Source: Forficula auricularia (lineage: Eukaryota; Arthropoda; Insecta; Dermaptera; Forficulidae). From it: a stretch of 64,000 bases of DNA. Of the stretch, positions 1-64,000 are shown in pieces (the first letter of the stretch is position 1; each line of letters opens with the position of its first letter). The stretch spans positions 248,001-312,000 of the forward strand of contig JALMQS010000916.1 of assembly GCA_024734495.1 (NCBI GenBank). The letters are read 5' to 3'. A model generated the notes under the pieces. The model searched no databases, was not told the DNA's origin, and worked only from the letters and a program-made list of their open reading frames with translations. A program made the position numbers and the translations under genes.

Positions 1-825
1 AAGTGGCCTGACTATAGGTTTTGCCTCTTTCAGAGACAATTACAAAAGAAACTCCGTCTCGCTCATTTACTCGAAATTCAAAACTATTTGATTATATTTT
101 TCATCAGAGATAGGGAAACTTTTTTAGCTATTAAAGTAAAATTTGATTTCACCGATATTACCAACTCGTTTCGAATGGAAGAAAATTAAAGACCATTTAA
201 ATTTAAAATTGCTTATTGAATCAATTTATACGAAGAATAATTACAGTCATTAAAATGAAAAATACTAATTATATACGATAAAATGAATATACTAAAAAAA
301 AGTAGTGTATAGAAAAAATTAATAAAATTATCATTATGGAACGAAAAAAAACTTTTTAACTTTAGACTTTGGAGAAATAATGTTTTATTTTTGATACAAT
401 AATATCAAAATTGGTGTTTTTTTACATCTAAGATCAACTTGAATACTATTCTCGGATTTCAATAGATTTCTATACGATTTTTATTAATTACTATTATTTT
501 ATTTTTTTTAATAAAAATATTTATAGACACAAACATATATATTTAGCCCTCTTTACCGGAAATTTTTTATTTTTACTCCACCTGAGGTAATTTAGCCAGG
601 TTCAACCCTTTCTCACTATTCAGAAATAAATTAATCTTATTTAAGAAATGCGGGCTGGTTCTAGGTGAAACATTATAGCGATTAAGTAAATAAGGAATCA
701 TGGTTTGATTTTTCTAAACAATTTGAATAAAAGTAAAAAGTATTGCTACTAGAAGTGGCCTGAATAGTAGTTTCGGCTCTTTTAGAGACTCCTTCTCGCT
801 CCTTTTCATTCAAATTTTGTCGAAG
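1..825. repeat. Direct repeat pair flanking ~660 bp of AT-rich DNA
   Basis: The first ~90 bases and bases 753-825 are diverged direct copies: both start AAGTGGCCTGA, then a CTCTTTYAGAGAC block, then TCTCGCTC. The second copy lacks about 13 bases after the AGAGAC block. The left copy touches the window edge, so the repeat may extend further. No coding content or target duplication is visible. The DNA between the copies is simple AT-rich sequence. The family is not recognised. Confidence 0.5.
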
Positions 826-1267
826 TTCCCAGAGATGTGTTGCTTTCTAAAAAAGACTTTTCGGCACTATCCATAGCAAGTGTTTTTCTTTTTGATTTAA
901 CTAATCAACTACTCTTGAAATTTGTGATTGTCATTTTTAAATACCCTGAACATAGCTATAATGAAAAAATCTCCATAAAGCCTCAATTGCTAGAAACATG
1001 ATTTTTAAACTTTCAACACACTTTCAAATTAAATACAAATCAAACAAACGTATTCACAAATTCGTTTGCCCCTATGACTTCTTAAGTATGGAATTAACTT
1101 TCCGCCACATACAACATTCAGGCTTTCAAGCAATATATTCGCAGATACCGTCGACTTCAAACCAAACTTAAAAATTCTACCCCTTCTCTTTCTTTTCTCG
1201 ATTCCGAGTATATAGTATAAAAAAATACAAATAAAAAAATGACTTTTTTTTAAATTTATTTATTGTC
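826..1267. other. No gene seen; AT-rich non-coding
   Basis: No open frame, splice-bounded exon or terminal repeat is recognisable here. It is ordinary AT-rich sequence leading into the tRNA-like element. Confidence 0.5.
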
Positions 1268-1430
1268 ATTGCCCATTTAGACAGCAAATCAGTAAAGGGT
1301 TAGTAGGGTTAGTGAGGGAGCCGAGTTTTTGCCGGTTGAAATTTTATATGCTAGCCAGGCTCGAACCCGGGCCTCCCGCTTGAACATCGTCATCAACGAT
1401 GCTGAAGCTCGGACAACCCGGTTCCCCAAA
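1268..1430 (-). repeat. tRNA-derived SINE or tRNA-like pseudogene
   Basis: On the minus strand the block 1428-1345 reads like a class II tRNA relic. It contains TTGTCCGAGC (A-box-like), a CATCGT/ACGATG hairpin, and the exact B-box GGTTCGAGCC. The ends do not form an acceptor stem, so this is not a functional tRNA. A tRNA-derived SINE or pseudo-tRNA is the best reading. The flank at 1268-1340 has GGGTTAGTRR-like repeats and may be the SINE body. Confidence 0.5.
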
Positions 1431-2107
1431 ATATATACTTTTCATATTTTTAAAATTAATGTAATATTCTTCTAATCAATAAAAATTAAAATAGCTAGCT
1501 ATCTGAAACAAGTCCGATATTTATGGGATTTTATCCGATCCCCAAGATAAGTCGCATATGCCTCGTTATGTCGATGGCTACTACCATTAGACGATTAGAC
1601 AGACAATTCTCATTAGCAGAGAGGCTAGAGTGCAACACGTGTGCACATCCTCTCTTTTAGCACTGAGCACACTTTCCGGATTACAACTGGACAATGTCCA
1701 TCTCATAATCATTTGATAAACCCAAGCAAAATGAGTGAAAAAACCGGATTTTTATTTTTCTCATTTAAATAAAACGTTAGACGAGACACAAAATGAAAGG
1801 GTGGGTTTTTTTCTGTTTTATTTTTCCCAAAAACGAGAGGGCATGTGAAAATTGTTCAAGAGATTTTTCTCAGTCAAAAATGGTCATTTATGTGATCAAA
1901 GCAAAACAACCCCCCCCTCCCCCTTCTCTCTTTTAACCACTGAAATAATCCAATTCTACTATAAAACCTGTTTCTGATTTATTTTCAATCCCCCTTTGAT
2001 TTTATTTAAATATGTCTTTTTAAGGCAGTTCTTTCACAAATAGAAAAATTCAAGAAGTCCTCCAAACTTGGAATATAAGTAATTAAAAGCATAATAAACA
2101 CACTATA
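1431..2107. other. No gene seen
   Basis: AT-rich sequence with a C-rich tract near 1908-1925. I see no exon, terminal inverted repeat or RNA gene. Confidence 0.5.
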
Positions 2108-2437
2108 GAGAGATATTAAATTCCAAAGATAGAGTTTTTCAGACTCTTATACATTGTACCGAGGAGTGAACCGCGATCTAATATCGTGTACACCTACTTC
2201 CACTTTCATTTCCTAGTAGAAGACAATAGATAAAGGACATTATCTAATGAATTCCAAAATAATTCCACATAATTCCAAAGACATGTACACCTAATTCCAA
2301 TCGGCGTTCACTCCTCGCATTGCACTATACGGAATATCGGAAAGTTTTGTGCTTATGAATTATGAATCCTTTAATGTCTGTTCTATATACTCTAGCATTA
2401 GCTTTTTGCCAGTATTGTCGCAAAACAACTACCTTAA
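2108..2437 (+). mobile_element. Right part of a TTAA-flanked MITE, split by a nested MITE
   Basis: From about 2108 (AGATATTAAATTCCAAAGAT) to CAACTACCTTAA at 2426-2437 this matches the right part of the complete copy at 18208-18896, including GGCTTATGAATTATGAATCC-like internal sequence. The left end is missing. The copy is interrupted at 2160-2317 by a younger MITE, so it is the older insertion. Confidence 0.75.
2160..2317 (+). mobile_element. 8-bp-TSD MITE, copy 1, nested
   Basis: The element starts CGAGGAGTGAACCGCGAT and ends with the inverted GTTCACTCCTCG. It is flanked by near-identical 8-bp duplications CATTGTAC (2152-2159) and CATTGCAC (2318-2325). It sits inside the TTAA-flanked MITE; removing it restores the internal sequence seen in the other copies. 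It is too short to code. An 8-bp duplication fits hAT (or P/Merlin-type) transposases; the parent element is unknown. Confidence 0.85.
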
Positions 2438-2689
2438 TTCTAAACATACATAATTGTTTTTAGTAAACAAATGATGAAAAATATCCACCATGTATTTCTG
2501 TATATTGAAATTTTTATATATCGATTTTTCTTCAGAACCTTCAAGTTCGATATATAGAGGTTCAACAATATTTTTATTTTCACAAAAAGAACCATTTATT
2601 ATTATTTTTTTTTTTAATCTGAGTTCACGTTTTGGATGAATGGTCATAAAGTTTCCTAGATTGTTAGGTGAGTGCGTAAATAAGGTAGG

Positions 2690-2920
2690 GATAAGAGGGT
2701 GAGGTGAGCATGTGGAAAGCGAAGAGACATCCCTCGAAACGCCACCCACACCAGCATGACCATATGACCATGTGCACCATCCATAGGTAGGTCGGAGGTG
2801 GCAGGCGCGTGCCTGCGCAGCTGCTGCCTGTGCCCCTGAGTCCTCTGGCCCTAAAAAATATCCAAATACGTAAAGCTTACCTATGGATAGACAGACAGAC
2901 AGGCAGACAGCTGCCAGATC
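2690..2920. promoter_or_regulatory. GC-elevated single-copy island, candidate regulatory DNA
   Basis: This block (for example GCAGGCGCGTGCCTGCGCAG near 2800) is clearly richer in G and C than its surroundings and matches none of the repeats in the window. It includes a GACAGACAGGCAGACAG-like short tandem at 2887-2912. The minus-strand open frame over it resembles no known protein. A conserved non-coding element is possible, but only by composition. Confidence 0.25.
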
Positions 2921-3436
2921 TACGGTGCAACAGCCTCCCTCCCCGGTTCTTTTCTTATCTTTTCACTTCCTTTGAGCACGATTAAAAAAATTGTCTGATA
3001 CAATCTGTACGACCAGCTCAAACGCGTAAGGAGGAAGGAAGGGCTGGCTGGCTGGCTGGACAATCGGTCCAAGAACGCTCTCAATTTATCCAATTTAGAA
3101 AAAAAAATCTTAAATTTAGTAACAAATATAAACATAAAGACAACCACTTGTATGATATCTTGCAACGATGATGATGTCAATATAAAGAATGACGAATCAT
3201 ACATACGCAGAATAGAAAAGGAATAAATATACTTTTTTATTTATTCCACTAAAGCTAACATCCCGCTTTATATGGGACCTGAACCTTTGATAAAACTATT
3301 ACTAATACTGCGGCCAAACACAAGTTATAAACCACTATAAATTTATATTATTAAATTGAATATAGCCTCTGCCTATATCGGTAATACAGGAAAAGGGCTT
3401 ATCCATTGTTCTAGTTAATAGAAAGTTGTTATTTTC

Positions 3437-3602
3437 CGAGTGGTGAACCGCGACCTAAAATCGTGTACACCTACTTCCACTTCCACTTTCATTTCCAAGT
3501 AGAAGACAATAGATGATAATAGATTATCTAATGAATTTCAAAGTAATTCTAAATAATTCCAAAAACAGTGTACACCTAATTCCAATCGCAGTTCACGCCT
3601 CG
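3437..3602 (+). mobile_element. 8-bp-TSD MITE, copy 2
   Basis: It starts CGAGTGGTGAACCGCGAC, ends GTTCACGCCTCG, and has 8-bp flanks TTATTTTC (3429-3436) and TTATTTCC (3603-3610). The body shares the GTGTACACCTACTTCCACTT block with the other four copies. Confidence 0.85.
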
Positions 3603-3610
3603 TTATTTCC

Positions 3611-5646
3611 TAATAAATTCAAGTTGGAATGCAAATAACTAGCACTTCTCTGATTTTAGGATTACACTGCTGCAATCAAATGCTTTTTTCTACCCCTGTA
3701 ATTGTACAAGATCTATGAGAACGGAATATTTTTGAGAAAATAAAAAAAAAATGTTGAAAAAAATGAAATGAAATGATGATTCATGACACAGCTTTGCTTT
3801 TTCTATTTCATCTTGAAAAATTTGCTCTTTAAATCATCAATGAAAAAAAATTTGATATTTATTAAAAATCTACAATTTGTATTTTTTTTTATTTATTTAT
3901 TTGATTCCTCCCTTTTCTTTATCGAGTAGGGTTAAATTTGCATACAAATAAAATTTTTATCAACCATAGAGTGAATTTGAAAAAATCAATCAAGACATTT
4001 TAAGAAAATTAAAAAAACAAAAAAAAATAATAAAATAAAATTTTATGAAAGCAAATTAAACGAATAAAATCCCTCTGCTTCTTTCTCATTGGAATTGGAA
4101 AGTCAGTCCTTTAAAATAATCAAATAATAATATACTCAAAACCCTAAAATTTGTAATATCTAGTACAAACACGTATCTAGCATGTTTTTCGAATACTGGA
4201 TACCCACCCGATTGAAATTATATTTATTAAAAGTCACTTCAAGAATGCTTCACTATTTTAACTGACCAATAAGTACTGTTATATCCCACATTATTATCAT
4301 TACTTTTTTCTTTTTAAATACATTCAAGTATTATTATAATTTGTAATATAAAAGAAATTATTAAAATTGTTTTAAAAAATAATCAATAAAACGTTTCAGG
4401 ATAATTTTTTAAATTATTGAAAAGATTTATATAGCATATTCAAAAATATATTATATATTATTTACATGCAATTTAAATTTCTTAAGTGATAAAGAGGAAA
4501 ATTTTCCCGAAATGTTTTATGGATTGTTTTTGATTAGTTTCTTAGGATTATTATATTTATATTTCACCTTATGTGAACATCTTTACTTTATTATTGTTAT
4601 CTATCTTTCACTCTTTTTTATTCTTTCTATCTCTTCAGGAAGGAGACCAAATGAAAGTAGATAGTGTGTATCATTGTTATTATATTTCCGGCAGCTTTTA
4701 CAGCTGATTTACTTTTATAAGGATTGCCTTAGCACATAGGACATTTGTAACCTTAATCCCAATATAATCACCCCCCCCCTCTAAAGTGTGCGTCTTTCTA
4801 TATTTACTATTTTTAAATCTTTCTAGCTAATTTGTCATCCTTTAAATACCCGTTATTTGACTTTTATTGGAAATCTCATTTAATTGTAAATCTGACATTT
4901 TTTTATTTTTCATTTAATGGATTAAAAATATACATATTAAGTATGTTTTGAAAAACGTCGAACTCCACCCCGTCCATTACACCCCCTGCCCTTAACCAGC
5001 GCTCATTTGTGGTTTTTTCTATTTCATATTTTGTATTCCTGTATATTTATAACAATCAAAACGTAGTTTGGGTTATTTTCCGGTTAATTTGTCTCTAATT
5101 ATTTAAACATGCCCTCATCTGTTATTAGAGATGCGGCTTTGCTCTTATGGTTCCACCCTGACCCTCCTAGCCCCCCAAAATTGAGTTCTCGCTTCTCTCT
5201 CGCTCTTGCGGTTTGTTTTATCCATCCCCTTTTTTGAAACCACAAATACGCTATCCAAATTCATTCTTTAATATTCCAATTATACAAAATTGAAACATTA
5301 ACAAGGGGTACTTGAGTTCATAAGGGTGAAATTTTTTATTTCATTTTTCTAAGCCAAGTTTTGTATTACCAAAGTATTAATTGAAGTACCTACCTATGAC
5401 TAATATATTAATTATATTTTTAAATAACGTGATTGTAGACTTGAAATCGATAGCAGCGACTCATATGGTAGGTACAGATCGTAGAGTTACTTTATTATAA
5501 ATACACTATAGTACATTAGTTTAGTCAAACTAGGAGATTTCGATTATTGAACAAAAAACAAATTTTCTCATTCATTATTATCAATAAGAGCTAAATTTAA
5601 TTTTATACTTTTTGATGCGTGAGCTTATTAAGTATACTTACATTAT
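3611..5646. other. ~2 kb with no gene seen
   Basis: AT-rich DNA with homopolymer runs (a C-run at 4770-4778) and no recognised exon, transposon end or RNA. The stretch 5100-5230 is slightly GC-richer but shows no motif I can name. Confidence 0.5.
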
Positions 5647-5890
5647 TTAAATTGAAAGTTTTTGTGCCGAGGGTAGCAGAATTTTTATATATTGAAGGAG
5701 ACAATAAAAGAGAGAGTCTATAGTGCTGGAATTTTAAATTTTATTTGTAACGAGGCTATAGTTTCGAGGGCTTTGCGCTCTTCCTCAGTCTATTACAATT
5801 GATTCACTGGCAAAGCCCTCGAAACTATAGTCTCGCTACAAATAAAATTTATAATTCCAGCAGAAGACACTCTTTTATTGTCTCCTTCAA
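5647..5890 (-). mobile_element. Penelope-type foldback element A
   Basis: A tail starting TTAAATTGAAAGTTTTTG (5647) is followed by inverted arms at about 5692-5776 and 5813-5890, beginning TTGAAGGAGACAATAAAAG and ending with its complement. The left arm carries a minus-strand hammerhead-like core (5761-5788: CTGAGGA box, 6-bp-class stem, GAAAC). Its stem I complement (TTGTAAT with GTTACAA) lies just outside. The right arm keeps only the GAAAC half. Unlike copies B-D I cannot see a clear target duplication, so this copy may be older or rearranged at its right end. Confidence 0.7.
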
Positions 5891-6009
5891 CCCCAAAAAC
5901 ATTTTGATTGTAAAATTAAAAAATAAAACTGAGCAAAGATGCGAAAACAAACTTGCTTTGAATTCTTCGCTCAGCTTTTTTCATAGTACATCTGACCGTA
6001 AAATTTAAT

Positions 6010-6170
6010 TTACCACCTTGAATCCTTCAAAATCCTCATGGGAGCACAGTCATCCTTCCCTTGATCACTCTCTTTCCTTCGGTAATGCAACGATTTGTCA
6101 AAACTTTTATAGGTGCTAAATCTTCCTCTGTGTACATTCACTAAGATTAAATAACCCTTGGATAGTGCAT
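6010..6170 (+). mobile_element. LINE 3'-end relic
   Basis: The stretch TTTCCTTCGGTAATGCAACG (about 6070-6090), followed by ATAGGTGCTAAATCTTCC, matches the 3' UTR of the LINE at 39235-39300, where CTTCGGTAATGCAAGGGTC and AGGGGCTACATCTTTAC occur in the same order. Only the tail is present, as expected from 5' truncation. Confidence 0.6.
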
Positions 6171-6709
6171 TTCGGATATTTCAAACCTCATGAATAAATA
6201 AATATTTTTTATTTTTGACACCATAAAAAATTCGACCTTTCCCAAAATAACAATTCGATTAAAATTTTAATTCGATTTTTAATTTTGAGGCAATATTAAT
6301 ACATATAACTTGAAAATTTCAAATATATATCTTATTTTGTTTGCAAGCTACAATGTTCTGACTGACGAACTGAAATGGACATTGTAGCGACGGTATTAAT
6401 AGGGTCTCGTTTTACTTTTTAAACAGAACCCTAAAAAAGGGGTAGGTACAATTTTATACAAATTTTCAGCAAAATTGTAAATTCCTTTATTTACCTGTCA
6501 CAAGCCCTCCAACCCTTTTTTATATTTTCACTTTCTCTTTTAAAATGGATTGAAAAAAGTTTAAAGATCCGAATATAATGAGTTAGCCCTTTAATTTTTT
6601 TCTGCTTCTTTAAGGAACTAGTTTTATAGATTTATCTATTTTTTTTTTTTTTTTATTAATTCCTTGACTATTTTGGAAAAGCCCGATGGCCAGATGCCAT
6701 TAATAGGGC

Positions 6710-7000
6710 CCTTGTGTTTGTACTTCTCGTTTGGCCCTTCACTCACACACACTCCCTTTTATCGATCCAGCTGTCGTCGTTCCTTCTTCCTTTAAATGAT
6801 TTTTATTATTCATCTTCTATTATCACTCTCTCTTCTAATCCACATAATATTATATAACTATTTGAGTTGCCAATTTGCACACACCAGGCAGGAGACTTCC
6901 TCCTGGAGTCTGGAGCAATGAACCTTTCCAGAGGGAGCTAATGAGCTTTGCTCTCCTCCAGCACCAAACACAATTAGTACTTAGGTGTGTGAATAGAAAT
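6710..7000. promoter_or_regulatory. GC-elevated island, candidate regulatory DNA
   Basis: Non-repetitive, moderately GC-rich DNA containing CCAGGCAGGAGACTTCCTCC near 6886 and an imperfect inverted pair (GGAGACTTCC with GGAGTCTGG spacing). There is no coding frame. It is listed only because it stands out from the AT-rich background. Confidence 0.2.
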
Positions 7001-7305
7001 AAGCGCTAAACCATAATAAAAATCATAATAACTATAATAATCAATTCTATTCTAACAATATTAAACAAATGCGATTCTCCTTCCCGTCTTATTTAGACCT
7101 TAAATTTTTTAAATATTATTTTTAAATAAATACATACAAATCTTTATTTAAAATCAATTTAAATTGAAGGGAAAACAAACATCTATTGATGCTACACAGG
7201 CAGAAGAGGGTTTATCTCACATGGCTTAAGAAAAATTATATAAATTACATTTTTTTCTACAAACAAAATCATTTTATAAACTATACTTAAAATACTTTTA
7301 TTTTT

Positions 7306-7835
7306 CACAAAGAGAAACAAAGAGTGTCCTCTGCTTGATGCAAATAAACATATACACATATATATCAAGATGATATATCTGTATATATATATTATTTATT
7401 TGTTTGAGACTATAGTTTCGAAGACTTGGTCTTCATCATCAGTCTTTCTTCAACTATAAATGCTTTTCATGAGTCAATATCATATGGATATTGATAAGTT
7501 CCTTCGTCACTGGAATGCTAGAAACTCAACATTAAGACACACCCTAGGAGTGTCTTTGTTAGTTTCTAGCATTCCAGTGACGAAGGAACACTCAAGTTTT
7601 CAATATCCATATGATATTGACTCCATGAAAAACATTTATAATTGAAGAAAGACTGATGATGAAGACCAAGCTTCGAAACTATAGTCTCAAACAAATAAAT
7701 AATATATATATACAGATATATCATCTTGATATATATGTGTATATGTTTATTTGCATCAAGCAGAGGACAACCTCTTTGTTTCTCTTTGTGAATCAACAAC
7801 TCTGCTACTCTCGGCAAAACAAAAACTTTTCAATT
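7306..7835 (+). mobile_element. Penelope-type foldback element B with two hammerhead-like cores
   Basis: A near-perfect inverted repeat spans 7306-7790 with its centre near 7546. A single-copy tail follows at 7791-7835, which is the reverse complement of the TTTTTGCCGAGAGTAGCAG tail of copies C and D. Perfect 12-bp duplications ACTTTTATTTTT flank the whole unit (7294-7305 and 7836-7847). Both arms carry a hammerhead-like core: minus strand 7415-7442 (CTGATGA, U, GAAGAC-CAA-GTCTTC, GAAAC) and plus strand 7653-7679, where one stem II base is lost. GAAAC is followed by TATAGTC in both. The open frames across it are by-products of the palindrome. Confidence 0.85.
7415..7442 (-). ncRNA. Hammerhead-ribozyme-like core (element B, left arm)
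   Basis: Read on the minus strand: CTGATGA, one extra U, a perfect 6-bp stem II GAAGAC/GTCTTC with CAA loop, then GAAAC and TATAGTC. GAAAC-TATA-GTC can form the very short stem III (AC/GU) next to cleavage residue C. Stem I is weak here (GA/UC only). The extra nucleotide before stem II departs from the textbook core, so activity is uncertain. Confidence 0.55.
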
Positions 7836-7959
7836 ACTTTTATTTTTATTTAACCACTGATTTAAAATTTTTCTAACACATTCCCCATTTGGAAAATGCT
7901 GACATCAGCTATCCAAACATCTATTCAAAGTCAAATTAAAAACAAAAAAATAAAAACAT

Positions 7960-8130
7960 TGGTCAATTTTTTTATCTCCATAACTTCTAGAGATTGGGAT
8001 TCCCTTCCGGCTTCTACCCTTCCCCCCTGAATCCTAGAATTTTCAACCCTTCGAAAGATCCGCCTCCACAAGTACTTCCGATTCCATCCAAATTCTTGAA
8101 TATTTTGTCGTTGTCTGCCATGTAAATTTT
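7960..8130 (+). pseudogene. LINE C-terminal coding relic
   Basis: One frame reads ITSRDWDSLPAS at 7975-8020, which is the conserved LINE C-terminal motif seen as MTSRNWNSLPAS in the LINE at 39117-39155. After a frameshift it continues as IRLHKYFRFHPNS and a stop at about 8098, matching TRVHRHLRLHPLS there. It is a short 5'-truncated copy of a related non-LTR element. Confidence 0.7.
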
Positions 8131-8444
8131 TTGTAATTTAAAGCCTGAATCTCTCTAATTTATTTACATAATAAAAAAATAGTTGATAAAAATAAATAAA
8201 TTTGATTTTTTGTATATCCACGCGGTGATGTGTACGAGTATGACACGTAATAAATGCTATGTGCAGAAAGTGAAACTTACAATAGCATACATTAAAAGGG
8301 TCCAGATATCAGATCCAGTTCTTACTTAATTACGAATACCGGATATAATTACATTAAATAAATATATAATTATTGTATTTTAAAAGATATTATATTTTTA
8401 TGTCAAGGTATATCAAGGTAGCTGTTTGATACGTTTAATTTCAT

Positions 8445-8525
8445 ACGAGCAAAAGGGTTCATCCCCTCAAAAATTGAACTCAATCGACAGCTTCGGTATC
8501 CGGGCATTTGCCTTAAACCTAGTGA
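8445..8525 (-). repeat. Degenerate tRNA-like SINE fragment
   Basis: The plus-strand string GGGTTCATCCCCTCAAAAAT followed by TGAACTCAATCGA aligns with GGATTCATCCCCC-AGGAGTCGAACCTGAG in the SINE copies near 55.5 and 55.85 kb. The B-box is eroded. Its placement in the family is an inference. Confidence 0.4.
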
Positions 8526-8529
8526 TGGA

Positions 8530-9065
8530 ATCTTTCTGGTATATACTGTATGAACATCTAGGAAAGTTCACACGGGTTAGATTCATCTACAATTGAAAAT
8601 CTATGGTATACGCTTATATGGCGTCTTTCATTTATTGGGTTAAGGGATTGCCCGTATACAGGAAGCTGGCATTTAGGTTCAACTTCCTAGAGGATGAGCC
8701 CATGTGCCATTAAATTAATTATCCAACAACTATCTTGATGGTCGCGGACACTGACGAGTCCCTGTAATCCAGCGTCTTGGAAGCCAGAATAAAGGATCCT
8801 AGAGAGGTTAATCCGACCACTGCGATTGAACCAACCAGAGGTCAGGAACCGCGCATTGTCTATTCTGATTAACCTCGAAATACAAAGCAGCACAAATCAC
8901 AAATCGGGTCACCAGGAACAACAACTACCTTGATATAGTACCTTGTTATGGGCTTTTGAATTTTTCTAAAAATTCTCCAGTTAACTTTTGTAAACTTCTC
9001 ATTGTGAAGTTTTCTTCTAGTGATGTAGAAATTTCGATAAACTCGTACGGGAATTTCCATAAACC
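8530..9065. other. GC-elevated unrecognised stretch
   Basis: Two short minus-strand open frames (8687-8893 and 8869-9060) overlap here and base composition is higher than in the flanks. Neither translation matches a family I know. It could be a decayed element or a conserved non-coding segment. Confidence 0.3.
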
Positions 9066-9875
9066 AAAAAACTCACTTGCTTTTATTCATTATATTTTAA
9101 CTTCTCCAGAAAATGTTAATATTTCCATTTAACAATTATTGTATTGCTAAAATTTCCAAAAAATTAGAACAGTGCTTACTTATTATAACATAGAAAGTAA
9201 TGCAATTAAATACAAACTCAAAAATATATAAAATTATGATTTATGATTAAAAAAATAAAAATTATTTCTTTAATAAAATTTTGATTGTAATTGAAGGAGG
9301 GGTGTCAAATATTATAAAGGTGGTAGATTTACTGGGGCATGTCGCCTGTCTTTATTATATAGCTATTCCAACAAAAACACCACCTATTTGCTTATTTCCC
9401 CTGCAGCTGCACACATATAAAATAGAAGCCCTGACACCCTCACACTATAGGAAATAAAAAAAAAAATAGTTTTTTAGCTTCATGACTTTATCCACCCTCC
9501 TGGCCACCACCTGTAGGTCTGACCTAATTTTAATTACGACTAAAAACCATATATATAATATGAACCCTTAACTAGAAACAAAGTAAAAGGAAATAAACGA
9601 CTTGAAGCGTGAATGAGTGAGTGGGTGACTCAAAACGCTGCGCAGCCCTGATAGACGTAGATTAGAGAATTATTCAGAAATAAATAAATGCAGCTGCCTT
9701 CTTTCCATCTCTTTGCATTTATATAGACAAATTGACTTCATAATCGAATTTATAGATATACATAGTTACATAAAGGTTATTTATTCAGTGACTCAGATCA
9801 TCATAGCTTCCTTGATACTTTGTCCGTCATAGGAACAAACGTTTCCGCCCTTTCTTTTTTTTTTTTTTACTGATT
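9066..9875. other. No gene seen
   Basis: AT-rich DNA without recognised exons or repeat ends. Confidence 0.5.
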
Positions 9876-10090
9876 CTACCAGGGCATGTGTTCCATTGAA
9901 ATAAAATCAATAATCGACCCCCCCCCCCTCCCCAATATATATATAATTTCGCAAACTTTCAGGGTGCCATCTTGCAGTCTGAGATTTCCTTCCTGTTTTC
10001 CATCCTCCCCTGAAACCTTCAAAACAAGGGCTCCAAAATATTTTTTCCCTTCCATCCAAATTTCTTGAATTTTTCAAAATTATTTCAAAT
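9876..10090 (+). pseudogene. LINE C-terminal coding relic
   Basis: The open frame begins CSIEIKSIID, matching CSDEIKSIIP of the LINE at 38979-39010. A C-run and short AT insertion follow, then LRFPSCFPSSPETFKTRAPK and a stop at 10066-10068, matching the WNSLPASIFPSTYDLQTFKTRVHR region. It is a degenerate 3' fragment of the same LINE group; the poly-C tract sits inside it. Confidence 0.75.
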
Positions 10091-10165
10091 TTTATTTTCT
10101 TATACCTATGTATGTAGAACACGGTGTTTTATATTCTTATCATAAAAAATCTGGTGTGACTTTTT

Positions 10166-10842
10166 ACTTTCTCATACAGGGTATGGTATTGTAATCGTGC
10201 ATGAATTCCTTCTTTTTTTCTAAATATCTAAAAAACGGCTGAAACTATTTTGATTGAAAAAAATGAGCGAAACCATGGCATTTCAGTCTACAAAAAAGCC
10301 CTAATAAGTGAACATCGAAAAATAATATTTTTCGAGATAATAATTGTTTTGTCAAAATGTCTGTTAGTTAGTCTGTGCGTTAGCAAATTTTTGTGGACGA
10401 GCTAGCTCAAAAACTAGTGTGTATATCGAAACCAAATTTCACACGTAGTTTTGGTGCATTGAGATTAAGAGCTGATTTTGGTGCATATGGACCCAAAATT
10501 GAGGGGGGGGGGGGTTTAAAAATTAAAAATCTAGGCCATTTGAGCAAACTCAACCAAATTGTGTATACATAATCAATGGGACCCCAGAAGTCTAAAAATG
10601 CAAAAACTAACCGCCTAAAATGGGGGGGGGGGGTGTCAAAAAATGAAAATATAGGCTCTTGTACCAAACTCAACCAAATTTTGTATAGATAATCAGTGGG
10701 CCCAGAGTAATCTAAAAATGCAAAAACTAACCCCCCTTCTCTACATGATTATAAATAATTTTAATAAATAATAAATATAAGTGAGGGGTCAGGTTAATGG
10801 TAAAGTCAAGTGGATGGCCACATCAGAACACGGCAGCTTATT
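10166..10842 (+). repeat. ~700-bp dispersed repeat, copy 1
   Basis: It starts ACTTTCTCATACAGGGTATG and GTATTGTAATCGTGCATGA, continues through a block CTCAAAAACGGCTGAAACTA-like, and ends TGGTAAAGTCAAGTGGATGG-CCACATCAG. ACTTTACCATACA at one end and its complement near the other form short inverted ends. Inside are ~125-bp sub-repeats, each with a G-run (10501-10514, 10622-10632) and ACCAAATTTTGTATA-like text. No coding frame is recognised. Confidence 0.75.
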
Positions 10843-10969
10843 TTTTCTTTGGAACGAGTAGTAGGATCAATTTATGATCTTATTCGACATCTTGTCGACT
10901 CGTGGACTATTTGTTTCTGTATTTCTCCGATGATTAAAAAATAATGTAATCTGCCCGGAGAAAGGGATG

Positions 10970-11205
10970 GAGAGGGAAAAGGAAGAGGAATGAGTGGTAA
11001 GGTGAGAGAGAGATGCACCTGCTAAAAGAAGCCGATGGCACGAGCCAAGGTTGAGAGGGTGGACGAGAGACTTCGAGGACTTTAAAACCTGTTCCCATCC
11101 TCCTCCAATGGGGCTAATACACTGCCACGTGCCAACCAGGGCCAACAGACCAACAACCCCCGAAAAACACATACCTATACCTAAACAGAACCAAGATGCG
11201 GGTTA
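10970..11205. promoter_or_regulatory. GC-elevated island, candidate regulatory DNA
   Basis: Non-repetitive block with CTCCTCCAATGGGGCTAATA (about 11098-11117) and TGCCACGTGCC (E-box-like CACGTG). Short open frames on both strands look random. Confidence 0.25.
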
Positions 11206-11892
11206 TTATTCATTCATGCAACTGTTTGAAAAATAATTGCTTAATAAATTTATTTTAATAATTCAATAGATTTGAGATTTCGTTTTCAATTTATTTATTT
11301 ATTTGATTAAGCTTTTATCATTCTTCACCTGGAAAACAAAAATAATTCACTATTTGGAATTTTATTTTTGGTAAAAAAAAAAAACTAATCTATGTGTACT
11401 TACTTATCTTAATTCTGTTATCATTCATTGGTTATTTATGAACATCTATCGACATTATTTCTCTACATTTTTTTTAAATTTGTTCTCACAGCAAAAGACC
11501 GATATTTTTACGGGAGACTCAAAATTATAAAAAATTATATTATTATAAAGTTATTACAGAATACAAGTATATTAAATTAAATTTTAATTATTTTATATTA
11601 GATTTTCTTGGATCTTGTAAGCTAGATGATTTTTTTCTTTTTGGGGGCAGAAGGTACGTAGCAGTAGATATATTTATAGATAGATATAGATTGAAAATAT
11701 GCTTGAAGCTTAACTTCCCAAATCGCAGAGAAAATAGAGCATTCATCATAAAATTATTATCATTAGGCTTATGTTATGCTCACATACTTTAATAAAATAT
11801 GTAAACTAACTCTGGAAATAAAGTATAGGAAAATATACAAGTCTATAACATTAATGATTAAGAGATTTATTTATTTTTATATATTTTTTTTT

Positions 11893-12072
11893 TATTGAAT
11901 CAATTATTTTACATGAATTAATGTATACATTGTATTTGTGCTTCGACTTCGGAGATTACTTCTCCACCATCGAGTGTCCTTGATCATCTTTTTAGTCCTT
12001 GTTTTTAATAAGAGGAAAAAACTAATTAAATAAAAAACCTCTTTTCCGATAATTATTCCAATTCCCATTATT
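11893..12072 (-). repeat. Inverted copy of the ~200-bp tandem repeat at 15.5-16.1 kb
   Basis: Reverse-complemented, this segment reads AATTATCGGAAAAGAGG, then CCTCTTATTAAAAACAAGGA, GATGGTGGAGAAGTAATCTC and AATGTATACATTAAT, the same order as each tandem unit between 15474 and 16065. It lies alone about 3.4 kb before the array in opposite orientation. Confidence 0.85.
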
Positions 12073-12629
12073 TTCTCCTCCCTTATTTTTATATTATTTT
12101 TGTTTTATTTTATGTATTGTACTTCTAATTCATTCCTCATTTGTACAGCATATCTTATTATTATATTTAGTGGTTAAATAGATGATTTTGAATTTTTTTC
12201 GGATTATACATCTAAAGGCGATAATTTAATAATATTTTATAAAATGCAAATTTCAAAGTTCCGACATCTTCTACCGAAATCTTTTTTAATTCTTGATATA
12301 TTTAAAGAGAATTACTCAAGAACTCGATTTATCGATAGCAGAATGCATTGAAGTCTCTAGATATTGTAAGCTTCTCTCTTTGGTTTTGGAGTACATTAAC
12401 TAACTAAACCCAAATAAGTACTATACTAATAAGTACTTGCATTATACATACTAAATTATTTTTCTCAGCATTCACTTTTTCCTAATTTCTGATTTTCCTT
12501 TCAATTTGATTTGATTTTTTTTTTTTTTTTAAAGCTATTTTTAATTCAAAATTTTCATGAAGTAAGAAATGTATTTAATATTAGAATATAGAATGTATAT
12601 GTATAGTATTTATTATCAAGCAGGCAAGT

Positions 12630-12755
12630 TTATAGTGTGGTGAGCGAGTTGGTGACCCTATGGCCTTGAGTATCTACCTAGAGGCCCACTTCCGAGACAC
12701 CGGGCCTTTTCTTCTACCCCTCCTCCGCCCCCTCTCTCTAGTACTAATTTAAAAT
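12630..12755. promoter_or_regulatory. GC-elevated island, candidate regulatory DNA
   Basis: Contains GAGGCCCACTTCCGAGACAC and a CCCCTCCTCCGCCCCCTCTC pyrimidine run. No repeat relation or coding frame was found in the window. Confidence 0.2.
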
Positions 12756-12990
12756 TTGATAACAGGTCTCCGAGTTGATTAATTTTCCACTATCATTCTA
12801 AAAACCCAATAATTCACTCAATTTTTTAATACGATTCTACATGTAAATTTTCCCAATTGAATTGACTCTTTCGTATATTAAAATTATTGGCGAGATCGAT
12901 TTGAAGTTCAAAGCTCTAGCCAATACACTACAGGAGCCACCACACATTTCTGATATTTCCTAAAAATAAAAGAATTATATTAGAAGTACT

Positions 12991-13010
12991 TTCTTTTGGA
13001 GACGGACTGG
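12991..13010 (+). mobile_element. Possible 20-bp tail-only insertion
   Basis: TTCTTTTGGAGACGGACTGG resembles the last part of the tail of element F (GAGAGAGACGGACTGG). It is bracketed by TAGAAGTACT (12981-12990) and TAGAATGTACT (13011-13021), a near duplication. By analogy with the clearer case at 50182-50221 this could be an extreme 5' truncation. Twenty bases is too little to be sure. Confidence 0.3.
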
Positions 13011-13090
13011 TAGAATGTACTGGAGAATAGATCGAATGGCACCCACTCCACAAAAAACAAACAAATATTCTGACAAGAAAAATAAACAAT

Positions 13091-13347
13091 AAGTAGGTTA
13101 TAATGAAAGGCAGTCCATAAATTATTTAAATTTTATTCAAATTCCGACGTTTCGGAGACCTTTTCTCTCATTCTTCAAGGTATTGAATAGTTATTGATGG
13201 GTGAGAATAACTCGACTCCCATTTATCTCTATTTTCAGTGATAACAACAATATTAAAATACTTTTCAACATTATATCATAAGTTAACTTAATTTATGGAC
13301 TGCCTTTCATTATAACATACTTATTTCGCTTACCAGTCCGTCTTTCT
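13091..13347 (+). mobile_element. Penelope-type foldback element E
   Basis: Inverted arms lie at 13091-13125 and 13288-13323 (GAAAGGCAGTCCATAAATTA and complement). A tail containing TACCAGTCCGTCTTTC (13331-13346) follows at the right end; it is the complement of the tail of element F. A minus-strand hammerhead-like core (13148-13178: TTGAAGA, stem with GTCTC, GAAACGTCGG) lies between the arms. Flanks AAGAAAAATAAACAA (from 13075) and AAGAAAATAAATAAA (from 13348) are an approximate target duplication. The C-to-T change in box one would weaken a ribozyme. Confidence 0.7.
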
Positions 13348-13359
13348 AAGAAAATAAAT

Positions 13360-15470
13360 AAAATTAAAAAAAAAAACAATATTCAAGCACTGTTAAATGA
13401 GAGGATAAGGACGTTTCTTGTATGTTACCTTCGTTGACTCTTTTAAACTTTGAAGGACGGAAGATCCTTCGAAATTTAATCGGTATTTAAAAGAATGCAG
13501 AATTTTATTTTTGATTATCGTAGGGCTGTTTCCATCAATAGTCCAATAAAAGAATGATATATATGAGCGTGGATGTTGCAGTTTTTATCTGCGAATCTTA
13601 ATTAGAAAAATCCCTTGCGTGTATATCCGGCTAATATCCCGTTTTATTTGATTACGTATTTTTAACTAACAATTCTAGAAAACGCTTTTTTGAATGTCAT
13701 CTGCGAAATCTTTTCAAAGTGGATATTGACTCAGTGAAGACACCCCCCCCCAATGTCTCTTTTGGTTAGTGACCGGACATCTGTTGCTTGTTGCTTCCCT
13801 TTTATTTGAGCTTTGAGATGGCTAACCATAGTGGAATACAATAGGATCCTATTCTCGCAACCGTCTTTGAGAAATCCGTTGCGTCTCGTATCTTGCACCC
13901 TTGCGACATAATCATCCATTGCTCATTGCACCCCTTGTGTTCCGAAACTCACCCTCCCTCCCCCATTGACACCTTTCTTCCAGGTGTTCCAGTTTCTTCG
14001 CAGTTGAAAGGGCAAGTTTGAACTTGTCCTTTCACAACTACCGATTGAAATGAATGAATAATAACAAAAGTGATTTGCGGGAATTCTTCCACCTCTTCCT
14101 CTTTATTTTTGTTTATATTTTCTAACGATTTTTTCCCTTTCTCTCTCTTTTCTTTTCTTTTAATAATAATTATAATAATTTGCCAGACGGACGGAGAGTT
14201 TGAAGAAAGTCAACGGCTGAGACATATGTCTGGCTGGCGTTTTGTTTAGAGGCCAACAACTCCGTTAGAGAAATGAACTGAAGGAACTTGAAACGACTGA
14301 CCCACACAGATGACGAACCACTTACACTTGCAAATGGCCGTAGGAAATACGAAAAACGTTAGAGGGAAGGAAAATTATATAAACGACCATGTGTGTAATA
14401 AAAAAATGCCTTTGTGCCCATGTCTCGCAAAAACTAAAATCTTCGTTTCAGATTATTTGTAACTATTTTTTTTTAATGTAACATTCCCAATTTTACTTTT
14501 AATAATTGCACCCTTTTCTATCATTAACATCACTAAGGTATAACTTAAATTAACCTAAAACTAACTTTTAAGGCAAATTGTATTTCACCAACGATATTTA
14601 AGGAAAAATCATTACAGCATTTTAGCAAGGCTTAACTTAGATGCTTTTCTACTAACTATCATTAGTGAAATACAACTTGGGTTGGTTGGTTTGAGATCAA
14701 ATTAAGTCCTAACTCTTAGTTTGTTTGGTGAAAACTTTGCGAGTTACCAGCCAAAAAGCCAATTTTTACAAAAGAACAAAAATAACCGACAGATAAGTTT
14801 CAGCTGAAACCATCTAGAGAAAAATTCAAAATAGATGACGATTCGATTCCTAGTTTCAGCCGAAATTTTTCCTTAGATAAACAACTTAACCATCACACCA
14901 TTTAAACTGCAACAAAAAATAACATTTGTTTATTTAGATGTTTTTTATTTATTTTTTAAAAATAAATAATGAAAATGAGAAATGTTATTCAAAACTTTCT
15001 ACGAGTATTGATCGAAAAATTTAGCTTAGCTAGGGTATACTAGAAACAGTGAAAATTTGTCTAGTGTAATTCAAGCTTTATGATAGACATTTGGATTCTT
15101 AAAAAAAATCAAACTCAAAATATTAAGGACATAGGTAAAAAGGATGGGGGTGCATTCAGGGAAATGGGAAAGCTCGATCGAAATCAAAAGTCCCTGAGCA
15201 CTTGCACTTGAGGCTTAAAGAATTTAGATTGAAGCACGAGGCAAATTCCAGACTCCATGGGTAAGTCAAGTGTATAAATGAATTGACGCATGATTTGATT
15301 CGAATTGATTCTAAATTGACCGTGAAATGGGGTTTTTTTCGAATAGTTTACATCTCGCAAATGAATATTTCCAATGAACCCATTAATAACAGAAATATTT
15401 TGATGATTTTAAAGAGAATTGAAGAATGCGGATAGAAGAGAAGGATGATTGGAAACCAATCGACTTGATT
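13360..15470. other. No gene seen; one GC-elevated segment
   Basis: Mostly AT-rich. Around 13720-13990 and 14180-14360 the composition rises (for example CCAGACGGACGGAGAGTTTG), without repeat relationship or recognisable protein. The 62-residue minus-strand frame at 13731-13919 resembles nothing known to me. Confidence 0.4.
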
Positions 15471-15473
15471 GGG

Positions 15474-16065
15474 GAATAATGGAATTGAAATAATTATCGG
15501 AAAAAGAGGTTTTTTTATCTAATTAGATTTTTCCTCTTATTAAAAAACAAGGACTAAAGATGAATAAGGACACTCGATGGTGGAGAAGTAATCTCCGGAA
15601 TCGAAGCAAAAATACAATGTATACATTAATTAATGTAAAATAATTGGTTTAATAAAATTTATAAAAAAAAAAATTATTTTAAAGAGAATGAGGCGAGAGG
15701 GAATGATGGAATTGGAATAATTATCGGAAAAGAGGTTTTTTTCTTAATTAGTTTTTCCTCTTATTAAAAACAAGGACTAGAAAGATGATCAAGAACAGTC
15801 GATGGTGGAGAAGGTAATCTCCAGAGTCGAAGCTAAAATACAATGTATACATTAAAATAATTGGTTCAATAAATGAATGATGATTTTAAAGGTTGAAATA
15901 ATAATGGAATTGGAATAATTATCGGAAAAGAGGTTTTTTATTTAATTAGTTTTTCCTCTTATTAAAAACAAGGACTAAAAGGATGATCAAGGACACTAGA
16001 TGGTGGAGAAGTAATCTTCGGAGTCGAAGCTCAAATACAATGTATACATTAATGATGATTTTAAA
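15474..16065 (+). repeat. Three-unit tandem repeat of ~200-225 bp
   Basis: Three direct units begin near 15474, 15701 and 15895. Each contains AATTATCGGAAAAGAGG, TTTTTCCTCTTATTAAAAAC, GATGGTGGAGAAGTAATC and ACAATGTATACATTAA in order. They differ by small indels. A fourth unit lies inverted at 11893-12072. There are no stable open frames or terminal repeats, so the unit's origin is unknown. Confidence 0.9.
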
Positions 16066-16435
16066 CATTAAAATTATTTAAAACCACGGAATGATTACGT
16101 ATAACGTTATGTGACAAGACAATACTTGACCATTTAAGAACCTATGTTGAACTTAGTTCTTCATGAATGCCTTTAATATCAAATGGTATATCTAGTAAGA
16201 AATATTTAAAAATGCGGGTTAATATAAATATACATCTCTCTATTCTAAAAATTTCCAACCAAACCAAACTAAAACTCACCTATAAACCAACATTTGCGTG
16301 AAATACCCAATTCGCAAAAATTTAACAAAACTTTGAGAACAAATGAGAAGATAAACGAGCCAGTTAATATTTCATTTCACTAATGACTTCCAGAGCCTGG
16401 AATTTTCTTTTTCTTCAATCATTCAAGTATTCAAC

Positions 16436-16590
16436 CGAGTGGTGAACCACGATCTAAAATCGTGTACACCTACTTCCACTTCCACTTTCATTTCCAAGTA
16501 GAAGACAATAGATGACAATAGATTATCTAATGAATTCCAAATAATTCCAAAGATGGTGTACACCTAAATCCAATCGCTGTTCACCCCTTG
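16436..16590 (+). mobile_element. 8-bp-TSD MITE, copy 3
   Basis: It starts CGAGTGGTGAACCACGAT and ends GTTCACCCCTTG, with perfect 8-bp duplications TATTCAAC at 16428-16435 and 16591-16598. It shares the CCAAGTAGAAGACAATAGAT block with the other copies. Confidence 0.92.
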
Positions 16591-16599
16591 TATTCAACT

Positions 16600-18207
16600 A
16601 ATCTTTAAAACCCAGATCCACAAATATCTTCAACTTTATTCCAACTCATGAATATTTCTTCTTTTTTTTTTGTTTTGTTTTTTTTTGTTGAATATTCCTG
16701 CATCTGCATCATCACCTGTATCATAAAAAATGACTCTCGCCCTTGAACTGGTCTCGTCCTTTTAAATTTCTCCAATTAAATTCTTTAAATATTCTAAAAC
16801 TCTACTAATGCTACTAGTACTCCAAAGGCCTTAGGATTTTTAAAGGACCCAAGATTGCGATGCAATTTTTTGACAGTTTAGAAACTCATTGTACTCTCGG
16901 TTTATTCATTTTTAGGGTTCCGTGCAAATGCAAAACGTGACCCTATAGTGTCGCTTAATTTGTCTGAGCAAATACAAACTTGAAATTTCCAAGATATATC
17001 TATTAATTTTACCCGATATCAAAAATCGTATTATACATTTAGAGAGTTTTAAATTTTTTTCATTTCTTCACTCATGAAACTTGCATTAAATTGTCAATTA
17101 AAAGACCTTAAGAAGGAATATTTACACTCTCTCGAATTGCGACCCTTTAAGTTTAACGGATATAGAAAAGGAATTTGTTTTAGAAATCGTGACTTTTCTT
17201 ACGTGATAAATGTTGTTAGATTTGTGATTTTTTTTTTCAAATCTTTATAAAGTGAAAAATAAAAAAAAATAGTTGATTTCACACCATCATCATTATCATA
17301 CTTCAAAGACTGGTTTGACATAACTACTAAAGAATAAAAAAAATGGTTAAATTTGATTGAGTATAAGCAGTAAGTCGTACTTCAAAACAACTACTGAAAA
17401 TATATTTTTTTTAAGATTGAAAATGTTTATAGCGAAGTTACCCATAAAATAGTGACTTGCATTTTTTTTCTTAATAATATTGTTTAGCAATTTAAAGGCA
17501 TTTTGAGGAAATTGACACACTTTTTCCAAAAGTTCATATCAATTCAAATAAGTGTTTGGAACGTAACAGAATCGAATGAATTGTAATAAATTATAATATA
17601 GTTAAATACTTCGTTTAATATAGCCTTATCATGATGTGTTTTAAAATTACAAGTGAGTATATAATATATATATATACCGTCAAGTCCATTATTCTTGCAG
17701 CGAGTTGTCTTTCAGAAATTGTTTTAAAATATGAATGTACCAATTGATGTAGGGTGCAAACATCAGAAATTAGTAGGGTGAGTTCACTTCTAATTTAGTG
17801 ACTAATGACCATGGCTAAAGAGAGAGTGTCAAGGTCTAACGGGTTGTTGCCCAGCAATATGTCCAAGGTACAACTGGGCCCCCACAAACTGCCACAATAC
17901 CTGCGCCTTATTTTACATACTATTATACACCAAATGGAGAAAACACCGCTAGACAAGCTACTACCTCATTTTCGTTAGTATAGCTATGCTATATGCCAGG
18001 CTTTTTTTCATACGTATCTAAAGAGGGAATTAAAAACAAAAAACATATTTTTTAAAAATTCAAAAATTCACTTGCTTTTAATAATAAATAATTAAATAAG
18101 TTATAATAAAATAAATATAATTAATTTGTTAGGACCCTATCGTCTTCGAAACGGATTTCTAGTTACCTTCACGTTTTGGAAATATATATTTATTTTAAAA
18201 TTAATTC
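16600..18207. other. No gene seen
   Basis: AT-rich DNA. A GC-elevated patch at 17790-17920 (for example CAACTGGGCCCCCACAAACT) has no recognised relationship. Confidence 0.4.
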
Positions 18208-18896
18208 TTAAGGTAGTTGTTTCACCATATGGGTTTTCTTAGGATTTTTTTTGAAATTTAGATAGATTATTATTTAAATACTTCTGCATCGATTGGTGGC
18301 AAAAGGAAATTTATGAACAATATAATTCCGGAGATATTAAATTCCAAAGATAGTTTTTCAGACTTTTGTACTATACGGGTAATTGGAAAGTTTACATACA
18401 TATTTAAATATAATTAAGAAACTCTTCTTACCATTGTTATAAAAAACTAAACCATCATTAAACAATAACTAATACATTTTTTAAGAAAATTTTAATTCAT
18501 AGTTACAACACAGTTTCTGAGATAATAATTAAAAATGTATAATGAAAAATTTACACTAAAAACAAGTTGGCAACAACGCATATATTCAACCTAAAAAGTG
18601 AGTTAACTTTAGTAATTTTTTTGACGTTTTTTCGCTTCGGCCATTGTTGCAAAAGCTTTCAATCGCTTATTAAGAACTTTTTGTTTTATAAATCTCCCTT
18701 TATAATGTACTTTATCTGAAATTTCTATGATAAAATATATACAAGCTCTAGATTTGTCAAACGAGCTCGGGATTGGCTAGTAGTTGTACATAAACAGCAA
18801 AAAGTTTTGGGCTTATGAATTATGAATCCTTATTGTCTGTTCTATGCACTCTAGCATTAACTTTTTGCTAGTATTGTCGCGAAACAACTACCTTAA
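18208..18896 (+). mobile_element. TTAA-flanked MITE, complete copy (~690 bp)
   Basis: Ends are TTAAGGTAGTTGTTTC (18208) and its complement GAAACAACTACCTTAA (18881-18896). The target could be TTAA (piggyBac-like) or TA (mariner-like); the sequence cannot tell them apart. Internal text ATTATTTAAATACTTYTGCA and GGCTTATGAATTATGAATCC is shared with the partial copies at 2108-2437 and 46815-46982. No transposase remnant is visible. Confidence 0.8.
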
Positions 18897-19074
18897 ATGA
18901 TTGAAAAGAAAAAACTGTCATACGGAATTATGTCAAAAGTAATTTATTTATTTTTTTCTTCAAAAAGTGATTCTATTTCTTTTCTATTCAAATAAACATG
19001 AATTTAAGAGCAAAAATCTTAAGAAATAGAGTCGAGGTGAATAGATTGTACGTAAAAGAGAGGGGAGTGGATGA

Positions 19075-19215
19075 TTTATAAAGACTTAGGCAGCTGTCGC
19101 GAGGTCTTAAGGCCCACGTGGGCACGTGCCTTCTTCAAATCTCTTCCTCCTCCTTCTGAACCAGCTCCCAAGTGTCCCTTCTTCACCTGGACACAAGACC
19201 AAAAAAAGAAATGGA
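19075..19215. promoter_or_regulatory. GC-elevated island with adjacent CACGTG E-boxes
   Basis: The string CCCACGTGGGCACGTGCC near 19111-19128 holds two CACGTG motifs ten bases apart within a GC-elevated, non-repetitive block. CACGTG is the established binding site of Myc/Max and other bHLH factors. Function here is inferred only from the motif pair and its location upstream of the cyclin D exon. Confidence 0.3.
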
Positions 19216-21087
19216 GCGCGACTTTCAGTTTTTATTTATTTATTAATTGATGAAAATGATAATATAAAGATCTTGATCATACATATGTCACTGAAGACAT
19301 CTTTTGATTTTATTGTTATTATTATAATTGGTCAAGGAAAAAAAATATTTGAATAACCCACGGATCGATACCCTTTCGGGTGATCGAAAATGAATGAATA
19401 GGCTTCTTTAAAAAAAATTCACTACAAACCACCATTGTGGAAGAAAGTTTGAATTTGAACGGATAAGAGAGGAAATCAAATGGGACATGGACACCGGAGA
19501 TAGATTCGTCTATTGATCTTTTCTTTTTCTATTTTAATAAAGGCCTTCACTTTGCTTTATATCTTATCCCCTCTTCTGCCCCCCCCACCCCCAACCTTTC
19601 GGTTCGGGTTATATTGACAGATCAATCGGAATCTATTCATTCATTGTGAAAGTGAATTTGGAATTTTATCCTGGCCCTTTGCTGAGATAATTTTCAGAAA
19701 TGAAAGACCTATAGACAACTATTTAAGCTGAGTGTCTCTTTTATCCCTACATAAAACCTTGAAAGATTTATAAGTTATATTACAATCTATATTAATAAAC
19801 TCAATCAAACAAGTTCGTATCGAGGAGTATTGATGGGTTGTTTGATGGGGGCTGCATGCGGGGTTCCCCGGAAATATTTAAATTTATGTTAAAAATAAAA
19901 ATTTTAAAATATATTCTATAAAAGAAAACTTCTATTATTTTTCATTTGTTATAATATCGTCACCCTAAAACCAAAACCAAGAACGTATAGATTTTCTGAT
20001 TTGTTTTTACTACTCAATTTTTGATCAACTTTATACGAACTTGATATGAATGTGGCCTAATGAATAAATAAATCTCAAACTTGGAGTTTTATTCATGAAT
20101 AAAAGTAAATTTTGTAATATAAAGAATTTCCATATACTTACCTAACAATAACTCAAAACAATGTTTTTCCACATTCTTGAATTTGACATAAGTGTGACAA
20201 TATAATTAATTAAAGCTGAAAGTTTAAAGTTATGGGTATGCTACTACAGTGGTTAGACAAGTGGTTTAATGAGCCAAGTTTTTTGATTAATACTTATTTC
20301 TTATTTTTATTAACTTTAATAATTAATTAAATTCAAAAACTGAAGATTTATGTATAAAAATCTCTTCTATACCATCTCTTTTCGACATCATATCTTGCCA
20401 ACTTTGATAAGCCATGTAGTATTTGTGCTTTTAGTGCCTACACAAAAGCGTAGAAAAATTAAAACAACTCTCCATCTCAAGGGAGGCTTATTTATTTATT
20501 TTATTAAAACTGGATATAATCTTCTTAATGGGCCTTTCGTCCTTCGCCTATAATATACCTTTAATTTCTGTTTTGTTTTTTTGTTTTTTATTATTTTTTG
20601 AATGATCCACACATTTGAGCCTGAATTGTAAAAATTTGTATAACTTTATTGTAATTTTTTACTGCTCATATCAAGTTAAAATTAAAATTTAATCAAATAT
20701 TTAAGATTAAAAAAAAAAATATTGGTGTAACATTTATAAGAGGTATTTAAATAAATTCTAGCGTTCGAGCGTCCCAGCATTTCCAAGCACCTGGTCAATC
20801 CAAATGGCTTTAGACTAAAGAATTTTAATAAAAATGTAGTCTATGAATGAATATTATTGTGTACATTTTGTGCTCTATATAGATACATTAATTTTTTTAT
20901 CTATTATTTCCGATTAATAGATCTGAATCTTGGTATCATGACAGAGTCGGTTATACCGTAAGGTCATTGTGTTAATTGTTCGGATGATAATGGATCATCT
21001 AGGAGCTTCCAGAAAACTATTTCCATTTAACACTAATTTGTGATTGTGACGGGATTAATATAGGAGATGTCGTCAATCATGTTTTTT
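19216..21087. other. No gene seen
   Basis: AT-rich sequence with a C-run near 19580. Short open frames here look random. Confidence 0.5.
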
Positions 21088-21524
21088 ATTGTAATCGTGC
21101 ATGAAAAAAGTGTTTTTTTTTTCTTATTTTTTAGGAAATATCTCAAAAACGGCTGAAACTATTTTGGTTAAAAAAATTGGGCGAAACCATGGCATTTCGG
21201 TCTACAAAAAAGCTTTAATAAGTGAACATCGAAAAAATTATATTTTTCAAGATAATAATTGTTGTGTCAAAATGTCTGTTAGTCAGTTAATCTGTAAGTA
21301 GTACCTACTACAAATTTCAAAAAATGAAAATATAGGCCCTTATACCAAACTCAACCAAATTTAGTATACATAATTAGTGGACCCCCAGAAGTCTAAAAAT
21401 GCAAAAACTAACCCCCACTACATGATTATAAATAATTTTATTAAATATTAAATATAAGTGAGGGGCCAGGTTGTATGGTAAAGTCAAGTGGATGGCCACA
21501 TCAGAGCGTGTCAGTTTATTTTGG
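21088..21524 (+). repeat. ~700-bp dispersed repeat, copy 2 (shortened)
   Basis: It begins ATTGTAATCGTGCATGAAAA, carries the CTCAAAAACGGCTGAAACTA block and ends TGGTAAAGTCAAGTGGATGG then CCACATCAGAGCG. It lacks the ACTTTACCATACA start and has only one internal sub-repeat, so it is an internally deleted copy. Confidence 0.75.
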
Positions 21525-22069
21525 ATTGTCATAAAAATGAAAAAGCAATCGACCCATGTTATAAAAGATCCTGAAGTAAATTAACATTGCGCCTACAAAT
21601 ATGAAAATAATTTTTACCTTTTTTAATCTGTATATAAGAAATTATAATAAAAATTTTAATAGCATCCAAACTATTTATTTAATTGTAACATAATAATGAG
21701 AAATTTTGCTCTATATATGTAGATAAATATTTATATAAATGCTATATATATTGAAGGAAGCTGGCCAAATGGATTCGTTTCCGAAGTCATAAAAAAAAGA
21801 TGTCAAAAATCTGCCCGATAAGTGGATGTCAGCTTCCGGAAACAGGAAATAAAATCAAAGTAAAAACAATGGGGGGGGGTGGAATTATAGGGTTGGTAGG
21901 AAATGAAGAGAGAGCAGAATATAAAAAACCTGTTTGGTGTTTGTTGATGAGGGGCCAGTTGCGTCTTGCCGGGGGTTAAAATGATCACTTGAGGGGTCTA
22001 AAGGGATCAACAAGAGTAGTAAGTAGTAAAATCCCGGCCGGATTGAGCTTTTTTAAAGTTTTTTTTTAT

Positions 22070-22245
22070 ATTATATATATATTGTTCTTGCCCGGGTAGT
22101 GAGCGACCCGTCGGGTAGCCAGCCCCACCAGCTGCTGAGATTGCATTCATCGGCATGCAGCTGGCCTCCTGGCACACCAGAAAAACCACCCCCAGCCCCA
22201 TCCGAACACCACTCACCTCAAAGCCCACTCTCTCCTCTGCTTAAT
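22070..22245. promoter_or_regulatory. GC-elevated island, candidate regulatory DNA
   Basis: Includes GCCCGGGTAGTGAGCGACCC, CCCCACCAGCTGCTGAGATT (CAGCTG E-box) and GGCATGCAGCTGGCCTCC (a second CAGCTG). It is non-repetitive within the window. The minus-strand frame over it is not recognisable as protein. Confidence 0.3.
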
Positions 22246-22551
22246 AGAATTCAATAATAATAGACACTTTGCCTTTGATTTTATTAATCAGGAGTTAAAC
22301 AAAGCTTTTATTAACCAGAGCATTCAACAATTATTTGGTTTTTTTATAAGCTCTTTAATTTTAACATAGTTCCTCTCTCGATTGTCTTGAGTTGAATCTT
22401 GTAATCAAATTTTGACCCACTTCTACCGAGCCAATCTTCTTGAAATTGATCACACTTACATTAGGTATTTGCGAACGCAATACAATATTTAAGTATATCA
22501 ATTCGAAGAATTAATGTTAAAAATATTTTTATGTTAAGTGTTGTTGTTTCT

Positions 22552-22716
22552 CGAGGGTGAACCGCGATTGGAATTAGCTAAACACAGTCTTTGGAATTAT
22601 GTGGAAATATTTTGGAATTCATTAGATAATGCCCCTTCATCTATGGTCTTCTACTTGGAAATGAAAGTGGAAGTGGATGTAGGTGTACACTATATTAGGT
22701 CTCGGTTCACCCCTCG
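22552..22716 (-). mobile_element. 8-bp-TSD MITE, copy 4 (opposite orientation)
   Basis: It starts CGAGGGTGAACCGCGATTGG and ends GGTTCACCCCTCG, with 8-bp flanks TTGTTTCT (22544-22551) and CTGTTTCT (22717-22724). The body is the reverse complement of the other copies. The open frame across it is not a gene. Confidence 0.88.
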
Positions 22717-22937
22717 CTGTTTCTTATTCAACATCAAAGTGGTAAACGTGCAAATTTTAAGACATAGACTTATTTTGAAAATAAAATTTCAATGCACCCA
22801 TGAATAAATTTAATGGTTTAATTTAATAGCCCACTATCTTTAATTATGGAGTGTAATTAAATTTTTAGGTATTGAAGAAAAATTAATTAATTAATATACC
22901 TATCATTTTGAAATGAGGGGTGTTTAAAAGAAAGTTT

Positions 22938-22942
<5 letters not shown>

Positions 22943-22974
<32 letters not shown>
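22943..22974. repeat. (TA)n microsatellite
   Basis: About 16 perfect TA units. Confidence 0.95.
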
Positions 22975-22980
<6 letters not shown>

Positions 22981-24483
22981 GAATAGGTACGTGGGTTGAA
23001 ATAATTTAAAATTTTGTTTAAATAAAATTAATCCAAATTTGATATTCATGGGGAAAAAAATATGCAAATATATCTTTTCACTTTTAAAATTTGGACCCTT
23101 CTAATCTCCCTCTTAAGATTTCAAAATAGAAATGTCTTTTTGAAATAAATAATTATTCTGTGTCTTTTGATATTTAAATATACGTCGGTAGGTGTAGGTA
23201 TACTACCACACAAGACAATACTTTTTATTCCAAAAGGCTACCTCTATAATGTTTCTCAATCTTCAACTTTATTCATTTAAGCCCCTTTTTCACTTCTTCA
23301 AACATCGCCCCAAAAGCATTATGGTACGAAATAAATAGTTATATATTGAACTTTAGAAATACTAACATACCTCTTATTATCCCGATGTGTTTTGGTTTTT
23401 AATTCCAGATTAAATTTGGGTAAATATTGTTAAAATCATTGAAGGGATACCAAAAAATAAATTGATCACTTATATTGAGTGTTTTTAGCCATATTTATCA
23501 AAGATTTATTACTGATTTAGAAGTAAAAGCCGAAACTTCATAATAATCAGAGAAAATATGTAGTCAACCTTTAACTCCCACACCCCAATAAAAAAAAAAT
23601 TAAAAATTTTACAACCAAAATATTAATATAATAACTTAAATCTTTAATTAATATTTGTAATATCTGGTCCTCTCAAAATAATTTAAATTTAGATTCATTT
23701 CTTGAGCGATATTTTACTCGAATAAATAAATTGATATCCCCATGAATTGTTTGTTTTAATAGTTTGAAAAAAATAATTAAATGTTTTTGTTGACACAATA
23801 ACAACACTGTTTGCTGGAAATTTTCTCTGAAATCAATATTAAAAATGTTTTAATAGTAAAATTCTTAAAGCAGAATAAAAAGTTTCCTTCATTTGGCTTG
23901 TTGTTTAGCAATTTTCCTTTCGATCCACCTCTTCTTCAACTATAAAACCTTAGCCTTTCCTATCCTAGTAAATATTAAGTAGCAGGTGGCAGGTGGATTG
24001 GAAGGCACGTGGCCTCTTCTTCCAACTACTACTTAAACTTCATATCACTCACACACCCAATACCATCATTACTTTTTCAAGGTTCACAATAATTATAACG
24101 GACATTGCCCTTATTTCCTCTATAACAATTTATTGGATCTACTCTAGGACTATTAATTATTTCAATAAATTAAAATTTATTATTTTTTTATAACAAATTT
24201 ACTTTGTTCCACAAAGTACTTAATCCTTCAGGAAACATTCAACGTTTTTGTTTAATTTTTTCCAAATATCTAAAATTTTCTGTGGACTACTGAAAGGTAT
24301 TTCAAAAACAATTGAGAATATTAAAACAAAATTGTATATTTATTTGTTTTATGTAACATATTCTTTTATTCTTCGATCCAATCCAAATAATAAAAAATTT
24401 TGCTTTGTGAAATTTTTTTTATTTTATTAATTAATATATGATTGGGAATGTAAATTTTAAATATTATTATGGTTTTATGAAGA
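22975..24483. other. No gene seen
   Basis: AT-rich DNA. Short open frames at 23993-24193 and 24248-24430 are low-complexity and unconvincing. Confidence 0.5.
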
Positions 24484-25218
24484 ATCCACTAATTATGTAT
24501 ACAAAATTTGGTTGAGTTTGGTACAAGAGCCTAGAATTTTAGACCCACTCCCCCCATTTTAGGCGGTTAGTTTTTGTATTTTTAGTTTTCTGGGGCACAG
24601 TGAAGCCCACTGATTATGTATACAAAATTTGGTTAAATTTGGTTCAAGGGCATAGATTTTCATTTTTTGTTCCTACACCCCCCACCCCTCCCCCCATTTT
24701 GGGCGGTTAGTTTTTTCATTTTTAGACTTCTAAGGACCCACTAATTATGTATACAAAATTTGGTTGTGTTTGGTACTAGGGCCAAGATTTTCATTTTTTG
24801 ACGCAACACCCCCATCCCTCCCTTAATTTTGGATCGATATGGACCAAAATCTAATCAGCTCTTAATCTCACTGCACCAAAACTACGTGTGAAATTTGGTT
24901 TTGATATTCTCACTAGCTTTTGAGCTTGCTCGTCCACAAAAATTTGGTAACGCACGTAGGTACTAACAGAATAACCGACTAACAGACTAACTAATAGACA
25001 TTTTGACAAAACAATTATTATCTCGAAAAATATCATTTTTTCGATCTTTATTTATTGGGGCTTTTTTGTAGACCGAAATGTCATAATTTCACCCAATTTT
25101 TTTAATCAAAATAGTTTCAGCCGTTTTTGAGATATTTCGAAAAAAATAAGCAAAAAAAAAAAAAACACTTTTTTCATTCACGATTATAATACTTGACCAT
25201 ACCCTGTATGGTAAAGTT
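24484..25218 (-). repeat. ~700-bp dispersed repeat, copy 3 (reverse)
   Basis: It ends GACCATACCCTGTATGGTAA at 25193-25212 and contains three ~120-bp sub-repeats with ACTAATTATGTATACAAAAT-like text and C-runs. The GCTGACGTG-side end is missing. Sub-repeat number (three here, two in copies 1 and 5, one in copy 2) shows internal expansion and contraction. Confidence 0.75.
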
Positions 25219-25339
25219 AAAATATATATGTAGGTATATACATTAAATAAACAGGTGTATTATGCAAGATTTTTATTTATTTATTAATGTTTAATGAGGG
25301 AGAGGAGAAAATATTTAAATCTAATTTTGAGAATTAATT

Positions 25340-25625
25340 TCCAAAGATCCACCTTGTGTACATGATTGATGATCGATTATAGTAATAATTCTAATTTAGC
25401 TAACTATACGGTATATAGTGGCTATCATGGATGGTGGATGGGTCTTGGGAGGGAGAGCAGTTCAATCCTGTTGTTTTTGAAGCCCATGCACCTTGGACCT
25501 GGCCACAGCCAGGGGGACCGGTCCTTACAAGTCAACAGATGCACTCTTGATGATGACACCTGCATCTCGATCTCCTCTCTCTTTCGTATCATCTGCATTT
25601 TGAGTAAAAAAATCCATCTTCCTGT
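25340..25625. promoter_or_regulatory. GC-elevated island with homeobox- and E-box-like sites
   Basis: Contains TTGATGATCGATTATAG, CCTGGCCACAGCCAGGGGG (an inverted CCTGG..CCAGG), CAGATG and CACCTG E-boxes, and GACCGGTCC. It is not repeated in the window. The 87-residue plus-strand frame is not recognisable. It is the best enhancer-like candidate among the islands, by motif content only. Confidence 0.3.
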
Positions 25626-26049
25626 TTAGGAAATTAGGAACATCTATTATTTAAAAATAGTTAATTTTATTTTTTGTTCTTTTATAAATTCATAGTAAAA
25701 TAGGTTTATAATGATTATTGTAATATTTATTGTTTGAACATTAATTGTCTGTTAGGCTCGACCTGTCCACAATGTTATGGCTTAAATTTTTTTATATTAA
25801 GCAGTATGATTATGATAGCCATTTTGTAAAGTTTGCAATTTATTTATTATGGAACACAGAGTTTAATTTGAGGATTGTCAAAAATTCTTACACCGGGAAT
25901 AATTTTTTTAAGACAGAAAATTTTGTAGACTTGTCTGTTAGTCATTTAGAGCAGGTTCTTAACCTTCTTCAGCCAACTCAACTCAAATTTGAGTTCATGT
26001 CGAGTACAAAAAAAATTTTTCATTACCTTTTTTAAATAATACTAAAATA

Positions 26050-26365
26050 TTTAGGCTGGATATTGGGATCTTGGACTTGAGAAAATAATTAAAAGCTAAT
26101 TTTCCAAAAGTTGCAACACGTTTCGTCGTATATTTTCCGACTTCTTCAGGCAATTTTTAGGATCATATTTCTCGTTGATAGAAATATACAGATCTTTAGA
26201 CTGGATTTTGCAATGACATAATTGACAAGGCTTAAACAAACTTAATATACAATTTATTAAACAAAATAAATAAAAATCTCAAACAAAATTGATCGTTCAA
26301 AGAAAAGTCCAAGATCCCAATATCCAGCCTAATCATTTTCTAAGATGGACCATAACAACCCAAAT
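26050..26365 (+). mobile_element. Penelope-type foldback element G
   Basis: Inverted arms TTTAGGCTGGATATTGGGAT (26050) and ATCCCAATATCCAGCCTAA (to 26333) enclose ~230 bp. A 32-bp tail (26334-26365) lies outside the right arm. Flanks ATACTAAAATA at 26039-26049 and 26366-26376 are a perfect 11-bp duplication placed exactly outside the tail. The minus-strand core at 26119-26149 is hammerhead-like: CTGAAGA, A, GTCG/CGAC stem, GAAAC, then GTGTT. Stem I is AAAATTGC paired with GCAACTTTT. There are no coding frames. Confidence 0.8.
26119..26149 (-). ncRNA. Hammerhead-like core (element G)
   Basis: On the minus strand GCCTGAAGAAGTCG, a nine-base loop, then CGACGAAACGTGTTGC. Boxes CUGANGA and GAAAC flank a 4-bp stem II with one extra A. 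AC/GU can form the minimal stem III with U as residue 17, and TTGC/GCAA forms stem I. All three helices can be drawn, although they are short. Confidence 0.5.
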
Positions 26366-26376
26366 ATACTAAAATA

Positions 26377-27850
26377 CATTTTTTAACTTACCTATTGAAA
26401 ATAAATATTGTAAAATATTTGGTTAAAGACTATGCGTGACCCAAAGAATATGCTTCGCCTTCCAATTTTGGATCGCTACCCATAGGTTAAATACCACTGA
26501 TTTAGAGGGTTTTAATTAACTCCGTCTTTACGCCCAAGTAAGCACATCAAATTCACTCAAAATCTTTTTTTCTTATTTACGTTTAGAAATGTCTGAAATA
26601 TGAAAGGAAATAATTTTCAAACATATATTTTTTATCTATGTCTACCTAAATTTCGATACCCACGATAAATCAGAACCAAAAATTCGTGTAGTTTCTTCTA
26701 TTACCAAAATGTTTGTATTTCTATTGCAAAGATCCTAATCACTTCCTTTAGAATGTCTACATGAAAAATGCAGAAAATCAGAAAAATATTCTTTATAATA
26801 CTGTTATAAACTAATGACCTGATATTCGCCATACATTGGGAAGCTAAATGTACCAAGTTTCAGTTTGCTTACTCCAACAGCCGCAAAATCACCATTCGTA
26901 TACTCTGAGCCTTGAAAATGTTTTCACTTTTTCTTCCAATTTCATTTTAATGATACGACATTAACAGGTAGGGGTTGGTTTTTAAGGGTTTCGTGACTTT
27001 CTCTTTCTAATTAAAGTTGATGGGAAAATAATTGTCTTGTGCACTAAATGTTTTTATTATTCTCTCTTAATAGATTCATTTGTATTTATCAAATCATGTA
27101 AGATTAGAATGTGATTTATTTATTAAAGACCATATAATAATAATTTAGAAAAATTGCCATAGGAACCTTGCGAACCCTTCTCTTGAGAAACCCTTTTGTT
27201 GCTACCACACTTCCTGTGGGAAAAAATACAATCAATACAACATGTTATCTAATACTTTTTTACCTTCCAAGTCCAATGAAAAAACTAAACACAGATGGTT
27301 TAAAAAATGGTACTTTTGAGTTGTGAAATTTTCTAATAAACAACTATGGAGACATTAATGCTTCACGTTTGCTAATAGGAAATGTTCACACGTGTATTCG
27401 GTGGAATTATATGTCTTTTTAAAAGTTTGTTGAACCAAGAAAAATTAGATCTATCGTTATTTTTGTTTGACACAAAACAAATAAGTTAAATGTTTGTTTA
27501 TTTTTCTTTTAGTTTTTTTTTTGAAGATGTAAAAAACAAAAAATTAACAGAAAAGTAGATGTCTAATGATGAAGGTAAATATTTACGCAATAACGGTGTA
27601 GATCTTTTTCCCACTAATTTTTCTCTATTGGGATTTTAATAGATTAACAGCTTTCGGGATTTTAAGATCATTTTTAAACTTTTTCTAAAGTCACTGTCTG
27701 TATATGTGAATGGACATTTTATAAATTAATCAATCAATTATCTACTAGAACAATTTGAAATCAATGAGATAAATAACCATCTATATTAAATATATACAAT
27801 CTGGTGCGACTTAAATACATGACTATACCTGTTTCCTTCTGGAGTAATTT
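26377..27850. other. No gene seen
   Basis: AT-rich DNA without recognised exons or repeat ends. Confidence 0.5.
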
Positions 27851-27854
27851 TTGT

Positions 27855-27960
27855 TACATGTCAGAAGGGTTGTGTTCGCCCCTCGGGAATCGAAGCCGTG
27901 TGTCAAAAATAACAACTCAAGCCAATAAGCTACCCTGTGAGGTTCCTATCTGGCATATGT
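27855..27960 (-). repeat. tRNA-derived SINE fragment
   Basis: The minus strand reads GGGTAGCTTATTGGCTTGAG (A-box TAGCTTATTGG), then after ~30 bases GGCTTCGATTCCCGAGGGGC (B-box one base off consensus). The GTTCGCCCCTCGGGAATCGA string also aligns with the SINE copies at 55.5 and 55.85 kb. There is no cloverleaf acceptor, so it is not a functional tRNA. Confidence 0.55.
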
Positions 27961-28790
27961 AATAACATGTAATAAAGATATCAATGACAACACAAATTTA
28001 GTAGATGACAGCCTTTCGAGATTTATTTAGGAACTTAGTCTGTTATTATCTGCTATTTGAACTCCTCTATTTATATAGTAAACATCGCAAAAGTGATATT
28101 TAAAGAATATTAATTATCTTAAGTAAAATGTCATTTCAACCAAAAAATAATTAGCCCATTAATTAAATATTTAATTTCGTTTTGAGATTCTAAATATTGA
28201 TGTGAAAAAAACTTATTCGATTACAAACAATGCTTCCCAATACTATAAGGTATTAAAAATAAAATCAATGCTCTTATTTCGTCGAAATATTTTTTGCTTA
28301 TTTAAAGAAAAAAATAGAATGTTTGCTAGGAAAATCTGAATAGGTACATAAGATTTGTCTGGGTTGCGAAACGGTTTTTTTGTATATATAACAAAAGACT
28401 GGGAACCACCCTGCACCCGGATTGAAACCTCGTTTGGTAACTTCAGCATCCCTTCTATGCATGTATATCTCCCTTTTCATTCAATGATTTTTTTCACTTG
28501 GGAAAATAACTATACAGTGGTACAGTCATAACCAAAAATTGATTGACACGCAGGTTCAAACCAATTATCATATTACTAGATAAATGCTGAATTCAACGAA
28601 AACTTCTATTTTTTTCCGTTGTTTGTGAAACGAATTGAAAAATAATTTTTACGCATGATAACTCAAGAACTTAAGCTCGAAGATAATTTCTTCTGTTATC
28701 AAAATGTTTATTACTTTACCATACAGTATTGTATAAAAATATTTTCGTTATTATAGGTTTATTTTATAGTATTATTTCATTTTTCTTGTT
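27961..28790. other. No gene seen
   Basis: AT-rich. A stray ACTTTACCATACAG at 28712-28728 is a partial end of the ~700-bp repeat that follows. Confidence 0.5.
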
Positions 28791-29421
28791 ACTTTACCAT
28801 ACAGGGTATGGTCAAGTATTGTAATCGTGATTGGAAAAAGTGTTTTTTTTGCTTCTTTATATCTCAAAAACGACTAAAACTATTTTGATTAAAAAAATAG
28901 AGCGAAACCATGGCATTTTGGTCTTCAAAAAAGCCTTAATAAGTAATCATCGAAAAAACTATATTTTTCGAGATAATAACTGTTTTGTCAAAATGTCTGT
29001 TAGTACGTGCGTTACCAAATTTTTGTGGACGTACTAGGCCAAAAACTAGTGTGAATATCAAAACGAAATTTCACATGTAGTTTTGGTGCATTGAGATTAA
29101 GAGCTGATTATAAAATTATAAGATTTTCAAAGTAAGAAAAGAAAAATGAAATATACAATAAAATGAACTTTTAATAACGAAAGATTATTATATTTTTCTG
29201 GGGCTAATATTGGGGGAGGAGGTCCAAAAATCTAGACGCTTGGACCACACTTAACCAAACATTGTATACAAAATCAGTAGCCCCCCAGAAATCTAAAAGT
29301 TTACTACAAGGGCCTAGATTTTAATTTTTGACCCTCCCCCTCTAAATGATTTTATTTAATATTTAATATAAAAGAGGGGCCAGGTGTATGGTAAAGTCTT
29401 GGGGATGGCCACATCAGTTTA
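28791..29421 (+). repeat. ~700-bp dispersed repeat, copy 4
   Basis: It starts ACTTTACCATACAGGGTATG and TCAAGTATTGTAATCGTG, carries the block TTTTGTGGACG and the ACGTAGTTTTGGTGCATTGA-like segment, and ends TGGTAAAGTCTTGGGGATGG then CCACATCAG. The G/C-run sub-repeats are degenerate. Confidence 0.75.
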
Positions 29422-29809
29422 TTTTTTTCAACACGGGGAATGTATTAAATTCTGGATTTTCTATCTTTATAATTTTCGGTTCAAAAACCAAAATCCTGTC
29501 GTAATATGATTAGCTCTTAAATGGTTGTAGGTAGTGAGTTGTGAACTTTAACTTACAAGTTTTTTCTCTAAAATGGATCTCTGTGCCAAGTTTTAGTTTT
29601 GAAAAGAAATCGTTTTTGTTGACAAAATAATTGCCAACAATTTTCAGAGGCCATACCGAGTCTTGAAAAATTTGTATTTTTTCTAATTTGAAATGTGATT
29701 TATAAATCTATTTTAAAAGTAAATTAGTGGAGTGTTTATCCATGTGATTGGTTAACTAGAGGGGTTAAATTCTTGACCGTTTCTTCGGGTTCATTTAAAA
29801 GACAGTTAA

Positions 29810-29930
29810 TAGTTTGACTTGTGTGAGTGTAGGGCAAGCAAGCAACAGGCTGGCAGGATGCAGCCTGCGAAGGGGCCCTGAGCCTCAGGGGCGAAGCCCT
29901 CTGGCCAATTCAAGGACAACACACATACAC
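29810..29930. promoter_or_regulatory. GC-elevated island, candidate regulatory DNA
   Basis: GGCAGGATGCAGCCTGCGAA and GGGCCCTGAGCCTCAGGGGC (the latter an inverted pair CCTGAG/CTCAGG) make this the GC-richest short block upstream of the cyclin D exon, about 1.8 kb from it. It is not repeated in the window. Confidence 0.3.
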
Positions 29931-30564
29931 ACACACATTTACACAATATTTGCTTCGAGTTCACTCACTCTCTATCACCCCACTTTTTTTTCCACCTTTT
30001 TATTAGTAGAAAAGTACACCTGCCCTCTTTTTCTATTAATTCAAAAAAAAAAAAAAAAACATTCCTAATTTCAAAATTTAAACTGGTAATTTTTTCAAAT
30101 CAATTGATCGAAATCTTTATATGAAACATTTGTGATAAATAATTGTGAAGAAAATTAAAATAAAATTGGCTTGTCTTAAGTGCTTAACACCACACGTGGC
30201 TTTATACAGTCCTCTTGAAAGCTGTAAGTAATAATAATAGACAATTAATTAAAAGGTAATTTTTTTAAGACACGGTTTCTGCAATTTTAGATGATTTGGC
30301 AATTTTTTTCTAGAATAGTTCAAATTAGAGATTTAAAAGTGGACTTGGATTTCACGCTGGTCCTTATTAATAAAAAAAATTATATCAAATTTCAGTTCAT
30401 TCCTTTTTGATTTTTTCTGATTTTCTTATTTGAAAATTTTGGCTCTGACTGAGCCATGCATGGCTTAATCTTTTTGAGATAAGCATATTATGACTATTGG
30501 CTGGATCAACCATAGAACTTTTATAAAATAATAAATTTAATAAATAATTCCATAAAGGAAAAAC

Positions 30565-30721
30565 CGATGGGTGAACCGCGACCTAAAATCGTCTACACCT
30601 ACTTGCACTTTCATTTCCAAGTAGAAAACACTATATCAAGGGGCATTATCTAATGAATTACAAAATAATTCCACATAATTCCAAACACGCGTACACCTAC
30701 CATAATTCCAATCACCCCTCG
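30565..30721 (+). mobile_element. 8-bp-TSD MITE, copy 5
   Basis: It starts CGATGGGTGAACCGCGAC and ends CCAATCACCCCTCG, with perfect 8-bp duplications GGAAAAAC at 30557-30564 and 30722-30729. It lies ~0.9 kb upstream of the cyclin D exon, inside the presumed intron. Confidence 0.92.
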
Positions 30722-30729
30722 GGAAAAAC

Positions 30730-31640
30730 TATTCTTAATTAATTTGATTTGTTTTAGTTTAGTTTAATGAAACGATTTTTTTTATTACTTAGAAAGAGTC
30801 AATATATTTGCTATTTTTATTGGTGGAAATTTATTGTCTTTCATATTTTCTTACTGCATTTAAAAATTTACTCAAGATCGAAAACCCAAAATCTAATCAG
30901 TTCTTAGTTTTGAAAACACGCAAACATTTTCCACTAGATTGAACTTTCTCCTATCTTTCATTCTCTAGTTACCATATTTGTAGCTGACGGGATTGTCAAC
31001 TACTGGGGGTTGCTTGATTTAAGTCTTAAATTTAAATTTCGTAGAGGGGGTTGGATCAATTGACAAGTGACGGTCATAGGCAAAGGATTCAATGGATTGA
31101 ATAGAAATAGAGAGAATTTATAAAATGTCATTATACATCCTCAAAATTGAAATTAATTATAATTATATGTGACAAAGATTTTAAATTATTTAAATTAGAT
31201 AAACTTTTATATATTTTGAAATGTCAGACCGGGGTGAGAAAATTCGAATGTTTGATTTTACAGGGTAACTATTCCGTGGAAATTAAATAAAATTTTATAA
31301 CTAAAAGAAGAGCTGCTGTCAGCTCCAATATTCAAAGTAAATAAATAAAATTAAAATAATTGGTGAATCTATTCTCCAGTCGCTTGGTAAGCTTCATTAG
31401 ATAGATGAATTAATTATCCAAAAACAACATGGATGTTATGAATGAAAGAAAAAAAATCCTTCATAGTAAAATTCTTCCAAGGGTTGTATTTAAAGGGAGA
31501 GCGGAGCACCCTTTTCCCCCTCTCTAATTTAGATAGGCGGAGTGTAATATCCGGACTCTTTTTTCTTACTCATAACATAAAAAAATTATAAAAGACTTTT
31601 GACCACGATTATCAATTCTTGGAGATGCTTTACTGATTAC
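30730..31640 (+). other. Presumed intron of the cyclin D gene, no other exon seen
   Basis: AT-rich sequence up to the splice acceptor. No further cyclin-box exon could be recognised here or elsewhere on the left side of the window, so the preceding exon is either beyond it or too short or diverged to see. Confidence 0.45.
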
Positions 31641-31662
31641 AATTTGTTTGTTTCTTTTACAG
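31641..31662 (+). other. Splice acceptor of the terminal cyclin D exon
   Basis: A T-rich tract ending TTTGTTTCTTTTACAG gives a strong 3' splice site, with AG at 31661-31662. Protein similarity begins just after it. The exon starts with two bases of a split codon (phase 1 intron). Confidence 0.8.
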
Positions 31663-32036
31663 AGCTGCATTTTCTCGCTGTGAAACCGTCGACGATCGCC
31701 GCCTCGTGTCTGGTAGCCGCCTCCCGAGGATTACGTGTCGATTGGGACAGTTTCTCCACGCTAAGCCAAATGATTCCCGATCTGAACAGAAACGACGTGG
31801 ATCAGGGGGTTTACATCATTGAACAGGCAATTTTCAATCAACTTCGCCAGCAACAGCTTCAACAACAACAGCCACAAGAAATTACAACGCCGACAACAAA
31901 TACAACAACCTTATCTTCAACGACAACGAGTACAAATAAGTTAAATTCATCACTAGACAATGTATCTGATATAGGTTCAGATGATGAAACATCCCAGCCA
32001 GCGACACCGAAAGATGTTCAGGATATTGACTTTTAG
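31663..32036 (+). CDS. CycD: Cyclin D, C-terminal coding exon (partial gene)
   Basis: Terminal exon of a G1/S cyclin D, the regulatory subunit of CDK4/6 that drives Rb phosphorylation in the nucleus. After the split first codon it encodes 123 residues. Residues 1-58 (FLAVKPSTIAASCLVAASRG, then SQMIPDLNRNDVDQG) align with the last helices of the second cyclin fold, where vertebrate D cyclins have PSMVAAGSVVAA. Residues 59-72 are a glutamine-rich run, followed by a Thr/Ser/Asn-rich linker and an acidic segment DNVSDIGSDDETSQ. The end, ATPKDVQDIDF, matches the C-terminus of cyclin D1 (TPTDVRDVDI), whose Thr286 phosphorylation directs export and degradation; the equivalent Thr codon is 32004-32006. 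The stop is TAG at 32034-32036. Earlier exons, with the LxCxE motif and first cyclin box, are not visible. Family assignment is firm; exact orthology is inferred. Confidence 0.88.
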
Positions 32037-32320
32037 GGACGAGATGCGGCGTCAGCCGCTCTCGGAAAAAATTAGACACTTGAATCAAGTTATTTATAAA
32101 TATATATATATATAGTATCCAATCTAAAACAACAACAAGAAATTACAGAATGATATCTGCAAGACAAATAAAAAGTGACCACCGGTGAGGGGAGTGAATC
32201 GGAGAGCACCCATAAATTTTGAATGGGTGGTATTCTCTGCTCATCTGCACCCTCAATTCATTTACCTCACCAGCTGACACTCTAAATAAATCAAAATTTT
32301 ATAAAAAAAAAACAAACAAA
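32037..32320 (+). other. CycD: Cyclin D 3' UTR with poly(A) signals
   Basis: AATAAA occurs at 32167-32172 and again at 32285-32290, the latter followed by A-rich and then T-rich sequence, so the proximal 3' end is plausibly near 32310. Another AATAAA near 32925 could serve a longer form. The real cleavage site cannot be told without transcripts. Confidence 0.45.
32184..32271 (+). ncRNA. Stable hairpin in the cyclin D 3' UTR
   Basis: GGTGAGG (32184-32190) pairs with CCTCACC (32265-32271), GTGAAT pairs with ATTCAT just inside, and an inner stem CACCCAT (32207-32213) / ATGGGTG (32223-32229) closes a 9-base loop. GAGA/TCTC adds further pairing. It is GC-rich in an AT-rich UTR and lies between the two poly(A) signals. 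It could be a stability element, a binding site or a small inverted-repeat insertion. Confidence 0.45.
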
Positions 32321-33330
32321 AATACAAAAAAAAGAAAAAAATTGTTCTATTTTCTTGTTTAAATTATAAAACCAGAAAATTAATTGATTTGTAAATACAA
32401 TAATAATTTACATAGTTTTTTAAAAACATGAATCAATACTTTTTGTTTCTTAAACTAGAAAAATTGTCTTTTTTGTTGATATATACATATATATTTATAT
32501 AGCGATAATGGGCGTCGGCGGGAGGCAAGATGGGCATTTGTTTGCATTTTCCACAAAAAACAAAAAATATTTTGGAATGGACATTTCATGATTAGATCAT
32601 CCATTTTTCAAAATGGTTAAGTAATTTAGAATTTCTAATAGAATTTTGATAATCATTGTATTCGAAATATAAGCAAAAGAATCATTAAAATATTATTTTA
32701 ATTCATCTTTATTTAAAAATTGCTGTTTTTTAATTTGCTTTTTAGTGTATATATTTAATATGTATATTGAGAATTTTTTTTTCAAAAAGTTATGTTAAAA
32801 TGCCTCCTCCCTCAAAAATCGACGCTCATATATATAGCTAATTTGTTAATATATTTGTTGACTAAATTATTCAAAGGTGAACTCTCAAAGACTTGTGTTT
32901 TGTTATAAATTTAAATAAAAGAAAATACAAATTAATTTGTTTTTAGGATACTGATGTCTGACATTTTTTAATATATTAATTTTTGTAAATTATTTATGTA
33001 AATATTAAAAATTAGCTTAAGAAAAAGAGATAGAAAACACAAATAATTTATATATATTTTATTTTTATTTTAATCTCTCTATATACATATGTGTATTTAT
33101 TAAGTTTAATATTTTATAAGATAATTGACACTGTTACTGCCATGTAATTATACCAAAAAGACAACAACTACAAAATCAACAACAAAAACACATTCATTTT
33201 ACCTATACCAAAAAAACAAAGAAAGACAAAAATATATAATTCTTATAGGGAAATAGTTTATATGCATCTTAAAAAAATAGATATATTAATCTATTAAATT
33301 AATCAAATTATTTTATATAAACAGCTAGAC
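32321..33330. other. No gene seen downstream of cyclin D
   Basis: Very AT-rich sequence. It may include a distal 3' UTR; nothing else is recognised. Confidence 0.4.
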
Positions 33331-33883
33331 CAGAGCCGGATCTAGATATTAAAAATCTAAGAGAATGCCCCATTCTTATACATCTACAAACAGAAAAATC
33401 AAGTTTTATGCTGGAATTCTTTTGTAAGAGCAATTTTCAGAACATTTTCTGCTATCTTACAGATTCTTTAAAGTCAATATTTTCTCCTGATTCGAAAAAT
33501 ATCCAACTTATGCAACCATCTTTACTTCTTTGAAACACAATTTGCTACTAATTTAATTTCTTCGTTTTTTTCTAAAAATTGTTTATTTTATTGCCCATTA
33601 ATGTCTTTCTTCCATGGCGAGTGCTTCACAAACAAGACTTTTTCAGGGGGGGGGGGGGGCGGTTACCAAAAATCTAACAAGTATTAAAATATGTTTGGGT
33701 ATCTATTAATATGAAAATATTGGAATAAACTTAATGTTAAATAAATTTTGGAAGATATATAATTATATTATATTATATTTTCGTAAATATGCATTCATAC
33801 ATAAAAGATGTCATTTGAATGATTTCGCAGGGTCCTGTTTGTTGGGGGGTGCATCCCTGCCTCACTCTATATCTAGCTCTAGG
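33331..33883. mobile_element. Possible hAT-like non-autonomous element
   Basis: It begins CAGAGCCGGATCTAGATA, a motif common at hAT ends, and ends TATATCTAGCTCTAGG, an imperfect inverse. A long G-run (33647-33660) is internal. No 8-bp duplication is apparent, so the boundaries and even the class are tentative. Confidence 0.3.
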
Positions 33884-36800
33884 CTTAATCAAACAATACT
33901 TTACAATTCTTCATAATATATGTTTTTACTTATTTTATATAAATAATAAAAAAAATTCACAAAAATGATCTCAAAATATTTATTATTTATGTATTTATGC
34001 ATATAAGTAACCAAAGCTGTCTAATATTGTAAAAAAAAATTATTCAATTTTTTTAGTTTGTTAAAAAAAAGTAAAATTCTAGTTTTGAAAAGGCTTATAT
34101 ATTTTTTTCTTTTGTTTTCTTATTATATATATAATCTCATAAGATCTCATTAAATTTCATTTTATGTATATCTATCAATCCATATGTAATATATATCTAG
34201 ATTCTAGATAGATAGGTATATTTATTATTTCTAAAACCAAAAATTATAAAGTAAATTGATTTATTATATTAAATTATTTTTTATTTAAATCATTATTTTA
34301 TAGGACAATAATTATAACTGTTTAAAACAGCGTGTCACTAAAAACTTTAAAGGAAAAATTTCTCACCATAAAGGTTCAATAGATGTGGAAAATTGTTTCA
34401 TAATATACGATACATCGTGTAAAGAGGAAATAAGTAAATTTAAATAAATAGACTCTCTCCTCTATTTCTAACGATTGCAAGCGATTCATAAATGCCAAAG
34501 CCAGTGAGTCACTAAAATAATACCAGTGGCAGATACTTTTCATTTCTCGAGAGTCCAGAAAAAGTGTCTAAAACTTAAACTAAAACCTAAACTTAAATTA
34601 AATTTTTGATAGAAAATTTTAATCAATTTTCTAATTTGATAAGACTAAACTTCAAAATAAAAATTGTATTACAAAATTGGAAATATTAAAAAAAAAATAT
34701 GTATTTGATTTTTATTTAAATTATTAAAATTTCAGTGGAATAACAAAACGATTACATATTTCAAAATTTTGCTTTGCAACGCATAACAGCTAATGGGATC
34801 TCCACTGGAAAAAGTAAATTCATTGGGAGTAATCCAATTAAGATTTTCCAAGACCTGCTAAACCAGTCTACTACTGCTTTAATATGCAGGCAATGTGCAA
34901 CATTGTTTAATTATAAAAAATTAAACAAATTTAAATAAAGAATGCATTTAAAAAATCATTCTGATAATTAGTCATTTTTTATTGACGAATTTATACCGAA
35001 AAATTCACACTAAATGCTTTTTTTTCTCATTTAACGACATTTCAAATAAAAAACTGAATGATAAATTAAAAAGACAAATTGTAAATCAAATGTGATTTAG
35101 AACAAAATTGAACAAAATCAAAAATCACTATTTGGTGGGTTTTTTTTCATTATGTAGAAAATGTATTATTATCTCCATTTATATAATATTATTTAATAAA
35201 CATCTTTATATTTTGTAATAAAATGTCACTCCGAAATACGACTATTTACCTACCCTGAATGAATGATCTCACAAACATGTTCTTTCTAGTATTTTTTAAT
35301 TTAGTTTTGTATTGTAAGAAATAGATTAATAACAAAAGTAAAAACAATAAAAATCAATCTAATACTTTCACTTAGTATATAAGAATAAGTGAAAGTAAAA
35401 ATAAAGACGAAATGAGTAACCAACAAAGCAAAATTGATTGGTACTTGTACATCTTAAATTTTAAAATGTGTATTTCTATATGTATTTTTCTAAACTCTTT
35501 AAAGATGGCCAAGAAAAAAAATCAAATTTATTTTGTAAATAAAATTTGTAATTAAAATAGTTTTTTACTTGAATTATTATTATTATTAATATATTATATA
35601 TGTTAAACTTGATGCGTATATGATATTATACATATATGCACATGTATCTATTTTGAGAAATATATATTTACCTACATTTATATTATATTTTTAATTTAAG
35701 AATTTAAAAATAAAATTTTCATACAATTTTCTATATAGTTGTTTTTTTTTGTAAGATTTTTTCTGTTTCAGTTAAACTAGTACCTACATATTAGTGTATA
35801 TCCCTCCGTCTGTCGGAGCATTGGATTTACCTCGTAACTAAATAAGATACAAATTTTAATTTACCCCAAATTCGAAAATCGTATTAGAATTTTAATCAAA
35901 TGATTATTTTGGGAGGGCCAAATTTTTTGTAAAAATTATTTTTTATCATAAGTGAGTTATTCTTGAAAAGATCTCCTTGAGTAGAATTAAGAAAATTTAA
36001 TTTACTTTAAAATAAGTGTGGGAGGCCTGGCTTAAAACTTTGAAAAATTCACTCATTCTATCTTTATCAACGAGAAATAGGATGTAATTGATATCTCAAG
36101 TATTTTGGAAATTATAAGGTATGGAACCCTCAGTATGCGAGTCTGAATCGCACTTGTCAGGCTTATTAATTTAATTTTTTTTTTTTTAATCATATTGATG
36201 ATATAAATAGTTACGTCAAGAAGGTACACTTGCTGTAGGCTTTGAATTGCCCCTCTATCGTGAAAAGAAGAAAAAGGAGATAGTCATGCAGCCGAGAAGC
36301 AAATAAGTTACCTCATCAAAACAAAAGGTTTGAGTTTCTTGGGTGAAACTACTTTTTATGTATATCCTAAAACCGGCCGTCTGCCGGGGCCCAGCGGCCA
36401 ACTTCACTCAGCTGGTCAAAAAGTCGAAAGGGGGGGGGGGGGGCGGGGTGGAAATGTCCCGTTTTTTTGGTTTTTCGCTTATATCTCAAAAACAATAGGT
36501 CGTAAGGAAAGAATTACTCTTAGCATAATGAAAGGGTATAAAATTTACTACAAGATTTCTTCTATTTAGTTTTTCTCTATTCCTTGTGGTTTTTCAGATA
36601 TTCGCCCGCGAATATCGTTTATGTAGGAAAAAATAAAATTTCCTACATTTTTCGTCGAACTTTGGTCTCTAGCACCTCAGCCTTTCGTTTTACAGTAAAA
36701 GTCCTCAGAAAAGAAGTTGTAGAGCATTCAATTTCCTTTAAAATGATATTTACATTTATGATTTTATCTTCAAATCGTTTGGAGTTATAACAATTTAAAA

Positions 36801-37290
36801 ATTTCAGGTCGATTTATACATGCTAGAAAACCCCGCAATAGCCCAGTATATAGGGGAGTTTCAGCTTACATTAATTGCGGGAAAATATTTTTTCTACGAT
36901 CGTTTGGTATGATGTGGGTATGCCAAATCTAAGTTTGCGACCTCGAAAGTGTGAGGGACAACTTTTGGTGGCCGAAAAATCTCGAAATTTTCGGAATTTA
37001 ACCCAAAAATTTGCATATTTAATGGATTGGGTTGGAGTCGAAGATATCTGTAGAATTGCATCCAGGGTGGAAATAGAATGTTTGGAAGATTCTCAGCGCA
37101 GATTCGAACCATATTCGAGAGAGGAGTCAATTTAAATCTTATACAGAATAAGAAGTAAAATAGCGTCTGGGTCTGAAGAGAAAACCAAGCTAGCTTGCAA
37201 TGGCACAAGCATTGTAGAGAAAAAAAATACTTAATTTTGAATTTTAACATTAAAAAAAATATATAAATAAAGAATGGATAAATAAATTAT
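33884..37290. other. ~3.4 kb with no supported gene
   Basis: AT-rich, with a G-run at 36430-36443 and text such as CGCTTATATCTCAAAAACAA that recurs in several repeats here. Overlapping short frames at 36330-37250 are on both strands and unrecognised; this part is probably decayed mobile DNA next to the LINE. Confidence 0.4.
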
Positions 37291-37294
37291 ATTT

Positions 37295-39234
37295 ATGAAT
37301 ACTTGGTTTGGTAGACAATGCGCAGATTCCGTCCGTGAAAAAAACAAATCTTTTCAGAAATGGCAACTTTCACGGCTAGAATGTGACCGAGTTGCATTTA
37401 CCAAATCGCGAAGCTCATGCAAAAAAATTATCTCTGAGGCAAAGAAATCATTCGACCAGAGGATAGCAGACCGTCTCGCATCTTGCCCCAATGGAAAACG
37501 GGCCTTTTTCTCGTTACATAAGGCAATAAATAGAAATTTCGAGTCCCCCTCACTTCCGCCCCTCTTTCACCCAAATGGTTCAGTAGCCACGACCCCCGCT
37601 GAAAAAGCCGAATCACTAGCATCCTATTTCGCAACTAACTCCACTTTAGATGACAAAGGGCTTAACCCGCCCACTTATACCCCCAAACCAACCTCATGGG
37701 CAAAATAATTTTCAGGCCCCAAATAATCATAAAAGCCATTAATAAATTAAATTCCAAATCCGCCGCTGGCCCAGATAACATCCCACCAATTGTCATTAAA
37801 AATGCGCCCCTGAACTTGCCCCTATCTTATCCAAGCTATTCCAACTCTCTTACGAGTCGGGCATATTCCCCAAAAGCTGGAAAATAGCCAGAGTCACACC
37901 TATTCTAAAAAAGGAGACACATCACAAATCTCTAATTACAGGCCTATCTCGATCACCTCTGTTCTTTCCAAATTAATGGAATTAGTCATAAACCAACACG
38001 TGATTCATCACTTAGAAAACAATAAATTAATTCACGATAGACAATATGGATTCAGACAAAATCGTTCCACAGGCGACATCTTAACCTATGTCACCCACAC
38101 CTTGAACAATACTCTAGAGGCCGGAAAAGAAACCCTCGCTGTAGCCCTTGATATCTCCAAAGCTTTTGACCAGGTTTGGCACAAAAATCTTCTTGCCAAA
38201 CTACCAGCCTTTGGATTCACACCAACACTTCGCAAATGGATAGAAAGCTTTCTGACAAACCGAAGTATAAAAGTTGTGGTGGATGGAACATCATCTGAAT
38301 CGTTCTCCACAAACTCTGGTGTTCCCCAAGGCTCTGTAATCTCCTCCACACTCTTCCTTATTTATATAAACGACCTTATTGATCAAACGGCAAACCCCAC
38401 TCATTGTTACGCCGACGATAGCACTCTACACGGCAAACCCTCTCTCCCAAATAATCGAATCAATATTGCCTCCTCAATTACTCTCGACTTAGACAAACTG
38501 AATAAATGGGGCTCTCAAAATTTAGTTAACTTTAATTCAAATAAGACTCAATGTTGTCTAATTTCTAGGCGCGAAAATAGAGATTTCCCTGATATTCACT
38601 TCGATTCGAATACCCTGAAAATGTGTGACAGCCTATCCATGTTGGGCGTCTCTGTCGCATCTGACCTGTCTTGGAATGAACACATCTCCTCTGTGGCGAA
38701 ATCTGCAGCAAGGAAGATTGGCTTCTTATTCAGGTCCAAGCGATTTTACAAACCCCCACAACTTCTCACCATCTACAAGGCCCAAATCCGCCCCTGTCTC
38801 GAATACGGCTCTCATCTATGGAGAGGAGCCTCAAAATATTCTCTTGCTACCCTTGATGCAATTCAGAAACGAGCCGTCAGGCTAATTGACGATTCTACCC
38901 TCACCGACTCCCTCGACTCGCTAGCTCATCGAAGAGATGTCTCTGCCCTTTCCCTTTTCTATAGATACTATCACGGCAGGTGCTCTGACGAGATAAAATC
39001 AATAATTCCCCCCAAAGCATGCTTTGCACGCAGCACACGTTTTGCCGACTCCCAACACTCTTTCGCTGTCAAATTGGAAAAGTGCCGGACCACTTCATTC
39101 GCGAATACATATATCCCCATGACTTCAAGGAACTGGAACTCTCTCCCAGCCTCTATCTTTCCCAGCACCTATGATCTTCAAACCTTCAAAACCAGGGTGC
39201 ATAGACACCTGCGTCTACATCCTCTCTCTTAATC
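37295..39234 (+). pseudogene. Non-LTR retrotransposon (LINE) reverse transcriptase, frameshifted
   Basis: Reverse transcriptase of a Jockey/CR1-like LINE. A first frame (37295-37708) gives the pre-RT region (EKNKSFQKWQ ... RIADRLASCPNGKRAFFSLH). A second (37696-37887) has the N-terminal RT motif NKLNSKSAAGPDNIPP. The reading then shifts again in an A-run near 37905 to NYRPISITSV and the long frame 37976-39234. That frame carries ALDISKAFDQVWH (motif A Asp), SGVPQGSV (38313-38336), the YADD active site (38407-38418), a GVSVASDLSW motif and the C-terminal TSRNWNSLPAS. No endonuclease or ORF1 precedes it, so the copy is 5'-truncated as well as frameshifted and is probably dead. Confidence 0.9.
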
Positions 39235-39352
39235 AACTTTCCCTTCTCTTCGGTAATGCAAGGGTCTTTCGAGATCCATAGGGGCTACATCTTTACTGGT
39301 GCACCCCTTCTTGCATTCGATTGCATTAAAAAAAAACAAAAAAAAAAACATA
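37295..39352 (+). mobile_element. 5'-truncated LINE with poly(A) tail
   Basis: The element comprises the broken reverse transcriptase plus a short 3' UTR (CTTCGGTAATGCAAGGGTCT at about 39259) and an A-rich tail at 39328-39352. Relics of the same group occur at 6010, 7960 and 9876. A target duplication could not be fixed. Confidence 0.8.
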
Positions 39353-40025
39353 GAATTGATTTGGCTTGCTATTTTTATCCTGATAAATAATTGGAGTTGA
39401 AAATAGATATTATATCTACTATATAAATAAATATTATATTTTTTCCTAAGAAGAAATAATTTGCTTCCTAGGGCGACAGATTTTTAGGAGCGAGAAATTT
39501 CAGATTACTTTTAGCAATTCATTTTTATTTTTCGACAATATAAAAAATAAATAATAAATGAAAAAATGTAATCTATAAAATTATTTTTTTATTAAAATTT
39601 TGAGAGAATTTTATCATAAAAATAAAAATAAATAAAAGTGAAATAACGCCCTAATTACATCGATGTTGGACTAAAAGCACTTTGCAAGAAAAACAGCTTC
39701 ACTTGGGAATCCCATCTTCTAAAAAAAATTAGGGGCCTCAAATAACAACTCGCCTAGAGCGCCACTTGTCTTTAGGCCGGCACTGATCATGAGTAATTCT
39801 ATTTTGAATATAAAAGACAAATTCCGATAGAAGTATAGCATTCAAATTTTTATAGAAAATCAAGATAGATGGTGAACTAATAAATCCGGCGTTATGGATT
39901 TTTTTTATTAACATGTCATAAGAGTTATTTGAATTAAACACGATACAATTCGAAAAAAATCACATACCAGGTCCGGATGATCGTTAATTAAATGTGTTGC
40001 TCTCATCATACAGATTATTTTCTTT
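39353..40025. other. No gene; isolated hAT-like terminus
   Basis: At 39749-39786 the minus strand reads CAGTGCCGGCCTAAAGACA then AGTGGCGCTCTAGGCGAG, the style of a hAT end. No partner end with matching 8-bp flanks was found. Confidence 0.35.
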
Positions 40026-40029
40026 AAAA

Positions 40030-40745
40030 AATATATTATTAAAAATGAATTTAGTTTTTTGAAAATTAATATTTTTATTTTTCCCTTGAAATTCTCAATA
40101 ATGTTGATAAGGGTCCCCCCTTTGTATCAACTAACCTTCAAAGAGAGGTTTCTAAAAGTTATTTTTTTCGAGATATTCAAACGAAAATATACATTTCAAA
40201 CTCTCTATAAAATATACTATTTAAAATAATTTTAGTTATTTGAAAATTAATATTTTTTTTCTTGATATTCTCAATCAAGTTGATAAGGATCCCCCCTTTG
40301 TATCAACTAACCTTCAAAGAGAGGTTTCTAAAAGTATTTTTTTGTTCGAGATATTCAAAGAAAAATATACATTTCAATCTCTCTATAAAATATACTATTT
40401 AAAATAAGTTTAGTTTTTTGAAAATTAATATTTCTTTTCACTTTGAAATTCTCAATCAAGTTGATAAGGGTGCCCTCTTTGTTTCAACTATCCTTCAAAG
40501 AGAGGTTTCTAAAAGTAATTTTTTTCGAGATATTCAAACGAAAATATATTTTTTTAACTCTTCAATAAATATACTATTTAAAATTAGTTTAGTTTTATGA
40601 AAATTATTATTTTTTCCCCCTAAAAATTCTGAATCAATTTTATAAGGGTCCCCCCTTTGTATCAAATACACTTCGAAGAAAGGGTTCATGAAGTAATTTT
40701 TTTCCAGATATTCAAACCAAAATATATATTTAACAAAAATGTTAT
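40030..40745 (+). repeat. Four-unit tandem repeat (~178 bp unit)
   Basis: Four head-to-tail units are marked by GTTGATAAGG at 40103, 40279 and 40460 and its diverged form at 40638, a spacing of 176-181 bp. Each has CCCCCCTTTGTATCAACTA, AAGAGAGGTTTCTAAAAGT and TTTTTTCGAGATATTCAAA. Units differ by 10-20%, so the array is not freshly amplified. Related text occurs at 51835-52345. Confidence 0.9.
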
Positions 40746-40899
40746 TTCTCAAAATTTTTAAAAGAGAAAATAAAATATTACAGAAAGATACATCCCATTT
40801 ATTAGATAAATTTTAATTTAATTTTTTCTCACCATTCTATCGCTTTTGGTTGTAATTATTTTTATCTTTGAACAGCTAATTAATTCCGAAACTTTACCT

Positions 40900-41115
40900 T
40901 GATTTTCATTTCTTAGAATGGAGAGGGGTCGGCCAAAATTTGGTTCCCATCGGAGTGATTTTTCCCCGGGACTAGCCAGCATAATCCACCTTATCGATCT
41001 AATTACCCGATCCTAATCGAAACAGCAGTTCACCCAGCCACAAACATTTGTCATCCCTTGTACATGTCCACTAATTTGACCGATGAGCAGCCAGCCGCAT
41101 GCGGGTTCATTTCCT
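40900..41115. promoter_or_regulatory. GC-elevated single-copy island
   Basis: Contains TTTTTCCCCGGGACTAGCCA, CTTATCGATCTAATTACCCG and CAGCCAGCCGCATGCGGG. It is not repeated in the window and shows no coding frame. Conserved non-coding DNA is possible. Confidence 0.25.
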
Positions 41116-42761
41116 CATATCGTGTTACCTTATTTCCAATATAGGTACGTATATTGAATTTTCCCATCTATTCTTAAGTACAACATTCAAATATGGGAAA
41201 TGCGACTTCGGTTGAGCTGAGGTTTAAAATCTGCGAAATCTGAAATCATAGTTTTTACTTTATTTGTTACTGAGATCATTCATCCGAATATACGCCAGAT
41301 ACAATTTATCGACAATTAATTCTGAATATTTTCATACGCTTTTCAAGTTATGAAGAAAAATCCGATTCAAATCGTTTATTCTATTGGAATTATCTAATAA
41401 AAAGTTTATTTAGAGTCAAAACTTTGAGTGGTAAATTTCTCTATGATATAGTTAGAAGTAATTAATTTTACTTGATAATATTAATTTTTAAAATATACTT
41501 TATTGTCATTGAAATACGTTTCGACAACGATGTGCCATCATCAGTCTGTAAAATTTTTCTTTTATTTTACTTTTTTGTTATTTTCTGTTATAATTTTACA
41601 TGTGGATTTTAAAGATAATTAAAATTTCAATATTGTATTTATTTATATGCATTTTTAACTTTTTTATGTAAAAAAAGAAATACGAGAGGAGGCCTCTTGC
41701 CTAGTGCTTCAAATTTCCCTAATCCGTCACTGGATGTACAACGACCTGTACCTTTTCAAAATTTAGGACTAAAATTAAAGGAAAAACTCAAATATTTCAA
41801 TACTTGGAACGCTCTTTGCAAATTGTAGAGATTTGTTAATTTTCGTCATCTAGTTTCGGCTAGATCGCTGAAACGTGGCAGGAAAAGGTGCACCTATTTA
41901 TTACAAACATTTCTGCTATATTCCAGCTATAATAACATTCAAAGGCTTCCTTATAATGATTGAAATTTCTGTATTTTTCAACTTGGAGTCCCTAAGCTAG
42001 AACCGCTTGACATCTAATCAGTTTAATTATATATTAATTAGGCTCACATGAACCCGTCATCCATTTCGGTTTATTTTTACGCCTTTCAAAATAATAACTA
42101 TGAGAATGGATCAAAAAGCGAGGTTTAAAAACACCACATCGTATAAAGTAAAAATATTTCAATATTTCCGTCACAACTGATTCATGAATAAACATTTGAA
42201 AATTTCATACAAAAGATTCGGTTCAAAATATACTGATATGCATTTCGAATCGACGTATTATTGGTTAACAAGCCTAATTTTTATTTGTTTTCCTAATATG
42301 AACATTCTTGAACCAGAACGAACTTTCTACGATTTCGCGTCGACGCATAATTATCGAAACATTGTTTTAGGATTAATTTTCTCTGACAGTTCCAAACCCA
42401 AATAAGATTTTTTTAATGATATTGATGCAAGAAGATGTTATACTGAAAAAGTGCAACCTCTGTAGTTCAGGGTCCTTTGCATCATGAAGAGAAGGAGTAT
42501 AGAAAGCAATTTCAGGGAGTTGAAGATACCTGTAGATACGGGGACTGAAGGTTATATGTCGCCATGCCTTGAGTGTTTCAGTCTCTACAAGTCATAGGGA
42601 TAAACGATAAACAAATTGGTGAATGTGTTTGTTATGTTAGTTTCTAATTTAATCGAAAAGAGATGTTGAATGTTTTAAAATGTTTTTTTCGCAAACGAAG
42701 GTTTAAAGGAGATTATTTATTTAATCTCGTCAATAACATTTAAGGAAAGCGGTGTCGATTT
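41116..42761. other. No gene; contains one hammerhead-like core
   Basis: AT-rich DNA. The only marked structure is the ribozyme-like motif at 41517-41544. The 73-residue frame at 42184-42405 is not recognised. Confidence 0.4.
41517..41544 (-). ncRNA. Isolated hammerhead-like core
   Basis: On the minus strand CTGATGA, U, GGCA, a six-base loop, TGTC and GAAACGTA. Stem II is four pairs with one G-U. No inverted arm or tail is visible, so this may be a 5'-truncated or decayed copy of the foldback class. Confidence 0.4.
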
Positions 42762-43433
42762 ATAAGCTGACGTGTTCTGATGTGGCCATCCACTTGACTT
42801 TACCATACAACCTGGCCTTTAAAATTATTTATAATCATGTAGGAGGGGGGGTTAGTTTTTGCATTTTTATACTTCTGGGGTCACACTGATTATGTATTCA
42901 AAATGTGGTTGAGTTTGGTAAATGACTAAGATTTTCATTTTTTGACCCCCCCTCCCATTTTGGGCGGTTAGTTTTTGCATTTTTAGACTTCTGGCGGCCC
43001 ACTGATTATGTATACAAAATTTGCTTGAGTTTGCTTAACCTAGATTTTTAATTTTTAGCCCCCCCCTCCACTCCCTTTAATTTTGGGTCGATATGCACCA
43101 AAATCTAATCAGTTCCTAATCTCAATGGACCAAAACTACGTGAGAAATTTGGTTTCAGTATTCACACTATTTTTTGAGCTAGCTCGTCCATAAAAATTTG
43201 ACTAACTAACAGACTAACTAACAGACTAACAGACATTTTGACAAAAGAACTATTATCTCGAAAAATATAATTTTTTCGATGTTCACTTATTAGAGCTTTT
43301 TTGTAGAGCGAAATACCATGGTTTCGCTCAAGTTTTTAATCAAATTAGTTTCAGCCGTTTTTAAGATATTTCGAAAAAAGAAGGAAAAAAACACTTTTTT
43401 CATGCACGATTACAATACGCTGTATGGTAAAGT
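42762..43433 (-). repeat. ~700-bp dispersed repeat, copy 5 (reverse)
   Basis: It starts ATAAGCTGACGTGTTCTGAT and GTGGCCATCCACTTGACTTT, and ends CACGATTACAATACGCTGTA then TGGTAAAGT. Two C-run sub-repeats lie inside. It is the most complete copy on the GCTGACGTG side. Confidence 0.78.
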
Positions 43434-44035
43434 AAAAATTATAAAGGGTTGGAATTAGTGGTGTTCCAAAAAATGAAAATTGAATTAAAGTTTGACTTAA
43501 AACTTTATTTCAATTTTTATTTTGTGAAACACCACTTTATAATTTTTTTAATCTCATCAGTACAAATGGTAATACATAACTATAAAAAAAAGAAAAGACG
43601 GAGAGGAGGAGTTCTACGATGGACCAGGGAATCAAGGCTGATCGCCATTATTATAGTTAGAGAGCTCGCCTCTGAATCCCATTCACAGATCGAGACGCAA
43701 AAATCATGCTTTATGAAAAACTACTGAGACCTGAGACCAAATAAAACGCATATAAGCTAAGTGGGTTGTACATATTTTTGAAAGGGGCTTTAAATACAAG
43801 ATCTTTCATCATTAATAAATGACATATAAATGAGAAATTTATCTTGATATTATGTTTATAAGTTATTTTTTTATGCATTTTTATCTAATTCCATGTAAGT
43901 ACATTGTACAATTTGTTTGTATAAATTTATTTCTGATCATGTTAATTTATCTTTTTGAAATAGAATGAATATGGACTACTTCACAAAAGAAAATAAATTC
44001 ATCGTACGAATGATTACATAATATGTAGTTGCAGA
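43434..44035. other. No gene seen
   Basis: AT-rich. The inverted pair around 43449-43540 (AAACACCACT..AGTGGTGTTCC) is a small hairpin; the 92-residue frame is unrecognised. Confidence 0.4.
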
Positions 44036-44117
44036 CAGTGGCGTAACCAGAAAATTTTCATGGGGGGGGGGGGGGGGGCAACCACAAATCAAAATATTTA
44101 TTGGGAATTTTTTTTAT

Positions 44118-44512
44118 TAAAAAATTTTTGAAAAAAATAAAAACCGACTTCAAAAAATTAAATGCAACAAATATAAAAATACACTAAAAGGTATAAAACT
44201 AATTATTATCTTATTTAGTTACAACTAAACGACGAAATATTAACACGAAATTACTTTTTAAAGTCGGTGCCAAACAAACTATACCTATAAGCGAGCGTAC
44301 CCGCCAAACGTACTAAGTAAGATCCGTCGAGTGCGATTCATAAAAGGTATATGTTTGGCACCAACTTCAAAAAGTAATTTCGTGTTAATATTTCGTCGTT
44401 TAGTTGTAACTAAATAAGATAATAATTATTTTATACCTTTTAGTGTATTTTTATATTTGTTGCATTTAATTTTTGAAGTCGGTTTTTATTTTTTCTTAAA
44501 AATTTTTATTTT
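44118..44512. repeat. Palindrome 1 inside the hAT element
   Basis: Arms of ~170 bp (44118-44290 and 44337-44512) share AAAACCGACTTCAAAAA, CGAAATATTAACACGAAATT and GTTTGGCACC-type text. Another GAAGTCGGTT follows at 44844-44854 after AACCTCCTCC. Likely a foldback-type insertion. Confidence 0.8.
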
Positions 44513-44869
44513 TCTCTTTTTAGTGATGTTATTAATAGTGATTATATCATCAGAACTTGACCAAATTAATATGACACCATCCCTAAGACACCCCTTTCGG
44601 ATAAAAAAAGAACCATCGAAATCGGTTCATAAACAAAGAGGTTAGGTCTAAACAAACCTAATAAAAAAGGTCTAATACCTATGAAAAAAAATGGAAAAAA
44701 AAATGGGACCAATCGGAAGCTAGACTGGACCCAATGCAAAAAAAATTTTCAAAATCGGTTGACAATTGGCGGAGATATGAGGTAACATAGGCAAAAAAAA
44801 AAAAAAAAAAAAATTCAATCGAATAGAGAACCTCCTCCTTTTTTGAAGTCGGTTAAAAACAAATAGTCC

Positions 44870-44986
44870 ATAAAGCAATTTGAACCGAGAAAGTTAAATA
44901 ATATGATAAATAATTTTCTAAATGTAGAATTAACATAAGAAATTATTTATCATATTATTTAACTTTCGCGGCTCAAATTGCTTTAA
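44870..44986. repeat. Palindrome 2 inside the hAT element
   Basis: Arms 44870-44917 and 44939-44986 (AAAGCAATTTGAACC..GGCTCAAATTGCTTT and AATATGATAAATAATT) are almost perfect, with a ~21-base loop. Confidence 0.85.
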
Positions 44987-45021
44987 GAAAAAAATTAAAA
45001 AGTTAAATTGTGTTTTTTATT

Positions 45022-45873
45022 TGGAAAGTTTTGGAGTAGTTGTATTTTCTTCTATCCTTTATGTTTTTGGGTGTGCTGTATCCGAATCTGAGGTTTGCTA
45101 ACAAAATTTCGTGACGGAACATTGTCAAAAATGCAAAAAAATCTCATTTTCGGCGGTTTTTTGCTTATAACCAGAAAACTATCAACTTTTCGTAAATAAC
45201 CTTCCTATTCAAAATGAAAGTTCACAAAATTTCATACAAATTTCATTATTTAGATTTTTTTCTCCGGCCAACCGTTCGGGCTCAAGCGTTAGTTTGCATA
45301 TTTTTTCTGTTTCCGTAAATCCAAAAATTAGCATTTTTTCCCATTTTAACCTTTTCGACCAAGACCACTCTATACATTTTTAAAATAGATTAAATTTGAT
45401 ACAATTGAAACAAAGTTTCATCTTAATTGGATAATGATAACCCGTGCCGCAATGAGATTGAATTTTTGAAAAATTGCAATTTTTTGCAAAATGGCAGTTT
45501 TTCATAAAATTAAAACCACTCAACCTAGAAACTTGATTTCTATATCATTCTCTAAGAAATTTTGTTGACTTGAACGTTTACCTGAACCTCTTTTTTGTTA
45601 AAACTCTTAGATTTATAGATATCCAGATATCCAGATAATCATATGCTTTGTAGGAAATTTTATGAACTTTCATTTTGAAAAGGAAGGTTATTTACAAAAA
45701 GTTGATAGTTTTCGAGTTATAAGCAAAAAAACTCCAAAAAATTAGATTTTGTACATTCTTTTGCATTTTTGACATTGTTCCGTCACGAAATTTTGTTAGC
45801 AAACCTCAGATTCGGATTCAGCACACCAAAAAACATATAGGATTAAGAAATCAAAACTACCCCAAAACTTTCC
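45022..45873. repeat. Palindrome 3 inside the hAT element
   Basis: Arms ~220 bp long (45022-45242 and 45650-45873) share CCGAATCTGAGGTTTGCTAA, TTTCGTGACGGAACATTGTC and AACTATCAACTTTTCGTAA. They enclose a 400-bp unique centre. The arms are diverged, hence old. Confidence 0.82.
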
Positions 45874-46095
45874 CGCGAAGGGCCCTTTAAAGAACAATTT
45901 AACTGGAATAAAAAGGTACTGCAAGAAATTAAAAAAAGAACATAATTCTTGATTAAACATATGAAATATATTCAATTACGGTTAATTTGCCATAAGAAAC
46001 GGTTTGTCGTTTCCGTTACTCATCCCATGAGCCCTGCCCTTGGGGGGAGTGGATTCTGACCCCCCCCCCCCCGTGGCTACGCCTCTGGTTGCAGA

Positions 46096-46814
46096 TTTAC
46101 TTTGACAATGAACGTTATTATCTTTTCACATGACCGAATTTTAGATATAGCTATATATTTTTTATAATTTTTGTATTGTTTTGGTATTTATTTATTTGAT
46201 GTTCTTTTCACAATTAATCGTAAAATACGTAGGTAACCTTTAAGCTTGTGGAATTTTATAGAAAATTAAGACATGAAATGATTTCTTTTAAAGTGTAAAA
46301 ACGTTTCTGGCAATATTTTGAGTGTTCAAACATCATAAAATGATGTATAATGTTTGATAATAACATTTTATAATTATTTTCCTTTAATGGACAGATGATC
46401 TCTGTTTATATAAATAAAAATTGTGTCACAGATGGGCTTACATTTTAGTTTATGGTCAATTGAACTCCGCCTAAATACAACACGCAACATGTACAATTTG
46501 CTTCCCATTTTTATTAATTGCCTCCCTTTATATAATACATTTTACTCTTTTCGAATGATTTCTTAATAAGCCCTTAAACGTATAGTATCGAATTATCCTT
46601 TGTTTTTTTTAATTAATTTGATGAAAAAGTGAAAACCTTTTCAAGACTCACGTTATAGACGTCTTAATAACAAATTATTAAATAAAAATTCATTTTTTAA
46701 TTTAATTATCTTGAGATAAATTGAGTTTTTAATTAATTTAATTTTTAATAAACTATTAGGGATTTTTCAAATAAATTATATGATTAATTTAATTAACATT
46801 TTTATGGCCACAAC
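46096..46814. other. No gene seen
   Basis: AT-rich DNA between the hAT element and the TTAA-MITE fragment. Confidence 0.5.
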
Positions 46815-46982
46815 TTAAGGTAGTTTCCCCATATGGATTTTCTTAGGATTTTTTTGAAATTTAGACAGATTATTATTTAAATACTTTTGCATGGGTGGCA
46901 AAACGAAATTTTTGAACAATACAGTTCCGGAGATATTAGATTCCAAAGATAGAGTTTTTCAGACTCTTGTACATTGCACTAT
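46815..46982 (+). mobile_element. Left part of a TTAA-flanked MITE
   Basis: TTAAGGTAGTTTCCCCATAT and the following ~165 bp match 18208-18370, then similarity stops at CACTATCAAG. It is a 3'-truncated or rearranged copy. Confidence 0.75.
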
Positions 46983-47278
46983 CAAGTAAAATTTAATATA
47001 CATGTGTGTGCAAAATTTCAAGATCGGCTCAGTGATAGTGATGATAAAGACTTCTGAGTTAAAAATAGTAATAATAATAATTAAATGTAAAATTTTAATT
47101 TTTCGCATGATTTGAAAAGATGTCTTTAAGAAATCTTGTAGAATAATCTTAAACACATTAAGAGCTCAGAATTGGTTGCCAAAATAATAGGATCATAAGA
47201 CACAGAAAAAAGTTGGATAAAAGCCGGTTTCTTATGGAGGATGACGGACGCATGGGAGACCGACTTATGGCTTTAGAG

Positions 47279-48149
47279 CAGTGGTTCCCAACCTGGGTGC
47301 GATCACCCCCAAGTGGGCGATTTGGGTTATCTGGGGGGCGATGAGTATTCAAATTATTTGATACGGTTACTGAGTTTCTCGAAACGTCTGATCTTGTTTT
47401 AAGTGAGAATTTGAAGCAACGCAAGTTAGAACTTGCGAACCTTACAGATATTTTATCATTCATCGCCAAGTTTGATATTCACAATGTAAATATTGGCCGT
47501 AAGGAGCTGATTCTGTTTCCGACCCTTAAAAACTGTTCAGTGTCAGATAACGAGACTCCTGAACTCCCAGAAGACAAAATCCTAATTTTTACTGTTCACC
47601 TTGACCAGTTAAAAACTGACATGGAATCAAGATTTGAAGATTTGACCAAGTTACAAATTCCGGATTGGATTCTAGATCCATTCTCGTTTGAAGCTGTAGA
47701 TAATCTTGATAACTCTTTGCAGACGGAGTTTCTAGATCTGAAGTATTATTTCAGATTCCAATTTAAAAATGAAAACATGTACTCCTGTTTTTTAAATGTA
47801 CGTCAATTAGTTAATTATTTCACTTATTTGTTCTTAAAAGAAAAATTCTAAAAAATGTACATTTTAATTTTTTTCTTATTTTATTTTAAGAGGGACCGGT
47901 TAAAACTGCTTTGGTTGCTTTTATATTCGGTAATAAAATTGTTTAAAATAATAAAACTGCTTTATTATTTACACTTTGAAGTAAAGTACTAAAGTAGGTA
48001 ATAAAATTGTTTAAAATAATAAAACTGCTTTATTATTTACACTTTACTTCAAATTAAAATTAGGCATACAATGAACATGAAAAGGGGGCGATAGGTGTTA
48101 GTCAACCTCCAGAAAGGGGTGATGGGCCACAAAAGGTTGGGAAACACTG
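47279..48149 (+). mobile_element. hAT (Charlie-like) transposon, internally deleted, 871 bp
   Basis: Ends CAGTGGTTCCCAACCTGGGT and, inverted, CAGTGTTTCCCAACCTTTTG, with identical 8-bp duplications CTTTAGAG at 47271-47278 and 48150-48157. The inside keeps only the C-terminal part of a transposase. The boundary is exact. Within, 47945-48055 has a short duplicated segment (AAATTGTTTAAAATAATAAA twice). Confidence 0.93.
47405..47851 (+). pseudogene. hAT transposase fragment
   Basis: The frame 47411-47851 encodes LANLTDILSFIAKFDIHNVN, then VHLDQLKTDMESRFEDLTKL, QIPDWILDPFS and LQTEFLDLKYYFRFQFKNEN. This pattern is shared by hAT transposases and domesticated relatives (SCAND3/ZBED5/FAM200-like): a middle segment after the catalytic core, IPxWxxDPF, then LQxExxxL. 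The N-terminal BED finger and DDE residues are absent, as is the hATC tail. It is an internal deletion product that could be mobilised only in trans. Confidence 0.75.
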
Positions 48150-48157
48150 CTTTAGAG

Positions 48158-49209
48158 CAAAAATTACTACCAATCAAATTTTCATATCGCCAAGTTAATT
48201 TTAAGCCGAAGAAATTTATTTACTAAAAATTATCTTTGCTTGGGACATATAAAAATATTAATTACAAAATAACTTAAATAATTATGCTATTTTAAAAAAT
48301 TCAAAATGATGAGATTATTAATATTTTTGTCCACGCAAGTTCCTTATATATAAAATTCCTCAGTTTGCTATATATGTAGTATTATGTGTTTGAGCTCAAG
48401 GGTGAGAAACATTTTATTTTCTAAATGTGAAACTAATAACCCACACGGGAAAATAAATTCATTCAGCCATCTCTATCAAATATTTTTATAGCTCAGGTGT
48501 TGTATGGTTTGCGGTGACCACCTGCTGAGATTCCGGAAGTGTTGCTTATGACCTGAAATGGGGACATTTGACAAATGATAATGATGGTTATAATTTGTGA
48601 GCATCATGTAAAATGACACATCACGCACACCCATACCTGGGGGTTTCACTTTTTTATATCTACTAATTTCACCCTCTATTAATATTTATTCTCAAATCGT
48701 ACATCCTTTCTGCAGTAGAAATAATAAATAGAGAGACTCACAGAGAGAGCACACAAGGTAAAGGCGAAACCTGGAGGGAATTAATTAAAACTTTTTAATA
48801 AAGTTCAGTACGGTCTCGGAAAATTTTACTGATTCATATTTAACATATATTCTCCCTATAAACAACTTGAACTGGATAGTCGAAACTTGGCACAGACCAT
48901 TCGACTAGTAATATACAGGTAATCATCCTATCACGCGGGAGCTAGTTTCCTAGAAAATACTGTATTGTATGAAATTATGTTATATGAAACCCAGAGCTAC
49001 TACAAAATAGGGATCTGAAAATTTATTAAAAATATTAAAAAAAATTCATATTTTAACATCTATTAAACAATGAAAATATCACAAAAAATTGATGGTTATT
49101 TTTATAACAAAATAAATACTCATGAACATTTGTCGCAGAGAATAATGGATCGAATTCGCAATAGCAATATGAGGGTACTGGATTTCAGCTCTTGACTTGC
49201 AGGTATCAG
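48158..49209. other. No gene; GC-elevated segment 48480-48680
   Basis: AT-rich except 48490-48680, which has GGTGACCACCTGCTGAGATT (CACCTG E-box) and CATACCTGGGGGTTTCAC. No repeat relation; regulatory function would be conjecture. Confidence 0.35.
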
Positions 49210-49497
49210 CATTAGCGTAGTTGGAGAGTTTTCCTGGGGGGGGGGGGGCAGCCTGCTAGCTGATTAGCACCACAAGGTTTCAATTTCTGTAATGCGATTA
49301 GAGATCAATTAACTTTTTAGTAGAATTCACCAATTTTGGAAGTAACGAAAAAATTTAATGAGAAATACATAAGTGATGACTCGTAATAATGGAGTTTCGG
49401 TTTTTCTAGGGGAACAATGAGTTTTTTGGGAGTAATTATCTAACTTTCCACTTAAATTTTTTCATTACTGACTAACACTTTGAATATAATTATTAAT

Positions 49498-49826
49498 TTT
49501 TTTGCAACGAAATTTTCTCTGGAGAGAGACGGACTGGTAGAAACTTTAATTGAATGTAATGGAAGGCAGCCCAGAGGTAGTGAGGAAAGAAAAAATTAAC
49601 ACATATCAAATAAGGTGTAATTTATTGGAATCCTTCCTCCAAGGCAACATTTTATTTGTGTTATTCATTGACCCTTTGAAACCCTGAAGAAGGAGGGAAA
49701 AATCCTCCGAAACGTCGGTTAGAAAGGAAAGGGGTAAGGATTCCAATAAATTACACCTTATTTGATATGTGTTATTAATTTTTTCTTTCCTCACTACCTC
49801 TGGGCTGCCTTCCATTACATTCAATT
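49498..49826 (-). mobile_element. Penelope-type foldback element F
   Basis: A tail beginning TTTTTTGCAACGAAATTTTC and ending GACGGACTGGTAG (49498-49540) precedes inverted arms 49547-49635 and 49736-49826 (GGAAGGCAGCCCAGAGGTAG and complement). Perfect 12-bp duplications ATAATTATTAAT (49486-49497 and 49827-49838) flank the unit. Between the arms, on the plus strand, is a hammerhead-like core (49684-49713). The tail reversed ends in CGTTGCAAAAAA, i.e. with a short A-run, as expected for the 3' end of a retroelement RNA. Confidence 0.87.
49680..49720 (+). ncRNA. Hammerhead-like core (element F)
   Basis: AACC, CTGAAGA, one extra A, GGAGG, a seven-base loop, CCTCC, GAAACGTC, then GGTT. AACC/GGTT forms stem I and GGAGG/CCTCC stem II. 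ACGT between GAAA's last A and C is self-complementary, the arrangement known from hammerheads that work as dimers. The extra A before stem II is the main departure from the canonical core. Confidence 0.55.
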
Positions 49827-50181
49827 ATAATTATTAATAATTAATTGTTTTATAATATCTATTAATTTCTATCTATTAAGATCTTATTTTATCGATTTGA
49901 TCTATCTGAAGGTTCACAGTATGTCTATTATATAAGAAAATAGCATTTTGATTAAGAAATTGTATGAAAAGATTTAATTTCTTCTCTCCGGGAGCGAATT
50001 AACTAGAAATGGGAAAAAGTTTTATTAGATATTTATTCAAAAAAATTTCAGAAATTAAAAAAAAATCTTTTAAATTCGATTGTTTTAAGGCTCTCAGACC
50101 ATTATTTACGGAGATAGAGACTTTTAAAGATTTTAAAGACAAAAAAATTTCAGAAATTTTTTAAAAATCTTATAAATTATT

Positions 50182-50221
50182 TTTTTTGCAACGAAATTTT
50201 CTCTGGAGAGAGACGGACTGG
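50182..50221 (-). mobile_element. 40-bp tail-only insertion with 11-bp TSD
   Basis: The 40 bases TTTTTTGCAACGAAATTTTC + TCTGGAGAGAGACGGACTGG match the tail of element F (49498-49537). They are bracketed by TATAAATTATT at 50171-50181 and 50222-50232. This is a complete, extremely 5'-truncated insertion. It shows that the tail is the 3' end at which reverse transcription starts. Confidence 0.85.
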
Positions 50222-50529
50222 TATAAATTATTATTTCGGGAAGTTCAGATTTTATTTTATAATACTTTAGGTATAATGTATAACTATTAATATTGTATAG
50301 GGTCTATAATATTGAAAGCGATTTACCTTTTTTTAATTTTATCAACTTGGTTTTTCTATATTTTTTTGCTCAAATGCTCAATTTAACAGGTTGGATGGAT
50401 GGTTGGGCGGTCGCCACACCTCGCTCAAACCTGGCGCTGCCACTGCGGCTGCCCCCCCCCCCCCACACAGGAAAATTTTCTAACTACGCCAATGATTAAA
50501 ATTTAATACATTTAAATGTACTATTAAGT

Positions 50530-50600
50530 TCTACTACAGGCGTGTTAAACTCATTTATTTTGCGGGCCATTATGTGATAGGCTAGTTATATTTACACAAA
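50530..50600 (+). mobile_element. hAT-like left terminus
   Basis: CAGGCGTGTTAAACTCATTT then GCGGGCCA is the style of hAT ends (CAGGGGTGTCAAACTCATTT class). A partner end was not located. The 50634-50894 open frame that follows is unrecognised. Confidence 0.45.
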
Positions 50601-50951
50601 TTTTTTTCCATAAATCCTTTAATTAACAATGCAATGGCAGATGGATCTGGGGAAGGAAACACATTTTTTTTAATTGTACTAAAAACGGTGTTTTATGCTA
50701 CACATTTCTTTAATTCACTCCTATATAGTAATAGTTTGAATTGCGAGCTTATTAGTGAAAAATTCGCTAAAGAAAAATCTAGAAAAAACACATATAATTA
50801 TAATGATAATAATTATTATATTATAATATATAGTAGGTATTATAAATTGTTGAAACATAAAAATAAGATTAATAAATTACATGTAAGTAATTAAAATTAC
50901 GTTTTATATTTATAATACCTATTAATTAATTTCCAAAGACATTTTTGTTAT

Positions 50952-51007
50952 CAGTGGCCTAAGTTTTTTTTGCGCCTAGGGCCTTATATTGTCTTAATCC
51001 GCCACTG
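50952..51007. mobile_element. Very short hAT-like MITE (56 bp)
   Basis: CAGTGGCCTAAG at one end and, inverted, CAGTGGCGGATTAAGACA at the other, enclosing ~25 bp with CGCCTAGGG. Matching 8-bp flanks are not visible, so this is tentative. Confidence 0.4.
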
Positions 51008-51179
51008 GTTTAATAGATATTGAATGTATGTACATTTATACATATATATATATATAATATCATTCACTTTTTTTGCTGATTCATTTTAAAGTGTCCAAGG
51101 TCGTTAAAGGCCTTAATAAATTTAAAACACCAAATGAAAATATCGACTTATTTATAGTGACTGGGGAGAAAAAGTAAGA

Positions 51180-51620
51180 TTTGTTATTTTGGATGCTGGG
51201 TTTGACGGGTGTATCTAAGGGTGGTTGACATTGGCAAGATGAAAGTAATAGGGGTGGTTTACCGGCGTTTGGGGGGTCACCTACCCTTCCATTCTAAACT
51301 GTCAACCATCATCCCACATGATTTGCAAAAACTGATTTCCACTCGGATTCTTTCTCACGATATAATTTGTGCACATGCCCTTATGAATGCCAGAGGGATG
51401 AAGAATAGGAAGAGCAGCTTCATATTTAAAACAAGTTCAATTATAGGGAAATTTGCGTGTGAATCAATATGGCCTTTTATTTAAAAAATAAACCATAATG
51501 TGACAATAATTACAGGGTTGGGTTGACGGATGTGAACATGAATGAATCCAACCCCCCCCCGCCCGCTAGGGACCTCCCTTTCCATGTAGGATGTACCCTC
51601 ATTAGTCATGTATATCTTAG
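51180..51620. other. GC-elevated unrecognised stretch
   Basis: A 91-residue plus-strand frame (51209-51484) and a C-run (51551-51560) lie here; no protein family is recognised. It could be decayed mobile or conserved non-coding DNA. Confidence 0.3.
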
Positions 51621-51834
51621 ATGAAATAAATAAAAAAGAGGGTGTTTTTGCGCTAAAAAAAGATAATATTATTTAAATAAGGGTTGCATGACTCAATGAA
51701 TAAAAGAAAATTGAAACATTTATTTAAAATAAATCTAAGATAAATTTAAACTTGAAATAACAAATGAAGAAAAAGGCACACAAAAATATATGTTTTCAAG
51801 TCTAGGTATGTTCTAATATCATACAAATAGGGGC

Positions 51835-52350
51835 CCATGGGGAATATTTTTCCGATTTTGATGGAAAATTAAAGTTTATTTTCACAAGTTATTATACCTA
51901 TATTGTGAATAGTATATTTTATAGAGAGAATAAAAATATTATTTCGTTAAAATATCTCGAAAAAATTAATTTTGAATAAAAATTTTCCATCAAGTCGAAA
52001 AAATGTTGCCAATTGTATTTAATTATCTCTGTAGACAATTAATTTTTTCGAGATATTTTGATGAAATAATATTTTTTATTCTGTTTATGAGATATACTTA
52101 CCATTCAAAATATGTATTAATCTTGTGACAATAAAATTTTAATTTTCCATCAAAATCGAGAAAAAAATGTTGCCAATGCCCCCCCCCCCATCTTTGTATC
52201 AATTAATACATATTTTTAATATTATGTATATCTCATAGCCAGAATAAAAAATATTATTTCGTTAAAATATCTCGAAAAAAATTAATTTTTCACCCTGTCT
52301 ACAGAGATAATTTGATACAAAGGAGGACCATTGGCAACATTTTTTTGATT
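51835..52350. repeat. Inverted/tandem repeat cluster related to the 178-bp array
   Basis: CGATTTTGATGGAAAATTAA (51852) recurs inverted at 52138-52160, and ATTGGCAACATTTTTTTGAT ends the block (52330-52349). AAAATATCTCGAAAAAATTA appears in both orientations (51950, 52030, 52263). CCCCATCTTTGTATCAATTA resembles the CCCCCCTTTGTATCAACTA of the array at 40.0-40.7 kb, so the two are probably one family. Confidence 0.6.
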
Positions 52351-52359
52351 TTGATACTA

Positions 52360-53870
52360 CTTACTTAATTACTTCCGATGGCCAAGTCGGCCTTGTAGAG
52401 CTTGAGCCTCTCGCGTGATGCCTCTCCATATTCCTCTATCCTGGGCCAATCGCTCCCATCCCACCCCCACGTCAAGCTCTCACAGATCAGGACAATTCAC
52501 CTTGTTGGACTTAATCTTGTACACAAATATAACATCGGAGACAATCATGGAAGATGTAACAGAAGCAAGACAGAAAGTTTCAGCAGTTGAACTGTAGGTA
52601 GTCATGGTCGTATCTCGACAAAGGATTGCCCGAAAGGTATGCTAGATATCTTAACACTTTGTGCTGAATTCTCTCCAGTCTGTCCATGTTAGCCTTTCCG
52701 ATTGGCCTCCAGACTGTTGATGCATACATTAGCAAAGATTTGATTAGTCAAATATAAATATTTAATTGTATTAGGATTTTTAAATGATTTCATGTTTCGA
52801 AATTCAAATCCCCAGCTCCGATTAGCTTTACCTACAATGTAGGCTAGGTGAATTTAAGTTTCGAGTCAAAAATGACTCCCAAGTCTTTAATAGGGTCGAC
52901 TCTACCGCTGTTTATGTTAGTCGAGAGTAAATAATCAAAAGTAATGTGGTTAATACGTCTTGACAAGGTAATAGTGAGACATTTATCTTAAATTGAAAGT
53001 TTTTGCCGAGAGTAGCAGAATTTTTATATATTGAAGGAGACAATAAAAGAGTGTGTCTTCTGCTGAAATTATAAATTTTATTTATTTATAACGAGACTAT
53101 AGTTTCCAGCAGAAGACACACTCTTTTATTGTCTCCTTCAAGAGACATTTATCGAATTTAAGAAACAGCAGGTTCATGTTACACCAATTCATAATTTTAT
53201 TCAAATCGGATTGCATCTTTAGGCAATCTTTTTTCTTTGAAATTTCCAAAAACAGTTTAATGTCATCTGCAAATAGTAGAATGTCACAAAATTCAATTAT
53301 ATGTGTAAAGGACCAAGGTGACTTCCCTGTGGAACTCCTGATGGAGCTATAAACTTACGGGATTTGGTTCCTTTTATTTGTACATAAGAATTCCTATTAG
53401 ATAAATAGTTTTTAAGACATTTAATTATATTGGATGAAAAATTATAATGTTTAAGTTTTAATTTTGTGATTAATTAAATCAAAAGCCTTCTTGAAATCTA
53501 AGTATATTGCATCTAGTTGATTATTTCTATCAAAGCTAGAAAAAATTGAGTTTGTGAATAAAGTTAAGTTGGTGATTGTCGAACGACCAGGAATAAAACC
53601 TTGTTGTTTTTCTGAAATAAATTTTAAGCAAAATCTCAACATTCTGTTAAATATAAGTCTATCCAATCATTTGGTTATCGGACTTATTATTGCCACAGGC
53701 CTGTAGTTGCTTACGTTGTTACGAGCATCACTCCTGAATATGGGAGTTATAAACGTTGTTTTCCATATTTCAGGTAAAACGCCATCTCTCAGAGAATGAT
53801 TAAAATGAATTATATTACGTTTTTTTAATTTCTTCAAGTATTTATTTGTTTTAATAAAAAATTCCCACTA
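52360..53870 (-). pseudogene. Antisense LINE reverse transcriptase relic
   Basis: Reading leftward from about 53830 the minus strand gives GVLPEIWKTTFITPIF, NVSNYRPVAII, the frame 53666-53451 (QQGFIPGRSTITNLTLF; AIYLDFKKAFDLINH with the motif A Asp), SGVPQGSHLGP (about 53345-53311), a frameshift, LLFADDIKLF (about 53276-53255), and after an insertion ITLSRRINHITF and IKDLGVIFDSKL. The end near 52380 (AQDRGIWRGITREAQALQG) resembles the conserved LINE C-terminus. Several frameshifts and the inserted foldback element C show it is dead. Its motifs differ from the LINE at 37.3 kb, so it is another clade. Confidence 0.82.
52988..53141 (-). mobile_element. Penelope-type foldback element C inserted in the LINE
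   Basis: It starts TTAAATTGAAAGTTTTTGCC and ends ATTGTCTCCTTCAA. 12-bp duplications GAGACATTTATC lie at 52976-52987 and 53142-53153. The tail and outer arms match copies A and D, but the central part with the hammerhead-like core has collapsed, leaving GACTATAGTTTCC. Removing it rejoins the LINE reading. Confidence 0.9.
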
Positions 53871-53892
53871 AATATTTTGCTTCGAGGATTGA

Positions 53893-53933
53893 GCCCCCCC
53901 CCCCCCCATGAAAATTTTCTGGCTATGCCACTG
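53893..53933 (-). mobile_element. Isolated hAT terminus of the poly-G family
   Basis: On the minus strand CAGTGGCATAGCCAGAAAAT, TTTCATGG and a G-run match the left end of the 44036-46087 element. The other end was not found, so the element is truncated or very diverged. Confidence 0.55.
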
Positions 53934-55035
53934 CTTGGAACGTATCTACCATGTAAATCGATGGATGAGTGTACTTTACGGGAGAGCCTAAATTCTACGC
54001 AACCTTGAGGAAGAGGTGACGAACCGATTGCCTATATTCAGGCGAATTGTGCGTAAAAAGCTAGCATTTTTCTTTAGCAATATTCTAATTGTTTTCAAAT
54101 ATTGGTTAAGAATAACCTATACAAATTTAAGAATAGGTATAATATATTATCCATACGTCTATGTATGAGCCGTTCAGAGTCCAATTCAATTAAGTCTATA
54201 AACCAAAAAAATTATCTTTTTTAATTCCCAAATTCATTAGAAAACAATTTCGAAGAAATTAAAAAGAAGTCTCTACTGATGAAAACCAGAGCCAGGAGTT
54301 TTGTACACAAATAATAAAATTAATTTGTTGGTTAAAAATTTACGAAAATGTATGAATTTTCAAAAAGTGATCTTGAAATCTGTTGAGCTTCTCTGAATAC
54401 TCATATTATATAGAAATTTAATGTTACTATTTGTGATTTCAAAATATATAAACATTAATATTACTTATTGTTCATTCTTAAAGCAACTAATTTTCTAATT
54501 TTCTAGAGATAAAGAAAGAATTTCTCTCAAAAGGCAGATCTTCTGAAATGACTTGAAATTTTAAATAAATCTTTGACACAATGGGGGGAATTGGCGCACC
54601 TCAACGACTGTTCTATCGTTCTTTTGGTATAAATCGACCAACAAACATTAGTACTTTATTCCATTACTTTTTTAGTTTTTTCTAAATATCTAGAAAATGT
54701 GGCTTAAGCAATTTTGACCAAATTTAATATTCTAATTAAGTATCTTGTGGACATTAAAAAAGGCTATTATATGAAGTTTTTAGGAAACTTACATTTTAAA
54801 GTACTTTACAAATTCTTTTTATCGGATTAATAATAAAGGAATAAACTAAAATAATATTTCATATGGCTATGGATAAAGTCTAGCAACGATCCGTTGTAGT
54901 TTATTTATTTTTCTGACATCACCCTCTATTGCTATTAGTCATAATTATTTTATATTATTGTAATAAGGACTGACATGTATGATGAAAAAATCTAATAGTT
55001 TTTATCTTTTTTATCTTACGTCCAGATTGGGTCCT
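53934..55035. other. No gene seen
   Basis: AT-rich DNA preceding the nested palindrome complex. Confidence 0.5.
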
Positions 55036-55078
55036 GTAAAAATATGGACACACTACTCTAGTAGCACAATGTTTCAAA

Positions 55079-55263
55079 CTATATAGTAACTATATAAGCA
55101 CTATATAGCAACTATATAAGCACTATATAGTAACTATATAAGCACTATATAGTAACTACACGAGCACTGTATAGCAACTATATGAGCACTATATAGTAAC
55201 TATATAAGCACTATATAATAACTATGCAAGCACTATATAGCAACTATATTTACACTATATAGT
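55079..55263 (+). repeat. 22-bp tandem array
   Basis: About eight units of ACTATATAAGCACTATATAG plus two bases, with scattered changes (CACGAGCACTG, ATTTACACTATA). The unit is itself partly palindromic. Sequence related to its edge (AGTAACTATATAGTTTGAAA) occurs once, inverted, at 58284-58310. Confidence 0.92.
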
Positions 55264-55396
55264 TGTTTCAAACTACACTTGACAAAATTTTTTGCCACCT
55301 ATACTCTTTTTTTCTAAAACTTGACTTAATTCAGGTTCTAGGCATCGGATTGGAATAAAAAAGGTGTCATAACTTAGGGAATTTATTACAGTTTAT

Positions 55397-55565
55397 TAAG
55401 AAATAAATTTTAAACGAGAAATAATTTAATTTTTAGGACAGATTCTAAGATTTTAATAGAAATATAATTAAATTGCGATATCAGAGGGGATTCATCCCCC
55501 AGGAGTCGAACCTGAGAACTAACATGCTTTTACGGGGAGGCAGCTCACACCCTCGAGACAAAAAC
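55397..55565 (-). repeat. tRNA-like SINE, first copy of a direct pair
   Basis: On the minus strand it has GGTGTGAGCTG (A-box-like) and AGGTTCGACTCCTGGG (exact B-box), then a GGGATGAATCCCC hairpin and a 3' body AATTATATTTCTATTAAAAT-like. It is repeated at 55761-55928. The B-box and spacing support tRNA origin. Confidence 0.55.
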
Positions 55566-55760
55566 TCTCTCTGAATAGCAATATTTGATATAAGCATAGA
55601 AATTCTTCACTTCATTAATATATAACGGAAATTAAAAATTTAGCTTAAAATGAAAAAAGTTTTCATACAAGTCCTCCTATTTTAATATAAAAGTAAAGAT
55701 TTGAGCATCTTATTTTTGAAAAGAGTTGGAATGTTTTTCAAAAATGAGCTCGGGTTCAGA

Positions 55761-55928
55761 TTAAGAAATCAATTTTAAACGAGAAAAAATTAATTTTTAG
55801 GACTAATTCTAAGATTTTAATAGAAATATTATTAAATTGCGATATCAGAGGGGATTCATCCCCCCAGGAGTCGAACCTGAGAACTAACATGCTTTCCGGG
55901 CAGTCAGCTCACACCCTCGAGACAAAAA
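55761..55928 (-). repeat. tRNA-like SINE, second copy
   Basis: About 90% identical to 55397-55565 in the same orientation, including TTAAGAAATCAATTTTAAAC, GGGGATTCATCCCCCCAGGA and the B-box complement GGAGTCGAACC. It sits between the arms of the 55686-56057 palindrome. Confidence 0.6.
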
Positions 55929-57416
55929 AAGAATCTGTCCTAAAAATTAAATTCTTTTTCGTTTAAAATTGATTTCTTAATCTGAACCCGAGCTCATTTT
56001 TGAAAAACAATCCAACTCTTTTCAAAAATAAGATGCTCAAATCTTTATTTTTATATTAAGAAATAAATTGTTACATTTTGTACACATGTTTTATGAAATA
56101 TGGAAAAAATACGAACATAAGAAAACTTTGTAATTTTAAGATAAAGAATAATTTCATTATTTTTCAAATTTTTCTTACATTTTATTTTTATTTTTCTCAG
56201 TAAATTTAATTTAATACAGAAATTTAGAATTAAACATTAGGTACACTTTATTTCCAATATCTTGAAATTACAAAGTTGCTTATGTTCTTATCTAGACACA
56301 CGACAGTGTGTCAGCCAAGTTCGGAAAAACGGGCGACATTTGTATATTTACACGAACCATTTCAAGCTACTTTCGACCCCCCCATAACTCAAAAACTATT
56401 AGACTTACACACTTGAAATTTTGTATGCCTAATAAGAGCCACTAGAACACCTAGAATCCCAAATTTCATGAATAAATCTATTATAGTTCCTGAGTTATTA
56501 AGCTCTGAAAAGTGCCATTTTTAACACTGACTGACTCACTCACTGACATATCAAAAATCTAAAGTACTTCCGCTGATCCTAAAATGCTAAAATTTGGTAT
56601 ACTGGTAGAGTTTGGGCTACAATTAAAGGAAAAAATTGAAAAAGTGAAACTTTCCCTTTTTCAGGACCTAAAATAAAGGGGTGAAATTTATTATAAGCTC
56701 AATTAACATATAGTGAAAATACAATCAAGGTAGAATTCTGAAATTTGGCATACTGGTAAAACTTGGGACATTAATAAAGGAGAAAAAGTGAAAAATCGAA
56801 ACTTTCCCTTCTTCGGGGTCGGAAATGAAGGGTTAAAATATATGAAAAACTGACCGGTATATTAACCGACCAGATATTTTATAAGAATAATTTGATATAT
56901 AGACTGCAACTTTGTAATTTCAAGATATTGGAAATAAAGTGAATCTAATGTTTAATCCTAAATTTCTGTATTAAATTAAATTTATTGAGAAAAATAAAAA
57001 TAAAATGTAAGATAAATTTGAATATAACCGACCAGATATTTTATGAGAAATATTTAATAATTATTGATATAAATTATTAAATGTAATTATTTAGATAAAT
57101 TAAAGGATAAAACTTTTAAAAAATTAATGATATCTGATCAAAAACATAAATGTAAAAAAGGGCCAAGTTCGGTATAAACGGCTTCGCCGACAAAAGAGTT
57201 GATATCTAAACAGGTTCCAAGTTCCATACCAATTGCTTAAATTATAGCTATATGGATGTACAACGTCCTCCAATTGATTTAAAAGAAAATTTGTTACTTT
57301 CTTTAAATTGAAAGTTTTTGCCGAGAGTAGCAGAATTTTTATATATTGAAGGAGACAATAAAAGAGTGTGTCTTCTGCTGGAATTATAAATTTTATTTAT
57401 TTATAACGGAGACTAT

Positions 57417-57445
57417 AGTTTCGAGGGCTTTGCCCTCTTCATCAG
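57417..57445 (-). ncRNA. Hammerhead-ribozyme-like core (element D, left arm)
   Basis: Mirror image of the 57660 core: CTGATGA, A, GAGGGC-AAA-GCCCTC, GAAAC-TATA-GTC. Its stem I has TTGTAAT facing GTTATAA, a G-U pair where the right arm has A-U. Confidence 0.6.
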
Positions 57446-57649
57446 TCTATTACAATGTATTCACAGGAATTAATTTATGAATGAAAGGTTAACATTTTTC
57501 ATGTGGTAAGGTTATAAATTACATAGAGTGGGCAAGTTAAGAATTGAGTTAGAAGTGTCAATTCTTAACTTGCCCACTCTATGTAATTTCTAACCTTACC
57601 ACATGAAAAATGTTAACCTTTCATTCATAAATTAATTCCTGTGAATACA

Positions 57650-57702
57650 TTATAATAGACTGATGAAGAGGGCAAAGCCCTCGAAACTATAGTCTCGTTA
57701 TA
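57650..57702 (+). ncRNA. Hammerhead-ribozyme-like RNA (element D, right arm)
   Basis: TTATAATAGA (stem I), CTGATGA, one A, GAGGGC-AAA-GCCCTC (6-bp stem II), GAAAC-TATA-GTC (2-bp stem III and residue 17), then TCGTTATAA (stem I partner with one bulge). All three helices meet at the expected boxes. Predicted cleavage would follow C at 57694. The minus-strand twin at 57417-57445 and the copy at 5761-5788 have compensating stem I changes. Confidence 0.65.
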
Positions 57703-59847
57703 AATAAATAAAATTTATAATTCCAGCAGAAGACACACTCCTTTATTGTCTCCTTCAAGTTACTTTCTTTGATATTGAATTTATAACTTGGCAAGTTTTA
57801 TATCCAACTAAAATGTTTGTAGTATAAAATAGAACAACTAGTACAGCTAAATTTTAAGCTTGTATTAAATATCATCACGTTAAACATAAGTTATTGACTA
57901 TTCTAACTTGCCAAGTTATAAATTTAATATCAAAGAATGTAACAAATTTTCTTTTAAATTAATTGAAGAAGGTTGTACATCTCTACAACTATGATTTAAG
58001 CAAATGCTATGGAACTTGGGGCCCGTTTAGATCTTAACCCTTTTGTCTGCGAAGCCGTTTATACCGAACTTGGCCCCTTTTTTACATTTATGTTTTTAGT
58101 CATTTTTTCTATATATCAAAAAATGTTTCTACAAAATATAACAATTTATTTCTTATTAAACTGTAATAAATTCCCTAACTTATGACACTTCATTTATTCC
58201 AATCCGATACCTAGAATCTGAAATAAGCCAAGTTTTAGAAAAAGAGAGTAGATGCTAGGTGGCTCGATTTTTTGTCCTTAAGTGAATATAGTAACTATAT
58301 AGTTTGAAACACTATGCTTCTAGGATACTTTTACGCATTAAATTATTATTATTATTTTTGATAGGTCCTCCACCTCTCCATTTTAGCCCTTCCATCCTCT
58401 CGTAGGTGTTGAAAGAGTGATTCAAGTTATTACACTATGTCATATTTTAGCATTCTAGTGTCGTTGAATTTTCCCTATTAGTTAATTTAGCTCATAAATT
58501 TCACTCGTTCATTTTAGATGCCGAAGAAGGGAAAGTTTCAGCTTTTCGATTTCACCCTTTATTAATGTCCCAAAATCTACCATCATGCTAAATCATACTA
58601 AATTTTAGCATTTTTTGTCTTTGAATTTTTACTTAATGAGGATTTAGATTATAAACTTCACTCCTTGATTTAAGCTGAGAGAAAGGAGACGTTTCGTTTT
58701 CCTTCTTTATTAAAGTGCCAAGCTCTACCAATATGTCAATTTTCATCATTCTAAAGTCATTGTATTTTCACTATATGTTCATTAAGGCTATACATTTTAC
58801 CCCTCCATTTTAGATCTTGAAAAAGGGAAAGTTTAGGTTTTTCCCTTTAATTGTACCCCAAACTCTCCAGTATGCCAAATTTCAGCATTCTAGGATCAGC
58901 GGAAGTACTCTAGAATTTTGATGAGTCAGTGAGTGAGTGACGAAAAAGCCTATTTTTGGCTTCTTATAACTATAGAAATATGAAATTTGCTTATGGACCA
59001 GTAGTGAGGAAAAAAAATTCAGCCCTGTACAGGTTTCCAGTGCGAAGTTACCGAGGCGTCAAATTGGCTTGAGTTTCCTCCTGTAGTAAGCTGGGCACTG
59101 CAGTGCCCCAGATCATTAATTTCCCTTTGATAGCGAAAAGATAATGCTTTCAAATTAGTAAACTAGTTTCATGCGATAGTTGAAAAAATTAGATAATGTT
59201 TACAAATTCACCCCCGCTTACGGTATTATATGTAAATAGGTATTTGTTATAACTGAGATAGAATAAGATAAATTAATATTTTTGAACATATAATCATGAT
59301 AAGCAGTTAAAAAATTATTTCATCTCCTTTATCTTTCAATAATGTTCCATTTTAAAAAGTAAATTTTTCCTCTCTGATACCAAGGAGGCAAACATTAATT
59401 ACATATTATTCTTGGGACCTTCAATTCAGTTGTTTAAGACTCACATCCACAGGGGCCTTAGACTCCAACATGTTCACTAAAATTTCTCTTGCTCTTTTCC
59501 TTCGATTCACAATTCAAGGGCCAATCCAGGCCTATGGCGGGTGCAAGAACACCTTTCTTGGTGAAACAGCCCCTCGCATCAATGTCATTTTAAAAAATAT
59601 TATGTTTAGTATTTTTTGTTTAACAATCTCTCTCCTTGTACAACTGCAATCTGCCCTAGTGGGATGATCAATTAGACATAATGATTGAATTTATAAGATT
59701 GGATCTGAGAATTTTATTTATATTAATTTATTTATTTATTTTTCGAGGATCTTAATTCTCTTTTAGAATAGGTATTGATTTTCTTTGTTTGCAAAAAATA
59801 ATAACACAGTTATATTTTTTTCATTTATTTTATTTTATTGTTATTTT

Positions 59848-60192
59848 ACAGTAGAGAAAGAAAAGGACAATGAGATCTGTTTCTTGGACATTAAAATAGT
59901 GAAGAGAAGGAATGGATTGTTGACCGACATATATGAGAAGAAAACAAAGTCTCTCAGAATGTTAAATTATAATTCAGATAATCCAATGGCACATAAGATC
60001 AATACCATTTACAATGAAATAGACAGAATACACAAAATATGCCACCCAAGTTATATAAGAAAGAACATGGAAAAACTAAAAAGTAAAGCTACAAATAATG
60101 GTTATCCGGATGATTTTTGTGAATATGTGGAAAATATATATTATAAAAAAAGACAAAAAGGATTAACGCTGATTCTAGAACTGATCAGGTAA
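59848..60192 (+). pseudogene. Penelope reverse transcriptase, C-terminal (thumb) part
   Basis: After the left arm the frame reads EKEKDNEICFLDIKI, LLTDIYEKKTKSLRMLNYNS, AHKINTIYNEIDRI and KATNNGYPDDFCEYVENI, the region downstream of the RT catalytic palm in Penelope elements (FLDxxI, T-IYxK, LNYxS-HP, NGYP). The palm with its YADD motif is missing through 5' truncation. The frame ends at TAA 60190-60192, where the linker has lost its frame. It cannot make an active RT. Confidence 0.85.
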
Positions 60193-60229
60193 ATTATAAA
60201 CACTCTATTATATATATATACCATATATA

Positions 60230-60681
60230 TCAGATAAAATAAAAAATGTTTTTAAAAACACAATATTAAAATAGGTTTTAAATGTAATAAGCCATTAAAA
60301 CAATTTTATAACAACAAAGACAAGCTAGAAAAGAATGAAAGAAATAATGTGGTATATAGGATAGAGTGTAAGGACTGCGAAAAAATATATATTGGTGAAA
60401 CCAAAAGAAAATTGAAGACAAGATTGATAGAACATGAGAAGTCTGTAATACATGGAAATCTTGTGTCGGCGTTAGCCATACATGCAGTAGATAAGGTTCA
60501 TAATTTTAAATTTGACGACGCAAAAATTTTATACGCTGAAAGTAATACTTTCAAAAGAAAATTCTTTGAATCTATATCTATAAGAAAAAATCTAGAAAGA
60601 ACTGTGAACTTCAAGGTAGATACAGAAAATAATAGCAGATATTATTCTGGAATATTGAATAAGATCAGCGAAAGAAATTAG
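60230..60681 (+). pseudogene. Penelope GIY-YIG endonuclease domain
   Basis: The linker (ISDKIKNVFKNTILK, then a one-base slip in an A-run near 60268 and KCNKPLKQFYNNKDKLEKNE) leads into VYRIECKDCEKIYIGETKRK, LKTRLIEHEKSV and FKRKFFESISIRKN. These give the GIY-YIG signature (VYRI..YIGET), the CxxC pair of the Penelope linker, the conserved Arg (KTR) and the catalytic Glu (FES). The domain itself, 60349-60681, is uninterrupted and ends TAG. In Penelope elements it nicks target DNA for reverse transcription. It is intact in sequence but cut off from the RT. Confidence 0.9.
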
Positions 60682-61103
60682 TATTGTGATGGATTTTTTA
60701 TTTATTTTTTATTTTTTCCGTGTGTGGACAGAAGGACATTTTAATGTTTTTTGATTAAATTTTAGAATATTAGGGGGATACTGGGTTGGCAATACATTTT
60801 AGGGGATTTAATGTTTCGGGATGTGTATTCACTGGTGCTTTGTGTGTGAAAATTGGAGTTCTTTGTGTTATCGTATAGATCAGTAAATAGTAAAAATAGA
60901 AAAAGGAAATAATTGTGATATGTATTCAGATGAATCAGAGTGTGATTTGATTGGATCAAGTAAATTTAAGATTGTTCAAGGTATGTTTGATGCTTTTTTT
61001 GAGGTAAGAAAGAATGTAAATAATGTAAAAAAGATGTGATATGTTCATTTGTTTATAAAATTATAGATATTGGAAATAATGAAAGGATGGTTTTATTTTT
61101 AGG

Positions 61104-61140
61104 CTGATGATGACATGAATGTATATGTCGAAACGTCCCT
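61104..61140 (+). ncRNA. Hammerhead-like core of the Penelope element
   Basis: AGG, CTGATGA, one U, GACAT, an eight-base loop, ATGTC, GAAACGTC, CCT. Stem II is five pairs, stem I at least three (AGG/CCT), and ACGT is self-complementary as in dimeric hammerheads. It lies ~420 bp after the endonuclease stop and just inside the right arm, tying the ribozyme motif directly to the Penelope gene. Confidence 0.6.
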
Positions 61141-61277
61141 TGATATAACAATAAAATAAAATAAATGAAAAAAATATAACTGTGTTATTATTTTTTGCAA
61201 ACAAAGAAAATCAATACCTATTCTAAAAGAGAATTAAGATCCTCGAAAAATAAATAAATAAATTAATAATGATTGAA

Positions 61278-61833
61278 ATTGTTTGGAACATGATTTTAAG
61301 ATTTCTTAAATGTGAGTTCAAGTGAGCTCTTTTCATTTAATTTGGGTCATTTAAGAGAAAATGATAGAATTTATATTTACATTTTTAATTACAATTTATA
61401 TTTTCTATTTACAATTAAACATAAAAGATTATTATATGAGATTTAAAAAAATCAATTATTTTTTTATTTATATAAAACTCTTGCTAACCTTTGATTGAAG
61501 GCATTTTCGGAACTCAATATCAAAGTATAAATGAGTATTATTAGTTATTTTATAAAACAATACATTATAATGTAAATATTTAAAAAGTGTCTATGCACCT
61601 ACCAGGTAGATATTTATAAAAATGCGGCGCCTTCTCAAATTCAGGCACCAGCATTGTTGTTATTGTATAGTCAAGGATCAATTTTTTACCCACTCTCACC
61701 CAGCCCTTTATACTGAATTTATTTATTTTCAAATTTAAAAATATTATACTAATGTATAAGTATAGGAACACTGTCTAAATTTTCTTCATTATCGAGAATC
61801 TTGTATTCATAAGAAATAAAATTGTTTGTAAAC
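61278..61833. other. No gene seen
   Basis: AT-rich DNA between the Penelope element and the Harbinger-type MITE. Confidence 0.5.
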
Positions 61834-61836
61834 TAA

Positions 61837-62090
61837 GGCTAGACACACACAGTCGATTTTCAGTCGACGCAACAATTTAGTTGGGTTGTTGATGCATTAC
61901 CAATTTATAATTAACTCTAATTAACTAACTAAGCTCAATTTTTTTATCATAAGTGCTCATCGATCCCTTTTGATCAAACAATCGAGTTGATCTGGAGTTG
62001 TGTTCTGTATGCACCTACATTAAACTTAATATATTTATGTCCATCAACTAAACTATCGCTCGACTGAAAATCGACTGTGTCTGCCTAGCA
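61837..62090. mobile_element. PIF/Harbinger-type MITE, 254 bp
   Basis: Terminal repeats GGCTAGACACACACAGTCGA and, inverted, TGCTAGGCAGACACAGTCGA continue as TTTTCAGTCGA on both sides (28 of 31 positions match). Flanks are TAA at 61834-61836 and 62091-62093, the 3-bp TWA target typical of PIF/Harbinger. It is non-coding. Confidence 0.85.
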
Positions 62091-62394
62091 TAAATCAAAT
62101 GAACCGAATGTTTTCTACATTTGATTCAATCAGGAATCCGAATGTTTAGCGGGCTATATGCAAAATGACGTTGGATTGTAGCTAAGTGGATCACATCTTT
62201 TTTTCTCTCTTGGTCCAGATTTAAGACTCCACAGACTTTAATAGCATAATCCGCAATAGTCTCGTGATAAAATATCTTTTTCAAATAAAGCGCGGTCAAA
62301 ACACTTCTCATTGATAGGTCAATTATTCTTTGTTATATCAGTTAGAAAAATTATAAAAATTTAAATCAAATGACTTATGAGAAAGAGATTTTAT

Positions 62395-62705
62395 TATTAT
62401 TTATTTATTTATAAAATGTAGTGTACTTAGGTCAATGTAGACCCTTATTGTGTACACTCAAGAGAGAAAAAACAAACAAACATAGTAATTCACAATATAC
62501 AAAAATATAAAATCTATACAAAAAATACAAGATATAATATATTAACATGCTGACTCAGATGAAGCCGATGAGACATATTCTGTAAGTCCAGACAAGAAAC
62601 GGGCAGCGGTAGATGGTTGTCTTAGGGCAGTGGGTATTGAATTCCATAGTCGTGGACCTCAACCTGAGGGCAGTCTGGTGTCGAGAACATACCAGAGATC
62701 TTGAT
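62395..62705 (-). pseudogene. LINE 3'-terminal relic
   Basis: On the minus strand 62700-62550 reads TRLPSG, a stop, GPRLWNSIPTALRQPSTAAR, FLSGLTEYVSS and a stop near 62555. This is the LINE C-terminal RLWNSLP motif. A 3' UTR then runs to a TAAATAAATAAATAA-type tail at 62415-62395. It is a third LINE lineage in the window, 5'-truncated. Confidence 0.72.
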
Positions 62706-62711
62706 CTAGAT

Positions 62712-62790
62712 CAAGGGTGGCCAACCCGCGGGCCGCATGCGGCTCGCCTTGAACATTTTTCCGGCCCGCGAGACTCATCATTTTACAAAA
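62712..62790 (+). mobile_element. hAT-like left terminus
   Basis: CAAGGGTGGCCAACCCGCGG and GCCGCATGCGGCTC are characteristic of hAT (Charlie-type) ends. No matching right end is visible before the window closes, so the element may be truncated or interrupted. Confidence 0.5.
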
Positions 62791-62850
62791 TATATGTAGG
62801 TTTGAAATCTTAGTATAGAAATTTTTAATTACGCTCATCTGAAACGCAGA

Positions 62851-63374
62851 TGTAATGGTCGGTCAAGTGATTTCCGCCCCGACAAATGAACCCTTGCAAA
62901 CGTCTTACGCCCTTTGTCAATTACGCCATGGACCCTTAGTCTGAGATTATATGACTAGAGGAAATCTGTAATAAATCAGAGAGTATGATGACAAGGATGT
63001 GAATTCTCCAAATAATGTTTTTAAGGAACGTATGGAATTTTCCATCAACCATGTAATGTGACTTCTCCCACCATCCTTAACGAAATAATATCAGCCGAGA
63101 GGCACTTGCAATCCGACTTGGAAACTGACTGGCAACGAGACAGCAGTCAGACAACGAACAGATTCAAACGTATAACGAAACGATAGATTCACCCCTTCCG
63201 CTTAACAAATAACGAAGTCTCTCTTAACGATTACGATATTACTATTACACCTTTATAATAATTAACGCCCTTCGAGTGAAAGTTGTCATTTAAACCTGTA
63301 TATAGAATATTATACCTGTTAATAAATATTTTATCTTATATGAGCACCTTTTATTTGATAAACCCCTAAACACA
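62851..63374 (+). mobile_element. Possible LTR of an LTR retrotransposon
   Basis: The segment starts TGTAATGGTCGGTCAAGTGA and could end CCCTAAACACA (TGT..ACA). It has a GC composition unlike its flanks and AATAAATATTTTATC near its right part. It is followed by CAGTGAACCCACACGACCGG, which could be a primer-binding region. No gag or pol is visible to the right. Solo LTR and unrelated sequence both remain possible. Confidence 0.35.
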
Positions 63375-63429
63375 TAACGCAATAAGCCACAGTGAACCCA
63401 CACGACCGGGATTAGTGAAGAATACAAAC

Positions 63430-64000
63430 CCCACATATATTTATTTTATAATGGCCAAAGTAGGAAAAACAAATGTATTAAAAAAAATACAATATTTGTG
63501 CATCCATATATTCAAAAATTAACTGCCGAAATTATGAGAAATAATTAACTTTGATTTTAAAATAATATTCTTGCGAATATAAAACAGATATTGCACCCGC
63601 GAATCGTTTTTTTCGAAAACGAATTTGACCAAACATAAAACACGCTCAAACATAATGGACGTTAACCTGTGCAACATCAATTACGATGTGCGAATACCCA
63701 AATTGAGATCGATTTGCAAAAGCTAAGTGAAAGAGTGGAGAAACAAATATCGCACTAGTAAAATAAATGTTTTTTTAATGATTTCATTTTTTTATATTTC
63801 AATTTTAGTGTTATTTATTTCTTTCCAATGTGCGTTTAGTATCATTATTATTGTATTATCTATGTTTACATGTAAGAATAATAGTAAACACAATAATAAT
63901 AACTCATTATGTTTCAATTTTTCACTTCAAAAAAATGTCTATACCTAGTGGGTCTAAATCTAATATGGGGATATATAATTTTATATGCGGCATTTACAAA
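63430..64000. other. No gene seen at the right edge
   Basis: AT-rich. Short frames (63727-63948) are low-complexity and unrecognised. Confidence 0.45.

Follow-up and report, generated by a model that had tools for sequence, protein, structure and literature searches.

A short sequence motif that recurs throughout the genome of the earwig Forficula auricularia is a hammerhead-type and probably self-cutting small RNA of Penelope-like elements (PLEs) and of their palindromic debris. We consider it very likely that the copies represent type I hammerheads of the minimal form, carried as ribozymes by Penelope-like retrotransposons, with a predicted cleavage site. The identification as a hammerhead-type RNA, already proposed in an earlier note on the stretch of 64,000 nucleotides analysed here (the window), is supported by the letters of the core, by covarying stems I and II, and by a 2-bp remnant of stem III. 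The kind of RNA is known, and the extra letter that nearly all the copies examined carry at one junction makes them a modest variant. The copies in the window and the elements that hold them are listed in the table.

Table. Hammerhead copies and associated elements in the window (model E, E value with the covariance model described in the text)
Feature	Position	Strand	Model E	Details
Element D, right hammerhead	57642..57710	+	1.1e-7	Stem I 5' strand, CTGATGA, extra A, stem II GAGGGC/GCCCTC, GAAAC TATA GTC, stem I 3' strand; predicted cleavage after 57694
Element D, left hammerhead (inverted copy)	57403..57453	-	3.6e-7	
Element D	57346..57758	.		Near-perfect palindrome, 413 bp, 96% identity, two head-to-head hammerheads
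Second foldback	7304..7792	.		489 bp, 92% identity; hammerheads 7400-7450 (-) and 7645-7694 (+)
Element A, hammerhead relic	5741..5796	-	0.0048	GCC replaces the GTC cleavage triplet
Hammerhead relic	13138..13186	-	1.1e-4	C3 to T (TTGAAGA)
Solo hammerhead	26107..26157	-	1.8e-8	GAAAC GT GTT^GCAA, stem I TTGC/GCAA
Solo hammerhead	41507..41552	-	4.7e-7	GAAACGTA, extra T
Solo hammerhead	49676..49724	+	2.1e-10	AACC / CTGAAGA / extra A / GGAGG..CCTCC stem II / GAAACGTC^GGTT
Hammerhead of the window PLE	61096..61145	+	7e-10	Extra T, GAAACGTC^CC
5'-truncated PLE	59721..61268	+		Extent inferred from inverted arms
GIY-YIG endonuclease frame of the PLE	60256..60681	+		PF01541, E 4.7e-6
D-family foldback stub, short	53031..53141	-		Outer arms only; ribozyme 5' half absent; read from sequence

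Other contents of the window include a LINE-like element with two adjacent frames (37286-39232), of which the second encodes a reverse transcriptase domain (PF00078, E 5e-36), and a tandem repeat of four 178-bp copies (40021-40731). An exon-like frame at 31581-32036, similar to the cyclin C-terminal domain (PF02984, E 1.9e-5), was the only likely host gene among six frames tested. Protein searches with this frame and with the GIY-YIG frame returned nothing at E<=0.001.

The earlier note had listed ten loci as sharing one motif, which was confirmed: nine match the pattern CTGANGA-N8-30-GAAAC exactly, and the tenth, at 13148-13178 (-), is a variant with TTGAAGA at the core (C3T). The type I hammerhead core, C3-U-G-A-N-G-A9 plus G12-A-A, is accordingly present in all but this one. 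The count of nine in the window compares with 0.46 expected, and the largest count among 100 window shuffles was 3. A covariance model built on 24 cluster representatives recovered all ten loci (E from 2.1e-10 to 0.0048), the next-best match having an E of 0.25; three of the ten are among its 24 rows, and the others have relatives there. The core is invariant in the representatives because the search pattern demanded CTGANGA and GAAAC. In the whole genome (1.06 Gb, 845 contigs) the core pattern was found 61,074 + 61,364 times (about 122,000), compared with 2,399 + 2,395 (about 4,800) for the reversed pattern. Eighteen stretches of 10 kb taken at fixed coordinates (180 kb) contained 18 model matches at E<0.01, or 100 per Mb, in a sample of which one stretch (L023) also supplied three of the model rows.

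Pairing was assessed on the same 24 representatives, whose criteria of choice (register 1, stem II no shorter than 3 bp, the better stem I) favour structure. Among them, 87.5% of cells pair, compared with 51.7% after shuffling, a level that none of 500 shuffles reached; this contrast is an upper estimate, because the representatives were selected for structure and the shuffles ignore relatedness. Covariation, which the earlier note had expected, was indeed found in stem II and in the three proximal pairs of stem I, with a score of 0.888 against 0.221 for shuffled data and at most 0.219 for slid partners. A permutation test showed covariation at each of stem I pairs 1-3 and of stem II pairs 2-5, but gave no such support for stem I pairs 4-6. 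The number of pairs changed on both sides was not above the control (7 versus 6.6 shuffled, with 340 of 500 shuffles as high), and RNAalifold, run on the 24 representatives, predicted stem II and not stem I.

The stem I letters on which the earlier note had based its case for compensatory change in elements A and D are as it gave them, namely TTGTAAT/GTTACAA (G-C), TTGTAAT/GTTATAA (G-U) and TTATAAT/GTTATAA (A-U), but they are weak as compensatory evidence. G-U is the commonest state of the varying position in this family (10 of the 14 copies found), so that A and D-right represent single-step changes within one family rather than double compensation. Two-sided covariation arises from the comparison between clusters.

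The cleavage site could be examined independently of the search, since G-T-H was absent from the search pattern. This triplet lies behind GAAAC in 75 of the 77 copies that have a good stem II and one extra nucleotide (GTC 57, GTT 16, GTA 2), which corresponds to the A15.1-U16.1 pair and H17 of the type I cleavage site (GUH). Stem III is reduced to A-C/G-U, with a loop of 0 nt in 50 copies, 4 nt in 22, 1 nt in two and 2 nt in one (n = 75); the 4-nt loop is TATA in 20 of 22. A stem III diminished in this way is a mark of the minimal hammerheads of PLEs. An AATAAA was seen within 42 nt 3' of the predicted cleavage site in 15 of 24 representatives (examples at 61145-61165 and 57700-57712), whereas the 40 nt 5' of that site contained one in 3 of 24; a poly(A) signal and an A-rich start for reverse transcription are both conceivable roles for it.

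The junction between A9 and stem II was studied in 106 distinct matches from the window and 86 loci of the same genome, including 86 of 100 listed pattern places in positional order. Stem II had at least four contiguous pairs in 78 of the 106, whereas shuffled interiors gave a mean of 3.8 and a maximum of 9. Exactly one unpaired nucleotide separates A9 from stem II in 77 of these 78 well-paired copies (51 with A, 26 with T, and neither G nor C), as the earlier note had observed at its ten loci. The 77 copies fall into 22 sequence clusters, and the single canonical copy into another. A single nucleotide is within the range stated for known hammerhead alignments, in which at most one or two are left unpaired where CUGANGA meets its adjoining stems (PMC10085705).

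Genome-wide, the pattern with the extra nucleotide, CTGANGA-W-G...C-GAAAC, had 95,026 matches (reversed control 35), and the pattern without it, CTGANGA-G...C-GAAAC, had 2,052 (reversed control 58). Among 90 strings listed for the latter, 23 were truly canonical, 26 were the usual form with G as the extra nucleotide, 40 had weak stems and one was a tie; 11 of the 23 canonical strings were one sequence, CTGATGA-GCCAAACAATGGC. Copies devoid of the extra nucleotide exist but are rare. The canonical subfamily, CTGATGA-GCCAAACAATGGC-GAAAC, also occurs in minus/plus neighbour pairs (for example C4:724646/725936), and the sole copy read with its flanks (C500:6729, L022) has a palindromic ACTAGT stem III. 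Virus contigs served as an out-group: among the matches listed, a stem II of at least 4 bp was present in 10 of 120 with the extra nucleotide versus 43 of 127 without, many of those without resembling ordinary phage hammerheads. The extra nucleotide thus does not look like a general hammerhead habit, in a comparison confined to virus contigs. We infer that the extra A/U is an inherited feature of nearly all the sampled copies.

The hammerhead of the Poseidon element PAc, in which the open reading frame begins at stem II (PMC11167929), prompted the idea that an extra U is kept to form a start codon (A9-U-G = AUG). The copies do not support this: 12 of the 24 representatives carry A instead, and in the window PLE the frame opened by that AUG ends two codons on.

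The earlier note had also called the copies an unusual subtype. The near-fixed extra nucleotide bears this out in part, but the plus-strand hammerhead of CChMVd, a viroid of plants unrelated to PLEs, is a precedent: it has an unpaired A directly after A9 and self-cleaves, according to PMC3705267. Our literature search, in which the primary descriptions of PLE hammerheads were represented by papers citing them, found no PLE hammerhead population with a near-fixed nucleotide between A9 and stem II, and we make no claim of priority. A tentative proposal, to which we give limited credence, is that these copies form a junction-expanded subtype, in which an A/U insert kept over some 20 PLE-type clusters of one lineage would be a functional adaptation of ribozymes that, having lost stem III as well as loop-loop contacts, work as dimers with the help of a protein.

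Could the copies be inactive relics of genuine hammerhead ancestry, kept by copying, the extra nucleotide accompanying loss of function? Several facts point that way. The extra nucleotide sits in the junction, some copies have core mutations, and PAc, the hammerhead of another PLE, is described as cleaving only in the presence of a PLE protein (PMC11167929). Moreover, at minimum energy the D ribozyme does not take the hammerhead fold: GACU pairs with AGUC, C3-U4 is buried, and the hammerhead fold has -10.1 kcal/mol versus -19.0 for the minimum, the window copy folding alike; of five window copies folded, two had a hammerhead-compatible optimum. Against this stand the self-cleaving viroid hammerhead with its A after A9 and the presence of the extra nucleotide in 22 of the 23 clusters whose stem II reaches 4 bp. 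That it goes along with a constant core and covarying stems would be difficult to account for had the structure never been under selection. We therefore regard loss of function as an unlikely account of the population. With the Rfam models, the window gave no match at the gathering cut-off and, in the 12 matches at E<=10, none to a hammerhead family, which counts against the hammerhead reading. The genome search with RF00163, in which 73 of 118,820 candidates were scored, detected none of 14 controls and is uninformative.

For the preferred reading, minimal ribozymes of PLEs, a physical association with a coding element was sought in the subfamily of the hammerhead at 61104. This copy is located 0.4 kb downstream of the GIY-YIG frame (PF01541), in an element whose arms (59721-59844 and 61145-61268) are inverted, 124 nt long and 100% identical. 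A possible acag splice acceptor (59839-59860) lies ahead of the PLE frame and a short AT-rich gap (60185-60260) interrupts it, perhaps reflecting introns. Searching the genome with the GIY-YIG protein, we scored 150 matches among 8,269 first-look candidates, of which 19, window copy included, were 100% identical. Open frames are up to 828 aa long in this identical group; relatives at 54% identity have them up to 838 aa. Direct tandem PLE copies were found on C755 (three, about 3.2 kb apart), and direct tandem relatives on C96, C137 and C490 (about 3.5-3.8 kb apart).

The exact 34-nt hammerhead of the window PLE occurs 209 times in the genome (reversed control 0). Linkage was computed between 100 listed places of this 34-mer (contigs C4 to C398) and the 64 of 150 GIY-YIG rows up to C398. 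Among GIY-YIG copies of at least 89% identity, 26 of 32 have the 34-mer 427-532 nt downstream on the same strand; among the more distant PLE copies examined, an exact match was linked in 2 of 16 at 62-87% identity and in 0 of 16 below 60%. We conclude that the motif of the 61104 subfamily is part of a Penelope-like element, in whose flanking repeat it lies, so that the link proposed in the earlier note holds for this one subfamily. The D family may be tied to a coding element by analogy only.

Many copies reside in foldbacks. On contigs C1-C3, neighbouring motifs at most 1 kb apart were head-to-head in 23 of 28 pairs, tail-to-tail in 3 and direct in 2. In the fetched stretches, 16 of 18 head-to-head pairs had both ribozymes inside inverted arms of 80.6-98.7% identity, and the other two (L006, L069) join different subfamilies. 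Within a family, the stretch between cleavage site and outer end has a near-constant length (64-73 nt in four D elements, 101-110 nt in five elements of the B family, the type found at 7304-7792). For element D itself it is 64-65 nt; its left copy has one inserted C that shifts distal stem I. The gap between ribozymes varies, from 37 to 214 nt in D and from 89 to 646 nt in B, and up to 967 nt overall. Near-constant outer ends with a variable gap are the pattern that would be expected from reverse transcription with a fixed start and a variable turning point. Element D is nested within the arms of another inverted repeat (57140-57304 and 57932-58097, 88% identity), and a comparable nesting, one hammerhead foldback inside another, was seen at L069.

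The earlier note considered this foldback setting unfamiliar, which did not hold up. For Penelope, PMC3846280 documents pseudo-LTRs in an inverted, head-to-head arrangement whose junctions are palindromic, and minimal hammerheads devoid of helix III are described in PLE pseudo-LTRs (PMC6155905, PMC7761336), so that the arrangement corresponds to documented PLE anatomy.

The orientation of neighbours also bears on retrozymes, small non-autonomous elements in direct tandem that yield circular RNA via type I hammerheads. The type I arrangement, the very high copy number and the many copies with no coding sequence nearby would suit them. Animal retrozymes are, however, described as direct tandem repeats (PMC7229834, PMC7761336), and short direct tandem repeats bounded by hammerheads were not what we found among pairs at most 1 kb apart, 23 of 28 being head-to-head and only two direct; we judge this origin very unlikely. 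Still less credible are foldback DNA transposons or MITE-like elements whose terminal hairpin merely resembles a hammerhead and has no ribozyme role, as near-perfect palindromes of 243-489 bp, and three with long spacers, might suggest, for the covariation tracks the hammerhead junction and not one hairpin alone, core letters are constant between clusters (CTGANGA and GAAAC being required by the pattern, GTH not), a PLE frame accompanies one subfamily, and there is no consistent target-site duplication (a 4-5-nt match in 3 of 16 in a lenient search).

Returning to PLE ribozymes, we propose how they might act. A stem III with a 0-nt loop cannot close on itself, and the self-complementary strands observed (ACGU, ACUAUAGU, and ACUAGU in one copy of the canonical subfamily) fit the pairing of two ribozymes; with a 0-nt loop the palindrome is dictated by the core letters, which leaves the longer loops as the informative ones on dimers. 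Such double hammerheads have already been reported for PLE ribozymes (PMC6466107, PMC7761336). Tandem PLE copies would supply direct ribozyme pairs. In their transcripts, two direct copies would form a double hammerhead by pairing through stem III, whose strands (ACGU or ACUAUAGU) are self-complementary, and this dimer would cut 3' of GUH, possibly aided by the PLE protein, to give unit-length RNA. Reverse transcription would begin at a fixed place 3' of the ribozyme, pass through it for a variable distance and turn back by self-priming or template jumping, giving inverted foldbacks. There the ribozyme would pair with its own complement. Element D as RNA is predicted to form one hairpin (-324.7 kcal/mol, compared with -77.8 for shuffles) in which this pairing takes place, and foldback copies are thus probably silent.

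The closest known relatives are the minimal type I hammerheads of PLEs (Cervera and de la Pena 2014; Lunse, Weinberg and Breaker 2017). As described in PMC6155905, PMC7761336 and PMC6466107, they share with the earwig copies the type I order, CUGANGA and GAAAC, a stem III with few or no extra nucleotides, the association with PLEs, mass occurrence and the fit to dimers. A possible difference is the one unpaired A/U between A9 and stem II in nearly all the earwig copies sampled. The PAc hammerhead of Anolis likewise lies at the junction of pseudo-LTR and ORF of a PLE, and reverse transcription is reported to start inside the template RNA there, as we propose here (PMC11167929). That motif overlaps the start of the ORF, whereas in the one element with a direct upstream hammerhead copy (C219) the exact hammerhead precedes the long open frame by about 0.8 kb. 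Penelope copies of Adineta vaga share head-to-head inverted pseudo-LTRs, palindromic junctions and a proposed self-priming; the word hammerhead is absent from the text describing them (PMC3846280), and the short foldbacks of the earwig are seen without coding sequence.

Minimal hammerheads in PLE pseudo-LTRs are known in thousands of copies in animal genomes (PMC6155905, PMC7761336), and a review of 2020 still described their role as unknown (PMC7761336). The hammerhead population of the window goes unreported by the Rfam hammerhead models. The earwig genome, where one junction variant has about 95,000 pattern matches and was sampled in 22 clusters, offers a natural mutagenesis set, which makes it testable whether the nucleotide after A9 tunes the cleavage of dimers.
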